Assembly: GCA_036268875.1 (NCBI GenBank)
Contig: DATATI010000055.1
Coordinates: forward strand, 1 to 64,000
Source of the DNA: Polyangia bacterium
GTDB lineage: Bacteria; Myxococcota_A; Polyangia; Fen-1088
Direction: 5' to 3'
Length of the DNA: 64,000 bases
Shown here: positions 1 to 64,000 of the stretch, in pieces
How the letters are laid out: every line of letters starts with the position of its first letter
Position numbering within the stretch: the stretch's first letter is position 1
Notes under the pieces: generated by a model
The model's database searches: none
Seen by the model: only the letters and a program-made list of their open reading frames with translations
Told to the model about the DNA's origin: nothing
Translations under genes and position numbers: made by a program

Positions 1-134
1 GCGTCATCCGACGCCTTGGTGATGCGAAAGCCTGAAGACAGTTTGGCCAGCGAGCTGTTCAGATCAGTCTCGCTGCTCATCAGGTTCTTCTGGGCTTCCA
101 GTGACGCTACGTTGGTTTTGATTGACATCGACAT
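1..134 (-). CDS. fliC: Flagellin, N-terminal fragment (runs off the left edge)
   Basis: The first ~44 residues read from the start codon are a typical flagellin N-terminus: MSMSIKTNVASLEAQKNL, then LNSSLAKLSSGFRITKASDD. The pattern S-L-x-A-Q-x-x-L followed by L-S-S-G-x-R-I is the conserved D0/D1 helix that packs in the filament core and is recognised during export. Start chosen at 134 because GAGGAG (143-148) sits 8 nt upstream; a second ATG two codons later is possible. The rest of the gene lies outside the window. The 5' leader repeats GCGGGAG twice (174-180 and 156-162) ahead of the Shine-Dalgarno. Identification is firm; nothing can be said of the variable domain. Confidence 0.9.
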   Translation of the reverse strand, partial: MSMSIKTNVASLEAQKNLMSSETDLNSSLAKLSSGFRITKASDD

Positions 135-730
135 GGGCGAATCTCCTCGCGGGTACTCCCGCTTTTTTTGTTTCTCCCGCTTGGGCTCGCGACGTCGTCG
201 CTTCAGCAATCCTTTCGGCACGCGAGCGGGCCGACGATAAGGGGCCTTACGTAAATTCCTGTGGAATCGTCCGGGTATAGGTCTTTGTGGCAGAAGGCCC
301 GACGAGCGCGCCGGTCGTCACCACGAAGCCGCACGAGAGCTGCACGAAGCAGGAACGACGCTCCGGCAACCAGGCGCTTCTGGCTTGGCGCTCCGCGGAC
401 GCGCGGGCACGGAACCTGCCAACAGGTTATCCGGGCTCAGTCTTAAGTGGACAACAGCGGCACTGGCTGGCCTGCGTGCTGTCTGAAGAAACGTCGAAGA
501 TCACCGACCCTTGCCCGGTCTGCTGCCCGCGTCCCTCTCCCGGTGTCCCTGGCGCTCCCGTTCAATCCCACCACCCGCAGCCCACCCGTGCCGCCCCTCT
601 CGGTACCCGATGCCAGGCAAGGATCGGTGTTTCTCTTCGGACTTTCCTATCGGCACCGCGCCAAACTTCTTCAGTACAAACTCGCGAAACAGTGCGAGCG
701 CCCGCGCAGCGACGACGGCATGATGACGCC
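135..730. other. Gene-free stretch between flagellin and GNAT gene
   Basis: About 600 bases with no convincing coding region. The left part is the flagellin leader and promoter region. The only promoter-like element there is a poor sigma-54 match on the minus strand near 206-220 (TGCCGAAAGGATTGCT; the -12 TTGCT is good, but the invariant -24 GG reads GC). The open frames through 261-730 are short or antisense and lack ribosome sites. No terminator hairpin with a T run was seen. Confidence 0.5.
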
Positions 731-1228
731 ATGTCTTCGCCGACCACGATGACCATTCGTCGCGCCACGCGCGCCGATCTGCCGGCGCTTGGTCGGCTGG
801 GCGCGCACCTGGTGCGTCTGCATCACGCGTTCGATCCCGATCGCTTCATGGCGCCGCGGCCCGATTCGGAAGGCGGCTATGCCTGGTTCTTGGGCACGCA
901 GCTAGAAGAGGCAGACGTGGTCATCTTCGTCGCCGAACAGGACGGCGGCGTGGTGGGCTATGTCTACGCCGGCCTGGAACCGATGTCGTGGAAAGAGCTG
1001 CGCGAGCCGGCGGGGTTCATCCACGACGTGGTGGTGGACGAACCGGCGCGCGGCCACGGCGCGGGCGCGCGCCTGGTGCAGGCGGCGGCCGATTGGCTGG
1101 AAGCGGCCGGCGCGCCGCGCGTGATGCTGTGGACGGCCGAGAAGAACCAGACCGCTCGCCAGCTGTTCGATCGCCTGGGATTTCGCCCGACCATGGTCGA
1201 GATGACGCGCGAGAAAAATCGGCCCTAA
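731..1228 (+). CDS. GNAT-family N-acetyltransferase
   Basis: 165-residue single-domain GNAT. Strand beta-4/motif A reads FIHDVVVDEPARGHGAGARL, with the R-x-x-G-x-G/A acetyl-CoA pyrophosphate loop (ARGHGAGA). The C-terminal motif B region is LWTAEKNQTARQLFDRLGF, the usual N-x-x-A-x-x-[FL]-Y/F-x-x-x-G-F signature. It transfers an acetyl group from acetyl-CoA to an amine; the substrate cannot be told from sequence. The frame is open far upstream, but homology begins at ITIRRATRADLPAL-like sequence, so the ATG at 731 is used (ATG at 746 is an alternative). Stand-alone gene; the convergent glycosyltransferase ends 24 nt downstream. Confidence 0.85.
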   Translation: MSSPTTMTIRRATRADLPALGRLGAHLVRLHHAFDPDRFMAPRPDSEGGYAWFLGTQLEEADVVIFVAEQDGGVVGYVYAGLEPMSWKELREPAGFIHDVVVDEPARGHGAGARLVQAAADWLEAAGAPRVMLWTAEKNQTARQLFDRLGFRPTMVEMTREKNRP

Positions 1229-1252
1229 CAACAATTGTTGGGTCGTCAGTCG

Positions 1253-2371
1253 TCAGTCGTCGGTCGCGGCGGTCGCGTCGCCTCTGACGGCAGCGGCCAG
1301 CACCAGGTCAAGGTGAGCCAGGAGCTCGGTGTTGCCGTCTTGCCGATAGCCGTTCAGGCAGCGCGCGAAATCCGGCAGCCGCTCCAAGAACTGACCCAGG
1401 TTCACCGCGGTCAGCTCTTCGGCGCACAAGCCGAAGCCTTCCGCTTCCAGGTAGCGCGCATTCAGAAGCTGCTCGAACTGTTTGCCCACCGGCACGGCCA
1501 GCATCGGGCGCCGCAGATAGACCGCCTCGCCCATCAGCGTGAAGCCGCCGCCGGCGATCACGCCGCGCGCGGTGCGCAGATCGTCGACGAAGCCGACCTC
1601 GCTGAACGGGCGATAGCGCAGGTTGCCTTCCACCACCTCGGTCTGCAGATCGCGGCGCAGTCCATAGAGGCGGCACTCGAGCCCGCAGCGGGCCAGGAGC
1701 TCTGGAAGCGCGCTGTTCGACGTCGACGTCTGGTACACCAAGAGGTGCTGGCCTTCGCCCGGGCGCGCCGCCAGGATCTCCGGCCGCAAGATGGGCGGGT
1801 GCAGCGAGGTGCGCGGCTTGCGCACCGGCGGATAGAAGAACGTCGTGATGAGATAGTGAAACGCCCCCGCCACCTTCGCCTTGACGATGGCCTTGGCCAG
1901 TCGAAAGTCCACCTCGTGCCCGCGCAGGATCCCGGGCGCGTGCGTGCAGCGGTTCAGCATCTGGATGTTGTCCAGGGAGATCACCGGCAGGCCACGGTGC
2001 TTGGCGAACAGATAGCTCCAGCTTTCAAAGTCCGAGATGACCACGTCGGGCGCGAAACGTTCGGCGACGTCAAAGTAGGCGCGCACGTTCTCGGGCCAGC
2101 CGTGCACCGCGCCCTTCACGTTGGCCAGCAGCGTGCGAAAGTTGTCTACCTCGTTGTCTTCATAGACGATGCTGTAACCCCAGATGCGTTTGACTTGCGG
2201 CCCGTGGCCCAAGCGAAGGCCCGCTTCCTTGGCGCGAGCCTGCAAGTAATCGTACGCGCGCCCCGACACCACCACCTGGATGTCGTGCTTTTCGCTGAGA
2301 TGATCCAGCACCACGCGCGATCGCATGGCGTGCCCCATCCCCTCGCCCACCACGCCGTAGAGAATCTTCAT
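1253..2371 (-). CDS. MurG/GT28-like glycosyltransferase (MJ1255/VC2487-type family)
   Basis: 372 residues beginning MKILYGVVGEGMGHAMRSRV, the GEGxGHxxR N-terminal loop typical of GT-B enzymes of the MJ1255/VC2487 group. The C-terminal nucleotide-sugar domain has IAGGGFTLMGEAVYLRRPML, equivalent to the GG(G)-T-x-x-E-A/G donor-binding segment of MurG and UDP-glucuronosyltransferases, followed by EQLLNARYLEAEGFG. Expected role: transfer of a sugar from a nucleotide donor onto a lipid or glycan acceptor at the inner face of the cytoplasmic membrane; the exact substrate is unknown. The C-terminus runs into a GTCGTCA triplicate (1242-1262). No operon partners. Confidence 0.8.
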   Translation of the reverse strand: MKILYGVVGEGMGHAMRSRVVLDHLSEKHDIQVVVSGRAYDYLQARAKEAGLRLGHGPQVKRIWGYSIVYEDNEVDNFRTLLANVKGAVHGWPENVRAYFDVAERFAPDVVISDFESWSYLFAKHRGLPVISLDNIQMLNRCTHAPGILRGHEVDFRLAKAIVKAKVAGAFHYLITTFFYPPVRKPRTSLHPPILRPEILAARPGEGQHLLVYQTSTSNSALPELLARCGLECRLYGLRRDLQTEVVEGNLRYRPFSEVGFVDDLRTARGVIAGGGFTLMGEAVYLRRPMLAVPVGKQFEQLLNARYLEAEGFGLCAEELTAVNLGQFLERLPDFARCLNGYRQDGNTELLAHLDLVLAAAVRGDATAATDD

Positions 2372-2448
2372 CGCCGGTGGGGCACAGTTTAGCGAGAAAC
2401 GCAGCCGCCGGTGTTACCAGCCGGCCGCCCCAATTTTCCCCGCTGAAT

Positions 2449-3687
2449 TTAGTTCGGGCTGCGCGCCTGGCCGCTCAGCTTCTGAACGATCTCCCAGGAG
2501 TGCATGCCGTACTTCCAGCAGATGGCGTCTTCGACGGTCGCCAGCTTGAAGCCGTGCGTCGCCAGATAGCCGGTCTTCGGATCGAACAGCATGGGAACGG
2601 CGTCCTTGGTCCATGGGAAGGTTCCGTGCATCAGCACCACGCCCCAGCGCGTGCCCGGGCCGGTTCCGATCAGCTGCACGACATTGTTGAAGATCTGCTG
2701 GCCGGTGAAGCAAGGCGCTGTCGCCACCGAGTCGTCGCAGGACGAATCGAGAGAGTCCATGTGCCAGCCGACCTCGACGGCGAACTTGGCCACGTCGGCC
2801 GAGACCTGAGCCAGGCCCGTGCCCTGCGCCTGGTAGGGCTCCCCGAACGGCGCGCGGAAGCGCGTCAGGTGCGGGCGGCCGCCGTAGGACAGGCGGCTGA
2901 CCAGATCTTCGACGCCGTTCAGCTCGTCGGTGCAGCTGGGCTTGGTGGTGTCGGTGCAGCCGGTGGGAATCGAGATCATCGTTGGCGGATTGGTCGAATC
3001 GTCGGTGATGATGTCGGGCATCAAATCCATGCCCATGTGGATGTGATGGATGGTGTGGTTGGCCACGTTGTGGTTGGTGAGGATGTCGGTCAGGGTGGCC
3101 AGACAATCATCATCCATCGAGATGTCGCCGCACCAGTTGTTGGTGTTGACGAAAAAGTCCGCGTGGATGTTGTTCGTCTTGAAGAAAGCCAAGATCGCCT
3201 TGGTGTTATTGCCGGGGCCGTAAACTTTATATGTCGGATCCGACGGGTCGGTCGTGCCATCGGGCACGTCGTCGAAGGTCGGGATGATGGTGTCGTTCGG
3301 GATGTACATGGGCTGCAGCTCGAAACCGATCTGCGGCACGTTGGTCAGGTCGAACGTCGCCGCTGTGCCGAGCGCCTTGCACATCGGGTTCTGGCAGGTG
3401 CCTCCTGCACAGCCGTCGCCGGTCAGCGCCTTGCCCCCGACGATAGTTCCACCGGTTCCGGCGTCGCCGCCGCTGGTGCCGCCGCTGCCGGTGTTCCCGC
3501 TGCCACCGCTGCCGCTCTTGCCACCCGAGCCGCTGCCGCTGGTGCCACCGCTGCCCGAGCCGCTGCCGCCGCTGCCGCTGGTGCCGCCGCTGCCAGCGTT
3601 GTTGTTACCGCCGGAGGATCCACAGCTGGCCAGCAGCATCGTGCACGCCATGACCGACAGCCGCTGAAATGATCGCCTCATGTTCAT
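2449..3687 (-). CDS. Secreted polysaccharide deacetylase lipoprotein (NodB homology, CE4-like)
   Basis: Signal peptide with lipobox (TMLLASC), then ~70 residues of almost pure Gly/Ser/Thr linker, then a NodB-fold domain. Its motifs are in order: TFDDVPDG (motif 1 T-F-D-D), NHTIHHIH (motif 2 H-x3-H metal site), RFRAPFGEP (motif 3 R-x-P-[FY]-G) and VVLMHGT (motif 5 L-x-H). The family removes N- or O-acetyl groups from chitin-, peptidoglycan- or exopolysaccharide-type polymers with a divalent metal; here it would act on the cell surface. The start at 3687 has GGTGAG 10 nt upstream; an in-frame GTG at 3702 is an alternative. Divergent to a GH8 glycosidase, with which it shares a 253-nt promoter region. 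Confidence 0.85.
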   Translation of the reverse strand: MNMRRSFQRLSVMACTMLLASCGSSGGNNNAGSGGTSGSGGSGSGSGGTSGSGSGGKSGSGGSGNTGSGGTSGGDAGTGGTIVGGKALTGDGCAGGTCQNPMCKALGTAATFDLTNVPQIGFELQPMYIPNDTIIPTFDDVPDGTTDPSDPTYKVYGPGNNTKAILAFFKTNNIHADFFVNTNNWCGDISMDDDCLATLTDILTNHNVANHTIHHIHMGMDLMPDIITDDSTNPPTMISIPTGCTDTTKPSCTDELNGVEDLVSRLSYGGRPHLTRFRAPFGEPYQAQGTGLAQVSADVAKFAVEVGWHMDSLDSSCDDSVATAPCFTGQQIFNNVVQLIGTGPGTRWGVVLMHGTFPWTKDAVPMLFDPKTGYLATHGFKLATVEDAICWKYGMHSWEIVQKLSGQARSPN

Positions 3688-3940
3688 TTGTATGACTCTC
3701 ACCTTCGAAGATGGGGATGGGTAGGCGCGCGCGGCTCGGTGCGAGCGGGGCGCGCGGCTTGAACGCGTGAAGGCTAGCGTGGCCTCGCCAGCGCCGAAAA
3801 CGTTTTGAGCTATCGGTCGTAAATTTGAGCATTTTTGAAATGGGCCGCCAGCCGGATCGCTTGACCCACTGGCGTGCTCTCACTAACGTCAGCCCACTTA
3901 ACGCTGTCTTGTCATGCACACCCGCAGGAGGCTTTTCATC

Positions 3941-5305
3941 ATGACGTCCGCGACTTCAACCCGCCAGCTGGCGCTGGCAATTTTCCTGGCCGGCGCCCTC
4001 TGCGCCGGCTGCGGCGGCAGCAGCTCGAACAGCGGGCCGGACGGAACCACCACGCCCAAGCTCGCCTTCGGCAGCCACACGGCGATGTACACCGCCGGTG
4101 TCATTCGTCCGAGCGGCAACCAGGACGACCTGGACGCCGCGGTGAAGACGAAATACCAGGAATGGAAAGCCCGCTATTTGATCCAGGGCTGCGGCGGCTA
4201 TTACGTCTGCGCCGCCGACGTGCCGGGCGCCTGCGTGAACGACGGCCTCGCGCTGACCAAGAATGGCGGTATCGGCCCCGACGGTCAGCCGCTGGACCAG
4301 ACCATGACCGTCTCCGAGGGACACGGCTACGGCATGTTGATCGCCGTGCTGATGGCTGGGCTGGAACCAGACGCCCGCACCATCTTCGACGGCTTTGTGA
4401 CGGTGCGAAAAAAATTCCCTAGTCCCTACAACGCCAACTTGATGGCCTGGCAGATGAACGCCGGCTGCACCGGGCCGGCCCCCGAGGACAACGACGCCGC
4501 CACCGACGGCGATCTGGATTCGGCCTTTGCGCTGCTGCTGGCCGAGCAGCAATGGGCCAGCCCAAAGTATGGCCAGCAGGCCCGCGACGTCATTCAAGCG
4601 GTCAGCGATCGCGAGATGAACCCCACCACGCACCTGCCGTTGCTGGGTGACTGGGCCCTGCCCACCGATGAACCCGAGATGGGCATCCAGGACTATTACG
4701 CCACCCGCCTGTCCGATCACATGACCGATCACTTCCGTAGCTTTCAGAAGGCCAACATGAACGGCGGCTTCGACTGGGGCGCGGCGGTCACCGGCGTTTA
4801 CGATCTGATGGACAAGATGCAGACGACGTACGCGCCGATGACGGGCCTGGTGCCGGATTTCGTCTCCGACACGAACACCGCCACGCCAATGCCGATCTCG
4901 GTCGACTACGCCGACAACGTCCTCGGCGAGGATCTGACCACCAACTACGACTACAACTCCTGCCGCGTGCCGTGGCGTCTCGGCACCGACTACATCATCA
5001 ACGGCGAGGCCAAGGCCAAGACGGTCCTGACCAAGATGAATGACTTCATCAAGATGACGACCAAGGGCGACCCGACGATGATCCTCGACGGATACAGCTT
5101 TGCCGGCGTGCCCCACAGCGACGCCGGCCCGAACGGCTGCTTCACCGGCAGTTTCGGGGTGTCGGCGATGATCGACAGCTCGAATCAGGCCTGGCTGGAC
5201 GCCATCTGGAAGAACCTGGTGACCACCCCGGCCGACGACTATTACGGCGACACCATTCGCCTGATCTCGATGATCATCATGTCCGGCAACTGGTGGAATC
5301 CATAG
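3941..5305 (+). CDS. GH8-family glycoside hydrolase lipoprotein
   Basis: 454 residues. Signal peptide with C24 as likely lipidation site (LCAGC-GG), a very short Ser/Gly spacer, then a glycoside hydrolase family 8 (alpha/alpha)6 barrel. The GH8 signature is clear: TVSEGHGYGMLIAVLMAG with the proton-donor Glu at ~126, and ATDGDLDSAFALLLA with the conserved T-D-G-D-L-D around 188-192. GH8 contains endoglucanases, lichenases, chitosanases and reducing-end xylanases; which one applies here is not determined. Start at 3941 because AGGAGG (3926-3931) is 9 nt upstream; an ATG at 3914 precedes that Shine-Dalgarno and is rejected. Divergent to the deacetylase, so a chitin-to-chitosan pairing is conceivable (inference). 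Confidence 0.88.
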   Translation: MTSATSTRQLALAIFLAGALCAGCGGSSSNSGPDGTTTPKLAFGSHTAMYTAGVIRPSGNQDDLDAAVKTKYQEWKARYLIQGCGGYYVCAADVPGACVNDGLALTKNGGIGPDGQPLDQTMTVSEGHGYGMLIAVLMAGLEPDARTIFDGFVTVRKKFPSPYNANLMAWQMNAGCTGPAPEDNDAATDGDLDSAFALLLAEQQWASPKYGQQARDVIQAVSDREMNPTTHLPLLGDWALPTDEPEMGIQDYYATRLSDHMTDHFRSFQKANMNGGFDWGAAVTGVYDLMDKMQTTYAPMTGLVPDFVSDTNTATPMPISVDYADNVLGEDLTTNYDYNSCRVPWRLGTDYIINGEAKAKTVLTKMNDFIKMTTKGDPTMILDGYSFAGVPHSDAGPNGCFTGSFGVSAMIDSSNQAWLDAIWKNLVTTPADDYYGDTIRLISMIIMSGNWWNP

Positions 5306-5569
5306 CGCCCGGCGGACCGACCGCGATAAAAAGACGCGGCATGAAGAACCGGAACCGCATGCGTGCGGTCGCCCTCCTGGACGCCCAGACGGCGCTGCTG
5401 ACCGATCAGGAAAACCAGATCGACCTGCAGGTCGGCGAGGTGTTCGGACTGGGCGCTGAGCTGTCCGATCACCCGGTCGCCGCCCCCTCCGCTCGCCCAC
5501 CGGCGGCGCCGCCGCCGCGCTAGCCAAGGGCCGACGGCCTTCACCCCACGACCGAACCGAGCGATCGCG
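5306..5569. other. Intergenic region
   Basis: 264 bases between the GH8 gene and the RlmI-like gene. I see no credible gene; the short open frame across it overlaps the GH8 stop and has biased, non-protein-like composition. Presumably holds the promoter of the 5570 operon. Confidence 0.4.
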
Positions 5570-6799
5570 ATGGCGTTGCACGGAACCACCCTCACCGCCG
5601 CCGGCGCCGACCGCGTCCGCGCCGGCCACCCACAAGTCCCGCTTTCCGATCTGGCGCCCGGCCCGGCGCTGGATCCGGGGCGGCCGGTGCGTTTGTTTTC
5701 CACCGTCGGCGAACCGCTGGCGGCCGGCGTGGCCGATCCCGAAAACGAACTTCTGCGCATCTGGGCCGACGCCGACGCCTTGACCGACACGCGCGCCTTC
5801 GATGCGGCGTTCTTTCGCGCCCGCGTCAGTCAAGCGCTGGCCTTGCGCCAGACGCTGGGCCTGGCCGACGGCGTTTCGGCTTACCGCCTGATCAACGGCG
5901 AGGGCGATGGGCTGTCCGGGTTGTCGGCGGACATCTACGGCCCGTACGTCGTGGCTACGGCGTTGTCGCGCGGCCTCACCGGCCACGCCCGCTCACTGGC
6001 CGACGCGGCGCTGGCGGTGTTCGCCGACGCGGGCTTGCCCCTGCTGGGCGGCGTGATCAAGGCGCGCCTCAAAGCGCAGGCCGCGGGGCCGGAGCGGGCC
6101 GAGCGGGCAAAAGATCAGATCATCGGCCAGACGCCGCCGGAAAAATTGATCGTGCGCGAAAACGATGTCCCCTACGAAGTGCACCTGCGCGGCGGCATCA
6201 ACGTCGGCTTGTTCTCGGACATGCGCCAGCACCGCGCCGGCCTGCACCGCTTCGTGCGCGGGCGGCGCGTGCTGAACACGTTCGCCTATACCGGCGCGCT
6301 GTCGCTGGCGGCGGCGCGGGCGGGCGCGGCCAGCGTGGTCAGCGTGGATCTCGCCGCCGGGCCGCTGCGCTGGGCGCGAGAGAACTTCCGCCTCTCCGCG
6401 ATCGATCCCGAGGGACCTGCCTTTCGCTGGGAGTCGACCGACGTCTTTCGTTTTCTCGACGGCGAAGCCGGGCGCGATGGACGTTATGACGTGATCATTC
6501 TGGATCCCCCGACCGTGTCGGGCGCGGGCCCGAGCTCGTGGGCGGCCAAGCGCGATTATCCGGAGCTCATCGCCGCCGCCTGCGCGTTGTTGCCGGACGC
6601 GGGCGGGCACCTGTGGGTTTCGGCCAACAACCACCGTGGCACCAGCGTCCTCAAACACATCGACGCCGGATTGGCCCTGGCCAAGCGACGCGGCGCCATC
6701 CTCGAGCTCGGCGGCCTGCCGCCCGATTTTCCCACCCCGACAAACTGGCCGGCGGCCCGCTACCTGGAGGTCTGCCAGCTGCGCGTGGGCGAGCGATGA
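5570..6799 (+). CDS. rlmI: Class I SAM-dependent rRNA methyltransferase, RlmI/RlmK-like
   Basis: 409 residues with an N-terminal PUA-type segment, then the EEHEE-like linker RLINGEGDGLSGLSADIYG (family motif R-L-x-x-G-E-x-D-x-L-P/S-G-L), FSDMRQHR (equivalent of the family's F-x-D-Q-R-x-x-R), SAM site NTFAYTGALSLAAARAGA, and catalytic-region motif DVIILDPPTVS. RlmI methylates C5 of C1962 in 23S rRNA; related proteins modify other sites, so the exact target is uncertain. First gene of a tight run: its TGA overlaps the ATG of the next gene. Confidence 0.82.
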   Translation: MALHGTTLTAAGADRVRAGHPQVPLSDLAPGPALDPGRPVRLFSTVGEPLAAGVADPENELLRIWADADALTDTRAFDAAFFRARVSQALALRQTLGLADGVSAYRLINGEGDGLSGLSADIYGPYVVATALSRGLTGHARSLADAALAVFADAGLPLLGGVIKARLKAQAAGPERAERAKDQIIGQTPPEKLIVRENDVPYEVHLRGGINVGLFSDMRQHRAGLHRFVRGRRVLNTFAYTGALSLAAARAGAASVVSVDLAAGPLRWARENFRLSAIDPEGPAFRWESTDVFRFLDGEAGRDGRYDVIILDPPTVSGAGPSSWAAKRDYPELIAAACALLPDAGGHLWVSANNHRGTSVLKHIDAGLALAKRRGAILELGGLPPDFPTPTNWPAARYLEVCQLRVGER

Positions 6800-7608
6800 C
6801 CGACGCCGAAACCGCCGCGGCTTTCTTGCTTGAACGCCTGCGCGCGGCGCGCGGGCCGCTGTGGGACGAAGGCGCCGCGCGCATCGCCAGCGACGGGACC
6901 GCGTCGGGACCGGCGCTGCAGGTGGTGGCCGCGCGCCGCCTTCGCGGCGTGCCCGAGTCGGTGGCGCGCGGCCTTTTGGCCTGGGATCGCGGCCAGCGCC
7001 CGGTGGATCTGTGCTTCGCCGTTCCGACGGCGCGGGAGGTGCTGGCCCGCCAGGCCCGTGGACGGCGTTACGTCTGCTTGCTTGACGACGCGACGGCGCG
7101 CGGGCACGGCGATCCACGCCACCCCGACGGGCTGACCTTCCTGCTGCACGATCTCTGTCACCTGGAAAAATTTATCGCCCCGGAACACCACGCCGGCCAG
7201 GTGGGATTCTTTCGCCGCGTCGAACGCGCGCTGGATGCCGGCCCCTTCGCCGCCCTGCAAGACAATTTCGACAATGCCTGGCGCGCTGATCGCGATTACG
7301 TCATCTCGGACATGAACGGCTCGGCGATCTTTCTGTTCGCGGCGCTGAAGATGAAATTGAACATGGCCGTGCGCCGCCAGCTGGCCGCCGCCGGACGGCC
7401 GGCGCCCGCCGGTGGGCCGCTGACGCCTGACGAACGCGCCGCCGCCGCGCCTGCGCTGACCACGCTGCTGCAGGCGATGGGCTTGCCGGACGCCTTGCAC
7501 GCCGGCGCGCACGCCGTCTCCACCCGTCGCGATTCGCCCGCCGAGGCCCGGCGCCTGCTGGACGACTTCGAGGCCGAGGGCGCCGCGACGCCGGGTACAA
7601 TGGCCTAG
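6796..7608 (+). CDS. Unrecognised protein with HDxxH putative metal site
   Basis: 270 residues that I do not assign to a named family. The start is fixed by an ATGA overlap with the RlmI-like gene, so the two are probably translationally coupled. The most striking segment is TFLLHDLCHLEKF (H118, D119, H122, E124) followed by APEHHAG; HDxxH with a downstream acidic/His cluster often binds zinc or iron. Later DMNGSAIFLFAALKMKLNM looks like a buried helix. No signal peptide, so cytoplasmic. Ends 1 nt before the start of manA. It could be an rRNA- or cofactor-related accessory protein, but that is only suggested by position. Confidence 0.75.
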   Translation: MTDAETAAAFLLERLRAARGPLWDEGAARIASDGTASGPALQVVAARRLRGVPESVARGLLAWDRGQRPVDLCFAVPTAREVLARQARGRRYVCLLDDATARGHGDPRHPDGLTFLLHDLCHLEKFIAPEHHAGQVGFFRRVERALDAGPFAALQDNFDNAWRADRDYVISDMNGSAIFLFAALKMKLNMAVRRQLAAAGRPAPAGGPLTPDERAAAAPALTTLLQAMGLPDALHAGAHAVSTRRDSPAEARRLLDDFEAEGAATPGTMA

Positions 7609-7609
7609 C

Positions 7610-8938
7610 TTGTCCGCTCCCGCGCTGTCACCTGCCACCCGCGCCGCCATCGAAGGGTGGACGCGCGCGCCCGCGCCCCTGCTGTTGACGGGCGGCGTGC
7701 AGAATTATGCCTGGGGCCAACGGAACGCCGCCGCGATCATTCCTCGTTTGCTCGGCGTCGCTGCCGAATCGGATCGTCCCTACGCCGAGCTGTGGTTGGG
7801 CGCGCATCCCGTGCTGCCGGCGACGGTGACGGTGAACGGCGTTGTGGTGAACCTGATCGATCTGATCGCCGCGGCGCCGGCGTTCGTGCTGGGACAGACT
7901 TGCCTCGAGACCTTCGGACCGCAGTTGCCGTTCTTGATGAAGGTGCTGGCCGCGGCGCACCCGCTGTCGATCCAGGCGCATCCGAATCGGGCTCAAGCCG
8001 AGGCTGGCTTCGCGCGCGAAGAGGCCACCGGCATCCCGTTGCAGGCCGCGCACCGGATGTACCGCGACCGCAACCACAAACCCGAGCTGATCGTGGCGCT
8101 GGACGAATTCGTCGCCTTGAAGGGCTTTCGCCCCGTCGAAGACATCCAGGCCACTTTCGCCCGCGCCCCCGAGCTGGCGCCGCTGTTGCGGGCGCCCGCT
8201 CCGCCGACCAGCGACGGCGTTGACGCCCGGTCCGCCTGGTTGCGGGCATTGTTCACGCACCTCTTGTCGCCGGCGGCGGTCGAGGTGGACGTTGCGCTGG
8301 CGGCCTGGCTCCGCCGCCTTGAAGTGGAAGACCGCGCCCAATCGCTTTCCGACGGGCAACCCGCCTACTGGGTCCGGCGAGCGGCGCAGACACTGGGCGC
8401 GGCGACCGCCGCCACCGCGGCGCCCGATCGCGGCCTGCTGGCGTTCTGCCTTTTGAACCTTGTTCACCTGCGCCCCGGACAGGCGCTGTTCCTCGGTCCC
8501 GGCGACCTGCACGCGTACCTGGAAGGCAGCGGGATCGAAGTGATGGCCAACTCCGACAATGTCCTGCGCGGGGGCCTCACGCCCAAGCCCATCGACGTGG
8601 AGGCGCTGATCGCCACGCTGACCTTCGACGCCGGCACGCCGCAGATCCTGAACGCCGCCGCCGACGGGCACTACAACACGCCGGCCAAGGAGTTCGTCAC
8701 CGCCCGACTCGCCCTCCCGTCTGGTGGCGTCGTCACCCTCACCGGCGCGCGCGGCGCCGACATCGTGCTGCTGCTCGAAGGTCACGGCCAGCTCGCCGAC
8801 ACACTCGCTCGGGCTGGCCAGGCGTTCTTGATCCCGGCCGGCCTCGGTTCCTACCGCCTCACCGCCGGCGACACCGGGCTCCTCGCCTTTCGCACCACCA
8901 CCGCCCCGCCTCATGATTGGTCACTTCTGCCAAGGTGA
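7610..8938 (+). CDS. manA: Mannose-6-phosphate isomerase, class I
   Basis: 442 residues. N-terminus TGGVQNYAWGQR matches the type I PMI G-x-V-Q-N/K-Y-x-W-G opening. Zinc ligands are visible in IQAHPNR (Q and H), HKPELIVAL (E) and PGDLHAYLEGSGIEVMANSDN (H, then the N-S-D-N-V-x-R-G-G-L-T-P-K signature). It interconverts fructose-6-P and mannose-6-P, linking glycolysis to GDP-mannose for surface polysaccharide. The only start that keeps the whole domain is TTG at 7610, one base after the stop of the preceding gene. Third gene of the 5570-8938 run. Confidence 0.92.
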   Translation: MSAPALSPATRAAIEGWTRAPAPLLLTGGVQNYAWGQRNAAAIIPRLLGVAAESDRPYAELWLGAHPVLPATVTVNGVVVNLIDLIAAAPAFVLGQTCLETFGPQLPFLMKVLAAAHPLSIQAHPNRAQAEAGFAREEATGIPLQAAHRMYRDRNHKPELIVALDEFVALKGFRPVEDIQATFARAPELAPLLRAPAPPTSDGVDARSAWLRALFTHLLSPAAVEVDVALAAWLRRLEVEDRAQSLSDGQPAYWVRRAAQTLGAATAATAAPDRGLLAFCLLNLVHLRPGQALFLGPGDLHAYLEGSGIEVMANSDNVLRGGLTPKPIDVEALIATLTFDAGTPQILNAAADGHYNTPAKEFVTARLALPSGGVVTLTGARGADIVLLLEGHGQLADTLARAGQAFLIPAGLGSYRLTAGDTGLLAFRTTTAPPHDWSLLPR

Positions 8939-8983
8939 TCCCGTTACGCGCGCGGCGAAGGTCAGCAACCCGATTGGCGGGGG

Positions 8984-10690
8984 CTACAAACGGAAGAATC
9001 CGCCTTCCTTGCGGCCCAGCAGCGCCCGCGCGCAGGCCACGGCGGCGATCAGGAACGCCATCGCCCACAGCCCCAGTGCCGCCGCCAGCGATCGCCCGTC
9101 ACCCAGCAGTTGGGACAATTCGTAAATCGCCTTGGTGACGGGGAACGTCGCCTGGCGCTGAGCGAGAATCAGCGAATCCGAAACCTCCAGCATCGACAGC
9201 GCGAAGGCGAACACGCCCCCCGCCAGAAGGTGCGGCGTCAGCAACGGTACCGTCACGCGCGCCAGTCGGCGCAGCGGCCCGGCGCCCAGGCTGGCCGCCG
9301 CCTCTTCCAGCGTCACGCTGATCTGGGTCAGGCCCGCCGCCGCCGAGCGCACCACGAACGGCAACCGCCGCACGGCATAAGCCATCACCAAGATCGCCGT
9401 GGGATCGACCAGCGGATTCAAGAACGACAACGGGCGACCGTCCCGCGTGACAGCCAGATAGCCGAAGGCCATCACCAACCCCGGGATGGCCAGCGGCAAC
9501 ATCGCCCCGGCGTCCAGTAGCACCGCCCAGCGCGACCGCGCGCGCACCACCAGAAAAGCGATCGCGCCCCCCAGCACCAGATCCAGCAGCGTCGACAGCG
9601 TCACGTAGCGCAGGCTGTTGCCGATCGACGGAATCACCATTTCGTGGCCGACCGCCGCGCGGAAATGCGCCAGGGTCAACCCGGCCGGCCACACAGTGCC
9701 GTACCAGTCGCGCGCCAGGGCCAGCAGCACCACCGCGACGTTGGGCAGCGCCGCTCCGCCGACCGCCGCGCCCAGGATCGCTGCCGCCAGCGCCTGGCCG
9801 GCCGGCGACAAACGCCGCGGTACTCGCTGCCGCGCGCCCTTGGCATTCACCACGCCGCGCGTGCGACCGATCAGCCAGCGCGTCGCCGCGTACAGGGCCA
9901 CCGTCGCCACCAGCAGCACCACCACCAGGGCGAACACCAGCGGGTTGCGCCCGATGTCTTTCAGGCCGGTGAAGATCTGCACCGAGGTCACACGCTGAAA
10001 ATCGCAGATCAGCGGCACGCCCAGCTCGGTCAGGCCGGCGATGAGCACGATGCTGGTGGCGGCGAAGACACTGGGCAAGATGGCCGGCAGCGTGACCTTG
10101 CGAAACAGGCGCAGGCCGCGGCAACCCAGCATCGCGGCGGCTTCTTCCATCTCGACGTTGACGTTGGCCAGCGCCGCCTGCACGTTCAGAAAAACGATCG
10201 GATAAAGGTGCAGCGCGGTCAGCGCCACCACCACGCCGAAACGCCCGCGGCGCAGCCAATCCACCGGGTGCGCGGCATCCAGCGCGCCCAGCTTGATCAA
10301 AAAAGCGTTCAGCGCGCCGGTCTGTCCCAGAATCTGCCGGATGCCCACCGCGCCCACGAACGGCGGCACCATCAGCGGCAACGGCACCAGCGCGCCCAGC
10401 CAGCGACGGCCGGGAAATTCCCAGCGTTCAATCAACACCGCCACGCCGATGCCAACAGAGCCGGCCAGCGCCGTGGCAAAGACCGCGACGCCGAGCGCAT
10501 TGACGAAGCCTTCGCGGTAGATGGGATTGCGAAACACGCTGCCGAGATAGGCCAGCGTGAAATGCCCGTTGGCGTCGACCACCGCGCCGCGCACGCTGTC
10601 GGACAGCGGCCAGAACAAAAACAGGAACAGCACAGCGGCGCACCCGATCAACATGGCGGCCACGCCGGGGCGGCGACGCGGGCGGTTCAT
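8984..10690 (-). CDS. ABC transporter permease, iron(III)-type, two fused halves
   Basis: 568 residues with about twelve hydrophobic segments and two copies of the cytoplasmic EAA loop: EEAAAMLGCRGLRLFRKVTLP in the first half and EEAAASLGAGPLRRLARVTVP in the second. This duplicated arrangement is the FbpB/ThiP class, where one polypeptide forms the whole membrane channel. The start overlaps the stop of the binding-protein gene by 4 nt. Last gene of a three-gene minus-strand operon (ATPase, binding protein, permease); substrate probably Fe3+ by family, though spermidine/putrescine or thiamine relatives exist. Confidence 0.87.
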   Translation of the reverse strand: MNRPRRRPGVAAMLIGCAAVLFLFLFWPLSDSVRGAVVDANGHFTLAYLGSVFRNPIYREGFVNALGVAVFATALAGSVGIGVAVLIERWEFPGRRWLGALVPLPLMVPPFVGAVGIRQILGQTGALNAFLIKLGALDAAHPVDWLRRGRFGVVVALTALHLYPIVFLNVQAALANVNVEMEEAAAMLGCRGLRLFRKVTLPAILPSVFAATSIVLIAGLTELGVPLICDFQRVTSVQIFTGLKDIGRNPLVFALVVVLLVATVALYAATRWLIGRTRGVVNAKGARQRVPRRLSPAGQALAAAILGAAVGGAALPNVAVVLLALARDWYGTVWPAGLTLAHFRAAVGHEMVIPSIGNSLRYVTLSTLLDLVLGGAIAFLVVRARSRWAVLLDAGAMLPLAIPGLVMAFGYLAVTRDGRPLSFLNPLVDPTAILVMAYAVRRLPFVVRSAAAGLTQISVTLEEAAASLGAGPLRRLARVTVPLLTPHLLAGGVFAFALSMLEVSDSLILAQRQATFPVTKAIYELSQLLGDGRSLAAALGLWAMAFLIAAVACARALLGRKEGGFFRL

Positions 10691-12237
10691 CGTCCGGCCT
10701 CGGCCAGCGCGATCACCTGGCGATACTGCTCGCGAAATTTTTCGACCAGGCGGCGCGACCAGTCTGCCTCGACCAGCGGATCGGCCGCGCGCAGCGCGGT
10801 CAACAGCGGACCTTTCGCCGTCGGGTAGTCGACCTCCGACACGTCGTCGTAAAGCGCGGTCGCCCGGGGCGGAAAATGCGCAGCGACGAGCGACCGGTAG
10901 GCGGCCTTCAGTTCATCCTCGGTGTCCACGCACATGGCGCGCACCACGAAGGCGATGGTACCGAACAACGGCCCGGTCGCCTCCTCGTGATATTCCAGGC
11001 GGCCGGCCGGAGCGTAGGGATTTTCGCCCAGCGGCGCCCGCCTTTCGGCGAAGGCGTCGCCGTACAGCGCCGGCAGGATGGGCAAGCGAGCGAGCGTGTA
11101 TCGTTGCGGACCACCGGGCACGCCGCGCCGGAAGGACCACAGCTTCTGTCCTTCATCCGACAGCACGAACGCCATGAACGCGACGGCCAATTCGCGGTGG
11201 GGCGCCCCGCGAAGCAGGCTGATCGGATCGGCGTCGATGACCGTCTCGCCGGGCGGGGCGACGTAGCCGACGCGATCCGAATAGCCGTCCTCGGCCAAGA
11301 ATTCACGCTGAAAGCGTCCGTAGTAATCGATGCAGGTCCCCATCGCCGCGTCACCGGCGGTGACGTCCAACGCCACCTTGACCGCCGAATCGGTGAAGTA
11401 GCGCGCGTTGCCGCCGATGCGCCTGATCAGCCGCAAACCGTTGGCCCAGCCGTCGACCACACCGGCGCGCTGCATTTCGCTCTGAATGATGATCTCGAAC
11501 GCCTTGGTGGCGGTTCCGCTCTTGCCGGGATCAGCCAGACCGATCTCACCGGCCAGGCGCGGATCGGCCAGCGCCCGCCACGACGTCGGCGTCGGCAGCC
11601 CCAGCCGGGCCAGCGAATCGTGGTTGAAACAAATCCCGAAGCTGGCCACGCACGATCCCACCCAGCGCCCTTGCCGATCCCACATCACCTGCCCGCCGAT
11701 CTGTTGCGGGATGCCGGCCGGGCCGAACAGCTCGGGGTGGGCGCTGACCAGGCCGGCGTCGACCAGTCGACCGGCGCGAGCGTGGCGGACGTGCTCGACG
11801 CTGCCGCCCCCGAAAAGCAAATCCAGGCCGCAGCCGACCTCGGACCGCAGGAACGCGTCGCGCGCGGCGGTCGCCTCTGCCAGGGGCGATGGGCTCGGCG
11901 ACATGAACGATGACGCCACCGTCGCCGACCAAGGCCGGCGGAGATCGTGGGTCCAGTAGCGCTGGAACGCAGCCGTGTATTCCGAACCAAGGAAGCGGGC
12001 CACCTCCGCCGTGCCCCCCGGCGTGCGCCAGTCGATCTCCACGCGCCGGCCCTGCGTCGCCATGAAGGCCCGGAAGGCGCGGCCAAACTCATAGCGAATG
12101 GCCTCGTTGTGCGGCGTGATGATCACCAGGCGCTCGGCGCCCGCGGCGGCGGCGCGCTCGACCACGCGCGGCCGAACGACGAACGGCAGCGCCACCACCG
12201 CCACCAGCGCGACGAAGGCCGGCAGTCCGCGGGTCAT
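10687..12237 (-). CDS. Extracellular solute-binding protein of iron-type ABC importer
   Basis: 516 residues. Hydrophobic N-terminal signal/anchor (LPAFVALVAVVALPFVV) without a clear lipobox, then a class II periplasmic binding fold: VIITPHNEAIRYEFGRAFRAF, GICFNHDSLARLGLPTPTSW, DPGKSGTATKAFEIIIQ and PISLLRGAPHRELAVAFMAFV are typical of FbpA/PotD-like proteins. Longer than usual FbpA (~340) by a C-terminal extension of roughly 130 residues (from about LGENPYAPAGRLEYHEE). Flanked by 4-nt overlaps on both sides, so clearly co-translated with its ATPase and permease. Confidence 0.83.
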   Translation of the reverse strand: MTRGLPAFVALVAVVALPFVVRPRVVERAAAAGAERLVIITPHNEAIRYEFGRAFRAFMATQGRRVEIDWRTPGGTAEVARFLGSEYTAAFQRYWTHDLRRPWSATVASSFMSPSPSPLAEATAARDAFLRSEVGCGLDLLFGGGSVEHVRHARAGRLVDAGLVSAHPELFGPAGIPQQIGGQVMWDRQGRWVGSCVASFGICFNHDSLARLGLPTPTSWRALADPRLAGEIGLADPGKSGTATKAFEIIIQSEMQRAGVVDGWANGLRLIRRIGGNARYFTDSAVKVALDVTAGDAAMGTCIDYYGRFQREFLAEDGYSDRVGYVAPPGETVIDADPISLLRGAPHRELAVAFMAFVLSDEGQKLWSFRRGVPGGPQRYTLARLPILPALYGDAFAERRAPLGENPYAPAGRLEYHEEATGPLFGTIAFVVRAMCVDTEDELKAAYRSLVAAHFPPRATALYDDVSEVDYPTAKGPLLTALRAADPLVEADWSRRLVEKFREQYRQVIALAEAGR

Positions 12238-13343
12238 CGCGCCCCGGCGAGCTCGGGCGGCGCTTCTTCGAACGGCAGCAGCACCACGTCGGCGGGCGAA
12301 AGGCGCGCGGCGACCTCTGCGCCGCTGCCGGCGCGCGAAAGGCCCGGGTTCAGCTCGAACACCGACAGCGGCTGCTCGCCCACCATCAACTGGTGCTCGG
12401 CGATCTCGCCCAGGTATGTGCTGCCGATGCAGCGTCCGCGCACCAGGTTGAACCCTTCGGCGCCGATCTCGTCGGTCACCAAGCGGAACGATTCGGGCCG
12501 CAACGACAGCCAGACCTTGTCGCCGACCGCGGGCTCGAACGTCTGGGCCCGCGCCGCGCGCAGCTCGCCCAGCGCGCAGTCCAGGCGAATCGCCTCGGGC
12601 TCGATCGACCGCACGTGGCCGGCGATCAAATTCGTCTCGCCGATGAACGACGCCACCGCGTGCGAGCGCGGCCGGCGGTACACGTCGGCGGGCGTGCCCA
12701 CCTGCAAAAGACGGCCTTCCTGCATCACCGCCACCCGATCGGCGACGGCCAGCGCTTCTTTCTGATCGTGCGTCACGTAGATCGTCGTCAAGCCGAACGA
12801 CTTGCAGATGCGGCGGATCTCCTCGCGCATCGATCGGCGCAGCTGGGCGTCCAGGCTGGCCAGCGGTTCGTCCAGCAGCAAGCAGCGCGGCCGCACCACC
12901 AGCGCGCGGGCGATGGCCACCCGCTGCTGCTCGCCGCCCGACAGCTCGTCGATGCGGCGGCGGCCGAAGCCGCGCATGTGGGTCGAATCCAGGGCGGCGT
13001 CGACGCGAGCGGCGATCTCACTCTTGGGGACGCGCTGCTCGCGCAAACCGAAGGCGACGTTCTCAGCCACCGACAGGTGCGGCCAGAGGGCGAAACTTTG
13101 GAACACCATCCCGGCGTTGCGGGCGTGGGGTGGCACGCGGGTGACGTCGTCGTCGCCGAAGTGAATGCTGCCTTCGGTCGGCGTGACAAAGCCGGCCACC
13201 GCGCGCAGCACCGTCGTCTTGCCGCAACCGCTCGGCCCCAAGAGCAGCATCAGTTCTTGCGGCGCCACGTCCAGGTCGACGCGCTGAACCGCGGTGGCGT
13301 CGCCGTAATGAACGCCAAGATTGCGAATGGCCACGCCGATCAT
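12234..13343 (-). CDS. ABC transporter ATP-binding protein (FbpC/PotA-like)
   Basis: Walker A GPSGCGKTT, Q-loop VFQSFALWPHL, signature LSGGEQQR, Walker B CLLLDEPLASLDAQLR and switch His in YVTHDQKEAL are all intact. The C-terminal TOBE-like region (LSLRPESFRLV) fits the iron/spermidine MalK-like group. First gene of the operon. The start is uncertain: the frame is open back to 13400 and there are ATGs at 13358, 13355 and 13343 with no good Shine-Dalgarno; 13343 (MIGVAIRNLGVHYGD) gives the usual N-terminus. Confidence 0.87.
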   Translation of the reverse strand: MIGVAIRNLGVHYGDATAVQRVDLDVAPQELMLLLGPSGCGKTTVLRAVAGFVTPTEGSIHFGDDDVTRVPPHARNAGMVFQSFALWPHLSVAENVAFGLREQRVPKSEIAARVDAALDSTHMRGFGRRRIDELSGGEQQRVAIARALVVRPRCLLLDEPLASLDAQLRRSMREEIRRICKSFGLTTIYVTHDQKEALAVADRVAVMQEGRLLQVGTPADVYRRPRSHAVASFIGETNLIAGHVRSIEPEAIRLDCALGELRAARAQTFEPAVGDKVWLSLRPESFRLVTDEIGAEGFNLVRGRCIGSTYLGEIAEHQLMVGEQPLSVFELNPGLSRAGSGAEVAARLSPADVVLLPFEEAPPELAGAR

Positions 13344-13532
13344 GCGGGACGCCATCATAGGCGCCCGCGCCGGCGCAGCAAGGGCGGCGGATCGTTGCAT
13401 TTAAGGCCAATTCGTGTGAAATCAAACCGTCGGCCCGGGAGCAAGGAACGCCGCGAGAGAGACTTCTCGCAGCGCGCGAGGCGGGTGAGTGGAGCGATTG
13501 CTGGCCGTCCCACCGTTGCGACGAGGTTCGCC

Positions 13533-14789
13533 ATGCTGAAGTCCAAGATCGTGCCGAGCAAATGGATCGTTCTTTCGTCCGCGCTGTGCATCAGCCTGGG
13601 CGCGTGCAGCAGCGCCAGCGGACCGGGCGCCGGCGCTGGTAACGACGCGGCGGCCAGCGGCAGCGGCGGCAGCACTGCTGGCGGTTCGGGCGGCACCCCC
13701 GGTGCGGGATCAGGCGGTTCAGGCGGAGCCGGCAGCGGTTCAGGTGGCAGCGTCGGCAATGGTTCGGGCGGCGCCAGCGCCACCGGCGGCAGCTCGGGTT
13801 CGGGCGGCGGCGCCACCGACGGCAGCGCGAACACCGAGGCCGGCAACGACGCGACCACGGTCCCGGTCGGCACCAAGGGCGTGCAAGCGGATCCGGGCAC
13901 CGACGGCGACGGCACCATCCCGCAACCGCCGCCCTACCCGCCCGCGCCCGAGACCGTCGCCCGCAACCCGGGCGTGCCCGTCGGCAAGGTGATGCCGTAT
14001 CAAATTTACGCCAGCAAGAGCGTGTACCCGGGGATGAAGTTCAATTACACGGTCTACGTGCCGGCGCAGTACCAGAAAGGCAAGCCGGCGGCGTTCATGG
14101 TCTTCCTGGACGGCCAGCACTTCGCCGGCCCCGGTACGCCCACGGCGTCCGAGGACTATCACTGGAACGCGCCCATCCTCTACGACAACCTGATCGCCGC
14201 CGGCCAGCTGCCGGTCACCATCGTCGCGTTTCAGGATCCCGGCACCAACACCGGCGTCTACCGCCGCGGCGACAACTTTCATCCCGACGCGGAAGAACGC
14301 AGCATGGAGTACGACCAGCCGAACGACGGCTACGCGCGCTTCCTGATCAACGAGTTCATCCCCGACGCCATCACCCCGAACTGGGACATCGTCGACGATC
14401 CCGACGGCTGGGGCATCGGCGGGCACAGCTCGGGCGGCATCGCGGCGATCGAAGCGTGCTGGTTCCGGCCCGACAAGTTCCGCAAGGCGCACTCGTCCAG
14501 CGCCAGCTACCCGAATACCAGCAACTTCCCCGGCGAGCCGACCTTCCCGTCGGTATTCAACACCGTCAAGCCCCCCAAACCGATCCGCATCACCATGCTG
14601 AGCGGCACCATGGACGATCCCGGTTGGTTCGCCGCCAACAACAACGCGGCGATGGTCCTGAAGACGAACGGCTACCACTACCGCTATCGCCCCGGCATGG
14701 ACAACCACACCCCGCCGCTGGCCGCGATCAACGAATTCGCCGATGCCATGCGCTGGCTGTGGCGCGGGTACACGCTGCCCTGGTACTAG
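13533..14789 (+). CDS. Esterase-fold (CE1-like alpha/beta hydrolase) lipoprotein
   Basis: 418 residues. Signal peptide with lipobox SLGAC (C25), then ~100 residues of Gly/Ser/Ala/Thr linker, then an enterochelin-esterase/feruloyl-esterase type domain. VYVPAQYQKGKPAAFMVFLD is the first strand region, GIGGHSSGGIAAIEA holds the G-x-S-x-G nucleophile (S299), and DNHTPPLAAINEF near the C-terminus supplies the likely catalytic His. The family cleaves feruloyl or acetyl esters on polysaccharides, or siderophore esters. The ATG at 13533 is used since homology and signal peptide begin there, though the frame is open far upstream. Same surface-lipoprotein design as the genes at 2449 and 40482. Confidence 0.83.
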   Translation: MLKSKIVPSKWIVLSSALCISLGACSSASGPGAGAGNDAAASGSGGSTAGGSGGTPGAGSGGSGGAGSGSGGSVGNGSGGASATGGSSGSGGGATDGSANTEAGNDATTVPVGTKGVQADPGTDGDGTIPQPPPYPPAPETVARNPGVPVGKVMPYQIYASKSVYPGMKFNYTVYVPAQYQKGKPAAFMVFLDGQHFAGPGTPTASEDYHWNAPILYDNLIAAGQLPVTIVAFQDPGTNTGVYRRGDNFHPDAEERSMEYDQPNDGYARFLINEFIPDAITPNWDIVDDPDGWGIGGHSSGGIAAIEACWFRPDKFRKAHSSSASYPNTSNFPGEPTFPSVFNTVKPPKPIRITMLSGTMDDPGWFAANNNAAMVLKTNGYHYRYRPGMDNHTPPLAAINEFADAMRWLWRGYTLPWY

Positions 14790-14901
14790 CGCTCGCGTTG
14801 CCAGCGCGCGCTCCCGAGGCGCAGGACGAAACGATAGGTGGGTGCGCCCCCGTCGAATAGCGATTCAACGAGCTGGCACGGGCCTCGCACCTTCGCGCCG
14901 C

Positions 14902-16275
14902 ATGGAACTCGTCTTCGATCGCGGCACGCTTCTGCTCAAGGACGTTCCCGCCGGCGCGGAGGGAGCTGATCTGCCTGGGGTTCTCTGGGACAGCCGCGTC
15001 GGTGCCCATCGGGCACCCGCGCGCCTCGCGTACCCGCTGGCGGCGGCCCTTCGAAGGCGGGGCATCGTTTTGTCGAATGCACCCTGTCCGGGACTGGGAC
15101 CACCGTCCGGATTTCGTGCGGTTGAACTGCGTCAGTACCAGGAAGCCAGTCTTGCGGCGTGGCGCCGGGCGGGACGGCGCGGGGTGGTGGTGTTGCCCAC
15201 GGGCGCCGGAAAGACCCACGTCGCGCTGGCGGCGATGGCGGGCACCCGCACCTCATGCCTCTGCTTGGTGCCCACCTGTGCTCTGTTGCAACAATGGACG
15301 AACGCGATCGGGCGCGTGTACGACGGCCCCGTTGGCCGGTTCGGCGACGGGCAGCGGGTGCTCGCTCCCGTGACCGTGGCGACCTTTGCCAGCGCCTACC
15401 GCCACATGCCTGTGCTGGGCGATCGCTTCGGGCTGCTGGTGGTCGACGAAGCCCATCATTTCGGCCACGGTGTCTTCGACGAAGCGCTGGAGATGGCGAT
15501 CGCGCCGTTGCGGCTGGGATTGACGGCGACGCCGATGGCGCCAGGGCCGGCCGCAACGAAGCTGGACACCCTGCTCGGGCCGACGGTTTTCGAGTTGTGT
15601 CTCCCCGATCTGACAGGAGAGTTCCTGGCGCCGCTGCAGCAAATTACCTGGCGCTTGCCGCTCGATCCGGGCGAGCGGCAGGAGTACGACGCCTTGGTGG
15701 CCGTGTACCGGCGGGCGCTGCACGCGTTTTACGGCAACCATCTGGGCGGGCGCTGGGATGACTTTGTTCGCCACGCTTCCCGCACCGACGAAGGACGTCG
15801 GGGAATCGCAGCGTGGCGTCGGGCGGCTCGGTTGCTGGCGTTCACGCACGGCAAAAGAGACGCGCTGGCGCTGCTGCTGGCGCGGCACCGACGGCAGCGC
15901 ACGCTGGTCTTCGTGGCCCACAACGAGACAGCCTATGCGATCGCCCGAGAGAACTTGATCATGCCGCTCACGTGCGACATCGGACGAGCCGAACGCGAGC
16001 AGGTTCTTGCCCGCTTTCGCGCGGGCACGCTACGGGCCCTGGTGTCGGCCCAGGTCCTGAATGAAGGACTGGACGTTCCCGACGCCGACGTCGGGATCAT
16101 CGTGGCGGGCCGCATGGGCGAACGCGAGCATGTCCAGCGAGTGGGGCGCTTGCTTCGCCCGGCGCCGGACAAGCAGGCGGTGGTTTACGAGCTGGTGGTC
16201 GCACAATCAAGTGAGGTCCGGCAAGCGGAGAGGAGGGGAGCCCGACTTGCTGTCCGAGGCCGATCTGCCGCTTAG
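14902..16275 (+). CDS. XPB/Rad25-like superfamily 2 DNA helicase
   Basis: 457 residues. ELRQYQEASLAAW is the Q-motif-like start of an SF2 core. Walker A is VVVLPTGAGKTHVALAA (~97-110), motif Ia LVPTCALLQQW, DEAH box LLVVDEAHHFGHG (182-185), motif III LTATP, motif V/VI region VLNEGLDVPDADVGIIVAG and HVQRVGRLLRP. Size and motif spacing fit bacterial/archaeal XPB, a 3'-5' DNA-unwinding translocase in nucleotide excision repair. The next gene is the XPB partner nuclease Bax1, overlapping by 29 nt, which strongly supports this assignment over a generic restriction-type helicase. Confidence 0.85.
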   Translation: MELVFDRGTLLLKDVPAGAEGADLPGVLWDSRVGAHRAPARLAYPLAAALRRRGIVLSNAPCPGLGPPSGFRAVELRQYQEASLAAWRRAGRRGVVVLPTGAGKTHVALAAMAGTRTSCLCLVPTCALLQQWTNAIGRVYDGPVGRFGDGQRVLAPVTVATFASAYRHMPVLGDRFGLLVVDEAHHFGHGVFDEALEMAIAPLRLGLTATPMAPGPAATKLDTLLGPTVFELCLPDLTGEFLAPLQQITWRLPLDPGERQEYDALVAVYRRALHAFYGNHLGGRWDDFVRHASRTDEGRRGIAAWRRAARLLAFTHGKRDALALLLARHRRQRTLVFVAHNETAYAIARENLIMPLTCDIGRAEREQVLARFRAGTLRALVSAQVLNEGLDVPDADVGIIVAGRMGEREHVQRVGRLLRPAPDKQAVVYELVVAQSSEVRQAERRGARLAVRGRSAA

Positions 16276-17434
16276 GATTGTCGAGCGGGGCGCCTACTTC
16301 GACTTCCTGGGACCGCAGGACGAACCCTGGCTGCGTGTGCTCCTGGCGGAGATGGTGCGCTTCGAAGGCCGGCGGCGCCGAGAAATGGCCGAGCGCTTGG
16401 CGGAACCGTTGCCGTGCGAGGCTCCCTACTTCAAGCGCCGGGCGGCGACCCGGGTGCTCCTTCGTCTGTGGCGGCGCGAACGCGTGGCCCTGGTGCCTCC
16501 CGCGCAGGCGCGAGCGCGGCTCTTTGACGCAGCGGCGGCGGCCGCCGACTTCGACGGGGAGGCGATCCGGGCAGCGGTGGCGACGGACTTCGGCGTCGGA
16601 GAGCCGGCCCTGGCCGAATCGCTGTTCGCCGACTTACCGGGCGAGCGGGTGGTGCGGGCGCCGGAACCTTTCCCTTCGGTGGCGGAGATCGCCTTGCGCA
16701 CCAATCTGGCCGTGGTGCAGTCAGCGCTGATGCGGTCATCGACGATCGAGCTGCACGTCGAGGGCGGGGTCCGCCCGATCGTCCGCCTGGCGAAGTTCCG
16801 GGGACTTTTGTGCAGCGTGGTTGAACGCGCGGTCGACGGCGCTGCGCGCGGCGAGCCGGTCATCCAGATCTCGGGACCCTTCTCGATCTTTCAACACACG
16901 CTGCTCTACGGCCGTGCGCTGGCCGAGATCATCCCGCACCTGGCTTGGTGCGCCCATTTTCGGCTGCGAGCGGCTTGTGCGTTGCGAGGCCGGATTTGCA
17001 GCGTGGGCGTTGAAAGCGGCGATCCGATCTTCCCGGCGGCGGCGCCCGCGGCCTTCGACAGTCGACTGGAGGAGTGGTTTGCCCGGGATATCCAGAAGCT
17101 GGCGCCCGACTGGGATCTGATCCGGGAGCCGGAGGCCATCCGTGCGGGAACCACCCTGGTGTTTCCGGACTTCATGCTCCGCCATCGAATCCATCCCCAA
17201 CGTCGGGTGCTCATCGAGATCGCCGGCTTTTGGACGCCCGAATACCTGCGAGGAAAGATCGACAGACTTCGCCAGGCAGATCTCCCGACGTTCATTCTGT
17301 GCATCGACGATCAGCGGGCCTGCGGGCAGGCCGAACTTCCGCTGGACCTGGCTGCATCCATCGTGCGCTTCCGCAGGCGGGTCGATGCCAAGCAGGTCAT
17401 GCGCGCCGTCGAGCGTCTGGTCGGTGGTATATGA
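16247..17434 (+). CDS. DUF790 / Bax1-like nuclease, XPB partner
   Basis: About 395 residues. The C-terminal PD-(D/E)xK-like nuclease region is recognisable: VFPDFMLRHRIHPQRRVLIEIAGF and WTPEYLRGKIDRLRQADLP, matching the family pattern D-F...-E-I-x-G-F-W-T-x-x-Y-L-x-x-K. In archaea Bax1 binds XPB and cuts the DNA bubble 5' of lesions. A TTG start at 16247 gives MLSEADL, the normal DUF790 beginning, and AGGAGG lies at 16231-16236. The frame is open to 16061, and GTG 16211 is the alternative. The 29-nt overlap with the helicase implies coupled translation. Confidence 0.82.
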   Translation: MLSEADLPLRIVERGAYFDFLGPQDEPWLRVLLAEMVRFEGRRRREMAERLAEPLPCEAPYFKRRAATRVLLRLWRRERVALVPPAQARARLFDAAAAAADFDGEAIRAAVATDFGVGEPALAESLFADLPGERVVRAPEPFPSVAEIALRTNLAVVQSALMRSSTIELHVEGGVRPIVRLAKFRGLLCSVVERAVDGAARGEPVIQISGPFSIFQHTLLYGRALAEIIPHLAWCAHFRLRAACALRGRICSVGVESGDPIFPAAAPAAFDSRLEEWFARDIQKLAPDWDLIREPEAIRAGTTLVFPDFMLRHRIHPQRRVLIEIAGFWTPEYLRGKIDRLRQADLPTFILCIDDQRACGQAELPLDLAASIVRFRRRVDAKQVMRAVERLVGGI

Positions 17435-17510
17435 GCGCGATCAGCGCGACCTGGATTGCGATGTCACATTGGAAGTGATCCCGCATGAAAGGCGAACGCG
17501 GCGCGGAAAC

Positions 17511-18443
17511 CTACCGCTCTTTTTCCTTTGGCGAGCGCTTGCCCGCTTCGGTGCCCTTGAACGTCTTCAGGCGATCCTCGGCGTCCTGACGGGCGGGATC
17601 GCTGTGGGGCGCCGTCTCGAGATACTTCTCGAACGCTTCCTTGGCTTTTTCGTCCTGCTTGTTCTGAGAGTACAGAATTCCCAGGTCGTAGTAAGCGCTG
17701 GATAGCTTCGGGTTGTAGCTGATCGCGCGCTTGTATTCGTCGATGGCGGCGGCGGTCTCGCGCTGGCGGCGAAAGACCACGGCCAGGTCGAAGTGCAGAT
17801 CGGGATCGTCGGGCTTGAGCGAGAGCGCCCGCCGCAAGGCGAAGATGGCGCCGTCCTTGTCGTCGGCCTTTGACTTCGCCACCCCCAGGTTGGTCCAGGC
17901 CTGGGCGTCGTTGGGGTGAATCTCGGTGGCTTTCTGCAGCTCGGCGATGGCCCTGGGCAGATCGCCCTTGGCTTTGTAAGCGAATCCCAGCGAGACGCGC
18001 GCCTCGTAGTCGTCGGGCTGCAGCTGCACCGCCGTCTCCAGCTCGCGGATGCCTTCGTCCAGGCGTTGCAAACGCACCCACGCCGCGCCCAGGTTGGCGT
18101 GCGACGTAGAATCCTTTGGTTGCAGCTTCACGGTGATCGCAAATTCGTCGGCCGCTTTTTGATAGTTGCCCTGGGCGCGCCACAGGTTTCCCAGGGTCAA
18201 ATGCGCCGACGCATAGTCGGACCGCAATGAGATGGCCTTCTCGCACTCGCCGATCGCCTCCACCAGCTTCCCCTCGCGTTTGAGCTGCAGCGCCAGGTTG
18301 TAATGGGTGGCCGCTTCGTCAGCGCGGGCCGTTCGCGGCGCGGCAAGCAGAAGAATCGGCAGCAACGCCGCAGACGCCAGGATTACCCGAGCGCCCGTGG
18401 TCGCCGCGGTCTTACCAACCAGCCTGGCCGTGCTCTGTGGCAT
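17511..18443 (-). CDS. Secreted TPR-repeat protein
   Basis: 310 residues: signal peptide ending near TARADEA, then seven to eight tetratricopeptide repeats of 34 residues (for example DYASAHLTLGNLWRAQGNYQ and DYEARVSLGFAYKAKGDLPR). Helical repeats make a protein-binding scaffold, here likely periplasmic. The basic, charged tail (GKRSPKEKER) follows the last repeat. The start at 18443 has AGGAGG 5 nt upstream. Divergent to the FTR1 gene across a ~100-nt gap; no partner can be named. Confidence 0.82.
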   Translation of the reverse strand: MPQSTARLVGKTAATTGARVILASAALLPILLLAAPRTARADEAATHYNLALQLKREGKLVEAIGECEKAISLRSDYASAHLTLGNLWRAQGNYQKAADEFAITVKLQPKDSTSHANLGAAWVRLQRLDEGIRELETAVQLQPDDYEARVSLGFAYKAKGDLPRAIAELQKATEIHPNDAQAWTNLGVAKSKADDKDGAIFALRRALSLKPDDPDLHFDLAVVFRRQRETAAAIDEYKRAISYNPKLSSAYYDLGILYSQNKQDEKAKEAFEKYLETAPHSDPARQDAEDRLKTFKGTEAGKRSPKEKER

Positions 18444-18547
18444 CGAATCCTCCTGCAAGACGTTACCACCGCCGTCAACATTCAGCGCAGGCGCACACCT
18501 TGGAGCGTGTCGCAGACTGTGCCCCGGGGTAATATTGCGGCAGTTCG

Positions 18548-19348
18548 ATGTTTCAGTCTTTGCTGGTGACCTTTCGGGAGGGCCTTGAATCCCTCCTCAT
18601 CGTCGGGGTGATCGCCGCGTACTTGCGCAAGACCAATCGCCCGGGGCTGGTGCGCGGGGTGCACATCGGTTTCGGTGTGTCGGTGGTGACGTGCCTGCTG
18701 GGCGCCTGGCTGTGGCTGCAGGTCCCCAATCAGCCGCTGATCGAAGGCATCGCCGCACTGACGGCGGCGCTGCTGGTGGGCGGGATGCTGTGGCAGATGA
18801 TGCGCATGGGACGGCACCTGAAGGCGCGCATCGAATCGCGCGTCGAGCAAGTGGCCGCCGGCCACGGTCAGCGTCCGTCGGCGCGCGCGGTGGCCGGCAT
18901 CGCCGTGGTGACAGCGCTGCTGGTGACGCGTGAAGGACTGGAGGCGGTCTTCTACGTCGGCGTGCAAGCGATGGCCGTGCGGGCGTCGGTGGTGCCGGGA
19001 CAAAAAACTCTGGTGCTGGTCGGTGCGGTGATCGGCCTTTTCATCGCCGGCCTGCTGTCCTGGTTCTGGAGCCGCGTCAGCCACCGTCTGAACCTGGGCG
19101 TGGTGCTGAAGGTGACAGCGGTTTTTCTTGCCGTCTTTCTGGTGCAATTGCTGATCTACGGCGTTCACGAACTGGCCGAGAGCGGCGTGATCCGAGGCAG
19201 CCAAGCTTTCCACGACGCCACCGAGGTCCTGGGCCCCGACGGCCGCATCGGTCATCTGCTGTCGTACTCGCTGGTCTTCGCCCCGCTGCTGTATCTGGTC
19301 TGGGCGCGCGTGGGGAAGGCCAAAGGCCCGCGCAGCGTGGCCGTTTAA
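18548..19348 (+). CDS. FTR1-family iron permease
   Basis: 266 residues with about seven membrane helices and two R-E-G-L-E motifs, TFREGLESLLIVGV in helix 1 and LVTREGLEAVFYVGV near helix 4, the glutamates that carry Fe3+ in Ftr1/EfeU. High-affinity iron uptake across the inner membrane is the family role. No EfeO/EfeB or multicopper oxidase lies next to it, so the oxidation partner is unknown. With the ABC importer at 8984-13343 this is the second iron-type uptake system within 10 kb. Confidence 0.88.
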   Translation: MFQSLLVTFREGLESLLIVGVIAAYLRKTNRPGLVRGVHIGFGVSVVTCLLGAWLWLQVPNQPLIEGIAALTAALLVGGMLWQMMRMGRHLKARIESRVEQVAAGHGQRPSARAVAGIAVVTALLVTREGLEAVFYVGVQAMAVRASVVPGQKTLVLVGAVIGLFIAGLLSWFWSRVSHRLNLGVVLKVTAVFLAVFLVQLLIYGVHELAESGVIRGSQAFHDATEVLGPDGRIGHLLSYSLVFAPLLYLVWARVGKAKGPRSVAV

Positions 19349-19380
19349 AGTGATCCCGCGTAGCGTGGCCGTCTGAGCAG

Positions 19381-19845
19381 CTACAGCGGCTTCGTCATCA
19401 CCTCGGACAGCACGTCGTAGCCGAGGCAATGGTAGAAAGCGCGCGCGGCGTCGTTGCCCGCCCACACGGTCAGCACCAACTGTGCGCCGCCCTGGCTTTT
19501 CGCCCAGGCGGCGGCGGCGTCCATCAAACGGCGCCCGACGCCGCGGCGACGGTGCGCGGGCGCCACCACCAGGCCGTCGACGTACCCACGCCGCTCGGGA
19601 ACCATCTGCGGGTCGGCGGGGGTGTCGTAGATGCGCACCAACACCGCGCCGGTGACGGCACCCGCCGTTTCGTGTTCGTCGACCAGCACCGCCACCTGCG
19701 GCGCACCCAGCAGGCGGCGCCACTCGTCGGTGGTGCGCGGTGCGGCCCGAAAAAACTTCGGCGCCAGCGCGCTGTGCAGCTCGTCGATGGCCCGCCACAG
19801 CTCGCACAGCGCCTGGCTGTCGCCGGTACGCGCGGGGCGGATCAG
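19381..19845 (-). CDS. GNAT-family N-acetyltransferase with non-standard start
   Basis: About 154 residues: IRPARTGDSQALCELWR opening, YVDGLVVAPAHRRRGVGRRL with the R-R-x-G-x-G acetyl-CoA loop, and LTVWAGNDAARAFYHCLGYD. The domain starts immediately after the stop of ptsI and there is no ATG, GTG or TTG in frame at the right place. The only coupled candidate is CTG at 19845, overlapping the ptsI TGA as CTGA. Either a CTG start or an extended start inside ptsI must be used. Substrate unknown; probably a passenger at the end of the PTS operon. Confidence 0.75.
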   Translation of the reverse strand: MIRPARTGDSQALCELWRAIDELHSALAPKFFRAAPRTTDEWRRLLGAPQVAVLVDEHETAGAVTGAVLVRIYDTPADPQMVPERRGYVDGLVVAPAHRRRGVGRRLMDAAAAWAKSQGGAQLVLTVWAGNDAARAFYHCLGYDVLSEVMTKPL

Positions 19846-21611
19846 CTGGCCGGTTCCTCGTCGCCGTCGGCCAGCTCGACCGGAAATCGCGACAGCATGG
19901 TGCCGTGAACCAGCGCCTCGGTATCGGTCTCGGTGCGCATCTGCAGGACCTTCTCGGTCAGCCGCTCGGCCTCGTCCAGGCGGGTGGAACGAATGATCGA
20001 CTTGATGATCGGGATCTGGCGCGGGGCCATGGAGAAGTTGCGCAGGCCGAGGCCCAGCAGCATCCACACCGACATCGGATCGCCGGCCATGTCACCGCAC
20101 ATGGCCACCTGGCCGTGCGCGACATTGGCGCCAAAGACGATCTGGCGCAAGGCGCGCAGGATCGCCGGGTGCATCGGGTGGTACAGGTAGCCGACGTGCT
20201 CGTCCTCGCGGCTGGCGGCCAGCGCGTACTGGATCAGATCATTGGTGCCGATGCTGAGAAAGTCGCACTCCTGGGCCAGCAGATCGGCGATGAAGGCGGC
20301 GCTGGGCGTCTCCACCATGGTCCCGATCGGCACCTTCGGGTCAAAGCGGATCTTCTGCCGCTTGAGCTCATCGCAGACGTCGGCGCAAATCTGTTTGGCG
20401 GCGCGCAGCTCGGCGACGCCGGAGACCAGGGGGAACAAGATCTTCACCGGTCCGAACGCCGACGCCCGGTACAGCGCCCGCAGCTGGGTGCGGAAGATGT
20501 CCTGGCGATTCAGCGAAAACCGGATCGACCGCAGGCCCATCGCCGGGTTGGTGCTGTTGGGCAGGCGCACCGACGCCGGCATCTTGTCGCCCGCCAGATC
20601 CAGCGTGCGAAAGGTGACCGAGCGGCCCCCGACATTTTTCACCGCCGCCAGGGCGTGGGCGAACTGCTCTTCTTCGGTCGGCAGCTCGGGCCGCTCCAGG
20701 TACAAAAATTCCGTGCGGAACAGCCCCACCGATTCGGCGCCGAGATCGACGGCGATGGGGATCTCTTCCAGCATTTCGATGTTGGCGGCCAGGTGGATGG
20801 GTGTGCCGTCCAAAGTCTCGGACGGCTGGTCGCGCATCGCCACCAGCCGCAGTGCCCGCCGGCGGTGAACGGCGGCGCGTTCCTTGTATCGCCGAAGGGC
20901 GTCCTCGTCGGGATCAAGAATCACCTCGCCGCGGTGGCCGTCGATCACCACCGTCATGCCCGACCACACCCGGTGGGTCAGGCCTTCCACGCCGACGACG
21001 TAGGGCAGACCCAGCGCGCGCGCCACGATGGCCGTGTGCGAGGTGCGGCCGCCGCCGTCGGTGCAAAACCCCGACGATTCCGCGCGCCCCAGCTGCGCGG
21101 CGTCCGCCGGCGACAGATCGTGGGCGATGGCGATGCTGCCCTTGGGCGCGTCCTCGGGCGAGACCGAATCGACCATACCCAAGAGGTTGCGCAGCAGGCG
21201 CTCTCCCACCATGGCGATGTCGCTGCGCCGATCGCGGAAGTACGGATCCTCGATGCGATCGAAGACCGCCTGGATCTGATCCAGCGCCCGGCGCACGGCC
21301 CATTCGGCCGATGTCTTCTCATCGCGGATCAACTTGCGCGCCTGCTCCACCAGGTGGACGTCGCCCAGCATCATGCGGTGCGCTTCGAGAATCCTGTACT
21401 GGTGATCGTCACCCTCGCGTTCGGCGATCTGCTCTTGAATGCGGGCCAGCTGGGCGTCGGTGTGGGCCAGCGCTTCGTCGAACCGCTTCAGCTCGGCGTT
21501 GACGGCCTCGGCGGCGATGCGGCGTTCGTGAACCTCGACCCGGCTGCCCAGCACGTGGGCGACGCCGATGGCAATGCCGGGCGACGCCGCAACCCCGATC
21601 AGCTTCTCCAT
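19842..21611 (-). CDS. ptsI: PTS enzyme I (phosphoenolpyruvate-protein phosphotransferase)
   Basis: 589 residues. MEKLIGVAASPGIAIGVAHV opening, phospho-His segment GGRTSHTAIVARALG, PEP-binding TIM-barrel signatures GLFRTEFLYLERPELPTEEEQ, EMLEEIPIAVDLGAESVGLF, SIGTNDLIQYALAASR and the catalytic Cys in VAMCGDMAGDP. Takes phosphate from PEP and passes it to HPr. Start at 21611 has GGGAG upstream. 34 nt after the HPr gene. There is no EIIB/EIIC in the block, so phosphate flow here is likely regulatory. Confidence 0.95.
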   Translation of the reverse strand: MEKLIGVAASPGIAIGVAHVLGSRVEVHERRIAAEAVNAELKRFDEALAHTDAQLARIQEQIAEREGDDHQYRILEAHRMMLGDVHLVEQARKLIRDEKTSAEWAVRRALDQIQAVFDRIEDPYFRDRRSDIAMVGERLLRNLLGMVDSVSPEDAPKGSIAIAHDLSPADAAQLGRAESSGFCTDGGGRTSHTAIVARALGLPYVVGVEGLTHRVWSGMTVVIDGHRGEVILDPDEDALRRYKERAAVHRRRALRLVAMRDQPSETLDGTPIHLAANIEMLEEIPIAVDLGAESVGLFRTEFLYLERPELPTEEEQFAHALAAVKNVGGRSVTFRTLDLAGDKMPASVRLPNSTNPAMGLRSIRFSLNRQDIFRTQLRALYRASAFGPVKILFPLVSGVAELRAAKQICADVCDELKRQKIRFDPKVPIGTMVETPSAAFIADLLAQECDFLSIGTNDLIQYALAASREDEHVGYLYHPMHPAILRALRQIVFGANVAHGQVAMCGDMAGDPMSVWMLLGLGLRNFSMAPRQIPIIKSIIRSTRLDEAERLTEKVLQMRTETDTEALVHGTMLSRFPVELADGDEEPAS

Positions 21612-21645
21612 GGGCGGCTCCCGACCGCGCGATGGCGCGCCTGCT

Positions 21646-21924
21646 TCACGGTTCGACGCCCTCACCAAATCCGGACGCCACGAGCTCCGCCAGCGCCACC
21701 ACCGCAGACTCGGCGTCGTCGCCGATGCAGACCAGCTGCATGCTCACCCCGTGGGCCGCCACCAGGGTCAAAAGGCCCATGATGCTTTTCCCGTTGGCCT
21801 CCTGGCCGTCCTTGAGCACCTTCACCTCGGAGCGAAACTTGTTGGCGGTCTGGACGAACTTGACCGCGGCGCGCGCGTGCATGCCCAGGCGGTTGCAGAT
21901 GCGGACGTCTCGTTTGGCTTCCAT
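21646..21924 (-). CDS. ptsH: PTS phosphocarrier protein HPr
   Basis: 92 residues. RLGMHARAAVKFVQTANKF contains the active His15-type residue (H16 here). NGKSIMGLLTLVA contains the Ser46-type residue that HprK phosphorylates. Both regulatory sites are therefore present, in line with the hprK gene 1.3 kb upstream in the same operon. Start at 21924, two bases after the stop of the EIIA gene. Confidence 0.94.
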   Translation of the reverse strand: MEAKRDVRICNRLGMHARAAVKFVQTANKFRSEVKVLKDGQEANGKSIMGLLTLVAAHGVSMQLVCIGDDAESAVVALAELVASGFGEGVEP

Positions 21925-21926
21925 GG

Positions 21927-22379
21927 TCAGCGCGACTCTTCCTCGTGCAAGGCGACCTTGCCGGTCAATTCGGAACCAAGGCGGATCGAGCGCCGGCCCA
22001 CGTCGCGCACAAGTTCTGCCATCTCGCCCGGACGCAGCTCGCGCCGGTCGATGGTGGCCAGCTTCAGCAGCATGGGCAGGTTCACGCCGCAGACGATCTC
22101 CGCCAGCCGCGTGCCGTCCATCATCGCCAGGCAGGCCTGAAACGGCGACGAGCCGTGGATGTCGACCAAGATCAAAACCCCCAGGCCGCTGTCCACCTCG
22201 TCGCAGGCGCGGCCCACGCGGCGCACGATGCCGTCGAAGTCCTCGGCCATCGACACGCCCACCGCGGTGGCCGCCGCCAGCTCGCCGACGATTCCGGCCG
22301 CTGCGGCCAGCAGACATTCGCCCGACCCACCGTGGGTCACCACCACCAACCCAACCGTTTGCTCTTTGGCCGCCGCCAT
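21927..22379 (-). CDS. PTS EIIA component, mannose (ManX) type
   Basis: About 150 residues of Rossmann-like EIIA-Man fold: VGLVVVTHGGSGECLLAAA carries the phosphorylatable His in the V-x-T-H-G motif, and GVLILVDIHGSSPFQAC matches the D-L-x-G-[GS]-[ST]-P second signature. Normally accepts phosphate from HPr and passes it to EIIB-Man, but no IIB/IIC/IID genes are nearby, so a sensor/regulator role is likely. Start at 22379 with GGGAG 6 nt upstream; a GTG four codons earlier is possible. Confidence 0.88.
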   Translation of the reverse strand: MAAAKEQTVGLVVVTHGGSGECLLAAAAGIVGELAAATAVGVSMAEDFDGIVRRVGRACDEVDSGLGVLILVDIHGSSPFQACLAMMDGTRLAEIVCGVNLPMLLKLATIDRRELRPGEMAELVRDVGRRSIRLGSELTGKVALHEEESR

Positions 22380-22416
22380 TTGGTCTCCCACTCTACAGTA
22401 AGTTTACGCCGCTCGT

Positions 22417-23271
22417 TTACGCGGGAGCGACGGTGCGCTGAATATCGCGATGGCGAACCGACACCGGGAAATGCGCCCCCAGGCGCCGCCCCAGTTCATT
22501 GACGATGGCCACCGAGCGGTGCCGGCCGCCGGTGCAGCCGATGGCCACCGTGGCGTATGATTTGCCCTCGCGGGCGAACCCGCGCACCGACGTCTCCAGC
22601 AGCGCTTCTGCCTTGTCCACGAAGTCGCGGGTGGCCGGATCGTCCAGGACGAACCGTTTGACCGCTTCGTCCTCGCCTGACAGCGCCGACAACGTCGGGA
22701 CAAAAAACGGATTGGGCAGAAAGCGAACGTCAAGGACGATGTCCGACTCCGCCGGCAACCCGTGCTTGAACCCGAACGACAGCAGCGTCACCGACAGGCC
22801 ACCCTCGGCGCGGCCGTATCGTTCCTGGATCAGCGCCCGCAGCACGTGCACGGTCAAGGCGCCGGTGTCGACGACGGCGGTAGCCTCCTGGCGAAAAGGC
22901 GCCAGCTGCTCGCGCTCGGCGATCAGGCCGGCGCGGATGTCGGTGTCGGACAGCGGGTGGCGGCGGCGGGTTTCGGAAAACCGACGGATCAAGATCTCGT
23001 CGTTGGCTTCCAGATAGAGAAATTCCAGGCTATTTCCCGCTGCGCGGATGTCGGCGAAGATCTGGGTGGCGTCCTGCAGGAACTCGCCGCCGCGGGCGTC
23101 GATGCCCAGCGCCGCCCGATCGATCTCCTCGCGCGTCGACAAAAGCTCGACGAACTTGGGCAAAAGCGGCAGCGGCAGGTTGTCCGCGCAGTAGTACCCC
23201 AGATCTTCCAGCGCCCGCAGCGCCGTCGACTTGCCGCCGCCCGAAACCCCGGTGACGATGACCAGCTTCAT
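22417..23271 (-). CDS. rapZ: RapZ-like nucleotide-binding protein (YvcJ family)
   Basis: 284 residues. Walker A VTGVSGGGKSTALRALEDLG then the strongly conserved YYCADNLPLPLLPKF. C-terminal domain FGFKHGLPAESDIVLDVRFLPNP and IGCTGGRHRSVAIVNELG are the RapZ signatures. In enterobacteria RapZ controls glmS mRNA via small RNAs and senses glucosamine-6-P; in Gram-positives the homologue binds GTP/ATP. Overlaps the stop of hprK by 4 nt. Confidence 0.93.
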   Translation of the reverse strand: MKLVIVTGVSGGGKSTALRALEDLGYYCADNLPLPLLPKFVELLSTREEIDRAALGIDARGGEFLQDATQIFADIRAAGNSLEFLYLEANDEILIRRFSETRRRHPLSDTDIRAGLIAEREQLAPFRQEATAVVDTGALTVHVLRALIQERYGRAEGGLSVTLLSFGFKHGLPAESDIVLDVRFLPNPFFVPTLSALSGEDEAVKRFVLDDPATRDFVDKAEALLETSVRGFAREGKSYATVAIGCTGGRHRSVAIVNELGRRLGAHFPVSVRHRDIQRTVAPA

Positions 23272-24221
23272 TCCACGTCGTCCCGCCAGCGCCGCTCGCG
23301 GGCGTCGGCCAGGGCGCGATCCAGGCGCTCCTGGAATTCGCGCGCCGAGTGGTGGCCGCGCACTTGAAGAAGGCGATTGCGCGCCGCCACCTCGATCAGC
23401 GAGCTGACGTTGCGGCCCGGGCTGACCGGAATGCGCAAAAGCGGCACCGGCACTTCCAAAATCGGATACACCATCTCGTCCAGGCCCAGGCGATCGTGGC
23501 TTTCGGTCTGATCCCACTTCATCAGTTCCAGCACCAGCTCGATGCGTTTTTCGTCGCGCACCGCCGCCACGCCGAACATGTCTTTGATGTTGATGATGCC
23601 GAGGCCCCGCACTTCCATGTGGTGCTTGATGAGCTCCGAGGCCCAGCCCACCAGCACGTCGCCCGAGGTGCGGCGCACCTCGACCAGATCGTCGGCCACC
23701 AGACGATGGCCGCGCATGATCAGATCCAGGGCCGCCTCTGATTTGCCGATCCCGCTTTTCCCCAGCAGCAAGACGCCCACACCCAGAACGTCCAGCAGCA
23801 CGGCGTGGATGCTGGCGGTGGGGGCCAGCTGCAATTCGAGGTGTTTTTGAATGGCGTCGATGGCCACTGACGACACCACCGGCGTGCGCAACAGCGGCAC
23901 CCCGGCGCGATCGGCGACGTCCATCAGCACCGCCGGCACGTCCAGGCCCTTGGTGACCACCACGCAGGCCGGGTTCAATCCGACGAATCCTTCCACCGAG
24001 CGGCGAGCGTCGTCGTCGGACAGCGTCTGTAGATACGAGATCTCCGTCGAGCCCAGCACCTGAACGCGCTCCGGGTGCACCTGGCGAACGAAACCGGCCA
24101 GCGCCAACCCCGGCTTCTGGATCCGGTGAATGGTGATCGGCCGGCCCAGCCCCGATTCGCCCGCCAGCAGCACAAGCCGCAGTCCGGAGCTCTCATCCAG
24201 AAGCGACCGCACCGTCAGCAT
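23268..24221 (-). CDS. hprK: HPr(Ser) kinase/phosphorylase
   Basis: 317 residues. N-terminal DRTGG-like domain, then the P-loop LLLGKSGIGKSEAALDLI, VADDLVEV, EVRGLGIINIKDMFGV (the E-V-R-G-[LI]-G signature) and the C-terminal PVSPGRNVSSLIEVAARN (K/R-P/V-x-x-P-G-R-N). Phosphorylates and dephosphorylates Ser46 of HPr, tuning PTS signalling to ATP/PPi. ATGA-type 4-nt overlap with rapZ. 108 nt separate it from ptsN upstream. Confidence 0.95.
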   Translation of the reverse strand: MLTVRSLLDESSGLRLVLLAGESGLGRPITIHRIQKPGLALAGFVRQVHPERVQVLGSTEISYLQTLSDDDARRSVEGFVGLNPACVVVTKGLDVPAVLMDVADRAGVPLLRTPVVSSVAIDAIQKHLELQLAPTASIHAVLLDVLGVGVLLLGKSGIGKSEAALDLIMRGHRLVADDLVEVRRTSGDVLVGWASELIKHHMEVRGLGIINIKDMFGVAAVRDEKRIELVLELMKWDQTESHDRLGLDEMVYPILEVPVPLLRIPVSPGRNVSSLIEVAARNRLLQVRGHHSAREFQERLDRALADARERRWRDDVE

Positions 24222-24329
24222 TGGCCGATAATTCTAGTGCAAGCCCGTCGAAATAGCGCGCGCCATCCGGCGTGGGCCCTCACTGCGACCCTCTTCCGCC
24301 AGCGGGAGAGAGTGATCGGATGTCAGCGC

Positions 24330-24791
24330 CTAGTACTTGGCGTCTTCGTCCGAGATGACTTTGTACATGTCGGCGTCGGTCGGCGCGGCCAGAAGACGGC
24401 GGCGGAAGTCAGCGTCGCGAAACAAGCGCGACAGGCGAGCCAGCGCCTTCAGGTGCACCCCGGTCGAGCTGGCGGGCGCCACCAGCATGAAGATCAAATG
24501 GGTGGGCTTGCCGTCGATCGATTCGAAGTCGATGCCCTCGACCGAACGGCCCAGCGCGCCGACCAGCTGGCCGACGGCGTCCATCTTGCCGTGCGGGATG
24601 GCGATGCCGTCACCGATGGCCGTCGAGGCCAGCTGTTCGCGTTCTTCCAGAACCTTGCGCAACGTCTCGCCATCGACGCCGGGCTGGTTGGCGGCCAGGT
24701 GCGCGGCCAATTCCGCCAGCACACCGGCCTTGGTCTTGGCATGGATGTTCGCGACAATTCGTTCGGGCTTTAAGAAATCGATAACCTTCAT
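24330..24791 (-). CDS. ptsN: PTS EIIA, nitrogen/fructose type
   Basis: 153 residues. MKVIDFLKPERIVANIHAKT opening, active-site IAIPHGKMDAVGQLVGALG with the phospho-His in I-P-H-x-x, and LIFMLVAPASSTGVHLKALARL. EIIA-Ntr is phosphorylated through EI and HPr/NPr and regulates K+ transport, sigma-54 functions and similar targets by protein contacts. Sits between hpf and hprK, the usual order in Proteobacteria; rpoN, commonly upstream of hpf, is absent here. Confidence 0.93.
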   Translation of the reverse strand: MKVIDFLKPERIVANIHAKTKAGVLAELAAHLAANQPGVDGETLRKVLEEREQLASTAIGDGIAIPHGKMDAVGQLVGALGRSVEGIDFESIDGKPTHLIFMLVAPASSTGVHLKALARLSRLFRDADFRRRLLAAPTDADMYKVISDEDAKY

Positions 24792-24818
24792 CAGCGCGCC
24801 TCCGGCGCCCGGCGGTTC

Positions 24819-25418
24819 CTATGAACCAGCTTCCGAGCGACCGGTCTCGATAAGACCGTAGTTGCCATCCTTGCGACGATAGAGGACCGAGATACCGCCG
24901 TGGCCGGCGTCGGTGAAGACCAAAAGTTCATACCCCAGCAGGTTCAGCTGCATCACGGCGTCCTCGACCTTCATTGAACGGGTGGTGAAGGTGGCGTCTT
25001 TAATGACGCGGTAGCCGGCCGTCGCTGCCGCGACCGGCCCCGGCGCACCCGCCGCTTTGGGCTCTAGCTCTTCGAACGGGATGATCATCTCGCGCACCGA
25101 CGACGCCGGGCCGCCGTGCGGCTTGTGGTCGCGGATCTTGTCCTTCCACTTTCGCACCTGCCGTTCAATGCGCGCCGCCGCCAGATCGATCGACGAGTAC
25201 ATGTCCTCGGTCGTCTCCTTGGCGTTGATCAAGATTCCGTTCGGCAAGGTCAGGTTGATGTCGGCGACGTGGTGAAAACCGCGCTCGACCGAGAACACTG
25301 CGTGCGCCGCGATGGGATCCTTGTTGAAGTACTTACGAATTTTCTCCAACTTCTCAAGCGCATAGTCGCGCACCGCCTGAGACGCGTCCATGTGACGAAA
25401 GGTGGCCGAGAGCTGCAT
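24819..25418 (-). CDS. hpf: Ribosome hibernation promoting factor, long form
   Basis: 199 residues with two domains: N-terminal beta-alpha-beta ribosome-binding domain (MQLSATFRHMDASQAVRDYA, ADINLTLPNGILINAKE, DMYSSIDLAAARIERQVRKW) and C-terminal dimerisation domain (TFTTRSMKVEDAVMQLNLLG, YELLVFTDAGHGGISVLYRR). Long HPF makes 100S ribosome dimers on its own in stationary phase. First recognisable gene of the minus-strand regulatory PTS operon; the promoter is expected in 25419-25507. Confidence 0.93.
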   Translation of the reverse strand: MQLSATFRHMDASQAVRDYALEKLEKIRKYFNKDPIAAHAVFSVERGFHHVADINLTLPNGILINAKETTEDMYSSIDLAAARIERQVRKWKDKIRDHKPHGGPASSVREMIIPFEELEPKAAGAPGPVAAATAGYRVIKDATFTTRSMKVEDAVMQLNLLGYELLVFTDAGHGGISVLYRRKDGNYGLIETGRSEAGS

Positions 25419-25507
25419 CGCGGACAGCTTTTACCCCATTTTCCCGACGCTGGACAGGTGATTACAGCAAACCCGGAGACGTTTGGGTTCCGGGATGTGA
25501 AGTCGCC

Positions 25508-25927
25508 TCAGGACCAGAGCGTGACGACGATCGATCGGCTGCCGCCGTGGTCGCGGTGCTCGCCGAGATAGATTCCCTGCCACGTGCCCAGGGCCAGGCG
25601 GCCGTCGCGCACCGGAATGCTGACCGCCGCGCCCAGCAGCGACGCCTTCAGGTGCGCCGGCATGTCGTCGTCACCTTCGGCGGTGTGAACGAAGAGGCGA
25701 TCGCCGTCGGGCACGGCGCGGTCGAACCAGCGCTCCATGTCGGCGCGCACGTCAGGATCGGCGTTCTCGTTGATGGTCAGCGACGCCGAGGTGTGCTGGA
25801 CGAACAGGTGGCAGATGCCGGCCCGGATGTCTTTCAACATGGGCAAGGCGGCCAGCACCTCGGCGGTGATCAGGTGAAATCCGCGATCCCGCGGTTTCAG
25901 CCGAATGTCGACTTGCTGGACGGGCAT
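25508..25927 (-). CDS. yjbQ: YjbQ family protein (UPF0047)
   Basis: 139 residues. The family core CHLFVQHTSASLTINENADP DVRADM is intact, with the conserved H-T-S-A and N-E-N-A-D, and HRDHGGSRSIVVTL at the end. Members have weak secondary thiamine-phosphate-synthase activity; the physiological role is unsettled. Start at 25927, where homology begins (MPVQQVDIRLKPR); the frame is open further upstream. Gene lies just ahead of hpf on the same strand, with 89 nt between. Confidence 0.86.
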   Translation of the reverse strand: MPVQQVDIRLKPRDRGFHLITAEVLAALPMLKDIRAGICHLFVQHTSASLTINENADPDVRADMERWFDRAVPDGDRLFVHTAEGDDDMPAHLKASLLGAAVSIPVRDGRLALGTWQGIYLGEHRDHGGSRSIVVTLWS

Positions 25928-26102
25928 GTGACCTGTGTCTCTAGCACGGAGCGCCACACGGCGGCGTCCCCGGCGCCCGGTTTTCCGCCTGGCCGTGACC
26001 AGTCCCACGGCTGGCGGGTCATAAGTTGCCAAGATGCCGCCAGGACATAAATTATCTGCGGCGGCGGCTCGTCCTACGGTCGTAACCAGAGGAGATTGAA
26101 TC

Positions 26103-26942
26103 ATGAGACTTCGGTCTATCTTGTCATTGTCTATCGGATTGGCCGCCGTCGGGGGGCTTGTTTCTCCGACCGTGGCGCTTGCGCAGGCGCAAGCGGCGGC
26201 GGCCGAGAACGCGCAGGCGGCACCGCCCCCAGCGGAGCAACAGCAACCGCCGCCCGGCTATCAAGGACCGCCGCCAGGGTATCAACCGCCACCGGGATAT
26301 CAACAACCGCCGCCCGGGTATCAACCGCCGCCAGGCTATCAGCCGCCGCCACAGGGATATCAGCAACCGCCGCCGGGCTACCAACAGCCGCCGCCCGGCT
26401 ACCCACCGCCGGAGCCGTATTATCCGCCGCCGCACCGTTACCGCGGGTACCCTCCTTCGTATTATCCGCCGCCGTCGCCGCCGCAGCTGTATCGGCACGG
26501 GTTGGTCCTGGGCGCCGGGATCGGCTTCGGCGGGATCCACGCCAGCGACTGCGATAATTGCGGCGGTGGCTTCGCCTGGGAATTCCACCTCGGTGGAATG
26601 GTGAACCCCCGCTTCGGCCTGATGTTCGATGTCTCCGAGGTCATCCGCCCCGTCAACGACGGATTCGGCGACGATCTCACCAACACCATCTACACGGTCG
26701 CCGGCCAGTTCTGGCTGGTCGATCGTCTGTGGGTGAAAGGCGGCGTTGGCCTCGGCCACATTTCATTCAGCGGCGATCTGACCGGCGACGACACCGCGGG
26801 CGCCGTGATGGGCGGCCTCGGGATCGAGGTGTTACAGAGCTACTGGTTCGCCATGGATCTGCAGGCCCGCGTCTCTTACGCCGGGTACAGCGGCGGCGGC
26901 GCTACCAACGGAATGGGACTGATCGGCTTCAACTGGTACTGA
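26103..26942 (+). CDS. Outer-membrane beta-barrel protein with PPGYQ repeats
   Basis: 279 residues. Signal peptide (cleavage near VALA-QAQ), an Ala/Gln segment, then about ten near-perfect copies of a 5-7 residue unit built on Q-P-P-P-G-Y across residues 45-105, then a Tyr/Pro-rich stretch. The last ~150 residues alternate as beta strands (GLVLGAGIGFGGIHASD, NPRFGLMFDVSEV, WVKGGVGLGHISFSG) and end in the aromatic FNWY typical of barrels folded by BAM. Proline-rich linkers of this sort span the periplasm or the peptidoglycan, or stick out from the surface. GAGGAG precedes the ATG. A strong terminator follows at 27013. Confidence 0.78.
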   Translation: MRLRSILSLSIGLAAVGGLVSPTVALAQAQAAAAENAQAAPPPAEQQQPPPGYQGPPPGYQPPPGYQQPPPGYQPPPGYQPPPQGYQQPPPGYQQPPPGYPPPEPYYPPPHRYRGYPPSYYPPPSPPQLYRHGLVLGAGIGFGGIHASDCDNCGGGFAWEFHLGGMVNPRFGLMFDVSEVIRPVNDGFGDDLTNTIYTVAGQFWLVDRLWVKGGVGLGHISFSGDLTGDDTAGAVMGGLGIEVLQSYWFAMDLQARVSYAGYSGGGATNGMGLIGFNWY

Positions 26943-27012
26943 CCGATGCCGTTCGTCCACATGTACGAGCGCGCCGCTGAACCGTCGCTGACGGAAGGCA
27001 GGTAAGGGCGCC

Positions 27013-27046
27013 CCGCGCACGGACCGACAGGTTCGGGCGCGGTTTT
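27013..27046 (+). terminator. Rho-independent terminator
   Basis: Near-perfect hairpin: CCGCGC-A-CGGACC, loop GACA, GGTTCG-G-GCGCGG, followed by TTTT. Two 6-bp blocks are separated by one A/G mismatch. It ends transcription of the outer-membrane gene before the pilin operon. Confidence 0.8.
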
Positions 27047-27086
27047 AGTGGTCGGTCCCAAGTGCCGATTGTTGGGATCGACGGCC

Positions 27087-27680
27087 ATGCGTGTATCTGG
27101 GAATTCATTTTCGCGCGCGCGCCGTCGCGCCGCTGGCTTCACGCTGGTCGAGCTGATGGTGGTGGTGATCATCATCGGGATCATGTCGGCGCTGGCCACG
27201 CCGCTTTTGACCCGTGATCAGCAGACCGACGCCGGCCGCATCTTCGCCAGCGAGATCGCGCGCGAATTGCAGAAGGCCCGCTCGGAGGCGATCAGCACCC
27301 GGATGGGCGTGCGCGCCTACGCCTTCGCCGATCGGATCGAGTTTCGCAGCTACAAATTGGGCGCCACGCCAGGCGCCGCGCCGACCGCGCCGGCGGTGAC
27401 CGATGGGCTGCTGGGAATGGTGCGGGCCAAGACCGGCGTCGCCATCTGGAACGTGCTGGCGCCGACCGCGGCCGCCCCCGGCGCCGCCACGCTGACCACG
27501 GCGGTGTCCGCGCAGCTGGACCTTCTCAATCGCGGCACCGCGCAGCTCATCGGCTCGCCGGTGCCGACCAGCGCGGTCTTCTACATTCACAACACGAACC
27601 TGCCCGCCGGCAGCGAATACGGTTCGTACCGCATCGACGTCAACGCCCTGACCGGCTTCGTGACGGTGAGGACCAACTGA
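27087..27680 (+). CDS. fimT: Minor pseudopilin, GspH/FimT type
   Basis: About 197 residues. Short basic leader then the prepilin peptidase site and hydrophobic helix, RRRAAGFTLVELMVVVIIIG, with cleavage G|F and Glu at +5. FGlobular part: FASEIARELQKARSEAISTR is the usual GspH/FimT helix. First gene of the minor pilin operon FimT-PilV-PilW-PilX-PilY1. Start at 27087 (ATG); an in-frame GTG at 27048 directly follows the terminator and is less likely. Confidence 0.85.
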   Translation: MRVSGNSFSRARRRAAGFTLVELMVVVIIIGIMSALATPLLTRDQQTDAGRIFASEIARELQKARSEAISTRMGVRAYAFADRIEFRSYKLGATPGAAPTAPAVTDGLLGMVRAKTGVAIWNVLAPTAAAPGAATLTTAVSAQLDLLNRGTAQLIGSPVPTSAVFYIHNTNLPAGSEYGSYRIDVNALTGFVTVRTN

Positions 27681-28150
27681 TGCGCCGCCGTTGTCTCCAG
27701 CGCCGCCCGGCGCGCAAACCCAGCGGCGGCTTCACGCTGATCGAGGTGATGATCGCGCTCGTCATCGCCACCATTGGCCTGCTCGGCACGCTGGCCTTGC
27801 AGATGACGGTGATGAACGCCACCAGCAACAGCAACGACGCCGCCATCGCCACCCAGTTGGCCGAACAAGGATTGGAAGTGCTGAGCGCCCGCGTGGTCAG
27901 CGCCGGACCACCGGTGGTGGATCAACTGGCCGCCGCCGTCATCGACGGCTGGTCGACGCCCGTTTATCTGAATGCCCAGGGCCACAGCAGCGCCACCCCG
28001 ACCGTCGACTTCCGTTTCAAGCGCGAAAACAAGATCGTCAACCTGGGGTTCGCCAACCCGTACGACGTCTCGGTGCGCGTGACGTACAACCTCGACAACG
28101 GCAGCAACCGCTCCGTTCGCCTGGACCAAGAGCGGAGGAAGACGTGGTGA
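27680..28150 (+). CDS. pilV: Type IV pilus minor pilin PilV
   Basis: 156 residues. Prepilin signature GGFTLIEVMIALVIATIGLL (G|F cleavage, E+5) followed by LALQMTVMNATSNSNDAAIA and AEQGLEVLSARV, the PilV pattern of a helix with a 'Q..A..la..l.E..r' heptad. Its ATG overlaps the stop of the FimT gene (TGATG). Part of the pilus tip/priming complex that primes assembly of type IV pili with PilY1. Confidence 0.85.
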   Translation: MRRRCLQRRPARKPSGGFTLIEVMIALVIATIGLLGTLALQMTVMNATSNSNDAAIATQLAEQGLEVLSARVVSAGPPVVDQLAAAVIDGWSTPVYLNAQGHSSATPTVDFRFKRENKIVNLGFANPYDVSVRVTYNLDNGSNRSVRLDQERRKTW

Positions 28151-29340
28151 CGCCGGGACGCGCCTCCGAAACGCCGCACCGGCCGGCACCGGCCCGCCGC
28201 CGGCGCACCGCCGGCCTGACGCTGGTTGAATTGATGATCACCCTGGTCATCGGCGGCCTGGTGGCCAGCGCGGCGTTCGTCTTCTTCGTCGGGCAGCGCC
28301 GGGTGTACTCGACGCAGGCGAAGATTCTCGATATCCAGCAGAACCTGTGGGGCGCCATGGACGCCCTCACCCGCTTCGTGCGGTCGGCGGGCATGGGCCT
28401 CACCGGCTGCGTGAAGCTCGGCGACCCGCCGCCCGGCGGCGCCACCGCGCCGCAGACCGGCCTGCGCATCTATCAAAACGGTCCGCCGGGCGCGGTGTCG
28501 CGCCTGGCCCCGCTGTGGATCCTGAACGGCGCCAACGGCGCGCCCGACAAGATCACCGTCGTCTTTGGCTCCGGCTTCGGCACCTTCAGCGATTCGCAGC
28601 TGGGCGCGTCGGTCGCCACCGCCACCGACACCATCGCGACGCCTGCCAACAAGGGCGGGATCTTCCGCGCCGGCGATTTCGCGCTGCTGCTGGACGTGAC
28701 GGCGGCGCCGCAGGGGCCGCCGGTGGGCGATCGCGGCTGCACGCTGTTTCAGGTGACCAGCTCGAACGCCGCCACCGGCGTGCTGGGCCACGACGGCACC
28801 TCGACCTGGAACCCGACCATCAACATGGCCGGCTACGTTCCGTTTCTTTACGCCGGCGGCGCCGCCGGCTCGGGCGGCCTGCGCAACATCGGCACGCTGA
28901 ACTGGGTCGAGTTCTCCATCGACAGCACCGGTGCGCCGGCTGTCCCGCCCAAGCTGGTGATGCGCCGCCTGGACGGGATCACCGGCTCGACCGCCGCCGT
29001 CACCATGGCCGAGGGCATCGAGGATTTACAAGTTTCTTACGCCTGCGACAGCAACCCGGCGCCGCCCAACGGCGACGGCGTCTTCACCGAAGGCACCGAC
29101 GGCGCCGGCATGTTGACCGACGAATGGATGTACAACGTCGCCGGCGACGTCCCTACCGTCGATTGCAATCGACCGCAGGCCATCCGCATCACCTTGCTGG
29201 CCCGCTCGCACGATCCGGACACGCTGCTGACCGGCCTGCACACGAACGCCAAACCCGCCGTCGAGGACGGCGCCGCCGGCACCCCTGACACCTTCCGCCA
29301 CCGCGCCTTGACCACCACCGTCTTCCCAAGGAACCGCTGA
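28147..29340 (+). CDS. pilW: Type IV pilus minor pilin PilW
   Basis: 397 residues. Prepilin motif TAGLTLVELMITLVIGGLVA with cleavage G|L rather than the usual G|F, then AQAKILDIQQNLWGAMDAL-like helix with FVRSAGMGLTGC. The C-terminal part VEFSIDSTGAPAVPPKLVMR and AEGIEDLQVSYACDSN matches PilW, a large minor pilin. GTG start at 28147 overlaps the pilV TGA (GTGA) with GGAGG at 28134-28138; a GTG one codon earlier is equivalent. Confidence 0.84.
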   Translation: MTPGRASETPHRPAPARRRRTAGLTLVELMITLVIGGLVASAAFVFFVGQRRVYSTQAKILDIQQNLWGAMDALTRFVRSAGMGLTGCVKLGDPPPGGATAPQTGLRIYQNGPPGAVSRLAPLWILNGANGAPDKITVVFGSGFGTFSDSQLGASVATATDTIATPANKGGIFRAGDFALLLDVTAAPQGPPVGDRGCTLFQVTSSNAATGVLGHDGTSTWNPTINMAGYVPFLYAGGAAGSGGLRNIGTLNWVEFSIDSTGAPAVPPKLVMRRLDGITGSTAAVTMAEGIEDLQVSYACDSNPAPPNGDGVFTEGTDGAGMLTDEWMYNVAGDVPTVDCNRPQAIRITLLARSHDPDTLLTGLHTNAKPAVEDGAAGTPDTFRHRALTTTVFPRNR

Positions 29341-30020
29341 TGACTCTGCGTCCGACCAGGAATCCCCAGCGCGGCGCCGTGCTGATCATCGTCCTCATGT
29401 TGATGATCACCCTGATGGGCCTGGGGATGCTGGCCCTGTGGCTGACCAACGGAAACCTGGAGGTCAGCGGCAACATCAACCAGCGCTCGCAGGCACTGTA
29501 CGTCGCGCAGGCGGGCGTCGAACGCGCGCGCGCCATCCTGAACACCACCGCGCCCACGCTGGTCAGCAACATGTTGAAGGCCACCGGCAACCCGGAGGAC
29601 GACGTGCCGACCAGCCTGGACGCCAATGGCAACCCGGTCGGCGCCGGCGCGATCTTGATCGACGGCACCACGCCGGTGCGCAGCATCGTCTACCCACCGG
29701 CGTCGTTCGGCCGCACCGCCGGCACGGTGAACGCGCCGCGCACGCTGGTGATGGGCAGCTATACGGTCTGGATCCGCAACGACACCGGCGAATGCCGCCT
29801 GGGCAACTACACCACCGACAGCAACGGCGTCGTGGTGGTGCGCGCGCGGGGCCTGGCCCCCGACAACCGCACCACGGTGATCATCGAAGCGGTGATGGGT
29901 CCGTTGCCGGCCGGTATCGACCAGAACGGCAGCGCCACTTATTCGCCGGTGCTGTGCAATTTCGGCAAGGATGGTTGCGACGACAACAGCAACACAATCG
30001 GAGGGCTGGTTGCCAATTGA
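29340..30020 (+). CDS. pilX: Type IV pilus minor pilin PilX-like
   Basis: 226 residues. Starts RGAVLIIVLMLMITLMGLGM, a PilX/GspK-type helix (R-G-A/x-x-L-I-x-x-L) with no classical G|FTLxE site, followed by NGNLEVSGNINQRSQALYVAQAGVERARA, the PilX 'A..AA.aGle.A' pattern. TGATG overlap with pilW. Acts with PilV, PilW, FimT and PilY1 at the pilus tip. Confidence 0.82.
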   Translation: MTLRPTRNPQRGAVLIIVLMLMITLMGLGMLALWLTNGNLEVSGNINQRSQALYVAQAGVERARAILNTTAPTLVSNMLKATGNPEDDVPTSLDANGNPVGAGAILIDGTTPVRSIVYPPASFGRTAGTVNAPRTLVMGSYTVWIRNDTGECRLGNYTTDSNGVVVVRARGLAPDNRTTVIIEAVMGPLPAGIDQNGSATYSPVLCNFGKDGCDDNSNTIGGLVAN

Positions 30021-30074
30021 GCCGGCAGCCCCGCCCCGTCAGGTCCGCTTCCACGGCTCGCCTGGAAGTGCATC

Positions 30075-33000
30075 ATGACGTCCCGTCGCTGGTTCGCTCG
30101 CGTCTCGCTCTGTACGGCCTTGGCCTGTTACGTGGGGTTGGTGGCGCCCCTGGATCTTGTCGGCGTTCCTGCCGGCGTGGTCGGCGAACGAGCGGCCGAG
30201 GCGCGCGTGAGCCCGCTGTCGCTGATCGCCCGCCAGATCCACAAGCCGAACATCCTGGTGCTGCTGGACACCTCGGGCTCGCTGACCGGCGTGCCGGGCG
30301 GCACCTTCGACACGCCTGACGAGGTCGGCGTCGACTGCGACGACGGCAACAACTGCCGCGGCGGCGGCGCGCTGGGCGTCTGCGCCCAAAGCGGCAAAGG
30401 CTGTTACTCGGACGACGACTGCGCGGTGGACGCCACCTGCAAGGTCGACGCGCAATCGTGCGGCACGGACGCCGACTGCGCGCCCGCCCCTGGATCGTGC
30501 AACCAGCTCACCTGCAATGGCAGCAACCAGAACTGCGTGCACGCCGCCTGCTTCACCAGCAGCGACTGTCCCGCCTCGACCACCGGGACCTGCGTCGTCA
30601 CCCACAACGCTTGCAACCCGGTCAGCACCTGTTCGGCCGTCTATAAATGCACCTACGGCAGCAACACCTGCAGCAGCACCTCCACGCCTTGCGCCGCCTA
30701 CTCCGTCTGCCAGAACTCGTCGGGCGGCCTGTCATCGCAGCAATGCGCCACCAGCAACGATTGCCCTCTCAAGTCCACGGGCACCTGTTCGGTCGGCGGC
30801 GCCGCCTGCAGCTCCGGCAACGTCTCGACCTGCGCCAAGGTCTGTCCCGATCATTCCACGGTCTGCACCTCTGATTCCCAGTGCGGGGTTTGCAGCAAAG
30901 GCAGCGGTTCGCTGGCCGGCGGCTACTGCTCCGTGGGCAGCAATTGCAGCAGGAGCGGCGCCAATTGCTCGGTCACCTCCGGCTCGTGCAGCGTCAACAA
31001 CAATAGCTGCGCCCTCCCCCACTACACCTGCACCGTCTCGCAAGCCAACAATCCCTGTCTCAACACCAACCCCTGCGTCGGTCCGGCCAACACTTGCGGG
31101 CCCCTGCCCACCAACAACTGCGTCGCCCCCACCGCCGGCGACGTGTGCAACGCCGGCGGAACCACCACCAACGCCTCGCGCATGTGCCGCATCTCGCAGC
31201 TCAAGTGCAGCAAGGATTCAGACTGCACCACCGCCGGTGACGCCTGCGGCCCCGCCACCTCGCGCATCGTGATCGCCAAGCGTGTGCTGTCCGAGATCGT
31301 CACCAACAACAGCAACATCGCCAATTTCGGCTTGATGACGTTCTACCAAAACGGCTACTTCCCGTACTACAAGCTGACCGGCGCCAGCACCGTCAGCAGC
31401 AGCACGTTTCTCACCCAGGGCCGGTTGCAGGTAGCAAGCTGCTTCGACGCCACCAATGGCCCCGCCAGCACCTGCACCATCGACAGCGTCGTCTACACGC
31501 TGACCGGCGGCAACAACAGCTTGTACAAGATCGGCGGCACCGGGCAGCAAGTGGGCAACAACTGGTGCGGGCAATTCTGCGCCATCAGCGGCGCCGGCAC
31601 CGGCACCTATCAAGGCAGCTATTATTCGTACAGCACGCAGACCGGAACGGTGACCAGCACCAAGAGCACGCAGACCACCTACCAGGGCAAGAGCATCACC
31701 CTCAGCGGCTCGCCTTATCGTTACTACGATTCGTACCCCAACTATTACAACTCGGGGGCCATCGCGCCGCCCGTCGGCGTCCCCAACTGCGGCAGCTATT
31801 GCAGCTCGTCTTGCGGGGCGCGCTGGGACACGCAGCTGGCGCCGTTCCTGGACACCTCGGACGATCCGGCCAAGGCCAGCGTGATGGCGGCGGCGATCTA
31901 CAGTCGGATGCAGCCGGCGTCGTACGGCGGCCTCATCGCTTACGGCGGCACGCCCACCGGCTGCGCCCTGCGCAACGACGTCAGCTCGACGACCAACGCC
32001 AGCGCTTACGATTACATGGCCCTGGTGAAAAAGAACGACACGGTCACCTGCCGGCAGAACTACGTCATGCTGATCACCGACGGTGAAGCGAACGGCCCCG
32101 GCGACAACAGCTGCAGCTCGAACGCCTGCGCCGCCGCCGATCCACGCGGCGCCGGTTGCACCTGTAAAGCGGTGCTGGCCGCTGAAGATCTGAAGGCCGC
32201 CGGGGTCAGGACGCTGGTGGTTGGTTTTTCCGGCGACGTGTCGGCGGGCACCGGCCGCATCACCAACGACAACATCGCCCGCGCCGGCGGCACCGATCGC
32301 GGCTCCGACGGCGTGGCGCCTTTCGCCTACGACGCCACCAGCGAAGCCGACCTGCTGGCCGCCATCCAGGAGGCGATCTACGACGCCGCCAAGGGCAGCT
32401 ACTCGACGTCGCCGCCGGCCGCGTCCGCCGGCATTCAGCTGCAAGGCAAGATCACCGTCGGGACGTACGCCCTTGATTCGCGCGTGGATTTCCCGTCGTG
32501 GAAAGGCCACCTCATTGCTTACGACACCTCGGCCGGATCGCCGATGATGGTGTGGGACGCGGCCGTGCAGCTTGGCAACATGGATTGGAAGACCCGGCGC
32601 GTGTACACGTCCGATTCCAGCAACAACCTGGTGATGATCCAGGTGAACAGCAACGGCACCATCGCCAACAAGACCGCGCTGCACACGCTGGGCCTGGGCG
32701 CCTCTGACGACGAGGCTGAAAAGATAGCCCGCTGGGTGCTGGGCGATCCGACCATGGGCAACCCGGCCATTCTCGGGGCGATGGTGAACTCGACCCCCAT
32801 CGACGTGGGCCAGCCGGGCGCGGATCTGAATCCGGGCGGCATCGATTTTTCGAACAAGTACGTCAGCCGGCCGCACATCACTTACGTCGGCTCCGACGAC
32901 GGCATGGTGCACGGGTTTTACACCTCGGACACCGTGATCGGCGGCGCCGCCAAGCCCGCCGGCAGCGAAGCCTTTGCCTACTTGCCGCCCGAGATGCTGT

Positions 33001-34286
33001 CGACGGCCACCAAGATCTACGCGCAAGGCGGCCAGGTCGCCGATCCCACCGCGCACATCTTCGGCCTGGCCAGCTCGCCCAAGGTGAAAAATCTCTGCGC
33101 CTCGAACTGCACCGACAACGCCAAGGCGGCCTGGAAGACGGTGCTGGCGATGACCGACGGCTACGGCGGCAGCGAGACCTTCATGCTGGACATCACCGAC
33201 CCCACCGCCAACCCGCCGTTCAGTTTGATCTGGCACTCCGCCACCAGCCCGACCGCGTCGACGTACAACAACATCCTCGGCCAGACCATCTCGGTGCCAG
33301 CGTTCTTTTATTCTGACACGCCGACGCTGGACGACTACCGCGTGCTGTTCACGTCGGGATATCCGGTGACCGCGGCGGGCGCGAACGATCAGGGGCACTA
33401 CATCATCTCGGCGTCGGCGGCCACCGGGCAGATCCTCAGCCAGCAGAAGGTCTCCCCCGCCGGGGGCTGCGGCACCACGCCGGAGTTCACCATGCTCACC
33501 GACGTGGGCACGGCGCGCGACTATCAGGTGAAAAATCAGCTCTTGGCCGGCTACGCCGGCGACACCTGGGGCAACCTGTGGCGGTTCACGCCATCGGCGA
33601 CGCCGACGGCGGTTTTGAACCTGGGCTGCCAGCACCCGCTGCACTTCGCCCCCACCGTGGTGCAGCTGGACCGCGACGACGTCACCAACCTGCCGCACCA
33701 GATCTACCTGGTGCAGTCGACGAACTCGCCGCTCGACGACGTCACCAAGAACTTCGACCCGTCGCACATCGTGATCACGCGCGACATCTTCAAGGACGGC
33801 GCGGTCAGCGCCGATCAGACCTTCGGCGTCAACGGCACCGTCTCCTTGAGCGTGGGCGTGAGCCCCCAGCTGTGCGGCGTCTCGGATCTGTCGGGGACCG
33901 TCTGCCAGACGCAGCTGCCGTCGAACGCGCGCCCGCTGGGCACGCCGCTGGCGATCCTGAAGCAGGACGGATCGGGTTTCTTGATCCTGTCCAACTGGTA
34001 CGCGCCCGATCCGCAGGGCTGCAGCAAGGGCACCACCTACTTGCAGATCCACCAGGTCAGCGTCCCGTCGGGCGTGGTGACCATGAAGCAAGCCTTGCGC
34101 GTCAGCGACGAACCGGTCAGCAGCCCGATCGTCGCCGGCAACAAGATCGTCATCATCACATCGACCGGCCCGGTGGTGTTGAGCGGCAACGTCACCCAGA
34201 CCTTCGTGGCGGGTCAGTCCAGTCCGTCGATGGCCGGCGGGGCGGCCGAGCCCTTCAAGATTCTGGGCTGGAGCGAGTCGTACTGA
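30075..34286 (+). CDS. pilY1: PilY1-like pilus tip adhesin with Cys-rich insert in its vWA region
   Basis: 1403 residues, exported (hydrophobic N-terminus to ~35). A von Willebrand A-type start KPNILVLLDTSGSL (MIDAS D-T-S-G-S at 65-69) is interrupted by residues ~88-391, which hold 44 cysteines in short repeats such as DADC, SSDC, SNDC, DSDC. The vWA fold seems to resume at ANFGLMTFY (~417) and LITDGEANG (~668). From ~925 a PilY1 C-terminal beta-propeller follows: SRPHITYVGSDDGMVHGFYT, AFAYLPPEML, and a Ca-site-like LDRDDVTNLPHQIY. PilY1 promotes pilus extension, adhesion and surface sensing. It closes the minor-pilin operon. Confidence 0.88.
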   Translation: MTSRRWFARVSLCTALACYVGLVAPLDLVGVPAGVVGERAAEARVSPLSLIARQIHKPNILVLLDTSGSLTGVPGGTFDTPDEVGVDCDDGNNCRGGGALGVCAQSGKGCYSDDDCAVDATCKVDAQSCGTDADCAPAPGSCNQLTCNGSNQNCVHAACFTSSDCPASTTGTCVVTHNACNPVSTCSAVYKCTYGSNTCSSTSTPCAAYSVCQNSSGGLSSQQCATSNDCPLKSTGTCSVGGAACSSGNVSTCAKVCPDHSTVCTSDSQCGVCSKGSGSLAGGYCSVGSNCSRSGANCSVTSGSCSVNNNSCALPHYTCTVSQANNPCLNTNPCVGPANTCGPLPTNNCVAPTAGDVCNAGGTTTNASRMCRISQLKCSKDSDCTTAGDACGPATSRIVIAKRVLSEIVTNNSNIANFGLMTFYQNGYFPYYKLTGASTVSSSTFLTQGRLQVASCFDATNGPASTCTIDSVVYTLTGGNNSLYKIGGTGQQVGNNWCGQFCAISGAGTGTYQGSYYSYSTQTGTVTSTKSTQTTYQGKSITLSGSPYRYYDSYPNYYNSGAIAPPVGVPNCGSYCSSSCGARWDTQLAPFLDTSDDPAKASVMAAAIYSRMQPASYGGLIAYGGTPTGCALRNDVSSTTNASAYDYMALVKKNDTVTCRQNYVMLITDGEANGPGDNSCSSNACAAADPRGAGCTCKAVLAAEDLKAAGVRTLVVGFSGDVSAGTGRITNDNIARAGGTDRGSDGVAPFAYDATSEADLLAAIQEAIYDAAKGSYSTSPPAASAGIQLQGKITVGTYALDSRVDFPSWKGHLIAYDTSAGSPMMVWDAAVQLGNMDWKTRRVYTSDSSNNLVMIQVNSNGTIANKTALHTLGLGASDDEAEKIARWVLGDPTMGNPAILGAMVNSTPIDVGQPGADLNPGGIDFSNKYVSRPHITYVGSDDGMVHGFYTSDTVIGGAAKPAGSEAFAYLPPEMLSTATKIYAQGGQVADPTAHIFGLASSPKVKNLCASNCTDNAKAAWKTVLAMTDGYGGSETFMLDITDPTANPPFSLIWHSATSPTASTYNNILGQTISVPAFFYSDTPTLDDYRVLFTSGYPVTAAGANDQGHYIISASAATGQILSQQKVSPAGGCGTTPEFTMLTDVGTARDYQVKNQLLAGYAGDTWGNLWRFTPSATPTAVLNLGCQHPLHFAPTVVQLDRDDVTNLPHQIYLVQSTNSPLDDVTKNFDPSHIVITRDIFKDGAVSADQTFGVNGTVSLSVGVSPQLCGVSDLSGTVCQTQLPSNARPLGTPLAILKQDGSGFLILSNWYAPDPQGCSKGTTYLQIHQVSVPSGVVTMKQALRVSDEPVSSPIVAGNKIVIITSTGPVVLSGNVTQTFVAGQSSPSMAGGAAEPFKILGWSESY

Positions 34287-34305
34287 GACCCGGGCACTGC
34301 CGGGT

Positions 34306-34698
34306 TCAGAAATTTTTCCGTCGCTGCTGCCAGGCCGGCAAGCGATCGCCGGGCGCCGGCAAGGGCGGCGAGTCGGCGGTGGACGGGGCCGCGGCCGCCG
34401 GGTGGCGGGGCGTCGTCGGATGGATCACCGGCCGGGGCGGCGCCGGTGGCGGCGATTCGTCGTCGGTGGATGCCGGGAAGACTGGCTCCGGCGCGGCGAT
34501 CGCGGCGCCGGCGTCCGCTGCCGTCGTCGCGCCGCCGAAGACCATCGCCGCTCGCCGCGCGCAGCGATGCTCGACGCAGTCGAACCCCGGATCGCAGTCG
34601 ACGTGATCGGCGCAGGTCCCCGCCGCCCGGCGCCGGCACGACAGCGCCGGCAAGGCCAGCACCAGCACAGCGACGATCAGCGGGCGCAGACGACGCAC
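34306..34698 (-). CDS. Small Cys-rich putative lipoprotein
   Basis: 130 residues: MRRLRPLIVAVLVLALPALSC signal with a non-standard lipobox (A-L-S-C, lacking Leu at -3), then CADHVDCDPGFDCVEHRC, a mini version of the spaced-Cys motif in the neighbouring PilY1, then a Pro/Ala-rich tail. Starts with GTG. Convergent with pilY1, 19 nt apart. Composition outside the Cys motif is low complexity, so this could be a spurious frame, but signal plus Cys cluster argue for a real gene. Confidence 0.55.
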   Translation of the reverse strand: MRRLRPLIVAVLVLALPALSCRRRAAGTCADHVDCDPGFDCVEHRCARRAAMVFGGATTAADAGAAIAAPEPVFPASTDDESPPPAPPRPVIHPTTPRHPAAAAPSTADSPPLPAPGDRLPAWQQRRKNF

Positions 34699-34729
34699 CC
34701 CTTCAGCTTACGCTGCTCGGGCGCCGCCG

Positions 34730-35092
34730 TTAAGAATCGGCTTCGACGTGCGCGGCGCGGGTCAGCCAGCTGGCCAGCCAGGAAACGATGCTCACCACCA
34801 GCGCGCCCATGATCGCCGAGCCCAGCGACGCCACCGTGAACCCCGGCACCAGAGCCGCTGCGATCCCGAAGGCGATCCCGTTCACCACCAGATAGAAGAT
34901 CCCCAGCGTGAGGATGGTGATCGGCAACGTCAGCACCACCAGCACCGGACGAACGATGGCGTTGACGAACCCCAGCACCAACGCCGCCACCACCAGCGCC
35001 AGACCCGAGTGCACGTGCACCCCCGGGACAAAGTGCGCGCTGGCCGCCAATGCCAGCGCCGTGATCCCCAGATGCAGTAGAAATCGCGCCAT
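34730..35092 (-). CDS. Phage-holin-4/YvlD-like integral membrane protein
   Basis: 120 residues with four predicted membrane helices: LLHLGITALALAASAHFVPG, LALVVAALVLGFVNAIVRPV, LVVLTLPITILTLGIFYLVV and IMGALVVSIVSWLASWL. The FVNAIVRPVLVVLTLPITILTLG stretch is the conserved core of the four-TM 'phage holin' family (PF04020-like), a common chromosomal membrane protein of unknown role that is not necessarily phage-derived. Single gene, 31 nt before the small lipoprotein gene. Confidence 0.83.
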   Translation of the reverse strand: MARFLLHLGITALALAASAHFVPGVHVHSGLALVVAALVLGFVNAIVRPVLVVLTLPITILTLGIFYLVVNGIAFGIAAALVPGFTVASLGSAIMGALVVSIVSWLASWLTRAAHVEADS

Positions 35093-35156
35093 CCGCGCAA
35101 TCTAGCGCGGCCCCCGCCGGACGCCAATGCGCCGCTGATTCCCGGCTAAATTACGG

Positions 35157-36044
35157 CTAGATTTCCGCCAGCATGCGGCGGATGATCTTCGGCCGCCAGG
35201 CCAAGGCCTCGCGGCCCTTCGTCGACGCCGCGGCTTCGATGGCCGCCGACCGCTGATCGATGAGCTCGAACAGGATGGCGCGGTTGCGTTCGTCGCGCGG
35301 CGAACGCAGCTCGCGCTCGAGCGTCTGGCGCAGCACCGAGAGATCGTGGACCTCGCCCAGCATCGCGCCCAGCTCGGTCAGCGCCGGGCCGAGGCGCCGC
35401 GCCAGGTCGGGAGCTTGCCGGCGCAGCACCGCCACCTCCATGACCAGGCGCTTGACGGATTTTCGCAGGCCGTGCAGGCGTTCGGCGCGATCGCCGCCGT
35501 CGATGACGCGCAGAGCGGCGTCGCGCATGCGGCGGCGGGCGCGCTTGTACGCCGCTTCCAGGCCCTGGCGCAACGCGCGCCGGCCGTGACTGACCGGCCA
35601 GCGACACACCCGGCGCCGCCCTTTCTCCAGCGAGGCCACCACGTCGTTGACCCGCGTCTCGATGGTGGTGGGCGACAGGCGACGGCGCAGGCGGCTGCCG
35701 ATGTCGCGCAGACTTTGGTCAGCGCCGGCGGCCACTCGATCCGGGTTCTGCTCCAGCAGGCGGTGCAAGGTGTCGGCCTCGACGGCGACGTCACGGGCCT
35801 TGGACAGCGCCCGCGCCATCTCGCGCATCCAGCGTTCGTCGCGAGCGGCGGCCGAACCCACCTGGTGGTGCACCAGCTTGACCGCCGCGCGGGCCTTCTT
35901 CAGACGCGAGCGCACGGCGTGAACCCGCTCGTCGACGGACTGCGTGCTCTGCCGCCCGCCGTCGATGGCTTTTTTCAACTGTCCGCGCACGATGCGACGC
36001 ACGGCCTTGGCGACCGGTTCTTTGGCTTTGATCTGATAGGACAC
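35157..36044 (-). CDS. CHAD-domain protein
   Basis: 295 residues, helical and strongly basic. The CHAD signature appears as VHAVRSRLKKARAAVKLV (H-x-x-R-x-x-x-K-x-x-R) near the N-terminus and again as LHGLRKSVKRLVMEV, with HDLSVLRQTL, giving the two four-helix bundles. The positive surface binds polyphosphate; CHAD proteins associate with polyphosphate granules or act with CYTH triphosphatases, none of which is seen here. Confidence 0.87.
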   Translation of the reverse strand: MSYQIKAKEPVAKAVRRIVRGQLKKAIDGGRQSTQSVDERVHAVRSRLKKARAAVKLVHHQVGSAAARDERWMREMARALSKARDVAVEADTLHRLLEQNPDRVAAGADQSLRDIGSRLRRRLSPTTIETRVNDVVASLEKGRRRVCRWPVSHGRRALRQGLEAAYKRARRRMRDAALRVIDGGDRAERLHGLRKSVKRLVMEVAVLRRQAPDLARRLGPALTELGAMLGEVHDLSVLRQTLERELRSPRDERNRAILFELIDQRSAAIEAAASTKGREALAWRPKIIRRMLAEI

Positions 36045-36097
36045 GGGGTGGGAACGATGGCAAAACAGCGCGGCTTTGTCACGCCGGTAAACGCGCC

Positions 36098-37081
36098 TCA
36101 GGCGGCGGCGCGCGCCGCCACTTTTGCCAGCACCGCGGCATCGACGTTGCCGCCCGAGACGATCGCCACCTTGCGCCGGCCCGCCACCTGCGGCAGCGCC
36201 GCCACCGCGACCGCGCCCGCGCCCTCGGCGATGATCTTTTCATTCAAGGCCAGCGACGCCATGGTGGCGGCGATCTGTTCCTCATCGACCAGCACGACGT
36301 CATCCAGGCTGGCCGCGCACAGCGGCACCGTCAGCCGCCCCGGCCGCGCCACGCGCAGGCCGTCAGCCAGCGTCGCCGATAAAAGCGCCGACGACGAAGG
36401 GCCGGTCTGTCCCAGCCAGGCGCGGCGAAACGCCTCCAGCCCGGTCACCTGAACGCCGACCACCCGCACGCCTCGCCGCTTGCACACCGCGGCCACGCCC
36501 GCCGCCAGTCCGCCGCCGCCGATGGGAACCAGCACCACATCGGGAGCGAATGACAGCAGCTCGACGGCGACCGTCGCTTGTCCAGCGATCACGTCGAGAT
36601 CATCGAAGGGGTGCAATAAGCCCGCCCCCGACGACGACGCCAGCGCCTCTGCCCGGGACAGGCACGATTCCACGCTGTCGCCGCCCACGATCACCTGCGC
36701 GCCCAGTGCCTGGCAGCCGCGCACCTTGGCCGCCGCCGCGCCGGCCGGCACGATGATCGTCGCTGGCAGACCAAAGTGTCTAGCGGCCCACGCCACGCCC
36801 AGGCCGTGGTTGCCCGCCGACGCGCACAGCAGCGGCTGCCGCTGTCCCCGCTCCCAGCGCGCCGCCACCGCGTTGAAGGCGCCGCGAACCTTGTAGGCGC
36901 CGGTGACCTGCAGGTTCTCCAGCTTCAGGAACGCGTCGCGCCCGGGCGCCGCGTGAAGCGGCGTCGGCCTGAACACGCGGGCGATGCGCGCCGCCGCCGC
37001 GGCGATGGCGGCGTCGTCCAGGGCGACGGCAGCGGACGGTTGATGCGGGAGGTGAACAGGCACGGTCGTGGTTGCGGACAT
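36098..37081 (-). CDS. ilvA: Threonine dehydratase-like PLP enzyme
   Basis: 327 residues, fold-type II. LKLENLQVTGAYKVRGAFNAV holds the Schiff-base Lys (in the S/T-x-K-x-R-G motif, here GAYKVRG). SAGNHGLGVAWAARHFG and VPIGGGGLAAGVAAVCK (PLP-phosphate tetraglycine) follow. No ACT regulatory domain, as in short threonine ammonia-lyases. Deaminates Thr (or Ser) to 2-oxobutyrate, the first step to isoleucine. The ATG at 37081 has GGAG upstream. A hairpin terminator and an Ile-rich leader peptide lie just upstream, suggesting attenuation and therefore a biosynthetic role. Confidence 0.85.
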   Translation of the reverse strand: MSATTTVPVHLPHQPSAAVALDDAAIAAAAARIARVFRPTPLHAAPGRDAFLKLENLQVTGAYKVRGAFNAVAARWERGQRQPLLCASAGNHGLGVAWAARHFGLPATIIVPAGAAAAKVRGCQALGAQVIVGGDSVESCLSRAEALASSSGAGLLHPFDDLDVIAGQATVAVELLSFAPDVVLVPIGGGGLAAGVAAVCKRRGVRVVGVQVTGLEAFRRAWLGQTGPSSSALLSATLADGLRVARPGRLTVPLCAASLDDVVLVDEEQIAATMASLALNEKIIAEGAGAVAVAALPQVAGRRKVAIVSGGNVDAAVLAKVAARAAA

Positions 37082-37137
37082 CGGGCAGCTCCTTTGGCGG
37101 CGCCGTCGCAACCCTGCCCTCGTCGTGTCGCGGGCAT

Positions 37138-37172
37138 AAAAAAACCCCGCGACCTGAAGAGGTGCGGGGTTT
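37138..37172 (-). terminator. Leader terminator (attenuator) upstream of ilvA
   Basis: On the minus strand: AAACCCCGCACCT, loop CTTC, AGGT-C-GCGGGGTTT, then continuing T (seven Ts in all). The stem is about 13 bp with a single bulged C. It lies 56 nt upstream of the ilvA start and downstream of the leader peptide stop, so it would end transcription before ilvA unless disrupted. Confidence 0.8.
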
Positions 37173-37190
37173 CGAATCGGCTCTTGGTGA

Positions 37191-37262
37191 CTAGCGCAGC
37201 GAACCCCCACCTCGTCGGCGAATGCCGATAATGGACATGAGGGAAATCGACTGGCGCGGCAT
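37191..37262 (-). CDS. Ile-rich leader peptide of the ilvA attenuator
   Basis: A minus-strand frame ending in MSIIGIRRRGGGSLR-stop; codons 37232-37221 read ATT ATC GGC ATT. Beginning at the ATG at 37262 it has 23 codons with four Ile and one Leu among its middle ten; the alternative ATG at 37238 gives 15 codons. Neither start has a strong Shine-Dalgarno. The Gly-Gly-Gly-Ser codons (37213-37202) can pair with the 5' arm of the terminator (37171-37159) over 12 bp with one bulged G. Stalling at Ile codons would free this segment to form an antiterminator; reading on to the stop would mask it. Confidence 0.65.
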   Translation of the reverse strand: MPRQSISLMSIIGIRRRGGGSLR

Positions 37263-37271
37263 CGAGGCTCT

Positions 37272-37300
37272 TACGGTGCCACAACCACGGAGGCAGTCAA
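37272..37300 (-). promoter_or_regulatory. Candidate promoter of the ilvA leader
   Basis: TTGACT (37300-37295) is a 5/6 match to the sigma-70 -35 hexamer. About 17-18 nt further on lies a weak -10 (ACCGTA/CCGTAA). Transcription would start near 37265, just ahead of the leader ATG, which would make the 37238 start the better-spaced one. Confidence 0.35.
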
Positions 37301-37335
37301 CCGACGCGGTTCCGGCGGCCTTCGAATGGGCTTGC

Positions 37336-38856
37336 TCACCTCCCGATCGAACCGCCCGGCTGGGTGGGCCCGTGCCCGGGACCAAGCACCTCTTTGAGGG
37401 CAATCGCGTAGTCGAACGGCCCCTGGCTTTGATCAGGCGTGTGGCAACCCAGGCAGATCAGCGGATCGACGTGCAGCGACGTCCCTTCTTTCTTTTTTAT
37501 CGACCGCACGTGCGCCGCGCTGGGCCCGTGGCACGCCTCGCAGCCGACGTCGCCAAAGTTGTAGGCCAGCGTGTTCATGTTGGCGGTGCCGCCCGGTTGC
37601 ATGAAGGCAAAGCTGTGGCAGCCCACGCAGGCCGGATCGCGCTCGCGCCCTTTCTTTTTCAGCGTGGCCATGGCGTTCGCGTGGTCGGTCAGGTTCCACT
37701 GCTGGGCTTGCGCCGGGTGGCACATGGCGCAGGCCCGGGTGCTGGCATAGCTCCACACCTCGAAGACCTCTCGCTGCGGCTTGGCGTCGGGGTGTTTCTT
37801 GTCCGACGCGGGATTGGTCAAGCCCAGCACCGGGGTGGTGTCGGCGGTGATCAGCAACTGAACGGCGAACTGTTTGCGCACGGTCGGAAAAAGAATCTGC
37901 AGGCGATCGTCGAAGCGAAAATGCAGCGGGTCGCTGGGCGCGGGGCGCAGGTCGATGCGCCCGATCCGGGTGCCGCCCGCGCCGGCCACCAGCAAAAGCG
38001 GCGGCTTGGGATCGTGCGCCACCGGACCGCCGGCGACCGTCGGCTCGGCATGGGCCGGGACCAGCAGATCGATCCCGGGCGCGGCGGCGGCGATGGCGCG
38101 CGCCCGGTCGGCGCCGCCGGCCGCATGCACCAGGCCCACCACCAGCTCGACGCCGGCCGCGCGCAGATCGCGCACCGCCGCCTGGGCGGCGGCCACCGGA
38201 TCGCCGACGGTGAACTTCATTCGCTGCGCCAGCGCCGCGCCGTCGGGTCCAAGCTCGACCACGCCGAAGACGCCGATCTTGTGGTCCGCCGCCTGGAACA
38301 CGCGCGTGCCGGCGAACAGCGGTTTTCCGTCGCTGCCGCTGACGTTGGCCAGCACCACCGGCAACTTTGTGTCGCCCAGCCACTTCCGCAGCGTCGCGCT
38401 GTCGACGCCCAGCTCCCGCTCGCCCAGCGTCACGGCGTCGACGTCCATGCGCTGGTAGGCGTCCAGGATCAGCCGCGCCCGGCGTTCGAAAGCGCCCGGC
38501 GTGGCGAGCGCCGGATCATCGGTGGCGGGCAGGAAATCGCCGGCGTCCACCTCGACCACCGCCTTGGCGTCGAGGCGCGCCTGATCGACCAGCGTCGCCC
38601 GCCGGGCCAGCCCGCCCGGCGCGTTGGGCGGCGACGTCGGCGGTGACACCGCACCCCGCACGCCGGCCGTATAGAAGAAGGCCAGGTCAGCGCCGGGCGC
38701 GAACGGCGCGTTGGAGCTGGCCGCCGCGTTCACCCCCCTCGGCGACGGACCGGCGCCGCCGGATTTGTTCGCGCGCGAACAAGCGCCGAACAGCGCCACC
38801 CCGAACATCAAACAGAAGGCGCACGCACCGAGGGGTGGCCTTGCAACAACAGCCAT
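37336..38856 (-). CDS. Tetraheme c-type cytochrome lipoprotein with 5'-nucleotidase-like domain
   Basis: 506 residues. Lipobox LFGAC (C26). Residues ~55-330 follow the order of a UshA/5'-nucleotidase metallophosphoesterase, but the metal-ligand motifs are altered: VEVDAGDFLPAT (D and D kept), then GERELG where N-H-E is expected, ANVSG, LVHAAGG, and PAHAEP where G-H-T-H is expected. Residues 376-472 hold four CxxCH heme sites: CAMCH, CVGCH, CEACH, CLGCH. The cytochrome end resembles cytochrome c554-like modules. It would act as a periplasmic or surface electron carrier. The phosphoesterase activity is probably lost (inference). 21 nt downstream of the flavin oxidase gene on the same strand. 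Confidence 0.84.
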   Translation of the reverse strand: MAVVARPPLGACAFCLMFGVALFGACSRANKSGGAGPSPRGVNAAASSNAPFAPGADLAFFYTAGVRGAVSPPTSPPNAPGGLARRATLVDQARLDAKAVVEVDAGDFLPATDDPALATPGAFERRARLILDAYQRMDVDAVTLGERELGVDSATLRKWLGDTKLPVVLANVSGSDGKPLFAGTRVFQAADHKIGVFGVVELGPDGAALAQRMKFTVGDPVAAAQAAVRDLRAAGVELVVGLVHAAGGADRARAIAAAAPGIDLLVPAHAEPTVAGGPVAHDPKPPLLLVAGAGGTRIGRIDLRPAPSDPLHFRFDDRLQILFPTVRKQFAVQLLITADTTPVLGLTNPASDKKHPDAKPQREVFEVWSYASTRACAMCHPAQAQQWNLTDHANAMATLKKKGRERDPACVGCHSFAFMQPGGTANMNTLAYNFGDVGCEACHGPSAAHVRSIKKKEGTSLHVDPLICLGCHTPDQSQGPFDYAIALKEVLGPGHGPTQPGGSIGR

Positions 38857-38877
38857 GCCCCATCTTATTACAAACGA

Positions 38878-40377
38878 TCAGAGGTCGTACGAGATGCCGG
38901 TGTGCCCGCTGGCCGTCAGCCGGGCGTTCAGCGATGCCAGCGTCGGGCTGGCCGGCGCCAGCGCCGCCGCCACCTTCATCGCCGAATACACCGCTGCTTC
39001 TTGCAGGTCCATGCCGGTGGTGTACTGGCCGCTGAAGTAAAGACCGTTGCGTCCCTGCAGCGGACGCAGGCCCCGCGCCGCCGCGATGGTGGACTTGCTG
39101 ATCAGCGGGTGCTGGAAGGTCCGCTGCAGCAAGATCTCCGTGGGATCGGCGTGGCGGCGTTCGGCCCACGACTTGAAAACGTCGACGGTCCCACCGGTCG
39201 GCAGCTTTTCGTGGAAGGCGCCCAGCCAGGCGCTGCCCTCGCATTCCAGACCGTCGACGCCGGCGTTGTAGGCAGCCCAGTTGCTGCGGTCGCGCTGGAC
39301 GTACGTCGGGTCGGTGTGAATCAGCAAACGCGATTGGAAATATTCGTAAACGTCCAGCAGCGCCGTCACGTCGGCGTAGGCCGACAGCGGGCGCAAAAGC
39401 TCGCGTCCGGTCAGCGGCGGCGCGTTCAGCACGACCGCCCGGTACGGCCCCTGCCGGCCGGCCGGCGTGGTCACGAACCAACCGCTGGCGGCGTCGAACG
39501 ACAGCGCCTGCGCTGGCGCGTTGACGAACACCTGCGCGCCCGGCGCCCGATCCAGCATCCGCTGCAAATTGCCTTGCAGTCCAATGGCCGAGTTGTACGT
39601 GGTGGCGCCCTGGAAGATGTTCGCCGGGAAGGCCAGGGCGAACGTCTGCAGGATCGACCGCGCCGACGCCCGCAACGCATTGGCCCGGCTGCAACCGATC
39701 AGCGAGGTGATCCACGGATAAAGGATGGTGTTCTTGAACGACTGGGTCACCGGCAGGCTGCGGATCCAGTCATCCACCGTCACCTCGTACGGCATGTTCG
39801 TCAACACCGCCTGCCGGGCGAACTGCGAATAGACGGCGAAGTCGATGGCCACGAACGGCGTGGACAGCGGGTGCGTCGACGAAAATGTCGGCGCCCCGCC
39901 GGCGACCGGATAGATGCACAGGCTGCCGGGCGCCTCGATGGTCTGGTCGGTGTCGGGATGATCGGGGTCGTAAAGGCCCAGCTCTTCCAGCAGCGCCACG
40001 TAGATGGGATGGGTGTCGGGGTGAAAGAACTGCGCGCCCAGATCGACAGTGATCGGCTGTCCCTGATAGCTGATGGTGTGCGATTCGCAGTGGCCGCCGA
40101 TCTGTCCCCGCGCTTCGAAGATGTCGACGCCGACGGTGCCGGACAGAAAATACGCCGCCGCGATGCCGCCCGCCCCGCCGCCGACGATGGCCACCCGGCC
40201 GGCCGTCGACAGGTTGTCACCCACGCCGACGCCGCCGGTGGGCAGATCGCCGCCCGAACCCGCGTCGCAACCCAGCGCCGTCCCCGCCCCGGCCGCCGCC
40301 AGAGCGGCCGCCCCCTTCAGGACTTCGCGGCGGGTGATCGGAACTTCAACCTGAGGAGACGACTTTTTGCTAGCCAT
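38878..40377 (-). CDS. Exported FAD-dependent amine-oxidase-like protein (Tat signal)
   Basis: 499 residues. Twin-arginine signal ITRREVLKGAAALAAAGAG followed by a possible lipobox (TALGC). The dinucleotide-binding motif is VAIVGGGAGGIAAAYFLSGT with FEARGQIGGHCESH, typical of NAD(P)/FAD amine oxidases and polyamine/desaturase-like oxidoreductases. C-terminal YFSGQYTTGMDLQEAAVYSA completes the FAD site. The substrate is unknown. Its neighbour with four hemes could accept electrons, an inference from the 21-nt spacing. Confidence 0.82.
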   Translation of the reverse strand: MASKKSSPQVEVPITRREVLKGAAALAAAGAGTALGCDAGSGGDLPTGGVGVGDNLSTAGRVAIVGGGAGGIAAAYFLSGTVGVDIFEARGQIGGHCESHTISYQGQPITVDLGAQFFHPDTHPIYVALLEELGLYDPDHPDTDQTIEAPGSLCIYPVAGGAPTFSSTHPLSTPFVAIDFAVYSQFARQAVLTNMPYEVTVDDWIRSLPVTQSFKNTILYPWITSLIGCSRANALRASARSILQTFALAFPANIFQGATTYNSAIGLQGNLQRMLDRAPGAQVFVNAPAQALSFDAASGWFVTTPAGRQGPYRAVVLNAPPLTGRELLRPLSAYADVTALLDVYEYFQSRLLIHTDPTYVQRDRSNWAAYNAGVDGLECEGSAWLGAFHEKLPTGGTVDVFKSWAERRHADPTEILLQRTFQHPLISKSTIAAARGLRPLQGRNGLYFSGQYTTGMDLQEAAVYSAMKVAAALAPASPTLASLNARLTASGHTGISYDL

Positions 40378-40481
40378 TGAACTTGGTTCAATAGATAGCA
40401 GAATCAGTTCGATCGTTACAAGGGCCTAGAAACCGAGGGCGCCGTCCCCGCCGGTGTTCAGACCAGCAGACGTTCAGACGA

Positions 40482-42155
40482 TCAGTTCACTTGCAGGCGA
40501 CAGACCGGAATCAGCGGCCACATGTCGACGGCGGGCGTTCCCGCCGGCTGCAGATCGACGTAGGCACCAGAGCCTTTGCTGACCGCGCAGAAAGCCGAGC
40601 CGACCGGATAGTTGGTTCCCGCGCAGTTGTGACCTGGCACCTCGATCGGGATCGGGCTCGTGGCGATCACTGCTTTCGCCGGCGCGCTGTTGCCGTATTG
40701 AGCGGCCGCTTGTACCAGATAATAAGCGTCCGCCTGGTAGTCCTTGTCGAACGGCTTGGTGATGTCGTTGTACGGCGCCCACGGGCCGGGCGGGTTGTTG
40801 GTGGTGGCCGTTGGAATCATGAAATTGATCGCCTTGACGATCGATCCGCCGGCGACCGATTGATAGCCCCACAGATCGACGCCGGCGCGCTTGGCCGTCT
40901 CCGCCAGGTGGCAAAAGGCCGCGCTGTTGTAACCGGTGTAGTGCCATGACGTCGTGCGCGCCAGCTCTTGCGGCATGCTGCCGTCGGCCATGATCTGCGG
41001 GTCGATGCGCTTCTGCTTGGACGCGTTGGCGATGGCCGTCGCGCCCGCACGGTCGCCGAGATAAAGATCGATCCCCGCCGTCAGCGCGTCGTACCAGGTG
41101 CCGTGGTTATTGGCGCCACCGCCCTCGGACTTGCCCAGCGCGCTGGTCTGCAGCCAGTTCAAAAACTGGGTCATCCACGCCTTGAGGCCGGTCTGGTCGG
41201 CCGCCGTCCAGCCGTTCGCGCGCGTGTCCAGCGCCAAAATGGAAAGTCCATCCAGCGCATCGATCATGAATCCACCCGACGCCTCGATGATGCCGGCGGC
41301 GGTGCCGTTGCCACAGGGCCCTGGGCGCTGCGCGTAGGTCATCTCAGGCTTCATCGACGTGGCCGCGTTCAGGTACCAGGTGCGCGCAGTCAGCTCGGCC
41401 TGATCGGCGTAGGAGGGATCGCCGGTCAGGTACCAGGCCAGCGCCAGCTGCCAGATCGCTTCCGAGCCGGCGTGCAGTCCGTGGCGATCGGTGATCATGT
41501 CCACGGTGGGGTTGCGAACGCCGTCGTGGTTCACGTAAGGACACTTGGCCAGCGTGCCGAGGCCATTGGGCGGGTTGGCGTCCGGCGGCCACAGATACGG
41601 CCCCCAGCTGACGTACAGATGCGGATCGTTGTTGATGACGTAGGCTGCGGCCTTGCTGGTCACCGTCCAGGTTCCCGCCTTCAGCGCCGCTTGCGCCGCT
41701 GCCACCAGATTGGCCAGGGCGGCCTTCTGCGCGGCGCTGCCGCCGCTGCCGCCGGCCAGCGTCTTCTGCACCATGGCCAGCGCCGCACCGTCCATGTGCA
41801 CCGTGGCCGGCATACCGGCCGGCAACGTGAACCCGCCCGCGGCACCACCGCTGCCGCTGCCGCCGCTGCCGCCGTCGTTGCCGCCGCCACCCGCCCCACC
41901 GGTCGCGACCCCGCCGCCGCTGCCGCCGTCGTCGCCCGGGTTGCCACCGCTGCCGTCGCTGCCGCCGGTTTGTTCAGGTGTCCCGCCGCTGCCCGTGACG
42001 GCGCCGTTGCCACCACTGCCGGTCTGGCTGGAGCCGTCGGCCCCGCCCGAACCGGCCGTGCCACCGCTGGAGCCGCAGCCGACCGCGAACGCCAGCGCGG
42101 CGCAAACCGCGAACCGCGACCCTGGTTTCAAAGACACGGGCGAACAGGCTTTCAT
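40482..42155 (-). CDS. Alginate-lyase-family polysaccharide lyase lipoprotein
   Basis: 557 residues. Lipobox FAVGC, ~80-residue Gly/Ser linker, then an (alpha/alpha) toroid lyase domain of the PF05426 type: HLYVSWGPYLWPPD, ITDRHGLHAGSEAIWQLALA (R-H-x-L-H) and GGGANNHGTWYDALTAG carrying the conserved N-N-H catalytic segment, then TSWHYTGYNSAAF. Cuts beta-1,4 uronate polymers by beta-elimination; alginate or glucuronan are candidates. AAGGAG 5 nt before ATG 42155 sets the start. Downstream of uronate dehydrogenase and TRAP genes on the same strand, in line with uronate use. Confidence 0.86.
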   Translation of the reverse strand: MKACSPVSLKPGSRFAVCAALAFAVGCGSSGGTAGSGGADGSSQTGSGGNGAVTGSGGTPEQTGGSDGSGGNPGDDGGSGGGVATGGAGGGGNDGGSGGSGSGGAAGGFTLPAGMPATVHMDGAALAMVQKTLAGGSGGSAAQKAALANLVAAAQAALKAGTWTVTSKAAAYVINNDPHLYVSWGPYLWPPDANPPNGLGTLAKCPYVNHDGVRNPTVDMITDRHGLHAGSEAIWQLALAWYLTGDPSYADQAELTARTWYLNAATSMKPEMTYAQRPGPCGNGTAAGIIEASGGFMIDALDGLSILALDTRANGWTAADQTGLKAWMTQFLNWLQTSALGKSEGGGANNHGTWYDALTAGIDLYLGDRAGATAIANASKQKRIDPQIMADGSMPQELARTTSWHYTGYNSAAFCHLAETAKRAGVDLWGYQSVAGGSIVKAINFMIPTATTNNPPGPWAPYNDITKPFDKDYQADAYYLVQAAAQYGNSAPAKAVIATSPIPIEVPGHNCAGTNYPVGSAFCAVSKGSGAYVDLQPAGTPAVDMWPLIPVCRLQVN

Positions 42156-42187
42156 CGCAACTCCTTCGGATGGCCCTGGCGATCGAC

Positions 42188-42373
42188 TTACGGTTGAGGT
42201 TTCGATCCGTAGTCCTGGCGGTACGGCGTGAAGACATCCAGCACCACCGCTGGCTCCCACGCCCAGGCCTGGTGTTCAACGCCGCCCTTCACCACGAAGC
42301 CGGCGCCGGTCTTCACCTCGAACACCTCGGGCCGGCGCCGAACGTGCTGGGCGTCGTTTCCTTCATTATTAAT
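42188..42373 (-). pseudogene. C-terminal remnant of a cupin (KdgF-like)
   Basis: Reading the minus strand up to the TAA at 42188 gives ...PEVFEVKTGAGFVVKGGVEHQ, AWAWEPAVVLDVFTPYRQDY and a short tail. This is the second half of a small single-domain cupin of the KdgF type (G-x-x-x-V-x-x-G-V-E-H...LD-x-F-x-P-x-R-x-D). The in-frame stop TAG at 42374-42376 precedes it and no start codon fits. The N-terminal half with the metal-binding HxHxxxE motif is missing from all three minus frames upstream. KdgF opens uronate rings, so an intact copy would suit this locus. Confidence 0.7.
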
Positions 42374-42639
42374 CTAGAACACCCGCCGCACTGGTTTTGG
42401 GAAACACCAACGATTTTTGGTTCCCGACCAACCAGTACCGGCGCTCGATTTCCCAAGTGGGCGCCACCACCTGTTCGATCGGAAAAGCCGCTCGCTTGAA
42501 GATGTCGTTGCCCAACACGAACGTGGTGTTCGGGCTCGACACGTCGCCGACGGCGGACGGCACGCACCACGTTCAGTGGGAGGCGCAGACCCACGCCGGC
42601 GTGGGCGCGTCGGCATTCACTGATCGACCAAGGTCGGGG
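42374..42639. other. Anomalous gene-free stretch with imperfect stem-loop
   Basis: Noticeably A/T-richer at its left end (around 42361-42420) than its surroundings. It separates the cupin remnant from the uronate dehydrogenase. It holds an imperfect inverted repeat, CTGGTTTTGGGAAAC (42391-42405) against GGTTCCCGACCAACCAG (42419-42435). A 64-codon minus frame (42369-42563) crosses it, but I see no family in it. Probably a rearrangement junction. Confidence 0.45.
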
Positions 42640-43459
42640 TCAGCGTTTCTTCGGGCGCGGCTTCGGTGGCTTTCGCTTCGGATCGCCTTCGCCGGTGACG
42701 AACAGGCCGCCCTGAAAGATCTCCGTGCGCGGATTCTTGGGCGGCGGCTCGCGCTTCACGATCTCCGCGGCGTAGATCTCGCTGTTGTCCTGGGGCGCGA
42801 ACCCCAGCCGGGCGGCGTTGGCATTGTCATAGAAACTGCGGTCGTTGCCCGACACGCCGTAGACGATCTCGAAGTGGATGTCCGCCGTTCGATGCCGATG
42901 CGCACCAGCTGGGCAAAATCGCGCGGACTCAGCCAGTTGGACAGCCGGCGCCTGTCCACCGGGCTCGGCGTGACGTTGCCGATGCGCATACAGAACACTT
43001 CCAAGCCGTATTTCTCCGCGTACAGAAAGCCGGCCTGCTCGCCGAACACCTTCGACAATCCGTAACGCGAATCCGGTCGCGGATAGACCTGGTGGTCGAT
43101 CTTCCGATTGCGTGAGTAAAACCCGGTGGCATGGTTGCTGGACGCGAACACCACCCGGCGCACACCGTTGCGCCGCGCCGCCTCGTACAGGTTGTAAGCC
43201 CCAATGATGTTGGCGTGCAGGATGGTCGGCCACGGCGCTTCTTCGGGGAACCCGCCCAGCGCCACCACCGCGTCGACACCTTTGACCACTTTCAACATAT
43301 CTGCCAGCGACGCCAGATCGCCACCCACGAACGTCTCGCCCGGTTGCTTGCCGAGGATCGGTCGAAGGTCTGACAGCCGCAACGCATACTGCCCCGCAGC
43401 TCCCGTCGCAGATGCGTCCCCAGATCGCCGCTCGCCCCTGTAATGAGTATGGTCTTCAT
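42640..43459 (-). pseudogene. udh: Uronate dehydrogenase (NAD-dependent epimerase/dehydratase fold), two frameshifts
   Basis: Three frames join into one ~273-residue protein: MKTILITGASGDLGTHLRRE (Rossmann G-A-S-G-x-L-G), then YALRLSDLRPILG...VVALGGFPEEAPWPTIL, FASSNHATGFYSRN, SRYGLSKVFGEQAG (Y-x-x-x-K) and GNVTPSP, then DIHFEIVYGVSGNDRSFYDN. The shifts are each explained by one missing base, at the GGGG run 43392-43395 and near 42882-42889. Length and motifs fit Udh, which oxidises glucuronate/galacturonate to aldarolactones. Whether the shifts are real mutations or assembly errors cannot be decided here. 52 nt after dctM. Confidence 0.8.
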
Positions 43460-43511
43460 CAACTTTGAGCGTCGCCGTATCAGCCGGGAGTGCGGGCTCT
43501 GCCCGCGCGCC

Positions 43512-44795
43512 TTAATGCCAGATCAGTGTCGGCAACCACAACGAAAACGCGGGAACGTACGTCACCAGCATCAGCGCGGCGATGAGCGCGCCATAAAACG
43601 GCCATATGGTCTTCATCACCGTGCCCACGGAAACCCCGCCGATGGCGCAGCCGACGAACTGGGTGGTGCCGACCGGGGGCGTATTCAAACCCAGCGCGCA
43701 GTTGATCAACATGATGATGCCGAACTGGATGTCGCCCATGCCGTAGGTCTGGCAGATGGGCAAAAAGATCGGCGTACACACCAGGATGGTCGCCGCCATA
43801 TCCAGAAAGGTTCCCAGCACGAACAGGATGACGTTCACCAACAGGAAGATCACCCAGGGCTTCGAGGTCACGCCGGACAGCAGCTTTCCCGTCAGCGCCG
43901 GCACTTCATACAGACTGATGATGTAGCCGAAGGCGGCGGAGATCCCGATCAACAACAGCACCACGCCTGTGGTCTTCACCGCCTTGCTGGCCGCCTTCAG
44001 GAACTGCTCCCATTTCAGCGTGCGGTACACGACGGCGCTCAAGAACAGCGAGTACAAGACGGCCACCGCCGCCGATTCGGTGGCCGTGAAGACACCCGAC
44101 AAGATGCCGCCCAGGATCAGAATCACCACCAAAAGGCCGGGAATCGCCGCCGCGAACGTCCGCCCGACCATCGGCCAGCCCGGGAAGTTGCCGGCCGGGT
44201 ATCCGCGCTTCACCGCCACCAGGTACGCCGCGACGATGTTGCAGACGGTAAGAACGAACGCCGGGATCAACCCGGCCAAGATCAACCGGGCGATGGACAC
44301 CTTCCCGCCCGCCGCCAGCGTGTAGATGATCATGTTGTGGCTGGTGGGCATCAGGGCGCCGACCAGCGCGGCGTGGGTGGTCACGTTGACGGCGTAGTCA
44401 GCGTGATAGCCCTCTTTCTTCATCATCGGGATCATCACCGCGCCCATCGCCGACACGTCCGCCACCGGTGAGCCCGACACACCGCCGAACAGCGTGCACG
44501 CCACGACGTTGCTCATGCCCAGGCCACCGCGAATGTGGCCCACCACCGCCTTGGCGAAGCTGACGATCTTGTCGGCGATGCCGCCGTAAAGCATCAGCTC
44601 GCCGGCGAAGATGAAGAACGGGATGGCCAGGAACGAGAACACGTTCATGCCCGACGTCATCTGCTGGAAGATGACGGCCATCGGCAGGCCTTCGTAGAGG
44701 ATGGTGGCCAGCGCCGACAACCCGATAGAGAACGCCACCGGCACACCGAGGATCAGAAGGCCAAAGAACGAAACGCCGAGTATCGCTAGTGCCAT
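43512..44795 (-). CDS. dctM: TRAP transporter large permease subunit DctM
   Basis: 427 residues with about twelve membrane helices. Family signatures are present: FFGLLILGVPVAFSIGLSAL, IPFFIFAGELMLYGGIADKIV, GLGMSNVVACTLFGGVSGSPVADVSAMGAVMIPMM and LINCALGLNTPPVGTTQFV. The secondary transporter uses the Na+ gradient with DctQ and the periplasmic DctP. Overlaps the dctQ stop by 10 nt. The context (lyase, uronate dehydrogenase) suggests uronate or oligouronate as substrate. Confidence 0.93.
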   Translation of the reverse strand: MALAILGVSFFGLLILGVPVAFSIGLSALATILYEGLPMAVIFQQMTSGMNVFSFLAIPFFIFAGELMLYGGIADKIVSFAKAVVGHIRGGLGMSNVVACTLFGGVSGSPVADVSAMGAVMIPMMKKEGYHADYAVNVTTHAALVGALMPTSHNMIIYTLAAGGKVSIARLILAGLIPAFVLTVCNIVAAYLVAVKRGYPAGNFPGWPMVGRTFAAAIPGLLVVILILGGILSGVFTATESAAVAVLYSLFLSAVVYRTLKWEQFLKAASKAVKTTGVVLLLIGISAAFGYIISLYEVPALTGKLLSGVTSKPWVIFLLVNVILFVLGTFLDMAATILVCTPIFLPICQTYGMGDIQFGIIMLINCALGLNTPPVGTTQFVGCAIGGVSVGTVMKTIWPFYGALIAALMLVTYVPAFSLWLPTLIWH

Positions 44796-45274
44796 GCCGG
44801 CTTGACTTCCTCGTTATGCAAAACCGCGATGATGTGCTCGATGGAGAAAAGGACGATCAGAAGCCCGGCCAGCACCAGCGGCACATAGCGGAACGCCTCC
44901 GAGATATGCAGGGTCGGGATCATGTAGTCGCGAACCGACATCAGCAGCTCGAAGCAGAACCAGGCCATCAGCGCGCCGAAGGTCAGCGTCAAAAGGTGAA
45001 TCGAGATCTCCGTCGGCTTCTTCCACCTCTCGGGTACCAGATCGCCGATCAGCTCCATCCCGATGTGGCCGGCGTCGCGCACGCCCACCGCGCAGCCCAG
45101 CATGGTCACGTACAGGACCAGCACCAGCGCCAGGCTCTCGGCCCAGGTGGGCGTGTTGTTCAGAACGTAGCGGCCGAAGACTTGATAGCCCACGGCCGCG
45201 ATCAGCAGGACCAGGCCCGCAACGCCCAGTTGCAAGCACGTCCGGGCGATGCGGGCACAGATCTTTGTGAACAT
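44786..45274 (-). CDS. dctQ: TRAP transporter small permease subunit DctQ
   Basis: 162 residues with four membrane helices. The conserved VFGRYVLNNTPTWAESLALVL (R-Y-V/x-L-N-x-x-x-x-W-x-E-E/S) and GVRDAGHIGMELI (R-x-x-x-H-I) are the DctQ hallmarks. It partners DctM in the membrane. Lies between dctP (11-nt gap) and dctM (overlap). Confidence 0.92.
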   Translation of the reverse strand: MFTKICARIARTCLQLGVAGLVLLIAAVGYQVFGRYVLNNTPTWAESLALVLVLYVTMLGCAVGVRDAGHIGMELIGDLVPERWKKPTEISIHLLTLTFGALMAWFCFELLMSVRDYMIPTLHISEAFRYVPLVLAGLLIVLFSIEHIIAVLHNEEVKPAWH

Positions 45275-45285
45275 GCTACTGGGGT

Positions 45286-46251
45286 CTACTTGCTGCTCTG
45301 AATCTTCTTCACCATCTCGCGCGCCTTTGGATCGGTGATGAACTTGTCATAGACCGGCTTCATCACCGCCTGGAACGGCGCCTTGTTCACCTCGATGATC
45401 TGCGCGCCGCCGGCCTTGACGATGCCCAGCGACTTCTCTTCGCGCTCGTCCCACAGCTTGCGCATGTACGGAACCGAATCCTTGGCCGCCTGCCGGATGG
45501 CCTTGTGGTCGCTGTCCGACAGGCCGTCCCAGATTTTCTTCGAGAACAACAAGATCTCGGGTGCCATCGAGTGCTCGGTCTTCGAGTAGTACTTGGCCAC
45601 CTCGAAGTGTCGGGTGGATTCGTACGAGGGGATGTTGTTCTCCGCACCGTCGACCAACCCGGTCTTGAGGCCGGTGTAGACCTCGCCAAACGGCATGGGC
45701 GTGGCGTTGGCGCCCATTGCTTCCATCACCGCGACCCACAGATCAGACTGCTGCACGCGGATCTTCATGCCCTTCATGTCGGCCAATGACTTGATCGGCT
45801 TCTTCGTGGTGTACATCGACCGCGCGCCGCTGTCGTAAAACGCCAGACCGATGAAGCCCTGGGCCTCGCAGCTTTTCAGGATCTCTTCCCCGATGGGGCC
45901 GTCCAGCGTCTTGCGCATGTGCTCTTTCGAGTGAAACAGGAACGGCAGCGTCGGCACCATCGTGGTCGGGCAGATGTTGTTCATCGGCGAGATGTTCACG
46001 CGAGTGATGGCCACCGCGCCGATCTTGGTCTGCTCGATGGTGTCCTTCTCGCTGCCGAGGGCGCTGTTGTTGAAGAGCTTGATGCCCAGCTTGCCGCCGG
46101 TGGCCTTGCCCAGGGCCTGGCCCATGAACTTGATCGCTTCGACCGTGGGATAACCGTCGGGCTGGACGTCGGTGGCGCGAAAGTCCGTCGCCTGGGCGGT
46201 CATGCTGACGGACAGCAGCAGACCGACTGAAAGGCCGAGGATGGCTTTCAT
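45286..46251 (-). CDS. dctP: TRAP transporter substrate-binding protein DctP
   Basis: 321 residues. Signal peptide ending MTAQA-T, then DctP fold: [60 protein letters not shown] (with the conserved R that binds the substrate carboxylate) and [19 protein letters not shown]. The start at 46251 has AAGGAG 6 nt upstream. First gene of the minus-strand run dctPQM-udh-cupin-lyase; carboxylate substrates are general for the family, uronates are inferred from the neighbours. Confidence 0.92.
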
Positions 46252-46573
46252 CAACATCTCCTTGAGGGAACGAAAAGCGTTAAAGGAAAATCCGCGGGGT
46301 CGGCCGCGAGGACGCAACGGGCGACCGCCGGGCGGCGGGATTTTGTTACCAATCGGATGACTGTGTCCATCGTCTTCTTCATTCTGTTTCGTCGAGCGCG
46401 TCACCTTTCAAACACGACATGTCGCCACTCTGGGAAGTTCTTTTTCCGCTGTTGAGCGGCTTTCGGCGCCCAGCGCCTTTTCCCTGGCCCGCGGCCACCC
46501 CGAAAGGCCGTGGCCGAAATCGTGGGGTGAATGTCCTTGCAGACACGTCGCACCTGGCCGCAAACTTTTGCCC
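46252..46573. promoter_or_regulatory. Divergent promoter region, TRAP/uronate run versus GlxA-like gene
   Basis: 322 bases with no gene. On the minus strand a 14-bp element ATTGGTAACAAAAT (46353-46340) matches 10 of 14 positions of the palindrome ATTGGTATACCAAT that I associate with UxuR/ExuR-type GntR repressors in enterobacteria, with one half-site intact. It lies ~90 nt upstream of dctP. No GntR gene is in the window. Other promoter elements were not clear. Confidence 0.35.
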
Positions 46574-47602
46574 ATGAAGCGTCGAACGCCATCACCGCCG
46601 GCGCGCCGTCCGCCGCTGCGCATCGCCTTGCTCGCCTATCCCGACGTGCAGGCGCTGGATCTCTCCGGACCGCTGGAGCTGTTCGCCCGCGCCACCCGCG
46701 TCTTGCGCGACGAAGGCCGGCGCGAGGCGGGATATGAGCTGTGCGTGGTGGGCACCGAGGCGGGTACCCTGCGCGCGTCATCAGGGTTCCGCTTTCTGCC
46801 AGACCTCACCTGGCAAAAGCTGCGCGGCCCGGTCGACACGCTGCTGGTCATCGGCGGCGCCGGCGTGCGGTCGCTGCTGACCGATCAGCCGCTCTTGCGC
46901 TGGCTGCGTCGGATCGCCCCGCGCGTCCGCCGTCTGGGCTCGGTCTGCACCGGGGCTTTCCTGCTGGCAAAGGCCGGCCTGCTGGACGGCCGCCGCGTCA
47001 CCACCCACTGGGGCTCCGCCCAGCAACTGGCCCGCGAATTCCCTCGCCTACTCGTCGAGCCGGATCGCATCTGGGTGCGCGACGGAAAGATCGTCACCTC
47101 GGCCGGGGTCACGGCCGGGATGGATCTGACGCTGGCCCTGATCGAAGACGACCTGGGCGCCGACGTGGCGTTGGCAGTGGCGCGCGCCATGGTCCTTTAC
47201 TTGCGGCGCCCCGGCGACCAAAGCCAGTACAGCGCCCCGCTGCGGTTGCAGGCGGCGAAGACGGCGTCGGTGCGCGAGCTGGTCGCCTGGGCCGCCGAGC
47301 ACCCCGACGGAGATCTGTCCGTGCCCGCCCTGGCCCGCCGCCTGGGCCGCAGCGAACGGCAGTTGAACCGCGTCTTCCGCGCCGAGGTGGGCGTGGCGCC
47401 CGCCGCCGCCGTCGAGCAGCTGCGCCTGGAATCCGCCCGCCACCTGCTGGTGGAATCCCAGCGCGGCGTCGAGGACATCGCCGCCCGGGCCGGCTTTGGC
47501 AGCGCCGAGGTGATGCGCCGGACTTTCTTGCGGGCGTTGCACGTCTCACCGTCGGAATACCGGGCCCGCTTTTCGGTGCGCGGCGAAAGGCTGGCCTCGT
47601 GA
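46574..47602 (+). CDS. GlxA-like transcriptional regulator (DJ-1/PfpI domain plus AraC HTH)
   Basis: 342 residues. N-terminal class I glutamine-amidotransferase-like/DJ-1 domain: IALLAYPDVQALDLSGPLELF, LLVIGGAGV, and VCTGAFLLAKAGLLDGRRVTTHW with a Cys at the nucleophile elbow. C-terminal AraC/XylS DNA-binding domain: LSVPALARRLGRSERQLNRVF and VEDIAARAGFGSAEVMRRTF with the terminal F-x-R-x-x-x-x-S-P-x-x-Y-R. Start ATG 46574. Overlaps the following MFS gene as GTGA, so it probably controls that transporter. Confidence 0.88.
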   Translation: MKRRTPSPPARRPPLRIALLAYPDVQALDLSGPLELFARATRVLRDEGRREAGYELCVVGTEAGTLRASSGFRFLPDLTWQKLRGPVDTLLVIGGAGVRSLLTDQPLLRWLRRIAPRVRRLGSVCTGAFLLAKAGLLDGRRVTTHWGSAQQLAREFPRLLVEPDRIWVRDGKIVTSAGVTAGMDLTLALIEDDLGADVALAVARAMVLYLRRPGDQSQYSAPLRLQAAKTASVRELVAWAAEHPDGDLSVPALARRLGRSERQLNRVFRAEVGVAPAAAVEQLRLESARHLLVESQRGVEDIAARAGFGSAEVMRRTFLRALHVSPSEYRARFSVRGERLAS

Positions 47603-48864
47603 AGCCGCGGGTGCATTACGCCTTCGTGGTCGCCGCGGCGATCTTCGTGGTGTTGATCGTCGCCGCCGGCGTGCGCGCCACGCCGTCAATCTTGATCGTG
47701 CCTCTGGAACGCGAGTTCGGGTGGAGCCGAAGCGTGCTGTCATCGGCGGTGTCGATCAATCTTTTGCTGTACGGCCTGGTCGGCCCCTTCGCCGCCGCCG
47801 TGATGGCCCGCTTCGGCATTCGCCGCACCATCCTGGCGTCGCTGCTGCTGATCGCCACCGGCGTGGCGCTGACGCCGTTCATGACCGCCAGCTGGCAACT
47901 GGTGTTGCTGTGGGGCGTGCTGGTCGGCCTCGGCTCGGGCAACACGGCCATGGTTCTGGGCGCCACCGTGGTGCAGCGCTGGTTCGTGAAGAACCGCGGC
48001 ACCGCCATGGGTCTGCTGACCGCCAGCGCCGCCACCGGCCAGATGATCTTTCTTCCTCTCGAGGCCCGCCTGGCCGAGACGCGCGGCTGGCGTTCGGTGT
48101 CGTTCGTGGTGGCGGGCGCGCTGGTGTTGCTGATTCCGCTGGTGGCGTTGCTGGTGCGCGATCGACCCAGCGACGTCGGCCTTCTGCCCTACGGCGCAAG
48201 GCCGGATGATCCGCCCCTCGACGGCAGCCGGAAAAATCCCTTCGCCACCGCGCTGCGCGTGCTGCGCGCCGGCTTCGACAAGCGCGACTTCTGGCTTCTG
48301 GCCGGAAGCTTCTTCGTGTGCGGCGCCACCACCAATGGCCTGGTCGGCACGCACCTGGTTCCCGCGTGCATGGACCACGGCATCCCCGAGGTGCGCGCCG
48401 CCAGCCTGCTGGCGATGATGGGCATCTTCGATCTGGTCGGCACCACCGCCAGCGGTTGGCTGTCCGATCGTTTCGATAGCCGGCGGCTGCTGTTCTGGTA
48501 CTACGGCCTGCGCGGGTTGGCCCTGTTGTGGCTGCCGCGCGCCTTCGACGCCCAGGTGTTCGGGTTGCCGTTGTTCGCCATCTTTTACGGCCTCGACTGG
48601 ATCGCCACCGTCCCACCGACGGTGAAGCTGACCACCGACGCTTTTGGTTCCGAAGACGCGCCCGTGGCCTTCGGTTGGATCGTCGCCGCTCACCAGATCG
48701 GCGCCGCCGGGGGCGCGCTGGCCGCCGGCCTGGTGCGGACATCGTTGCTGACCTACACCCCGGCCTGGATCGCCGCCGGCAGCATCTGCCTGCTGGCCGC
48801 GGTTCTAGTATTACGAATCGGCCGACAGCAAACATCTATACAGCCCGGCCGCGCCTCGGTATAA
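47599..48864 (+). CDS. Major facilitator superfamily transporter
   Basis: 421 residues with about twelve membrane helices. FGIRRTILASLLLIATGVAL and SDRFDSRRLLFWYYGLRG carry the MFS loop 2-3 and 8-9 basic motifs (G-x-L-x-D-R-x-x-R-R). The oxalate/formate-like pattern EREFGWSRSVLSSAVSINLL suggests a carboxylate/monocarboxylate carrier, a weak inference. GTG start coupled to the regulator gene. Confidence 0.85.
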   Translation: MKPRVHYAFVVAAAIFVVLIVAAGVRATPSILIVPLEREFGWSRSVLSSAVSINLLLYGLVGPFAAAVMARFGIRRTILASLLLIATGVALTPFMTASWQLVLLWGVLVGLGSGNTAMVLGATVVQRWFVKNRGTAMGLLTASAATGQMIFLPLEARLAETRGWRSVSFVVAGALVLLIPLVALLVRDRPSDVGLLPYGARPDDPPLDGSRKNPFATALRVLRAGFDKRDFWLLAGSFFVCGATTNGLVGTHLVPACMDHGIPEVRAASLLAMMGIFDLVGTTASGWLSDRFDSRRLLFWYYGLRGLALLWLPRAFDAQVFGLPLFAIFYGLDWIATVPPTVKLTTDAFGSEDAPVAFGWIVAAHQIGAAGGALAAGLVRTSLLTYTPAWIAAGSICLLAAVLVLRIGRQQTSIQPGRASV

Positions 48865-48871
48865 GGCCGTT

Positions 48872-49168
48872 ATGGATATTACGATTCAGACCCCGAATGG
48901 CCCCTTGAACGTCTCTGGTAGCCAGGCCGCCGTTGCCTGGGCACTGATGAACCTTCCCGAGGGAAAAACGGCGAAGGCCCCCGCCGCCGCTGCATCTCCC
49001 GGCCGACGCGGTTCGCGCCGTCGTTTCTCCAACGACGAAAAGTCTTCGATCCTGAAGGAGGCCCTTGAGTCCGGCAATATGTCCAAATATGCCAAGGCCA
49101 AAGGTATCAACTACGCGACATTGATGAGCTGGAAAGCCAGCCACACCGGCCGCAAGAAAAAGGGCTAG
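48872..49168 (+). CDS. Small HTH protein resembling a transposase OrfA domain
   Basis: 98 residues. N-terminus MDITIQTPNGPLNVSGSQAA is unlike transposases. The C-terminal ~50 residues RRRFSNDEKSSILKEALESG and KYAKAKGINYATLMSWKAS match the HTH of IS3/IS66-family OrfA proteins (R-x-x-F-S-x-E-x-K-x-x-I-L...W-R/K). No OrfB, DDE domain or terminal repeats are next to it, so a solitary, possibly domesticated DNA-binding protein is likely. AAGG precedes the ATG; 7 nt after the MFS gene. Confidence 0.7.
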   Translation: MDITIQTPNGPLNVSGSQAAVAWALMNLPEGKTAKAPAAAASPGRRGSRRRFSNDEKSSILKEALESGNMSKYAKAKGINYATLMSWKASHTGRKKKG

Positions 49169-49178
49169 GCGAGCGATC

Positions 49179-49210
49179 GGTGAACGGGCCGCGAACCGCG
49201 CCCGTTCACC
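49179..49210 (+). terminator. Stem-loop after the small HTH gene
   Basis: Perfect 11-bp inverted repeat GGTGAACGGGC / GCCCGTTCACC with a 10-nt loop, 10 nt after the stop codon. No T run follows directly, so termination may be weak or Rho-assisted. It marks the last chromosomal feature before the tRNA fragment. Confidence 0.5.
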
Positions 49211-49217
49211 GCGTCCG

Positions 49218-49263
49218 CTTTCTTCGCGAGGATGGCGGCACTGATAGGTGCGCCAGACTTAGG
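49218..49263 (+). repeat. Left attachment-like repeat: 5' half of tRNA-Leu
   Basis: 46 nt that repeat 53358-53403 with four mismatches, all in the D-arm. It covers 8 nt upstream of the tRNA and the acceptor 5' strand, D-arm and anticodon 5' arm through CTTAGGA, the whole anticodon loop; similarity stops exactly there. Offset between copies is 4,140 bp. Confidence 0.85.
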
Positions 49264-49275
49264 ACTCGCGACGGG

Positions 49276-49348
49276 GTGATCGCGCTTCAGCGCTCCGGGC
49301 GATCACGCGGCGTCATTTCCGACGGAAAGGCCCCTTCCCGGAGCGCTG
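49276..49348. repeat. Cluster of nested inverted repeats inside the left island end
   Basis: Two perfect palindromic pairs: GTGATCGC (49276-49283) with GCGATCAC (49299-49306), and CAGCGCTCCGGG (49288-49299) with CCCGGAGCGCTG (49337-49348). They interlock so only one can form at a time. No T run follows. Could be recombinase arm sites, a regulatory switch or a terminator remnant. Confidence 0.6.
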
Positions 49349-49391
49349 GGCGTCACGAAACGGACGGCCGTGTGAACGTCCGGTGACGACG

Positions 49392-49411
49392 GTTGGCTAC
49401 GTTGTGGCTAC
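49392..49411 (+). repeat. 20-bp direct repeat, left copy
   Basis: GTTGGCTACGTTGTGGCTAC, identical to 53293-53312 and 3,901 bp away. Both copies can be read as V-G-Y-V-V-A-T after a Thr codon, suggesting they derive from the same coding segment. Confidence 0.8.
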
Positions 49412-49602
49412 AGGGCTGCCGCGCCAATCCGAGGCGTGCGCGGAGAGTTCGTGCGCCACACACCCGCGGTCGGCGCTTCCTAGCCGAAGGACTGCTTGTT
49501 TCATCGCCGACCGGTCCGGGCAAGAGCGCTAGCACGATGGTTCTCACAGATTGCGCCTGCGTGTACGCTGGTCGCTTGACGATCGTCGGACTGCCTGCGG
49601 CG

Positions 49603-50514
49603 ATGAATTGCTCGATTTTAGCGATTGCAATGCTGCTTGCTTGGCCGGTCGCTGTTTTAGGACAGGACGCTGGCGCGGCCCACCCGAAAGGCGGCGCAGG
49701 GGACAGGTCCGAAGACGCCAGGAAAAGTATCGACCCCAATGAGATTCGGTTGCTGGTGTCTTCGGTGATCTGCGCAAGCAGGGTAGATCGTCAGGTCGAC
49801 ATCGACGAGATCGTCAGTCAGGACAGCGGATCTCGGATCGCCGTACTGCGGGCAGAAGTAGTGCGGATTGATGGCGACGTTGGCCGCCTTCTGAAGGATC
49901 TGAAAAGTCGAAGCAGCCAGCCTTTGGCATGCTCAGCCCCGGATGTACAAAGACTTGTCATTTGCATCGCTTTGAAGGGCTTGTTGCGTGACGATTACTG
50001 CGCGAACCCTGAAATGGAGAGTGAGATCGACGCGGCAACCAATATTGACGAGATCTGGCGAGGGTCAAAGGCGACGCTGGAGGCCGCGGAACCGCTCGCG
50101 GAAGTCGGGCGTGACCAATCAGTGAAACAGAAAAGAACGAACGATTCCCTTGAAACCGTTATTGACGAGATCTTGCGAGGGTCAAAGGTGACGCTGGAGG
50201 CCTCGGAACCGCTCGCGGAAGAACCGCACAAACAAGAACGACCGACATTTCGCGTGGGTGACCTCGCCCTCACGCCGCGGGGCTTTCGCGCCGGAGCAGG
50301 TGGTCAGATGTGCTATGCGGACTTCGAGGTTCAAGCCAAACGCAGAATTGGTTTCGCTGGTGTCCATGCGTTCGCGGTCGACGCGAAGGGGGACGTTGTT
50401 TATCACTCGATGGAACTTCTTCCAAGGGGTCTCGCGGCCGGTGGAACCACGATGATTGAATTTTCGTTTACCGTTCCCTGTGAAGCCATCAATGGGATGC
50501 GGTTCAAACTCTAG
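49603..50514 (+). CDS. Secreted hypothetical protein with internal duplication
   Basis: 303 residues, family not recognised. Signal peptide MNCSILAIAMLLAWPVAVLG ahead of QDAGAAHP sets the start at 49603 (the frame is open further upstream). Mature part is acidic and polar. Units IDEIWRGSKATLEAAEPLAE and IDEILRGSKVTLEASEPLAE lie 39 residues apart; the matching DNA (50044-50104 and 50161-50221) differs at only 3 of 61 positions, so the duplication is recent. The C-terminal ~90 residues (FRVGDLALTPRGFRAGAGGQ, then CYADFEVQAKRR and TTMIEFSFTVPC) look like a small beta domain. Codon use is less GC-biased than the chromosome, in line with transfer. Confidence 0.65.
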   Translation: MNCSILAIAMLLAWPVAVLGQDAGAAHPKGGAGDRSEDARKSIDPNEIRLLVSSVICASRVDRQVDIDEIVSQDSGSRIAVLRAEVVRIDGDVGRLLKDLKSRSSQPLACSAPDVQRLVICIALKGLLRDDYCANPEMESEIDAATNIDEIWRGSKATLEAAEPLAEVGRDQSVKQKRTNDSLETVIDEILRGSKVTLEASEPLAEEPHKQERPTFRVGDLALTPRGFRAGAGGQMCYADFEVQAKRRIGFAGVHAFAVDAKGDVVYHSMELLPRGLAAGGTTMIEFSFTVPCEAINGMRFKL

Positions 50515-50531
50515 CCGCGAGAACCGCTGGG

Positions 50532-50837
50532 CTACTTCGCACTTGCAGGGACCGCAGCGGCGTATTTCTCCGGCTGCACCATCGGCGGCGGGCAGCCATG
50601 TCCGATCAGCCAGGTTTGCCGCGCTGCCGGCGTCGGCTCAGCGCTGTAATTGGCCATGTTCGTCCGAATGCACATCACGCGATACATCTCATCCTTGTCG
50701 TCGCCGCAAAGGACGAGCTGCATCGGTTTAGAACAGCGCTGAAAGACGTCCTGTTCAGCGGCCGGTAGCTGCCGAAAGCCTCCTGTGCTCGCACACCCTG
50801 CCGCCAGCACCGCCGCGCATATCGCAATTCGCATCAT
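50532..50837 (-). CDS. Small putative lipoprotein
   Basis: 101 residues, no family recognised. MMRIAICAAVLAAGCAS gives a signal peptide with lipobox L-A-A-G-C and a short mature part with five further cysteines (QRCSKPMQLVLCGDDKDEMY, then CIRTN and HGCPPPM). Convergent with the preceding gene, 17 nt apart. Start could be either of two adjacent ATGs or further upstream (50873). Confidence 0.62.
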   Translation of the reverse strand: MMRIAICAAVLAAGCASTGGFRQLPAAEQDVFQRCSKPMQLVLCGDDKDEMYRVMCIRTNMANYSAEPTPAARQTWLIGHGCPPPMVQPEKYAAAVPASAK

Positions 50838-50941
50838 GGACGCCAGGGTCGCATCCGCGCGCCGCGATTGCAACTTGGCCCAGGTTCAGTGCGGTTAACT
50901 CCACAAACCGCACTCGCGTTCGGGCGAGGTACGATGCGCGA

Positions 50942-51886
50942 ATGCCAATGTCTACGCCGCGATCACAGACGATGCCGCACCACGAAGCAGCCGTGGTTAA
51001 ATTCTTGGTCGGCGCCATTCCGGCTTGGTTCGAGTCGTGAATTCATTCCGACCCGGAAATAAGTTTACGAGCAACGGGATGGCCGCTTGCCGAGGTCGAT
51101 GCCATTCCGTACTTCGACTTCCCCGCCACTGAGCGCAATGAACTTTTCACCATCCAGAAAGGCCGAGACCGTGTCTTGAGCGCCTTGAAGGCGCTGAACG
51201 CGGCGGGCTTTTCGAGGGAGCGCGTTTCGCGTCTCTATGCCCTCGCCGACTCATTCAGCGGCGTAAGTCCACTGTGGTCCACCAAAGCTAGCAAGATGAT
51301 CAGCAACGTTCACCTGAAGAGCAAAGAAATGGCCGAGCAACTGGAGAAATGGGGAGCACCAACCGACGTCTCCCACTCCGTCCACCGTGGCGCGAGATCG
51401 TGGCCACGTTCCTGGGCAACGTTTCTTTCTGTTGGCTTGCAAACAAAGAATCTTCGTTCGCGGGCTCGAAGCCTGCTCCTGCATTGTCAGATGCGCCCCG
51501 TTGAGGTTGCGATAATCGAGGTGGCCTGGCTTCTTCCTGTCGACGTGAATGGCTATAGGGTCAAAGCTGATCGGCCCCAGGTTACGCCGTTTCCCTTTCC
51601 CCGACGGCCGACAAACCACGACCTCCTCGGCCTGGCCACACCTGCAAACTTTGCCGGCGCCAAGGGGTCGATCGGCGCCGAAGCTGCCCGGGCCGCTTCG
51701 GACCTCGCCCGCGTGGCCGCCATGCTCGAACCGAAGGAAACAGAGCAGGACGACCGCCCGACCGAAATCCACGTGTACACCGGCATGCGGCCGCCTCGCG
51801 AGGTGGCTCACCAGGACGGCGAGCACGCGGAAAGCCCAGACCCGAAGTGCCCGATGTGCTCCGACCAGACGGGAGGCGAGCCATGA
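50942..51886 (+). pseudogene. Hypothetical gene interrupted by an in-frame TGA
   Basis: The frame from ATG 50942 codes MPMSTPRSQTMPHHEAAVVK, FLVGAIPAWFES, then TGA (51038-51040), and continues in the same frame without another stop for 280 codons: IHSDPEISLRATGWPLAEVD, AIPYFDFPATERNELFTIQK and so on to DPKCPMCSDQTGGEP. A CGA-to-TGA change would explain it. No family recognised; the mid part is helical and the C-terminus has a CxxC pair. The stop overlaps the next gene as ATGA. A shorter product could restart at TTG 51176. Confidence 0.6.
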
Positions 51887-52221
51887 GCATCGACGCCGAC
51901 GCGCTGGCGTCTCTGTTCGCCGCGCTGGCGGCAATTCCCCCGCGGCTCGCCGCTCTTGAGCGGGAGAACGCCGAGACGCGCGCCACGATGGACGCGATAC
52001 GTGCCGCCCTTCCCCCTGCCCTGCTCACGGTCCCTGCCGCAGCCCAAGCGTTCAAGGTGAGTGTCCCGACCATGCGCCGTTGGGTGAAAGCGGGCGAGGT
52101 GCCGACGGTCAAAGTCGGGAACACCATCCGGGTCGACCTTTCGCGCCTCCACGGAACTGACGATTTCACGATCGCCCGACTTGCCCGCGCATCGCGAACT
52201 GACGGCAGTTGCCGTGGCTGA
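51883..52221 (+). CDS. Excisionase-like helix-turn-helix protein
   Basis: 112 residues. A leading coiled-coil-like helix (LASLFAALAAIPPRLAALER, ENAETRATMDAIRAAL) precedes a winged HTH of the HTH_17/Xis type: LLTVPAAAQAFKVSVPTMRR, WVKAGEVPTVKVGNTIRVDL. Such proteins serve as excisionases or regulators on mobile elements. ATGA overlap with the interrupted gene and GGGAGG upstream. Its presence supports the island interpretation. Confidence 0.78.
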   Translation: MSIDADALASLFAALAAIPPRLAALERENAETRATMDAIRAALPPALLTVPAAAQAFKVSVPTMRRWVKAGEVPTVKVGNTIRVDLSRLHGTDDFTIARLARASRTDGSCRG

Positions 52222-52241
52222 TCCTTTGCCAGGGAAAGCTC

Positions 52242-52281
52242 TTGTCACCGGTACCGAATACGGTACCATTGTCCCAATGGG
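52242..52281 (+). promoter_or_regulatory. hicAB promoter with two palindromes
   Basis: TTGTCA (52242-52247), 16-nt spacer, TACCAT (52264-52269). A perfect inverted repeat GGTACCG-AATA-CGGTACC (52250-52267) fills the spacer and runs into the -10. A second one, CCATTG-TCC-CAATGG (52266-52280), overlaps the ATG of hicA. This is where autorepression by HicB would act. The predicted start of transcription is at the ATG, so the mRNA may be nearly leaderless. Confidence 0.6.
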
Positions 52282-52537
52282 ACGCAGGCCTTCAGAGACT
52301 CTTGAGCAAGCGCGGCGCAGCCAGGCCAACATTAGGTTTCGGGACCTCTGCAAGCTGGTAGAGGCGATCGGGGACGTGGAACGAAGGCAGAGCGGATCGC
52401 ATCGGGTGTTCACGCATCAGAAGCGGACCGCACTGCCGATGATCAATCTTCAGAGCGACGGTGCGACCGCGAAGCCCTATCAGGTTCGGCAAGTCCTGCG
52501 TCTCATCGACGAGCACAACCTGGAGGTGACATCGTGA
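52277..52537 (+). CDS. hicA: HicA-type mRNA interferase toxin
   Basis: 86 residues. RFRDLCKLVEAIGDVERRQS then GSHRVFTHQKRTALPMINLQ with the catalytic His in G-S-H, and AKPYQVRQVLRLIDEHNLEV. HicA folds as a dsRNA-binding-like domain and cleaves mRNA. Order hicA-hicB and GTGA overlap with the antitoxin are standard. The start could lie upstream (52181) but the palindromic promoter favours 52277. Confidence 0.85.
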   Translation: MGRRPSETLEQARRSQANIRFRDLCKLVEAIGDVERRQSGSHRVFTHQKRTALPMINLQSDGATAKPYQVRQVLRLIDEHNLEVTS

Positions 52538-52938
52538 AGCAGGCATTCCGTTATCGAATCGTGACCGAGTGGAGCGACGAAGATCAGGCCTTCATCGCGC
52601 GAGTCCCGGCGTTCCCGGGATGCATCGCGCACGGGAAGACGGCCGAGCAGGCGACGCATGAAGCAGAGCACGCGGCGAAGTTGATGCTCGACGTGTTGCG
52701 CGAGGACAAGAAAGCACCGCCTCCCGAAGACGCGGTAGCAGACTTCTCGGGACAGCTACGGCTGCGACTGCCGAAGTCACTGCACGAGGAAGTGTCGCGG
52801 CTGGCCACGGCCGAGGGAGTGTCGCTCAATACGCTGCTTCTCTCTCTGGTGGCCGAGGGCTGCGGCCGGCGATCACCCGAACCGGTGCGCGAGCCCGACA
52901 AGTCGGCACGCCCCGGCAAGAGGAAGGCGGTGGCCTGA
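52534..52938 (+). CDS. hicB: HicB-type antitoxin
   Basis: 134 residues. YRIVTEWSDEDQAFIARVPA, FPGCIAHGKTAEQATHEAEH is the partial RNase-H-like HicB fold that plugs HicA. The C-terminal LRLRLPKSLHEEVSRLATAE GVSLNTLL is a ribbon-helix-helix DNA-binding domain (R-L-P-x-x-L-H), which would bind the palindromes upstream of hicA. A Lys/Arg-rich tail follows. GTG start overlapping the hicA stop. Confidence 0.86.
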   Translation: MKQAFRYRIVTEWSDEDQAFIARVPAFPGCIAHGKTAEQATHEAEHAAKLMLDVLREDKKAPPPEDAVADFSGQLRLRLPKSLHEEVSRLATAEGVSLNTLLLSLVAEGCGRRSPEPVREPDKSARPGKRKAVA

Positions 52939-53365
52939 TGCCCAGGAAATCGCGGCGACGCCCGCACAACATGGCACCGTCTATCAGCGGGGTCCCGGCA
53001 ATAGGTAGCCTTCCGGATCAACGGACGACGGCGATATTGACGGGGCTACGCCACGTTCGCTCCGGCCGACAAGGCGCGCGCCAAGCTCGCCGCGGACATG
53101 GCCGCTGCTCAAAGCCTGGAAGCTGAAAACCGGGGGCAAGGGTTCCGTCGTGCCGCCGATGCGCAGCGACGGGCGCCACTGCGACGATCACACCCTTCGG
53201 GGCTAACTGCCCTCAAGACCGATCTCTTCAGCCCCGCCGACCTCGCCGCCATGACGATCGATCTCTCACCAGGTGATGCCCGCACCGGTACCGTTGGCTA
53301 CGTTGTGGCTACGCAGGATGTAGACGCCGGCGCCGCGAAGTCGTAAGTATTCGAGATCTTTCTTC
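52939..53365. other. Right end of island, no confident gene
   Basis: 427 bases. Short frames cross it (ATGs at 52938 and 53098), but they lack Shine-Dalgarno sites and protein-like composition. The frame ending at 53346 reads SPADLAAMTIDLSPGDARTG, then TVGYVVATQD, and contains the right 20-bp repeat; it may be the tail of a lost gene. The tRNA promoter must lie at its right end. Confidence 0.45.
53293..53312 (+). repeat. 20-bp direct repeat, right copy
   Basis: Exact copy of 49392-49411, ending 53 nt before tRNA-Leu. The distance to the tRNA sequence differs between the two ends, so it is a separate repeat from the tRNA duplication. Confidence 0.8.
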
Positions 53366-53447
53366 GCGAGGATGGCGGAACTGGTAGACGCGCCAGACTT
53401 AGGATCTGGTTCCGAAAGGAGTGGAGGTTCAAGTCCTCTTCCTCGCA
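53366..53447 (+). tRNA. tRNA-Leu (anticodon TAG)
   Basis: Acceptor GCGAGGA pairs with TCCTCGC (53440-53446) followed by discriminator A; CCA is not encoded. The anticodon arm CCAGA-CTTAGGA-TCTGG gives TAG, reading CUN leucine codons. A long variable arm (TTCCGAAAGGAG region) fits a class II Leu tRNA, and the T-arm has GGTTCAAGTCC. 82 nt. Its 5' half is duplicated 4,140 bp upstream, showing it is the island's insertion target. Confidence 0.93.
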
Positions 53448-53479
53448 CGACAATGAACGCCTGAGGAAGCCGGCTCTTC

Positions 53480-55003
53480 GTGAAACGCCACAATAAGGCT
53501 GAGACGCTGGTCAACAAGGCGATCGAAGCGCTGCGGCTGGGAAACCGCGCGCAAGCCCAGGCGTTGATCCGGCGCGCGCGCGAGGCGGCGCCACGCGATC
53601 CCCACGTTCTTCGAACGTTGGCGGACGTGGCTTTGATTCTGGAAGACATCGACGGTGCCGCGGCTTATCTGGAAGAGGCGATCAGCCATCACCCGCCGCC
53701 GCCGCCAGCCGCCTGGCCGCGCATCCTGGGTGAGCTGCGCGTGCGGCAAGGCAACCTGGACGACGCCGTGGGCTGGTTTCAGGTTGCCGCGGCGTCGGCG
53801 CCCGCCGACCCGGAGATCTGGCGTTGGCTGGCCACTGTGCGGCGCCGCCTGGGCGACATCTTGGGCGCGGTGCAGGCGTGGCGGCGCGTGCTGGAGCTGT
53901 CGCCCGACGAATGGCCGGCGCGCAACGATCTCGGCAACGCGCTGATGGAAGCCAGCGCCTTGGACGAAGCAGACGCCGCCTTCCGCGAGGCGTTCGCACG
54001 CGGCGGCGATTCGCCGCTATTGGCCACCAGCCGCGCCACGCTGGACGCGCGCCGGGGCCGCCGCGCCGATGCCATCGCCACGTTGCAAGCGTCGCTGACT
54101 TCCCATCCCGACTTTGCGCCGGCCCACGCAGCGCTGGGATTCGTATTTCGCGATCAGGGACAATTCCCGGAGGCCGTCTCTGCCTTTCGTCGCGCGGTCG
54201 CGCTGGCGCCGGACAACGCCAGCGCCGTTTGCGGGCTGGGGCGGGCGTTGCTTGAAGGCGGCACGGCCGATCAGGCGCTGGAGATCGCGCAGACGTTCTT
54301 GCGGCGCCGACCGGGCTACGCCGGCGCGCTGGCGCTGGAGGCGCTGGCCAGATTGGCCTTGGGTGACGCCGGCGGCGCCGACCGCTTGCTGGATCACGAT
54401 CGCTTGGTTTGGGCGCGCCCACTGTCGGTGCCGGACGGGTTCGCCGACCTTGACCAGTTCAACGCCGCGCTGTCCGCGCACGCCGCCGCGCACCCCACGC
54501 TTCTTTCCTCACCGCCCAGCCACGCCACCGCGGGCGGGTTGCACTCCGGGTCGCTGCTGGCTCCGCCGCGCGGTCCGGTCGCCGCATTCGAGCGGGCCCT
54601 GTGGACGGCCATAGCGGCCTATCGCTCGGCGCTCCCCGATTTGCCCGGGCACCCCTTCATCGTCAACCAACCAAAAGCGACGTCCATCAATATGTGGTGC
54701 GTGCTGCTCCAGCGCGGCGGCCATCAGATCCCACACATCCACGCCGAGGCCTGGTTGTCCGGCGTCTACTATCCACAAATTCCCGAGGCCGTCCGCGGCG
54801 GGGACGGTCCTGCGGGGTGGCTGGAGTTCGGCGACGCCGACCGTCCCTTCCCGCGCCACCAAGAGCCGCGCGTGGTCCGGGTGCGTCCGGTCGAGGGGCT
54901 GCTGGTGCTTTTTCCGTCTTATTTCTACCACCGCACCATCCCCTTCGACGCTGACGGCACGCGCATCAGCGTCGCGTTCGACGTGGTGCCGAAGCCATCG
55001 TGA
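53480..55003 (+). CDS. TPR protein with C-terminal 2OG-Fe(II) oxygenase-like domain
   Basis: 507 residues. The first ~310 carry six or more TPR units (AEEALRLGNRAQAQALIRRA-like repeats, DPEIWRWLATVRRRLGDILG, DFAPAHAALGFVFRDQGQFP). The C-terminal ~150 form a jelly-roll: QIPHIHAEAWLSGVYYPQIP gives the H-x-H iron ligands, LLVLFPSYFYHRTIPF the distal His, and TRISVAFDVV the Arg that binds 2-oxoglutarate. Likely a protein or small-molecule hydroxylase; no substrate indicated. GTG start; a frame-compatible GAGG is ~14 nt upstream. Confidence 0.85.
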   Translation: MKRHNKAETLVNKAIEALRLGNRAQAQALIRRAREAAPRDPHVLRTLADVALILEDIDGAAAYLEEAISHHPPPPPAAWPRILGELRVRQGNLDDAVGWFQVAAASAPADPEIWRWLATVRRRLGDILGAVQAWRRVLELSPDEWPARNDLGNALMEASALDEADAAFREAFARGGDSPLLATSRATLDARRGRRADAIATLQASLTSHPDFAPAHAALGFVFRDQGQFPEAVSAFRRAVALAPDNASAVCGLGRALLEGGTADQALEIAQTFLRRRPGYAGALALEALARLALGDAGGADRLLDHDRLVWARPLSVPDGFADLDQFNAALSAHAAAHPTLLSSPPSHATAGGLHSGSLLAPPRGPVAAFERALWTAIAAYRSALPDLPGHPFIVNQPKATSINMWCVLLQRGGHQIPHIHAEAWLSGVYYPQIPEAVRGGDGPAGWLEFGDADRPFPRHQEPRVVRVRPVEGLLVLFPSYFYHRTIPFDADGTRISVAFDVVPKPS

Positions 55004-55145
55004 GGTGAGTTGGGATCGCCTGTTCGGCGCACCCGGCCGCGGCGCGGCACCAAGAAAACCTGGAGACGGATCCCGGATTCCTGCTACCGTCGAAGACCTC
55101 GCCGGTACCTCATCGTCCGTGTTTTCTCAAACGGGAAGGTCATCG

Positions 55146-56198
55146 ATGAAAAATCGGGCACGCTTTGTCTCGTGGTCCTGGGCCGTGCTGTTCGTGGTCG
55201 GACTTGGTGCCGCCGCGCCGGCTTCGGCCGCGGTGATCTGGAAGGCCGACTTCGAGACCGGCGACATCAGTCAATTTAACGGCAACGTCAACGCCACCAA
55301 CAACGGCCGCAAGAACATCGAGATCGTCACCAGTCCTGCGCTGGGGACGATGTCCGGCAAGATGACCATCCACGCCGACGATCTGTTCAATGGATCGCAG
55401 ATGCGCGTACAGCTGAACCGCAACAGCCCGCGCACCGGCGAAGGCCAAGACCTTTTCATGTCGTTCTCCTTCCTGATGCAGGCGGAGCCGGGGATCCGCG
55501 ACAACATCGCCTATTTCGAGTCGAACCAGAGTTATCAAAACATGATGACCTGGTGGCTAGAGCCCAAAGCCGGCGGCGGGACATCTGTCGGGTACGGCAC
55601 CGGCGCGCTGGGACGTACCAAACAGTGGACGGCGGACTTCACGCTGAATCAATGGCATCAGATGGCCATGCACATTCACTGGTCGGCCACCGCCGCCAAT
55701 GGGCAGGTGCAGCTCTGGTACGACGGAGCGATGGTCCTGGACATCAAGGCGCAAACCAAGGCGGACGCCAACTCGATGTCTTATCAGACCGGCATTCATC
55801 GTCCCTCGCGCTCGACGTTCGTGGACACCATCTTTCTTGATAACTACGTCGAGGGCGATTCACTGGCCGACATCATGATCGCGGCGCCTGGCAACAGCGA
55901 CGGCGGAACCAATGACGCCAGCCCTGGCGCCGACGCAACCGTCGACAGCGGTCCGATCATCAGCGGCAGCGGCGGTTCGATGGAAGGCACCGGCGGCGCC
56001 GGCCCCTCCTCCGGCAGCGGCGGCAGCGCCCCCACCGGCAGCGGCGGCGCTTCCGGAATGGGCACCGGCGGCGCCGGTATCACCGGCGTAACGTCCACCA
56101 GCGGCGGTTGCGCGTTGGTGACCGGCAACGGCGGGGCGACGGCCGCGCTGTTCAGTTTGGCGATTCTCTTCGCCTGGTCGTCGCGCCGCCGGCGCTAG
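55146..56198 (+). CDS. Secreted polysaccharide lyase-like protein with MYXO-CTERM-like tail
   Basis: 350 residues. Signal peptide to ~ASA-AVIW. Residues ~28-240 look like a concanavalin-type jelly-roll of heparin-lyase/glucuronan-lyase type: WKADFETGDISQFNGNVN, GQDLFMSFSFLMQAEPG, TLNQWHQMAMHIHWSATA, NGQVQLWYDGAMVLDIKAQT and TIFLDNYVEGDSL. Then an Asp/Gly/Ser linker and a C-terminus with Cys (SGGCALVTG), a hydrophobic helix and RRRR, the layout of MYXO-CTERM surface-sorting tails. GGAAGG precedes ATG 55146. The stop shares CTAG with the opposite-strand stop of the next gene. Confidence 0.8.
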   Translation: MKNRARFVSWSWAVLFVVGLGAAAPASAAVIWKADFETGDISQFNGNVNATNNGRKNIEIVTSPALGTMSGKMTIHADDLFNGSQMRVQLNRNSPRTGEGQDLFMSFSFLMQAEPGIRDNIAYFESNQSYQNMMTWWLEPKAGGGTSVGYGTGALGRTKQWTADFTLNQWHQMAMHIHWSATAANGQVQLWYDGAMVLDIKAQTKADANSMSYQTGIHRPSRSTFVDTIFLDNYVEGDSLADIMIAAPGNSDGGTNDASPGADATVDSGPIISGSGGSMEGTGGAGPSSGSGGSAPTGSGGASGMGTGGAGITGVTSTSGGCALVTGNGGATAALFSLAILFAWSSRRRR

Positions 56199-57148
56199 CG
56201 CGAACGCGAACCGGGCCGGAAGGCGAAGCCAATACCGGCGCCCGGGTACCAGTGATCTTTCGGTTCTTCACGAAAGAACAGGTACTGGCGACCGGTGGCT
56301 TCAGCAAAGTCCAGCAAGGAATCGGTGGCATGCGCATTGTCGGAAAGAATGACGCCACCGGGGCTCATCTTGCTGTCGACGATGCGGTACTCGCGCGCCT
56401 CGTAATCTGCTGAATGATCGCTGTCGTTGACAAAGACGTCGATGGGCTGATTGAAGGCTGCCAAAGTGGTGGCTGAATCGCCATAGATGATCTCGCCCAC
56501 TTCGGCATAGACACCGCTCAGCAGCTTGCCTGCCGCAGGATTGATCTCGGTGCCGTAATAGCGGCCAGGGAAACCCTCGGCGCGGTTGCGCAACAAAGCG
56601 GCGGCCAGCGTGATCGCGCCGTGCCCGCGCTCGACACCGGTCTCGATGACCACCTTCGGTTTGATGGCCCGCACCACCGCGTACCAACCGGCCCGCCGCC
56701 CGACTTGCAGCCGCGATTCCAGCTGCGCCAGGCGACCGTAGCGCGGAATTTCGCGCGCATAGTGGGCGCGGAGGGCGTCGTCCGTTTGCAGCTCGCGCAG
56801 GTAGCCAGAAACCTGCACCGCCGGGCAGCCGACCACCACGGACACCAGATGGGCCAGGTGCCGGCGGTTTCGCTCGGTCAGATCGTAGGTGAAATTGGCG
56901 TCCTCCAGCGAGCAGTGCAGCCACATGATCATGGCTGCCATCCGCCGTTCGTAGTAGCCGAGCGCAAGATCCAGCCGAGCCCGCAGGTGCAGCGCCGAAT
57001 AAGGAAGGCTCTGGGTCCGCAGCAGATCGGTGCCGCTGATCGCCTGGTAGATGTGACCCAGCCTTTCGCGAAGCAGCGCAAGCCCGGTCTCGTGGGCCTG
57101 CGGTGGTGCCAGAGGCAAAGCGGGATCTACGCGGGGTGCATCGCTCAT
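56195..57148 (-). CDS. SAM-dependent methyltransferase (class I, Methyltransf_24-like)
   Basis: 317 residues. An N-terminal helical part precedes the Rossmann core: IKPKVVIETGVERGHGAITL (motif I E-T-G-x-x-x-G), YYGTEINPAAGKLL (motif II), IDVFVNDSDHSADYEAREYR (D-G-x-H-x-Y-like motif III) and GGVILSDNAHATDSLLDF. Similar enzymes sit in antibiotic or cell-surface glycan pathways; the acceptor is unknown. Start at 57148 with GGTGGA upstream. Convergent with the polysaccharide lyase gene, overlapping by 4 nt. Confidence 0.8.
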   Translation of the reverse strand: MSDAPRVDPALPLAPPQAHETGLALLRERLGHIYQAISGTDLLRTQSLPYSALHLRARLDLALGYYERRMAAMIMWLHCSLEDANFTYDLTERNRRHLAHLVSVVVGCPAVQVSGYLRELQTDDALRAHYAREIPRYGRLAQLESRLQVGRRAGWYAVVRAIKPKVVIETGVERGHGAITLAAALLRNRAEGFPGRYYGTEINPAAGKLLSGVYAEVGEIIYGDSATTLAAFNQPIDVFVNDSDHSADYEAREYRIVDSKMSPGGVILSDNAHATDSLLDFAEATGRQYLFFREEPKDHWYPGAGIGFAFRPGSRSR

Positions 57149-57250
57149 GATCAGTCCACCTACGCCGAACACGACGGTCGGCGCATGACTGTAACACGTT
57201 GCTCGCCCAGCCCAGCCCAGCGAACGAGACGCTCGCGGCGGGCGAGCCGC

Positions 57251-58546
57251 TTACTTGCCGCTGCGCAAATCGACGGTCACGTCGGCCGACAATCCCGGCC
57301 GCAACACCAGATCGGCCGGCGGGTCCACCCAGGCGATGCGAACCGGGATGCGCTGGACCACCTTGACGAAGTTGCCGGTGGCGTTGTCGGGCGGCAGCAA
57401 CGAGAAGCTGGCGCCGGTGCCTCCGGCCAGGCTGTCCACGCGGCCGGTGAGCTTGCGGCCAGGGAAGGCGTCGATTTCGATCGTCGCCGTCTGGCCGGGA
57501 CGCATCGAACCGATCTGCGTCTCCTTGAAGTTCGCCACCAGGTAGGTCGTGGCGGGAACCAGCTCGATCAGGGGCTGGCCCATCGACACCAGCTGGCCAT
57601 CGTGCACCGCCAGCTTGGAGGCGTAACCGTCGGCGGGCGCGGTGATGCGCGCATAGCCAAGCTGCAGGCGGGCCAGGGACAGCGCGGCCTGGGCGCCGGC
57701 GACGCGCGCCACGGCCAGGGCGGCGCCGGCGCGGGCGGCGGCGATCTGCGGCGCCACCGGGGCGCTTTGGTTCACGCGCCCCTGCGCTTCGCCGACGCGG
57801 CTTTGGGCCCCGCGCCGCGCGTCGACGGCCAGCGCCACCTGCGCGTCGGCCTGGCTTTTGGCGGCGCGCGCGGAGTCGAGGGCGATCTGATCGCTTTCCA
57901 GCCGCTCTTGCGGGATCGCGCCCGCCTGGCGCAGCGTGCGCGAACGTCCGAGATCAATCTCCGCCTTCTTCAAATCGGCGGCGGCGCGCGCCGCCGCCGC
58001 CTTGGCGGAGGCCAGTTGCGCGTCGGCGCTGCCCACCCCGGCGGCCGTCCCGCTCAAGGCGGCGCGCGCGCTGGCGAGACCGCCCTTCGACGTGGCGTCG
58101 ACGATCTGCACCTGCGCGTCGGCGGCGCTGGCTTGCGCCTGCGCGTTGGCCAGATCGGCCTCCGCTTGCTGCACGCGCGCTTGAAAGTCGGCCGGATCCA
58201 GCTCGACCAGCAGCTCGCCACGTTTGACCGCCTGGTTCTCGTGAATGTGCACGTTGGCCACCAGGCCGCCCACGCGCGCCGACACCGGCACGACGTCGGC
58301 TGCCACCTGCCCGTCATCGGTGCTTTCGCGGCCGCCGGTCAGCAACGAATAGGTGCCGACGCCGATCAGCGCCACCACCGCCACTATGCCCAGTACGATG
58401 AAGGGCTTGCGGCCGCGCGACGGTTTGGCCGGCGCCGCGCCCACCGCCACGGCGACGGGTGAGCCGTCGTTCTTGCGGCCGGCGGCGGCGACGTCGTTCT
58501 GGGGTTCTACCGTTGGTTGATTGCTGGTCTGTCTGGCTGTTTCCAT
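57251..58546 (-). CDS. emrA: HlyD/EmrA-type membrane fusion protein
   Basis: 431 residues. One membrane helix (PFIVLGIVAVVALIGVGTYS), lipoyl-like halves (VGGLVANVHIHENQAVKRGE, and ITAPADGYASKLAVHDGQLV) enclosing an Ala/Gln-rich coiled coil, then a beta-barrel domain (PGQTATIEIDAFPGRKLTGR). Links the inner-membrane pump to the outer membrane. 9 nt after the emrB-like gene. Confidence 0.9.
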   Translation of the reverse strand: METARQTSNQPTVEPQNDVAAAGRKNDGSPVAVAVGAAPAKPSRGRKPFIVLGIVAVVALIGVGTYSLLTGGRESTDDGQVAADVVPVSARVGGLVANVHIHENQAVKRGELLVELDPADFQARVQQAEADLANAQAQASAADAQVQIVDATSKGGLASARAALSGTAAGVGSADAQLASAKAAAARAAADLKKAEIDLGRSRTLRQAGAIPQERLESDQIALDSARAAKSQADAQVALAVDARRGAQSRVGEAQGRVNQSAPVAPQIAAARAGAALAVARVAGAQAALSLARLQLGYARITAPADGYASKLAVHDGQLVSMGQPLIELVPATTYLVANFKETQIGSMRPGQTATIEIDAFPGRKLTGRVDSLAGGTGASFSLLPPDNATGNFVKVVQRIPVRIAWVDPPADLVLRPGLSADVTVDLRSGK

Positions 58547-58555
58547 CAGTGCTTC

Positions 58556-60157
58556 TCAGTGCAGTTCCATGCTGGCTTTGCGCGCGCTGGCCGGTCGGCG
58601 CAGCAAGAGCGCGAACGGGATAACAAATAGAAAAGCGATGCCGGCGAACAGAAACATTCGCTCAAAAGCCAGCAGCGACGCCTGTTGCGTCAGCATGCCG
58701 TCCAGGATGCGTACCGCCCCGGCGTGCGCCGCGCCGGCGTCCAGGCCGCGCGCGCCCAGGCCCGACTGAATCGCGTTCAAACGGGCCATCACCTCGGGCC
58801 GTCCGGGATCGATGTGGGAGGACAGACCGGAGCGCGCGGCAACCACAAAATGCGGCAACAAGGTGGCGAACGCCGCCAACCCCAGCGAGCCGCCGATCTG
58901 GCGCAGCAACGAATTCAGCCCGGTGGCGTCGGTCAGGCGATAGCGCGGAATGCCCGCCAGCGCGACGGTGGTCAGCGGCACGAACAGTGAAGCGAAACCA
59001 AACCCCTGAATGACGATCGCCGTGACCACCGACCGGGAGCTGGTATCCAGCGTGTAGTGCGACATCAGATAAGCGCTGAAAGCCACCAGCACCACCCCAC
59101 AGATGACCAGGATGCGCGGTTGGACATAATTGTAAAGACGGCCCACCAGCGGGATCCCCACCATCATGGCGAAGGCCCGCGGCATCAGCGCCTCGCCCGA
59201 CGCCAGCGCCGGAAAACCGAGCAGCTCTTGCATGAACAGAGGCAGCAAGAACGTTATCGACATCAAGATGGCGAACATCATCGCGCCGATCAGCGTCCCG
59301 GACAGGAACACCCGATCCTTGAACAGCGACAGATCGACGGCCGGCACCGGCGCGGTCAGCTCGCGAATGACGAAGGCGGCCAGCACGAACACCGCCAGGA
59401 ACGAACAGACGGTGATGGCCTGCGAGGAGAACCAATCATTGCGGCTGCCCTCTTCCAGCACGTATTGCAGCGACGCCAATCCGGCGGTCATCAAGATGAT
59501 GCCCTGCCAGTCCAGGTTCTTGCGCTGGGCGGCGGCGCGGGCGTGGTTCTCCCGGCGGATGTCGTCGGGCTCGTGCACGAACCGCGTGACCATGAAGATG
59601 CCTAAAAGGCCGATCGGCAGGTTGATATAGAAAATCCATTGCCAGGAAAAATTGTCCAGCAGGTACCCGCCCAGGGCCGGCCCCGCCGCCGGGCCCACCA
59701 CCACCGCCAGACCGAACAGCGCCATGGCCATGCCTTGCTCTTCAGGCGGGAACGTCTGGCGCAAGATCGCCTGCTCGGTCGGTTGCAAGGCGCCGGCGCC
59801 CATGCCCTGCAGCGCGCGGAAGGCCACCATCATCGGCAGCGATCGGGCCAGGCCGCACAGCGCCGAACCCACCACGAACAGACCGAGCGAAAAAAGATAA
59901 ACCCGTTTTTGCCCAAAAAACCGGCCCAGGAACGCGGTCAGCGGCATGACCACCACGGTGGCGATGACGAAGCCGGTGGTCACCCAGGTCATCTCTTCGA
60001 CGGTGGCGCCCAGGGCCCCGGTCAGGTGCGGCGTGGCCACGGCGACGATCGACGTGTCGATGGCTCCCATCAGCGTCCCGAAGGTCACCGACAGCGTCAC
60101 CACCCATTTGTTCACCGGAGCCCGAGCCAGCGGCGCGGTCATCGCGGCGGCGGTCAC
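58556..60157 (-). CDS. emrB: DHA2-family (EmrB/QacA) multidrug efflux transporter
   Basis: 533 residues with 14 membrane helices. TLMGAIDTSIVAVATPHLTG is the DHA2 D1 motif, GRFFGQKRVYLFSLGLFVVG motif A, and GPAAGPALGGYLLDNFSWQW motif C (antiporter). Proton-driven drug export. Start overlaps the tetR stop by 4 nt. One operon with a TetR regulator and EmrA. Confidence 0.92.
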   Translation of the reverse strand: MTAAAMTAPLARAPVNKWVVTLSVTFGTLMGAIDTSIVAVATPHLTGALGATVEEMTWVTTGFVIATVVVMPLTAFLGRFFGQKRVYLFSLGLFVVGSALCGLARSLPMMVAFRALQGMGAGALQPTEQAILRQTFPPEEQGMAMALFGLAVVVGPAAGPALGGYLLDNFSWQWIFYINLPIGLLGIFMVTRFVHEPDDIRRENHARAAAQRKNLDWQGIILMTAGLASLQYVLEEGSRNDWFSSQAITVCSFLAVFVLAAFVIRELTAPVPAVDLSLFKDRVFLSGTLIGAMMFAILMSITFLLPLFMQELLGFPALASGEALMPRAFAMMVGIPLVGRLYNYVQPRILVICGVVLVAFSAYLMSHYTLDTSSRSVVTAIVIQGFGFASLFVPLTTVALAGIPRYRLTDATGLNSLLRQIGGSLGLAAFATLLPHFVVAARSGLSSHIDPGRPEVMARLNAIQSGLGARGLDAGAAHAGAVRILDGMLTQQASLLAFERMFLFAGIAFLFVIPFALLLRRPASARKASMELH

Positions 60158-60810
60158 GCGGACGCCCCGCGCGAACCCAGGCCACCGAAGAAGGCGTCCA
60201 GCAGACGTTCCACCTCTGGCTTCATGCCCTGCCCCTTTTCGAAGACCAGGTCACGGATGACCAGGGCCCGCAGCATGCCCATGAAGAACACCGCGTCCAG
60301 ATCGGCCAGCTCGGGCCGCAGCGAACGTTCGCGCACGCCTCGTTTCATCTCTTTTTCGATGCGCACATAGATGGCCCGCATGGCGTTGGTTTTCTTCGCC
60401 CAGGCCTGCGGGTACATCTGATGATAGCGGCCGATCTCCCGTTGCAAGACGATGCTGGTAAAGCGGCGGTGCTGTTCGCAGTGGGTGATGAAGCCGAGCA
60501 GGATGAGCCGCAGCCGCTCTCGCAGCGGCTGGCCCTGACCCTCACGGCTGGCGGCGTCGATCCGCTCGACCAGCTCGGCGTGGCGGGCGGCCAGAAGACC
60601 GGCCAGCAACGCCTCGCGATCGGCGAAGTGGTTGTAAAGCGTCCCCACCGACACGCCGGCCTTGGCGGCGATCATTCCCATGTGTGCGGCGTGCAGGCCG
60701 GCGTCACCGAATACTTCCTCGGCGGCGTCCATGATGGCGGTCATCGTCGTCTCCCGGATCCGGCGGCGCAGGCTTGGCCGCGCGATTCCAAGATTTGAAC
60801 GACGGTTCAT
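60154..60810 (-). CDS. TetR-family transcriptional regulator
   Basis: 218 residues. HTH region TTMTAIMDAAEEVFGDAGLH then MIAAKAGVSVGTLYNHFADR EALL, a standard TetR N-terminus; the remainder is a helical ligand domain. First gene of the efflux operon, so probably the repressor of emrBA responding to a pump substrate. Start at 60810 (MNRRSNLGIARPSLRRR); ATG at 60831 also possible. Confidence 0.9.
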   Translation of the reverse strand: MNRRSNLGIARPSLRRRIRETTMTAIMDAAEEVFGDAGLHAAHMGMIAAKAGVSVGTLYNHFADREALLAGLLAARHAELVERIDAASREGQGQPLRERLRLILLGFITHCEQHRRFTSIVLQREIGRYHQMYPQAWAKKTNAMRAIYVRIEKEMKRGVRERSLRPELADLDAVFFMGMLRALVIRDLVFEKGQGMKPEVERLLDAFFGGLGSRGASA

Positions 60811-60939
60811 ATTTTGAAATTTTGCTACCAAGCGCGCCGCGGATCAACGGCAAATTGAAGTTGAAATCGCCGCTGTTGACGGGGGCGCCAGAACGGGACG
60901 GGCCCAAAAAGAAAGGCCCCGGCCGACAAGCACCCACGT

Positions 60940-63108
60940 CTATCGCAGGAACAGTCCCGTCGGGTCCGGATCGTCATGCCCGCGGCGGCTCGGCCGCGCC
61001 GCCGCCGGGTCGGCGCCGGTCCCCAGCGGCAGCTCGACGATGAAGGTCGCGCCGTCGTTCGGCTGGCTTTCCACGCGGATGGTGCCGCCATGGGCGCTGA
61101 CGTATCGCCGCGCCAACCACAAGCCGATGCCCCAACCACCATAGTTGCGGGTGGCGACGGCGCGTTCGAACTTTCCGAAAATGCGCTCGCGATCCTCGAC
61201 GGCGATGCCGATGCCGTGATCGCGCACCGACATCACGGCACATTCGCCAACCTGTTCGATCGACACTTCCACCGGTTGGTTGCCGGAGAACTTGACGGCG
61301 TTGGACAGCAGATTGCGCATCACCAGTTCCAGCGCGGCCCGATCCCACCACCCTATCACCGGGCCGCTGGCCGACAACGTGATGGGGGGCGTGCCACCGC
61401 TGGCATCGTCGTGACAGAGGCTGATCGTGGCGCGCACCAGCTCGGCCAGGTCAGCGCACTCGCGCCGCGCGGCGAGCGAGTCGGCAGCGGTGCGGCTGGC
61501 GTCCAGCATCAGATCAACCAGGCCCTCGAGGCGCATCAACTGGCGCCCGATCATGCTCACCTTGGCCGGTAACGTGCGCGCTGAGGCCGCCGGCTCACGG
61601 TGCGCGTCTTCCAGTTCACGCGACAACCCCTGCACCTGCAAGCGGGCGGCGGTCAGCGGCGTGCGCAGCTCGTGCGCGGCGACAGTGAGGAATTCGTCGC
61701 GCATGGCCAGGGCGGTGGTCAACTGCGAAAAACTATTGGCCAGCGCCATCGCCTGCCCGATCTGTCCGCCCAGCGCTTTGACGAACGCGATGGGCGCCGA
61801 GCCGTTCTCTGCCGGCGTGTCCGAGGCGGCGAACAGCACGCCCACCCGAGGCTGTTCTGATCCAAGAGGAACCACCAGCGCGGTCTTCGCGTTGGCCCCG
61901 CCCAGCACCCGACGGGTGATGTCGCGGGGAACCATCGCCGAGGGCAGGCGCATCGGCACGCCGGTCGACAGCACCTGCTGCAGGACCGCCGGGCAACCGA
62001 AAAATCCGGCCAGCGATCCGTCATCTTCGGGCCGAAACCCAACGATGCGACGACAGGTGAAGGGATCGGCGGGGCCAGCGCCGGCCAGATACAGCGCGCC
62101 CTTCGAGATCCCGGCGGCGTCCAGACAGCCAGGCAGCACGTCATCCAGCACGCCGTCGACGGAGCCGCCGCGCGATAATGTGTCCGCCATCCCGCCCAGC
62201 AACGACAACTGTGACGCCTGGATGGCCGACGTCTGCGCCAACCGCGTGCCAAGCGTGACCTGCCGGCCCAGCTGGCGGTTCACCCGGTGCACGTGCGCGC
62301 GGTTCAGCAGATCGATGGCGTCCGTCGGCACCGGCGTCACGTCGTGGGAAAGGATCTCTAGCACCGCCTGGACCAGCTCACGCGAGCGCGAAGGCCGCTG
62401 CACAAAACGGGTGGCCCCCACGCGCTCGGCCAGATCAAGGTCGTCCTGCTCGATGTACTGAAACGACAGCAACAGCACCGGAATGCGCGCCAGGGCCTGA
62501 TCGCGCCGGATCTCCAGGCACAATTCGAACCCGTCCGTGCCCGGCATCAGCACGTCGCTGACGACGGCATCGGGCGGATCGACACGCGCCGACTGCAAGG
62601 CGCCTTCGCCCGACGAGGCGGTGTTCACGCGGAACCCGGCCGCTTCCAGCTGATAGGTCAAAAGCCGCTGCTGCACCGGATCATCGTCGACCACCAGAAT
62701 GCGCCGTGATTTGCCGATGTCCGGCGGACGATGGCGGCCGGCCGGGATTTGGGCGTTGACGGCCTGGATCACCCGCCGCGGATCCAGTGGCTTCAGTAAC
62801 AGCGCGCTGAACCCGACGGCGGCGACCTTGGCCGCCTGCACTCCGCCCAGAAAACCCGAGACGGCCAGGATGGGCAGCGAATCGCCGCCGGCCGCGGCGC
62901 GCAGCCGGCGGGTCAACTCGAGGCCGGCCATGTCCGGCAACATCAGGTCCTGCACGACGACATCGGGCGAAAATCGTTCGCGCTCCAGCAGAGCCGAGCC
63001 GCCGTCGGCGACGGACAGCACGACGTAGCCTTCGCCTTCCAGGGCAGCGCGAATCAGCTGCCGCAAGGTCACGTTGGGCTCGACCACCAGCACGCGCGGG
63101 TTACTCAC
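60940..63108 (-). CDS. Hybrid sensor protein: two receiver domains, GAF-like domain, histidine kinase
   Basis: 722 residues, no membrane segments. REC1 1-120 with phospho-Asp D54 (VVVQDLMLPDMAGLE) and conserved Lys (LLLKPLDP). REC2 135-255 with D185 (VVSDVLMPGTDGFE), but the switch Lys is replaced (FVQRPS). GAF-like region ~300-460, HisKA with H479 (EFLTVAAHELRTPL), HATPase with N box NLLSNAVKFSG, G1 DHGIGI and G2 GGWGIGLWLAR. Receives phosphate at its N-terminus and signals through its kinase. 15 nt after the kinase gene upstream, so likely one signalling pathway. Confidence 0.9.
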   Translation of the reverse strand: MSNPRVLVVEPNVTLRQLIRAALEGEGYVVLSVADGGSALLERERFSPDVVVQDLMLPDMAGLELTRRLRAAAGGDSLPILAVSGFLGGVQAAKVAAVGFSALLLKPLDPRRVIQAVNAQIPAGRHRPPDIGKSRRILVVDDDPVQQRLLTYQLEAAGFRVNTASSGEGALQSARVDPPDAVVSDVLMPGTDGFELCLEIRRDQALARIPVLLLSFQYIEQDDLDLAERVGATRFVQRPSRSRELVQAVLEILSHDVTPVPTDAIDLLNRAHVHRVNRQLGRQVTLGTRLAQTSAIQASQLSLLGGMADTLSRGGSVDGVLDDVLPGCLDAAGISKGALYLAGAGPADPFTCRRIVGFRPEDDGSLAGFFGCPAVLQQVLSTGVPMRLPSAMVPRDITRRVLGGANAKTALVVPLGSEQPRVGVLFAASDTPAENGSAPIAFVKALGGQIGQAMALANSFSQLTTALAMRDEFLTVAAHELRTPLTAARLQVQGLSRELEDAHREPAASARTLPAKVSMIGRQLMRLEGLVDLMLDASRTAADSLAARRECADLAELVRATISLCHDDASGGTPPITLSASGPVIGWWDRAALELVMRNLLSNAVKFSGNQPVEVSIEQVGECAVMSVRDHGIGIAVEDRERIFGKFERAVATRNYGGWGIGLWLARRYVSAHGGTIRVESQPNDGATFIVELPLGTGADPAAARPSRRGHDDPDPTGLFLR

Positions 63109-63123
63109 CAGCAGTTCCTTTTG

Positions 63124-64000
63124 TCACCACGACCCCGATGAAAACGCCCCGCCGCGATCACCGTCCTCGTCGTCGTCACCGTCTTCGCCGCTGGCAGCGG
63201 TGCTCGACCGAGATGACGGGGAGGGCGCGCCGGCCGATTGATGGTTCACGAAGGTGGCGAAGAAAGCACAGCCCCGGTCAGGCAAGGTGCGCACGCCGAC
63301 GGTGCCGCCCTGCCCTTCCACCAGCCGCTTCATCAACGACAAGCCCAGCCCCGTGCCGGCGCGCCGCCGGCCGTTGGGCGAATCCAGGCGGGAAAACTCG
63401 TCGAAGACCTTGGCGGCGTCCTGCGGGCGCAAGCCGCTGCCGTTGTCTTCCACCTCGAGTCGCAGAAACTGCGCGCCCTCGGCACGCAGGCGGATGCACA
63501 CCTTGCCGCCCCGGCCGGTGAACTTCAGGGCGTTCGACAGATAGTTGCAGACCACTTGCTTGAGGCGCGCCGGATCGATCACCGCCTGCGCCGCCGACGG
63601 ATGAACGTCCACCCGCACGTCGATCGCCTTGGCCCGCGCCACCGGGGCCAGCATGGTCACCACGCTGCCGACCAGGCGCGTGACGTCGGCGATCGGTTCG
63701 GGACGATAGACGATTCTCCCCGATTCGATACGGGCTAGATCAAGGATGTCGTTCACCAGTCCCAGCAGGTGCCACCCGCACGACAGCACGTAGCCCAGGA
63801 TCTCACGGTGCTGAGCCGACCCGTACTCGACGTCACCATCGGCCAGCAACTGCCCGAAGCCGACGATGGCGTTCAGCGGGGTGCGCAGCTCATGGGCGGC
63901 ATAGGCGACGCTGGCGCCTTTGACTCGGCTGTCTTCTTTCAGCTCCGCCTCGACGGCCTTCTGTCCGCTGATGTCACGAACCGCGGCCACCAGATGCGCG
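63124..64000 (-). CDS. Sensor histidine kinase, N-terminus beyond the window
   Basis: The frame is open to the right edge. The visible part begins in a PAS C-terminus (VAAVRDISGQKAVEAELKED), then HisKA VAYAAHELRTPLNAIVGFGQ with phospho-His, N box VVCNYLSNALKFTG, G1 VEDNGSGL, G2 GTGLGLSLMKRL. The final ~35 residues are acidic and Ser-rich (GEDGDDDEDGDRGG). The upstream sensor region is missing, so stimulus is unknown. Next to a REC-REC-kinase protein that could take its phosphate. Confidence 0.88.
   Translation of the reverse strand, partial: AHLVAAVRDISGQKAVEAELKEDSRVKGASVAYAAHELRTPLNAIVGFGQLLADGDVEYGSAQHREILGYVLSCGWHLLGLVNDILDLARIESGRIVYRPEPIADVTRLVGSVVTMLAPVARAKAIDVRVDVHPSAAQAVIDPARLKQVVCNYLSNALKFTGRGGKVCIRLRAEGAQFLRLEVEDNGSGLRPQDAAKVFDEFSRLDSPNGRRRAGTGLGLSLMKRLVEGQGGTVGVRTLPDRGCAFFATFVNHQSAGAPSPSSRSSTAASGEDGDDDEDGDRGGAFSSGSW

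Follow-up and report, generated by a model that had tools for sequence, protein, structure and literature searches.

A putative isoleucine-sensing transcription attenuator in front of a solitary ilvA gene and its relatives in the class Polyangia

The segment 37300-37138 on the minus strand of the 64,000-nucleotide stretch of DNA analyzed here (the window; Polyangia bacterium, contig DATATI010000055.1) is very probably an isoleucine-sensing, ribosome-mediated transcription attenuator of the ilvA gene, a reading to which we assign a probability of about 0.9; its transcription start site, ribosome stalling and response to isoleucine are predicted from the sequence. An isoleucine-type attenuator had been suggested here in a preliminary description, and the suggestion is supported by mutually exclusive stems, conservation and codon specificity, regulation by isoleucine itself being the predicted part.

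Organization of the leader region

The whole element (37300-37138, minus strand) consists of a TTGACT box, a 23-codon leader, an antiterminator arm and a terminator, all in front of ilvA. The box (37295..37300, minus strand) is the putative -35 element of the leader promoter, with TTGAC located 38 nt upstream of the leader ATG. The leader peptide ORF MPRQSISLMSIIGIRRRGGGSLR (37191..37262, minus strand) most likely starts with ATG at 37262 and ends with TAG at 37193-37191. Four of its 23 codons encode isoleucine (ATT 37247-37245, ATT 37232-37230, ATC 37229-37227 and ATT 37223-37221, minus strand), and three of them fall within four consecutive codons; ORFs with three isoleucines in four codons occurred only five times in 76 kb of intergenic DNA when both strands were counted. 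The preliminary description had recognized the codons ATT ATC GGC ATT, which belong to the stretch ATG TCC ATT ATC GGC ATT (37238-37221, minus strand) of this leader. These codons and the TAG stop hold, and the relatives indicate ATG 37262 as the more likely start than 37238.

Four segments on the minus strand make up the alternative structures. Segment 1 (CCCUCAUGUCC, 37234..37244) pairs in the minimum free energy fold with segment 2 if no ribosome lies on top of it. Segment 2 (GAGGTGGGGGTT, 37202..37213), also kept in the relatives, is the 5' arm of the antiterminator. Segment 3 (AACCCCGCACCTC, 37159..37171) serves both as the 3' arm of the antiterminator and as the 5' arm of the terminator, as indicated by sequence, folds and relatives. 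Segment 4 (AGGTCGCGGGGTT, 37143..37155), recognized by folds, the terminator scan and relatives, is the 3' arm of the terminator, with a run of seven T at 37138..37144. The ilvA-like threonine dehydratase gene follows on the same strand (36098..37081), with ATG at 37081 and the Shine-Dalgarno sequence AAAGGAG at 37095-37089. The TTGACT box, the isoleucine frame, the stop, the hairpin with seven Ts and the ilvA start of the preliminary description were all found in the sequence.

Mutually exclusive secondary structures

The RNA from 37265 to 37130 folded at -55.2 kcal/mol (z -3.3), and no shuffled sequence was equally low. In the minimum free energy structure, segment 1 is paired with segment 2 and the terminator is formed; the alternative structure pairs segments 2 and 3. 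Folding of the window leader with competing structures thus gave both terminator and antiterminator, which exclude each other as had been proposed. The 12-bp complementarity with one bulge that had been noted between segment 2 and the 5' arm of the terminator is also present (p about 0.003). The terminator hairpin (-19.6 kcal/mol, followed by the T-run) lies between the leader ORF and ilvA. The antiterminator duplex calculated with the full arm (-20.4 kcal/mol) was matched by 0.26% of 5000 shuffled upstream sequences and equalled in 0.3% of random genomic windows. As a genomic background for terminators, 861 kb of the same genome was scanned, which gave 15 clean terminators outside genes; that in the window alone was significantly complementary to its upstream sequence (-18.2 kcal/mol, 0/300 shuffles).

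Segment 2 of the window lacks a C conserved in the family, so that one base of segment 3 is bulged; otherwise both stems have the strength typical of the family. The flanking change to TT in segment 2 is mirrored by AA in segment 3 and TT in segment 4, and the pairing is thereby kept.

Proposed mechanism

Transcription would start at or beside the leader start codon, and the first ribosome, loading on an mRNA with little or no 5' untranslated sequence, would trail RNA polymerase. When Ile-tRNA is scarce, the ribosome is predicted to stall at the ATT/ATC codons of 37232-37221 and to cover segment 1; with 37232 or 37229 in the A site, it would leave 37213-37202 free. Segment 2 could then pair with segment 3, the terminator would not form and ilvA would be transcribed. 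When isoleucine is plentiful, the ribosome would reach the stop codon at 37193-37191 and cover most of segment 2, so that segments 3 and 4 would form the terminator and the transcript would end at approximately 37138. If the leader is not translated at all, segments 1 and 2 are expected to pair, and the terminator would form as well.

The computed folds are consistent with these states. The antiterminator formed when everything 5' of 37217 was masked and the RNA ended at 37155 (-24.5), and the terminator formed when the ribosome was set at the stop codon (-21.5). Pairing of segment 2 with a protector in the leader RNA that would lie under the stalled ribosome was also found in the computed folds. 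As the entirely free RNA 37217-37138 favored the terminator (-31.7), the switch must be kinetic, like those of known attenuators.

The ilvA gene and its homologues

The ilvA gene of the window (P0001) encodes an intact 327-aa threonine dehydratase of the PALP fold without an ACT domain. The PALP domain scored far over its cut-off, and the best NCBIfam model was threonine dehydratase PRK08813 with 312.8 bits, under the cut-off of 489. The protein carries the YKVRG, SAGNH and GGGGLAAG motifs. One clear paralogue (40% identical) is encoded on contig C79 of the same genome and has a close relative in another genome of the same family (G011). No close relative of P0001 was found in its own family (best 43%) or among the loci from the genome contig scan (best segment 46%), and the 318 genomes of the class contained only two ilvA homologues at the 53% level, in G251 and G317. 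That of G251 is the last gene of an ilvD-ilvC-ilvG-ilvM-ilvA operon whose products include an IlvM-like subunit and a synthase of the IlvG type, and that of G317 sits between ilvE and ilvD in an ilvE-A-D operon. In the ilvA tree, read without the row of G279, which was mistranslated, the window gene was placed beside these two genes and apart from the rest (fork 99/99).

Both operons are headed by an element of the same organization, namely ...AGCAGCATTATTGCCATTATTTCCGGCATTCGTTGCGAGGTGCGCGCCTAG...CCCCGCACCTCGGAAGAGGGAGCGGGGTTTTT upstream of ilvD in G251 and ATGATTATTATCGGCGACGAGGTGCGGGCACTCTGA...CCCCGCACCTCGGAAGAGGCGGCGGGGTTTT upstream of ilvE in G317. The relatives have in common the leader codons, the terminator arm CCCCGCACC and a GAGGTGCGGGC-type antiterminator arm, and, to judge from these sequences, the window element is plainly homologous to those heading the G251 and G317 ilv operons. 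Alignment with the two closest ilvA homologues and with further elements of the class thus revealed the conservation of isoleucine codons and exclusive stems that had been named as a check. Genomes of the window's own family yielded no close ilvA orthologue and no convincing copy of the element, which limited the test of conservation to comparisons between families of the class.

The element might have been inherited together with ilvA from an ilv operon and have since become weak or non-functional through decay of the -10 box, with ilvA served by read-through. The -10 box of the window is indeed poor (at best 3/6, with a 19-nt spacer), segment 2 is one base off the family consensus, and the remaining operon genes are absent from the locus. 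Against such a relic, the open frame, the isoleucine run, the stop codon and both stems of family-typical strength are all intact, the TT change in segment 2 is matched in segments 3 and 4, and ilvA itself keeps its Shine-Dalgarno sequence and conserved motifs. We regard a relic as improbable, and a working attenuator as the better account.

Distribution of the attenuator family

The elements of G251 and G317, the first two relatives, were found independently via their ilvA genes. A covariance model (R1) built from these two and the window element found further elements in the class, and a second model (R2) built from nine elements was searched in the 318 class genomes. R2 gave 26 matches at E<=1e-5, among which 23 precede ilvA, ilvD, ilvB/G, ilvC/N or leuA, one is cut by a contig end and is a near-duplicate of the G317 element, and two (G243 and G265) look like plain terminators. 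Weaker matches that were plain terminators or covered the terminator only were left uncounted. The window copy, which belongs to the training set, scored 74.8 bits with R2. Strong matches were confined to the class when 379 genomes drawn from the phylum were considered.

The alignment analyzed further (A6) comprises 26 elements from 23 genomes and includes three weaker matches located before branched-chain genes. Both stems formed in all 26 elements, with -16.7 to -32.1 kcal/mol for the antiterminator and -19.1 to -26.7 kcal/mol for the terminator, and segment 2 was mostly paired with upstream sequence in 25 of them. In the antiterminator, 94.6% of the alignment cells were paired, compared to 37-64% when the arms were slid, with one clear A-U/G-C exchange. 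In the terminator, 91.6% were paired (64% or less when slid) with double changes in three pairs, although the terminator counts are biased toward the model, as A6 was fitted to a model that contains the terminator and not the antiterminator; both sets of counts come from related sequences. Because MAFFT placed segment 2 wrongly in three distant members, the model-fitted alignment was preferred.

These results also bear on whether the hairpin simply terminates transcription of the UshA-like/cytochrome c gene upstream, with ilvA expressed by read-through or from another promoter and the leader ORF and complementarity being coincidental. The upstream gene (37336-38856) is transcribed in the same direction, and the terminator lies 163 nt beyond its end. 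The same genome has a comparably strong terminator 197 nt downstream of a TonB-receptor gene and 53 nt upstream of a comM-like gene; because of this case, how far the terminator lies from the preceding stop codon is not decisive. An ordinary terminator would, however, hardly recur before ilv/leu genes with many different surroundings, together with both stems and codons that fit the gene. Its match to the antiterminator arm is better than that of 99.7% of shuffles, and none of the other 14 clean terminators was significant. We therefore consider a coincidence of this kind very unlikely and retain the attenuator.

No attenuator was seen at the other branched-chain genes of the window's genome, and there were no terminators upstream of ilvB, leuA and ilvC in the same family. 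Ile/Val-rich ORFs before ilvB in this family were rejected as leader candidates, as they overlap a conserved block that resembles a promoter and their reading frames are not conserved. The block, similar to TGTGATACAA, is kept upstream of ilvB in several same-family genomes (loci L182-L196) and is probably a promoter.

Promoter and translation start of the leader

Each of the 26 elements has TTGAC 35-43 nt ahead of an ATG or GTG that is in frame with the leader, as compared with 1.2% of random positions (36-43 range). The spacing is 38 nt in the window and in G279, G280 and G281, three genomes of one genus. When the elements were aligned on TTGAC (counted from 0), position 24 was A in 20/26 and position 28 was T in 15/26, corresponding to TTGACn-N17-TAnnnT. 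This pattern has been reported for leaderless transcripts in Streptomyces, where such transcripts with TTGACn and TAnnnT promoters are common (PMC8079986). The mRNA from which the leader peptide is translated is probably leaderless or nearly so, and the conserved TTGAC-to-start spacing places the leader start of the window at 37262. The lack of a good Shine-Dalgarno sequence for the leader, previously regarded as a weak point, loses its force with the leaderless start that this spacing suggests.

Leader codons and controlled genes

The codon content of the leaders was compared over the 13 codons before segment 2. Isoleucine accounted for 81% of the Ile, Leu and Val codons before units containing ilvA, and for 24% elsewhere. 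Isoleucine leaders with at most one Leu or Val preceded five of six ilvA-containing units and none of the 20 others (p=9e-5, relatedness ignored), while leaders before ilvD, ilvB or leuA had leucine, valine and isoleucine codons. Two types coexist in each of G279, G280 and G281: the isoleucine leader MRIARPTGLIIIIGGKVRA or a close relative precedes ilvA, and the leader before the ilvD/ilvC genes is Leu/Ile-rich and has GCGPP plus one residue at its end. The predicted leader codons thus track the controlled gene, even inside one genome. The isoleucine codon was ATT in 51 of 66 cases (77%) in the leaders, compared with 11% of isoleucine codons in the window's genome; according to modelling, sensitive attenuation needs particular synonymous codons (PMC1183508).

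The ilvA genes under the isoleucine attenuator in G279, G280 and G281 are solitary and full-length. An attenuator on a solitary ilvA had been called unusual in the preliminary description; the window is not unique in this respect, as these three further genomes of the class have one. The enzymes of G279 and G281 are of the full-length biosynthetic type (TIGR01124), in contrast to the short enzyme of the window, and the isoleucine switch thus serves two ilvA lineages. The ilvD frame following the mixed leader (L311 511-1900 and L310) looked shortened or broken in G279 and G280 and was intact in G281.

Relation to known attenuators

The best-known cases of leader-peptide attenuation are those of enterobacteria and actinobacteria. 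The ilvGMEDA attenuator of enterobacteria (ilvL) combines a leader peptide containing branched-chain codons with mutually exclusive antiterminator and terminator stems in the control of the ilv pathway. The elements described here share the branched-chain leader codons, the exclusive stems and ilv control, and the G251 element heads an ilvDCGMA operon. They differ in that the isoleucine-only run of the window serves a solitary ilvA, that no Rfam family corresponds to them and that translation is probably leaderless. The operon ilvGMEDA is listed among attenuated operons (PMC1183508). Actinobacterial ilvB and leuA leaders similarly have short ORFs with runs of Ile, Val and Leu before branched-chain genes (PMC1262725, PMC8079986), but the ilvB ORFs overlap the terminator hairpin and their mode of regulation is unclear according to PMC1262725, which does not mention ilvA.

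No Rfam model of amino-acid leaders, T-box elements or riboswitches matched the window at its gathering score, and no Rfam model did so in 20 loci, 19 of which carry elements of this family. Attenuators have been described in proteobacteria, firmicutes and actinobacteria, and the papers searched, the survey of proteobacterial attenuators by Vitreschak et al. (2004) not among them, contained no account of the present family. We thus regard it as a new sequence family of a known kind: the mechanism is textbook ribosome-mediated attenuation, and what is new is the family. A gene for a small regulatory RNA that acts at other sites, equipped with a promoter and terminator of its own, would account for the promoter-like box, the compact fold, the terminator and a weak sub-threshold likeness to models such as sX13, but is extremely unlikely, as those models scored far under their gathering scores and the element contains a conserved reading frame and is linked, in many genomes, to the branched-chain genes that follow it.

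In a metagenome-assembled genome of Candidatus Eremiobacterota, an ilvA homologue is preceded by the Ile-rich leader MYVWSSPIIAGIIIAVPSGRRAASA and a strong terminator (L088 2830-2965), as in the window. Unlike the window, this locus has neither a strong antiterminator to the 5' arm of the terminator (-10.6 kcal/mol) nor the family consensus, so that its leader is likely of independent origin and represents a possible independent isoleucine attenuator in another phylum.

Taken together, the elements likely belong to a class-wide family of branched-chain attenuators with leaderless leaders, in which the switch was kept and the codons were fitted to the controlled gene, and which remained with single genes, or was transferred to them, once operons had come apart, as in the window. 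One conserved switch would then serve several branched-chain genes, its codons changing with the target gene, in a class for which we found no such report. The differently tuned copies, sometimes two per genome, offer natural experiments on the evolution of attenuator specificity, and the covariance model can annotate these operons with high specificity. The family would also allow attenuation by a leaderless leader peptide to be tested directly in GC-rich bacteria.

Neighboring genes and other observations

A search with the leader DNA in 59 relatives gave a single match, 37291-37324 (about 34-36 bp, 2 gaps, 89%), to a VOC/glyoxalase gene of G002. The matching region, on the reverse strand, is present twice in G002, and the match overlaps the -35 box; as the window has no other trace of a VOC/glyoxalase gene, the match was treated as probably due to chance. 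On contig C34 of genome G000 (L142), the 3' end of the TonB-receptor gene is seemingly duplicated past its stop (86028-86315), and the strong terminator before the comM-like gene follows this duplication. Both threonine dehydratase paralogues adjoin a phosphoesterase/cytochrome c gene, which is co-directional in the window (37336-38856, product UshA-like by NCBIfam) and convergent at the other locus (L034 2481-3929). A gene for a CHAD-domain protein (35157-36044) lies directly downstream of ilvA on the same strand, and a tRNA gene is located at 53366-53447 on the plus strand.
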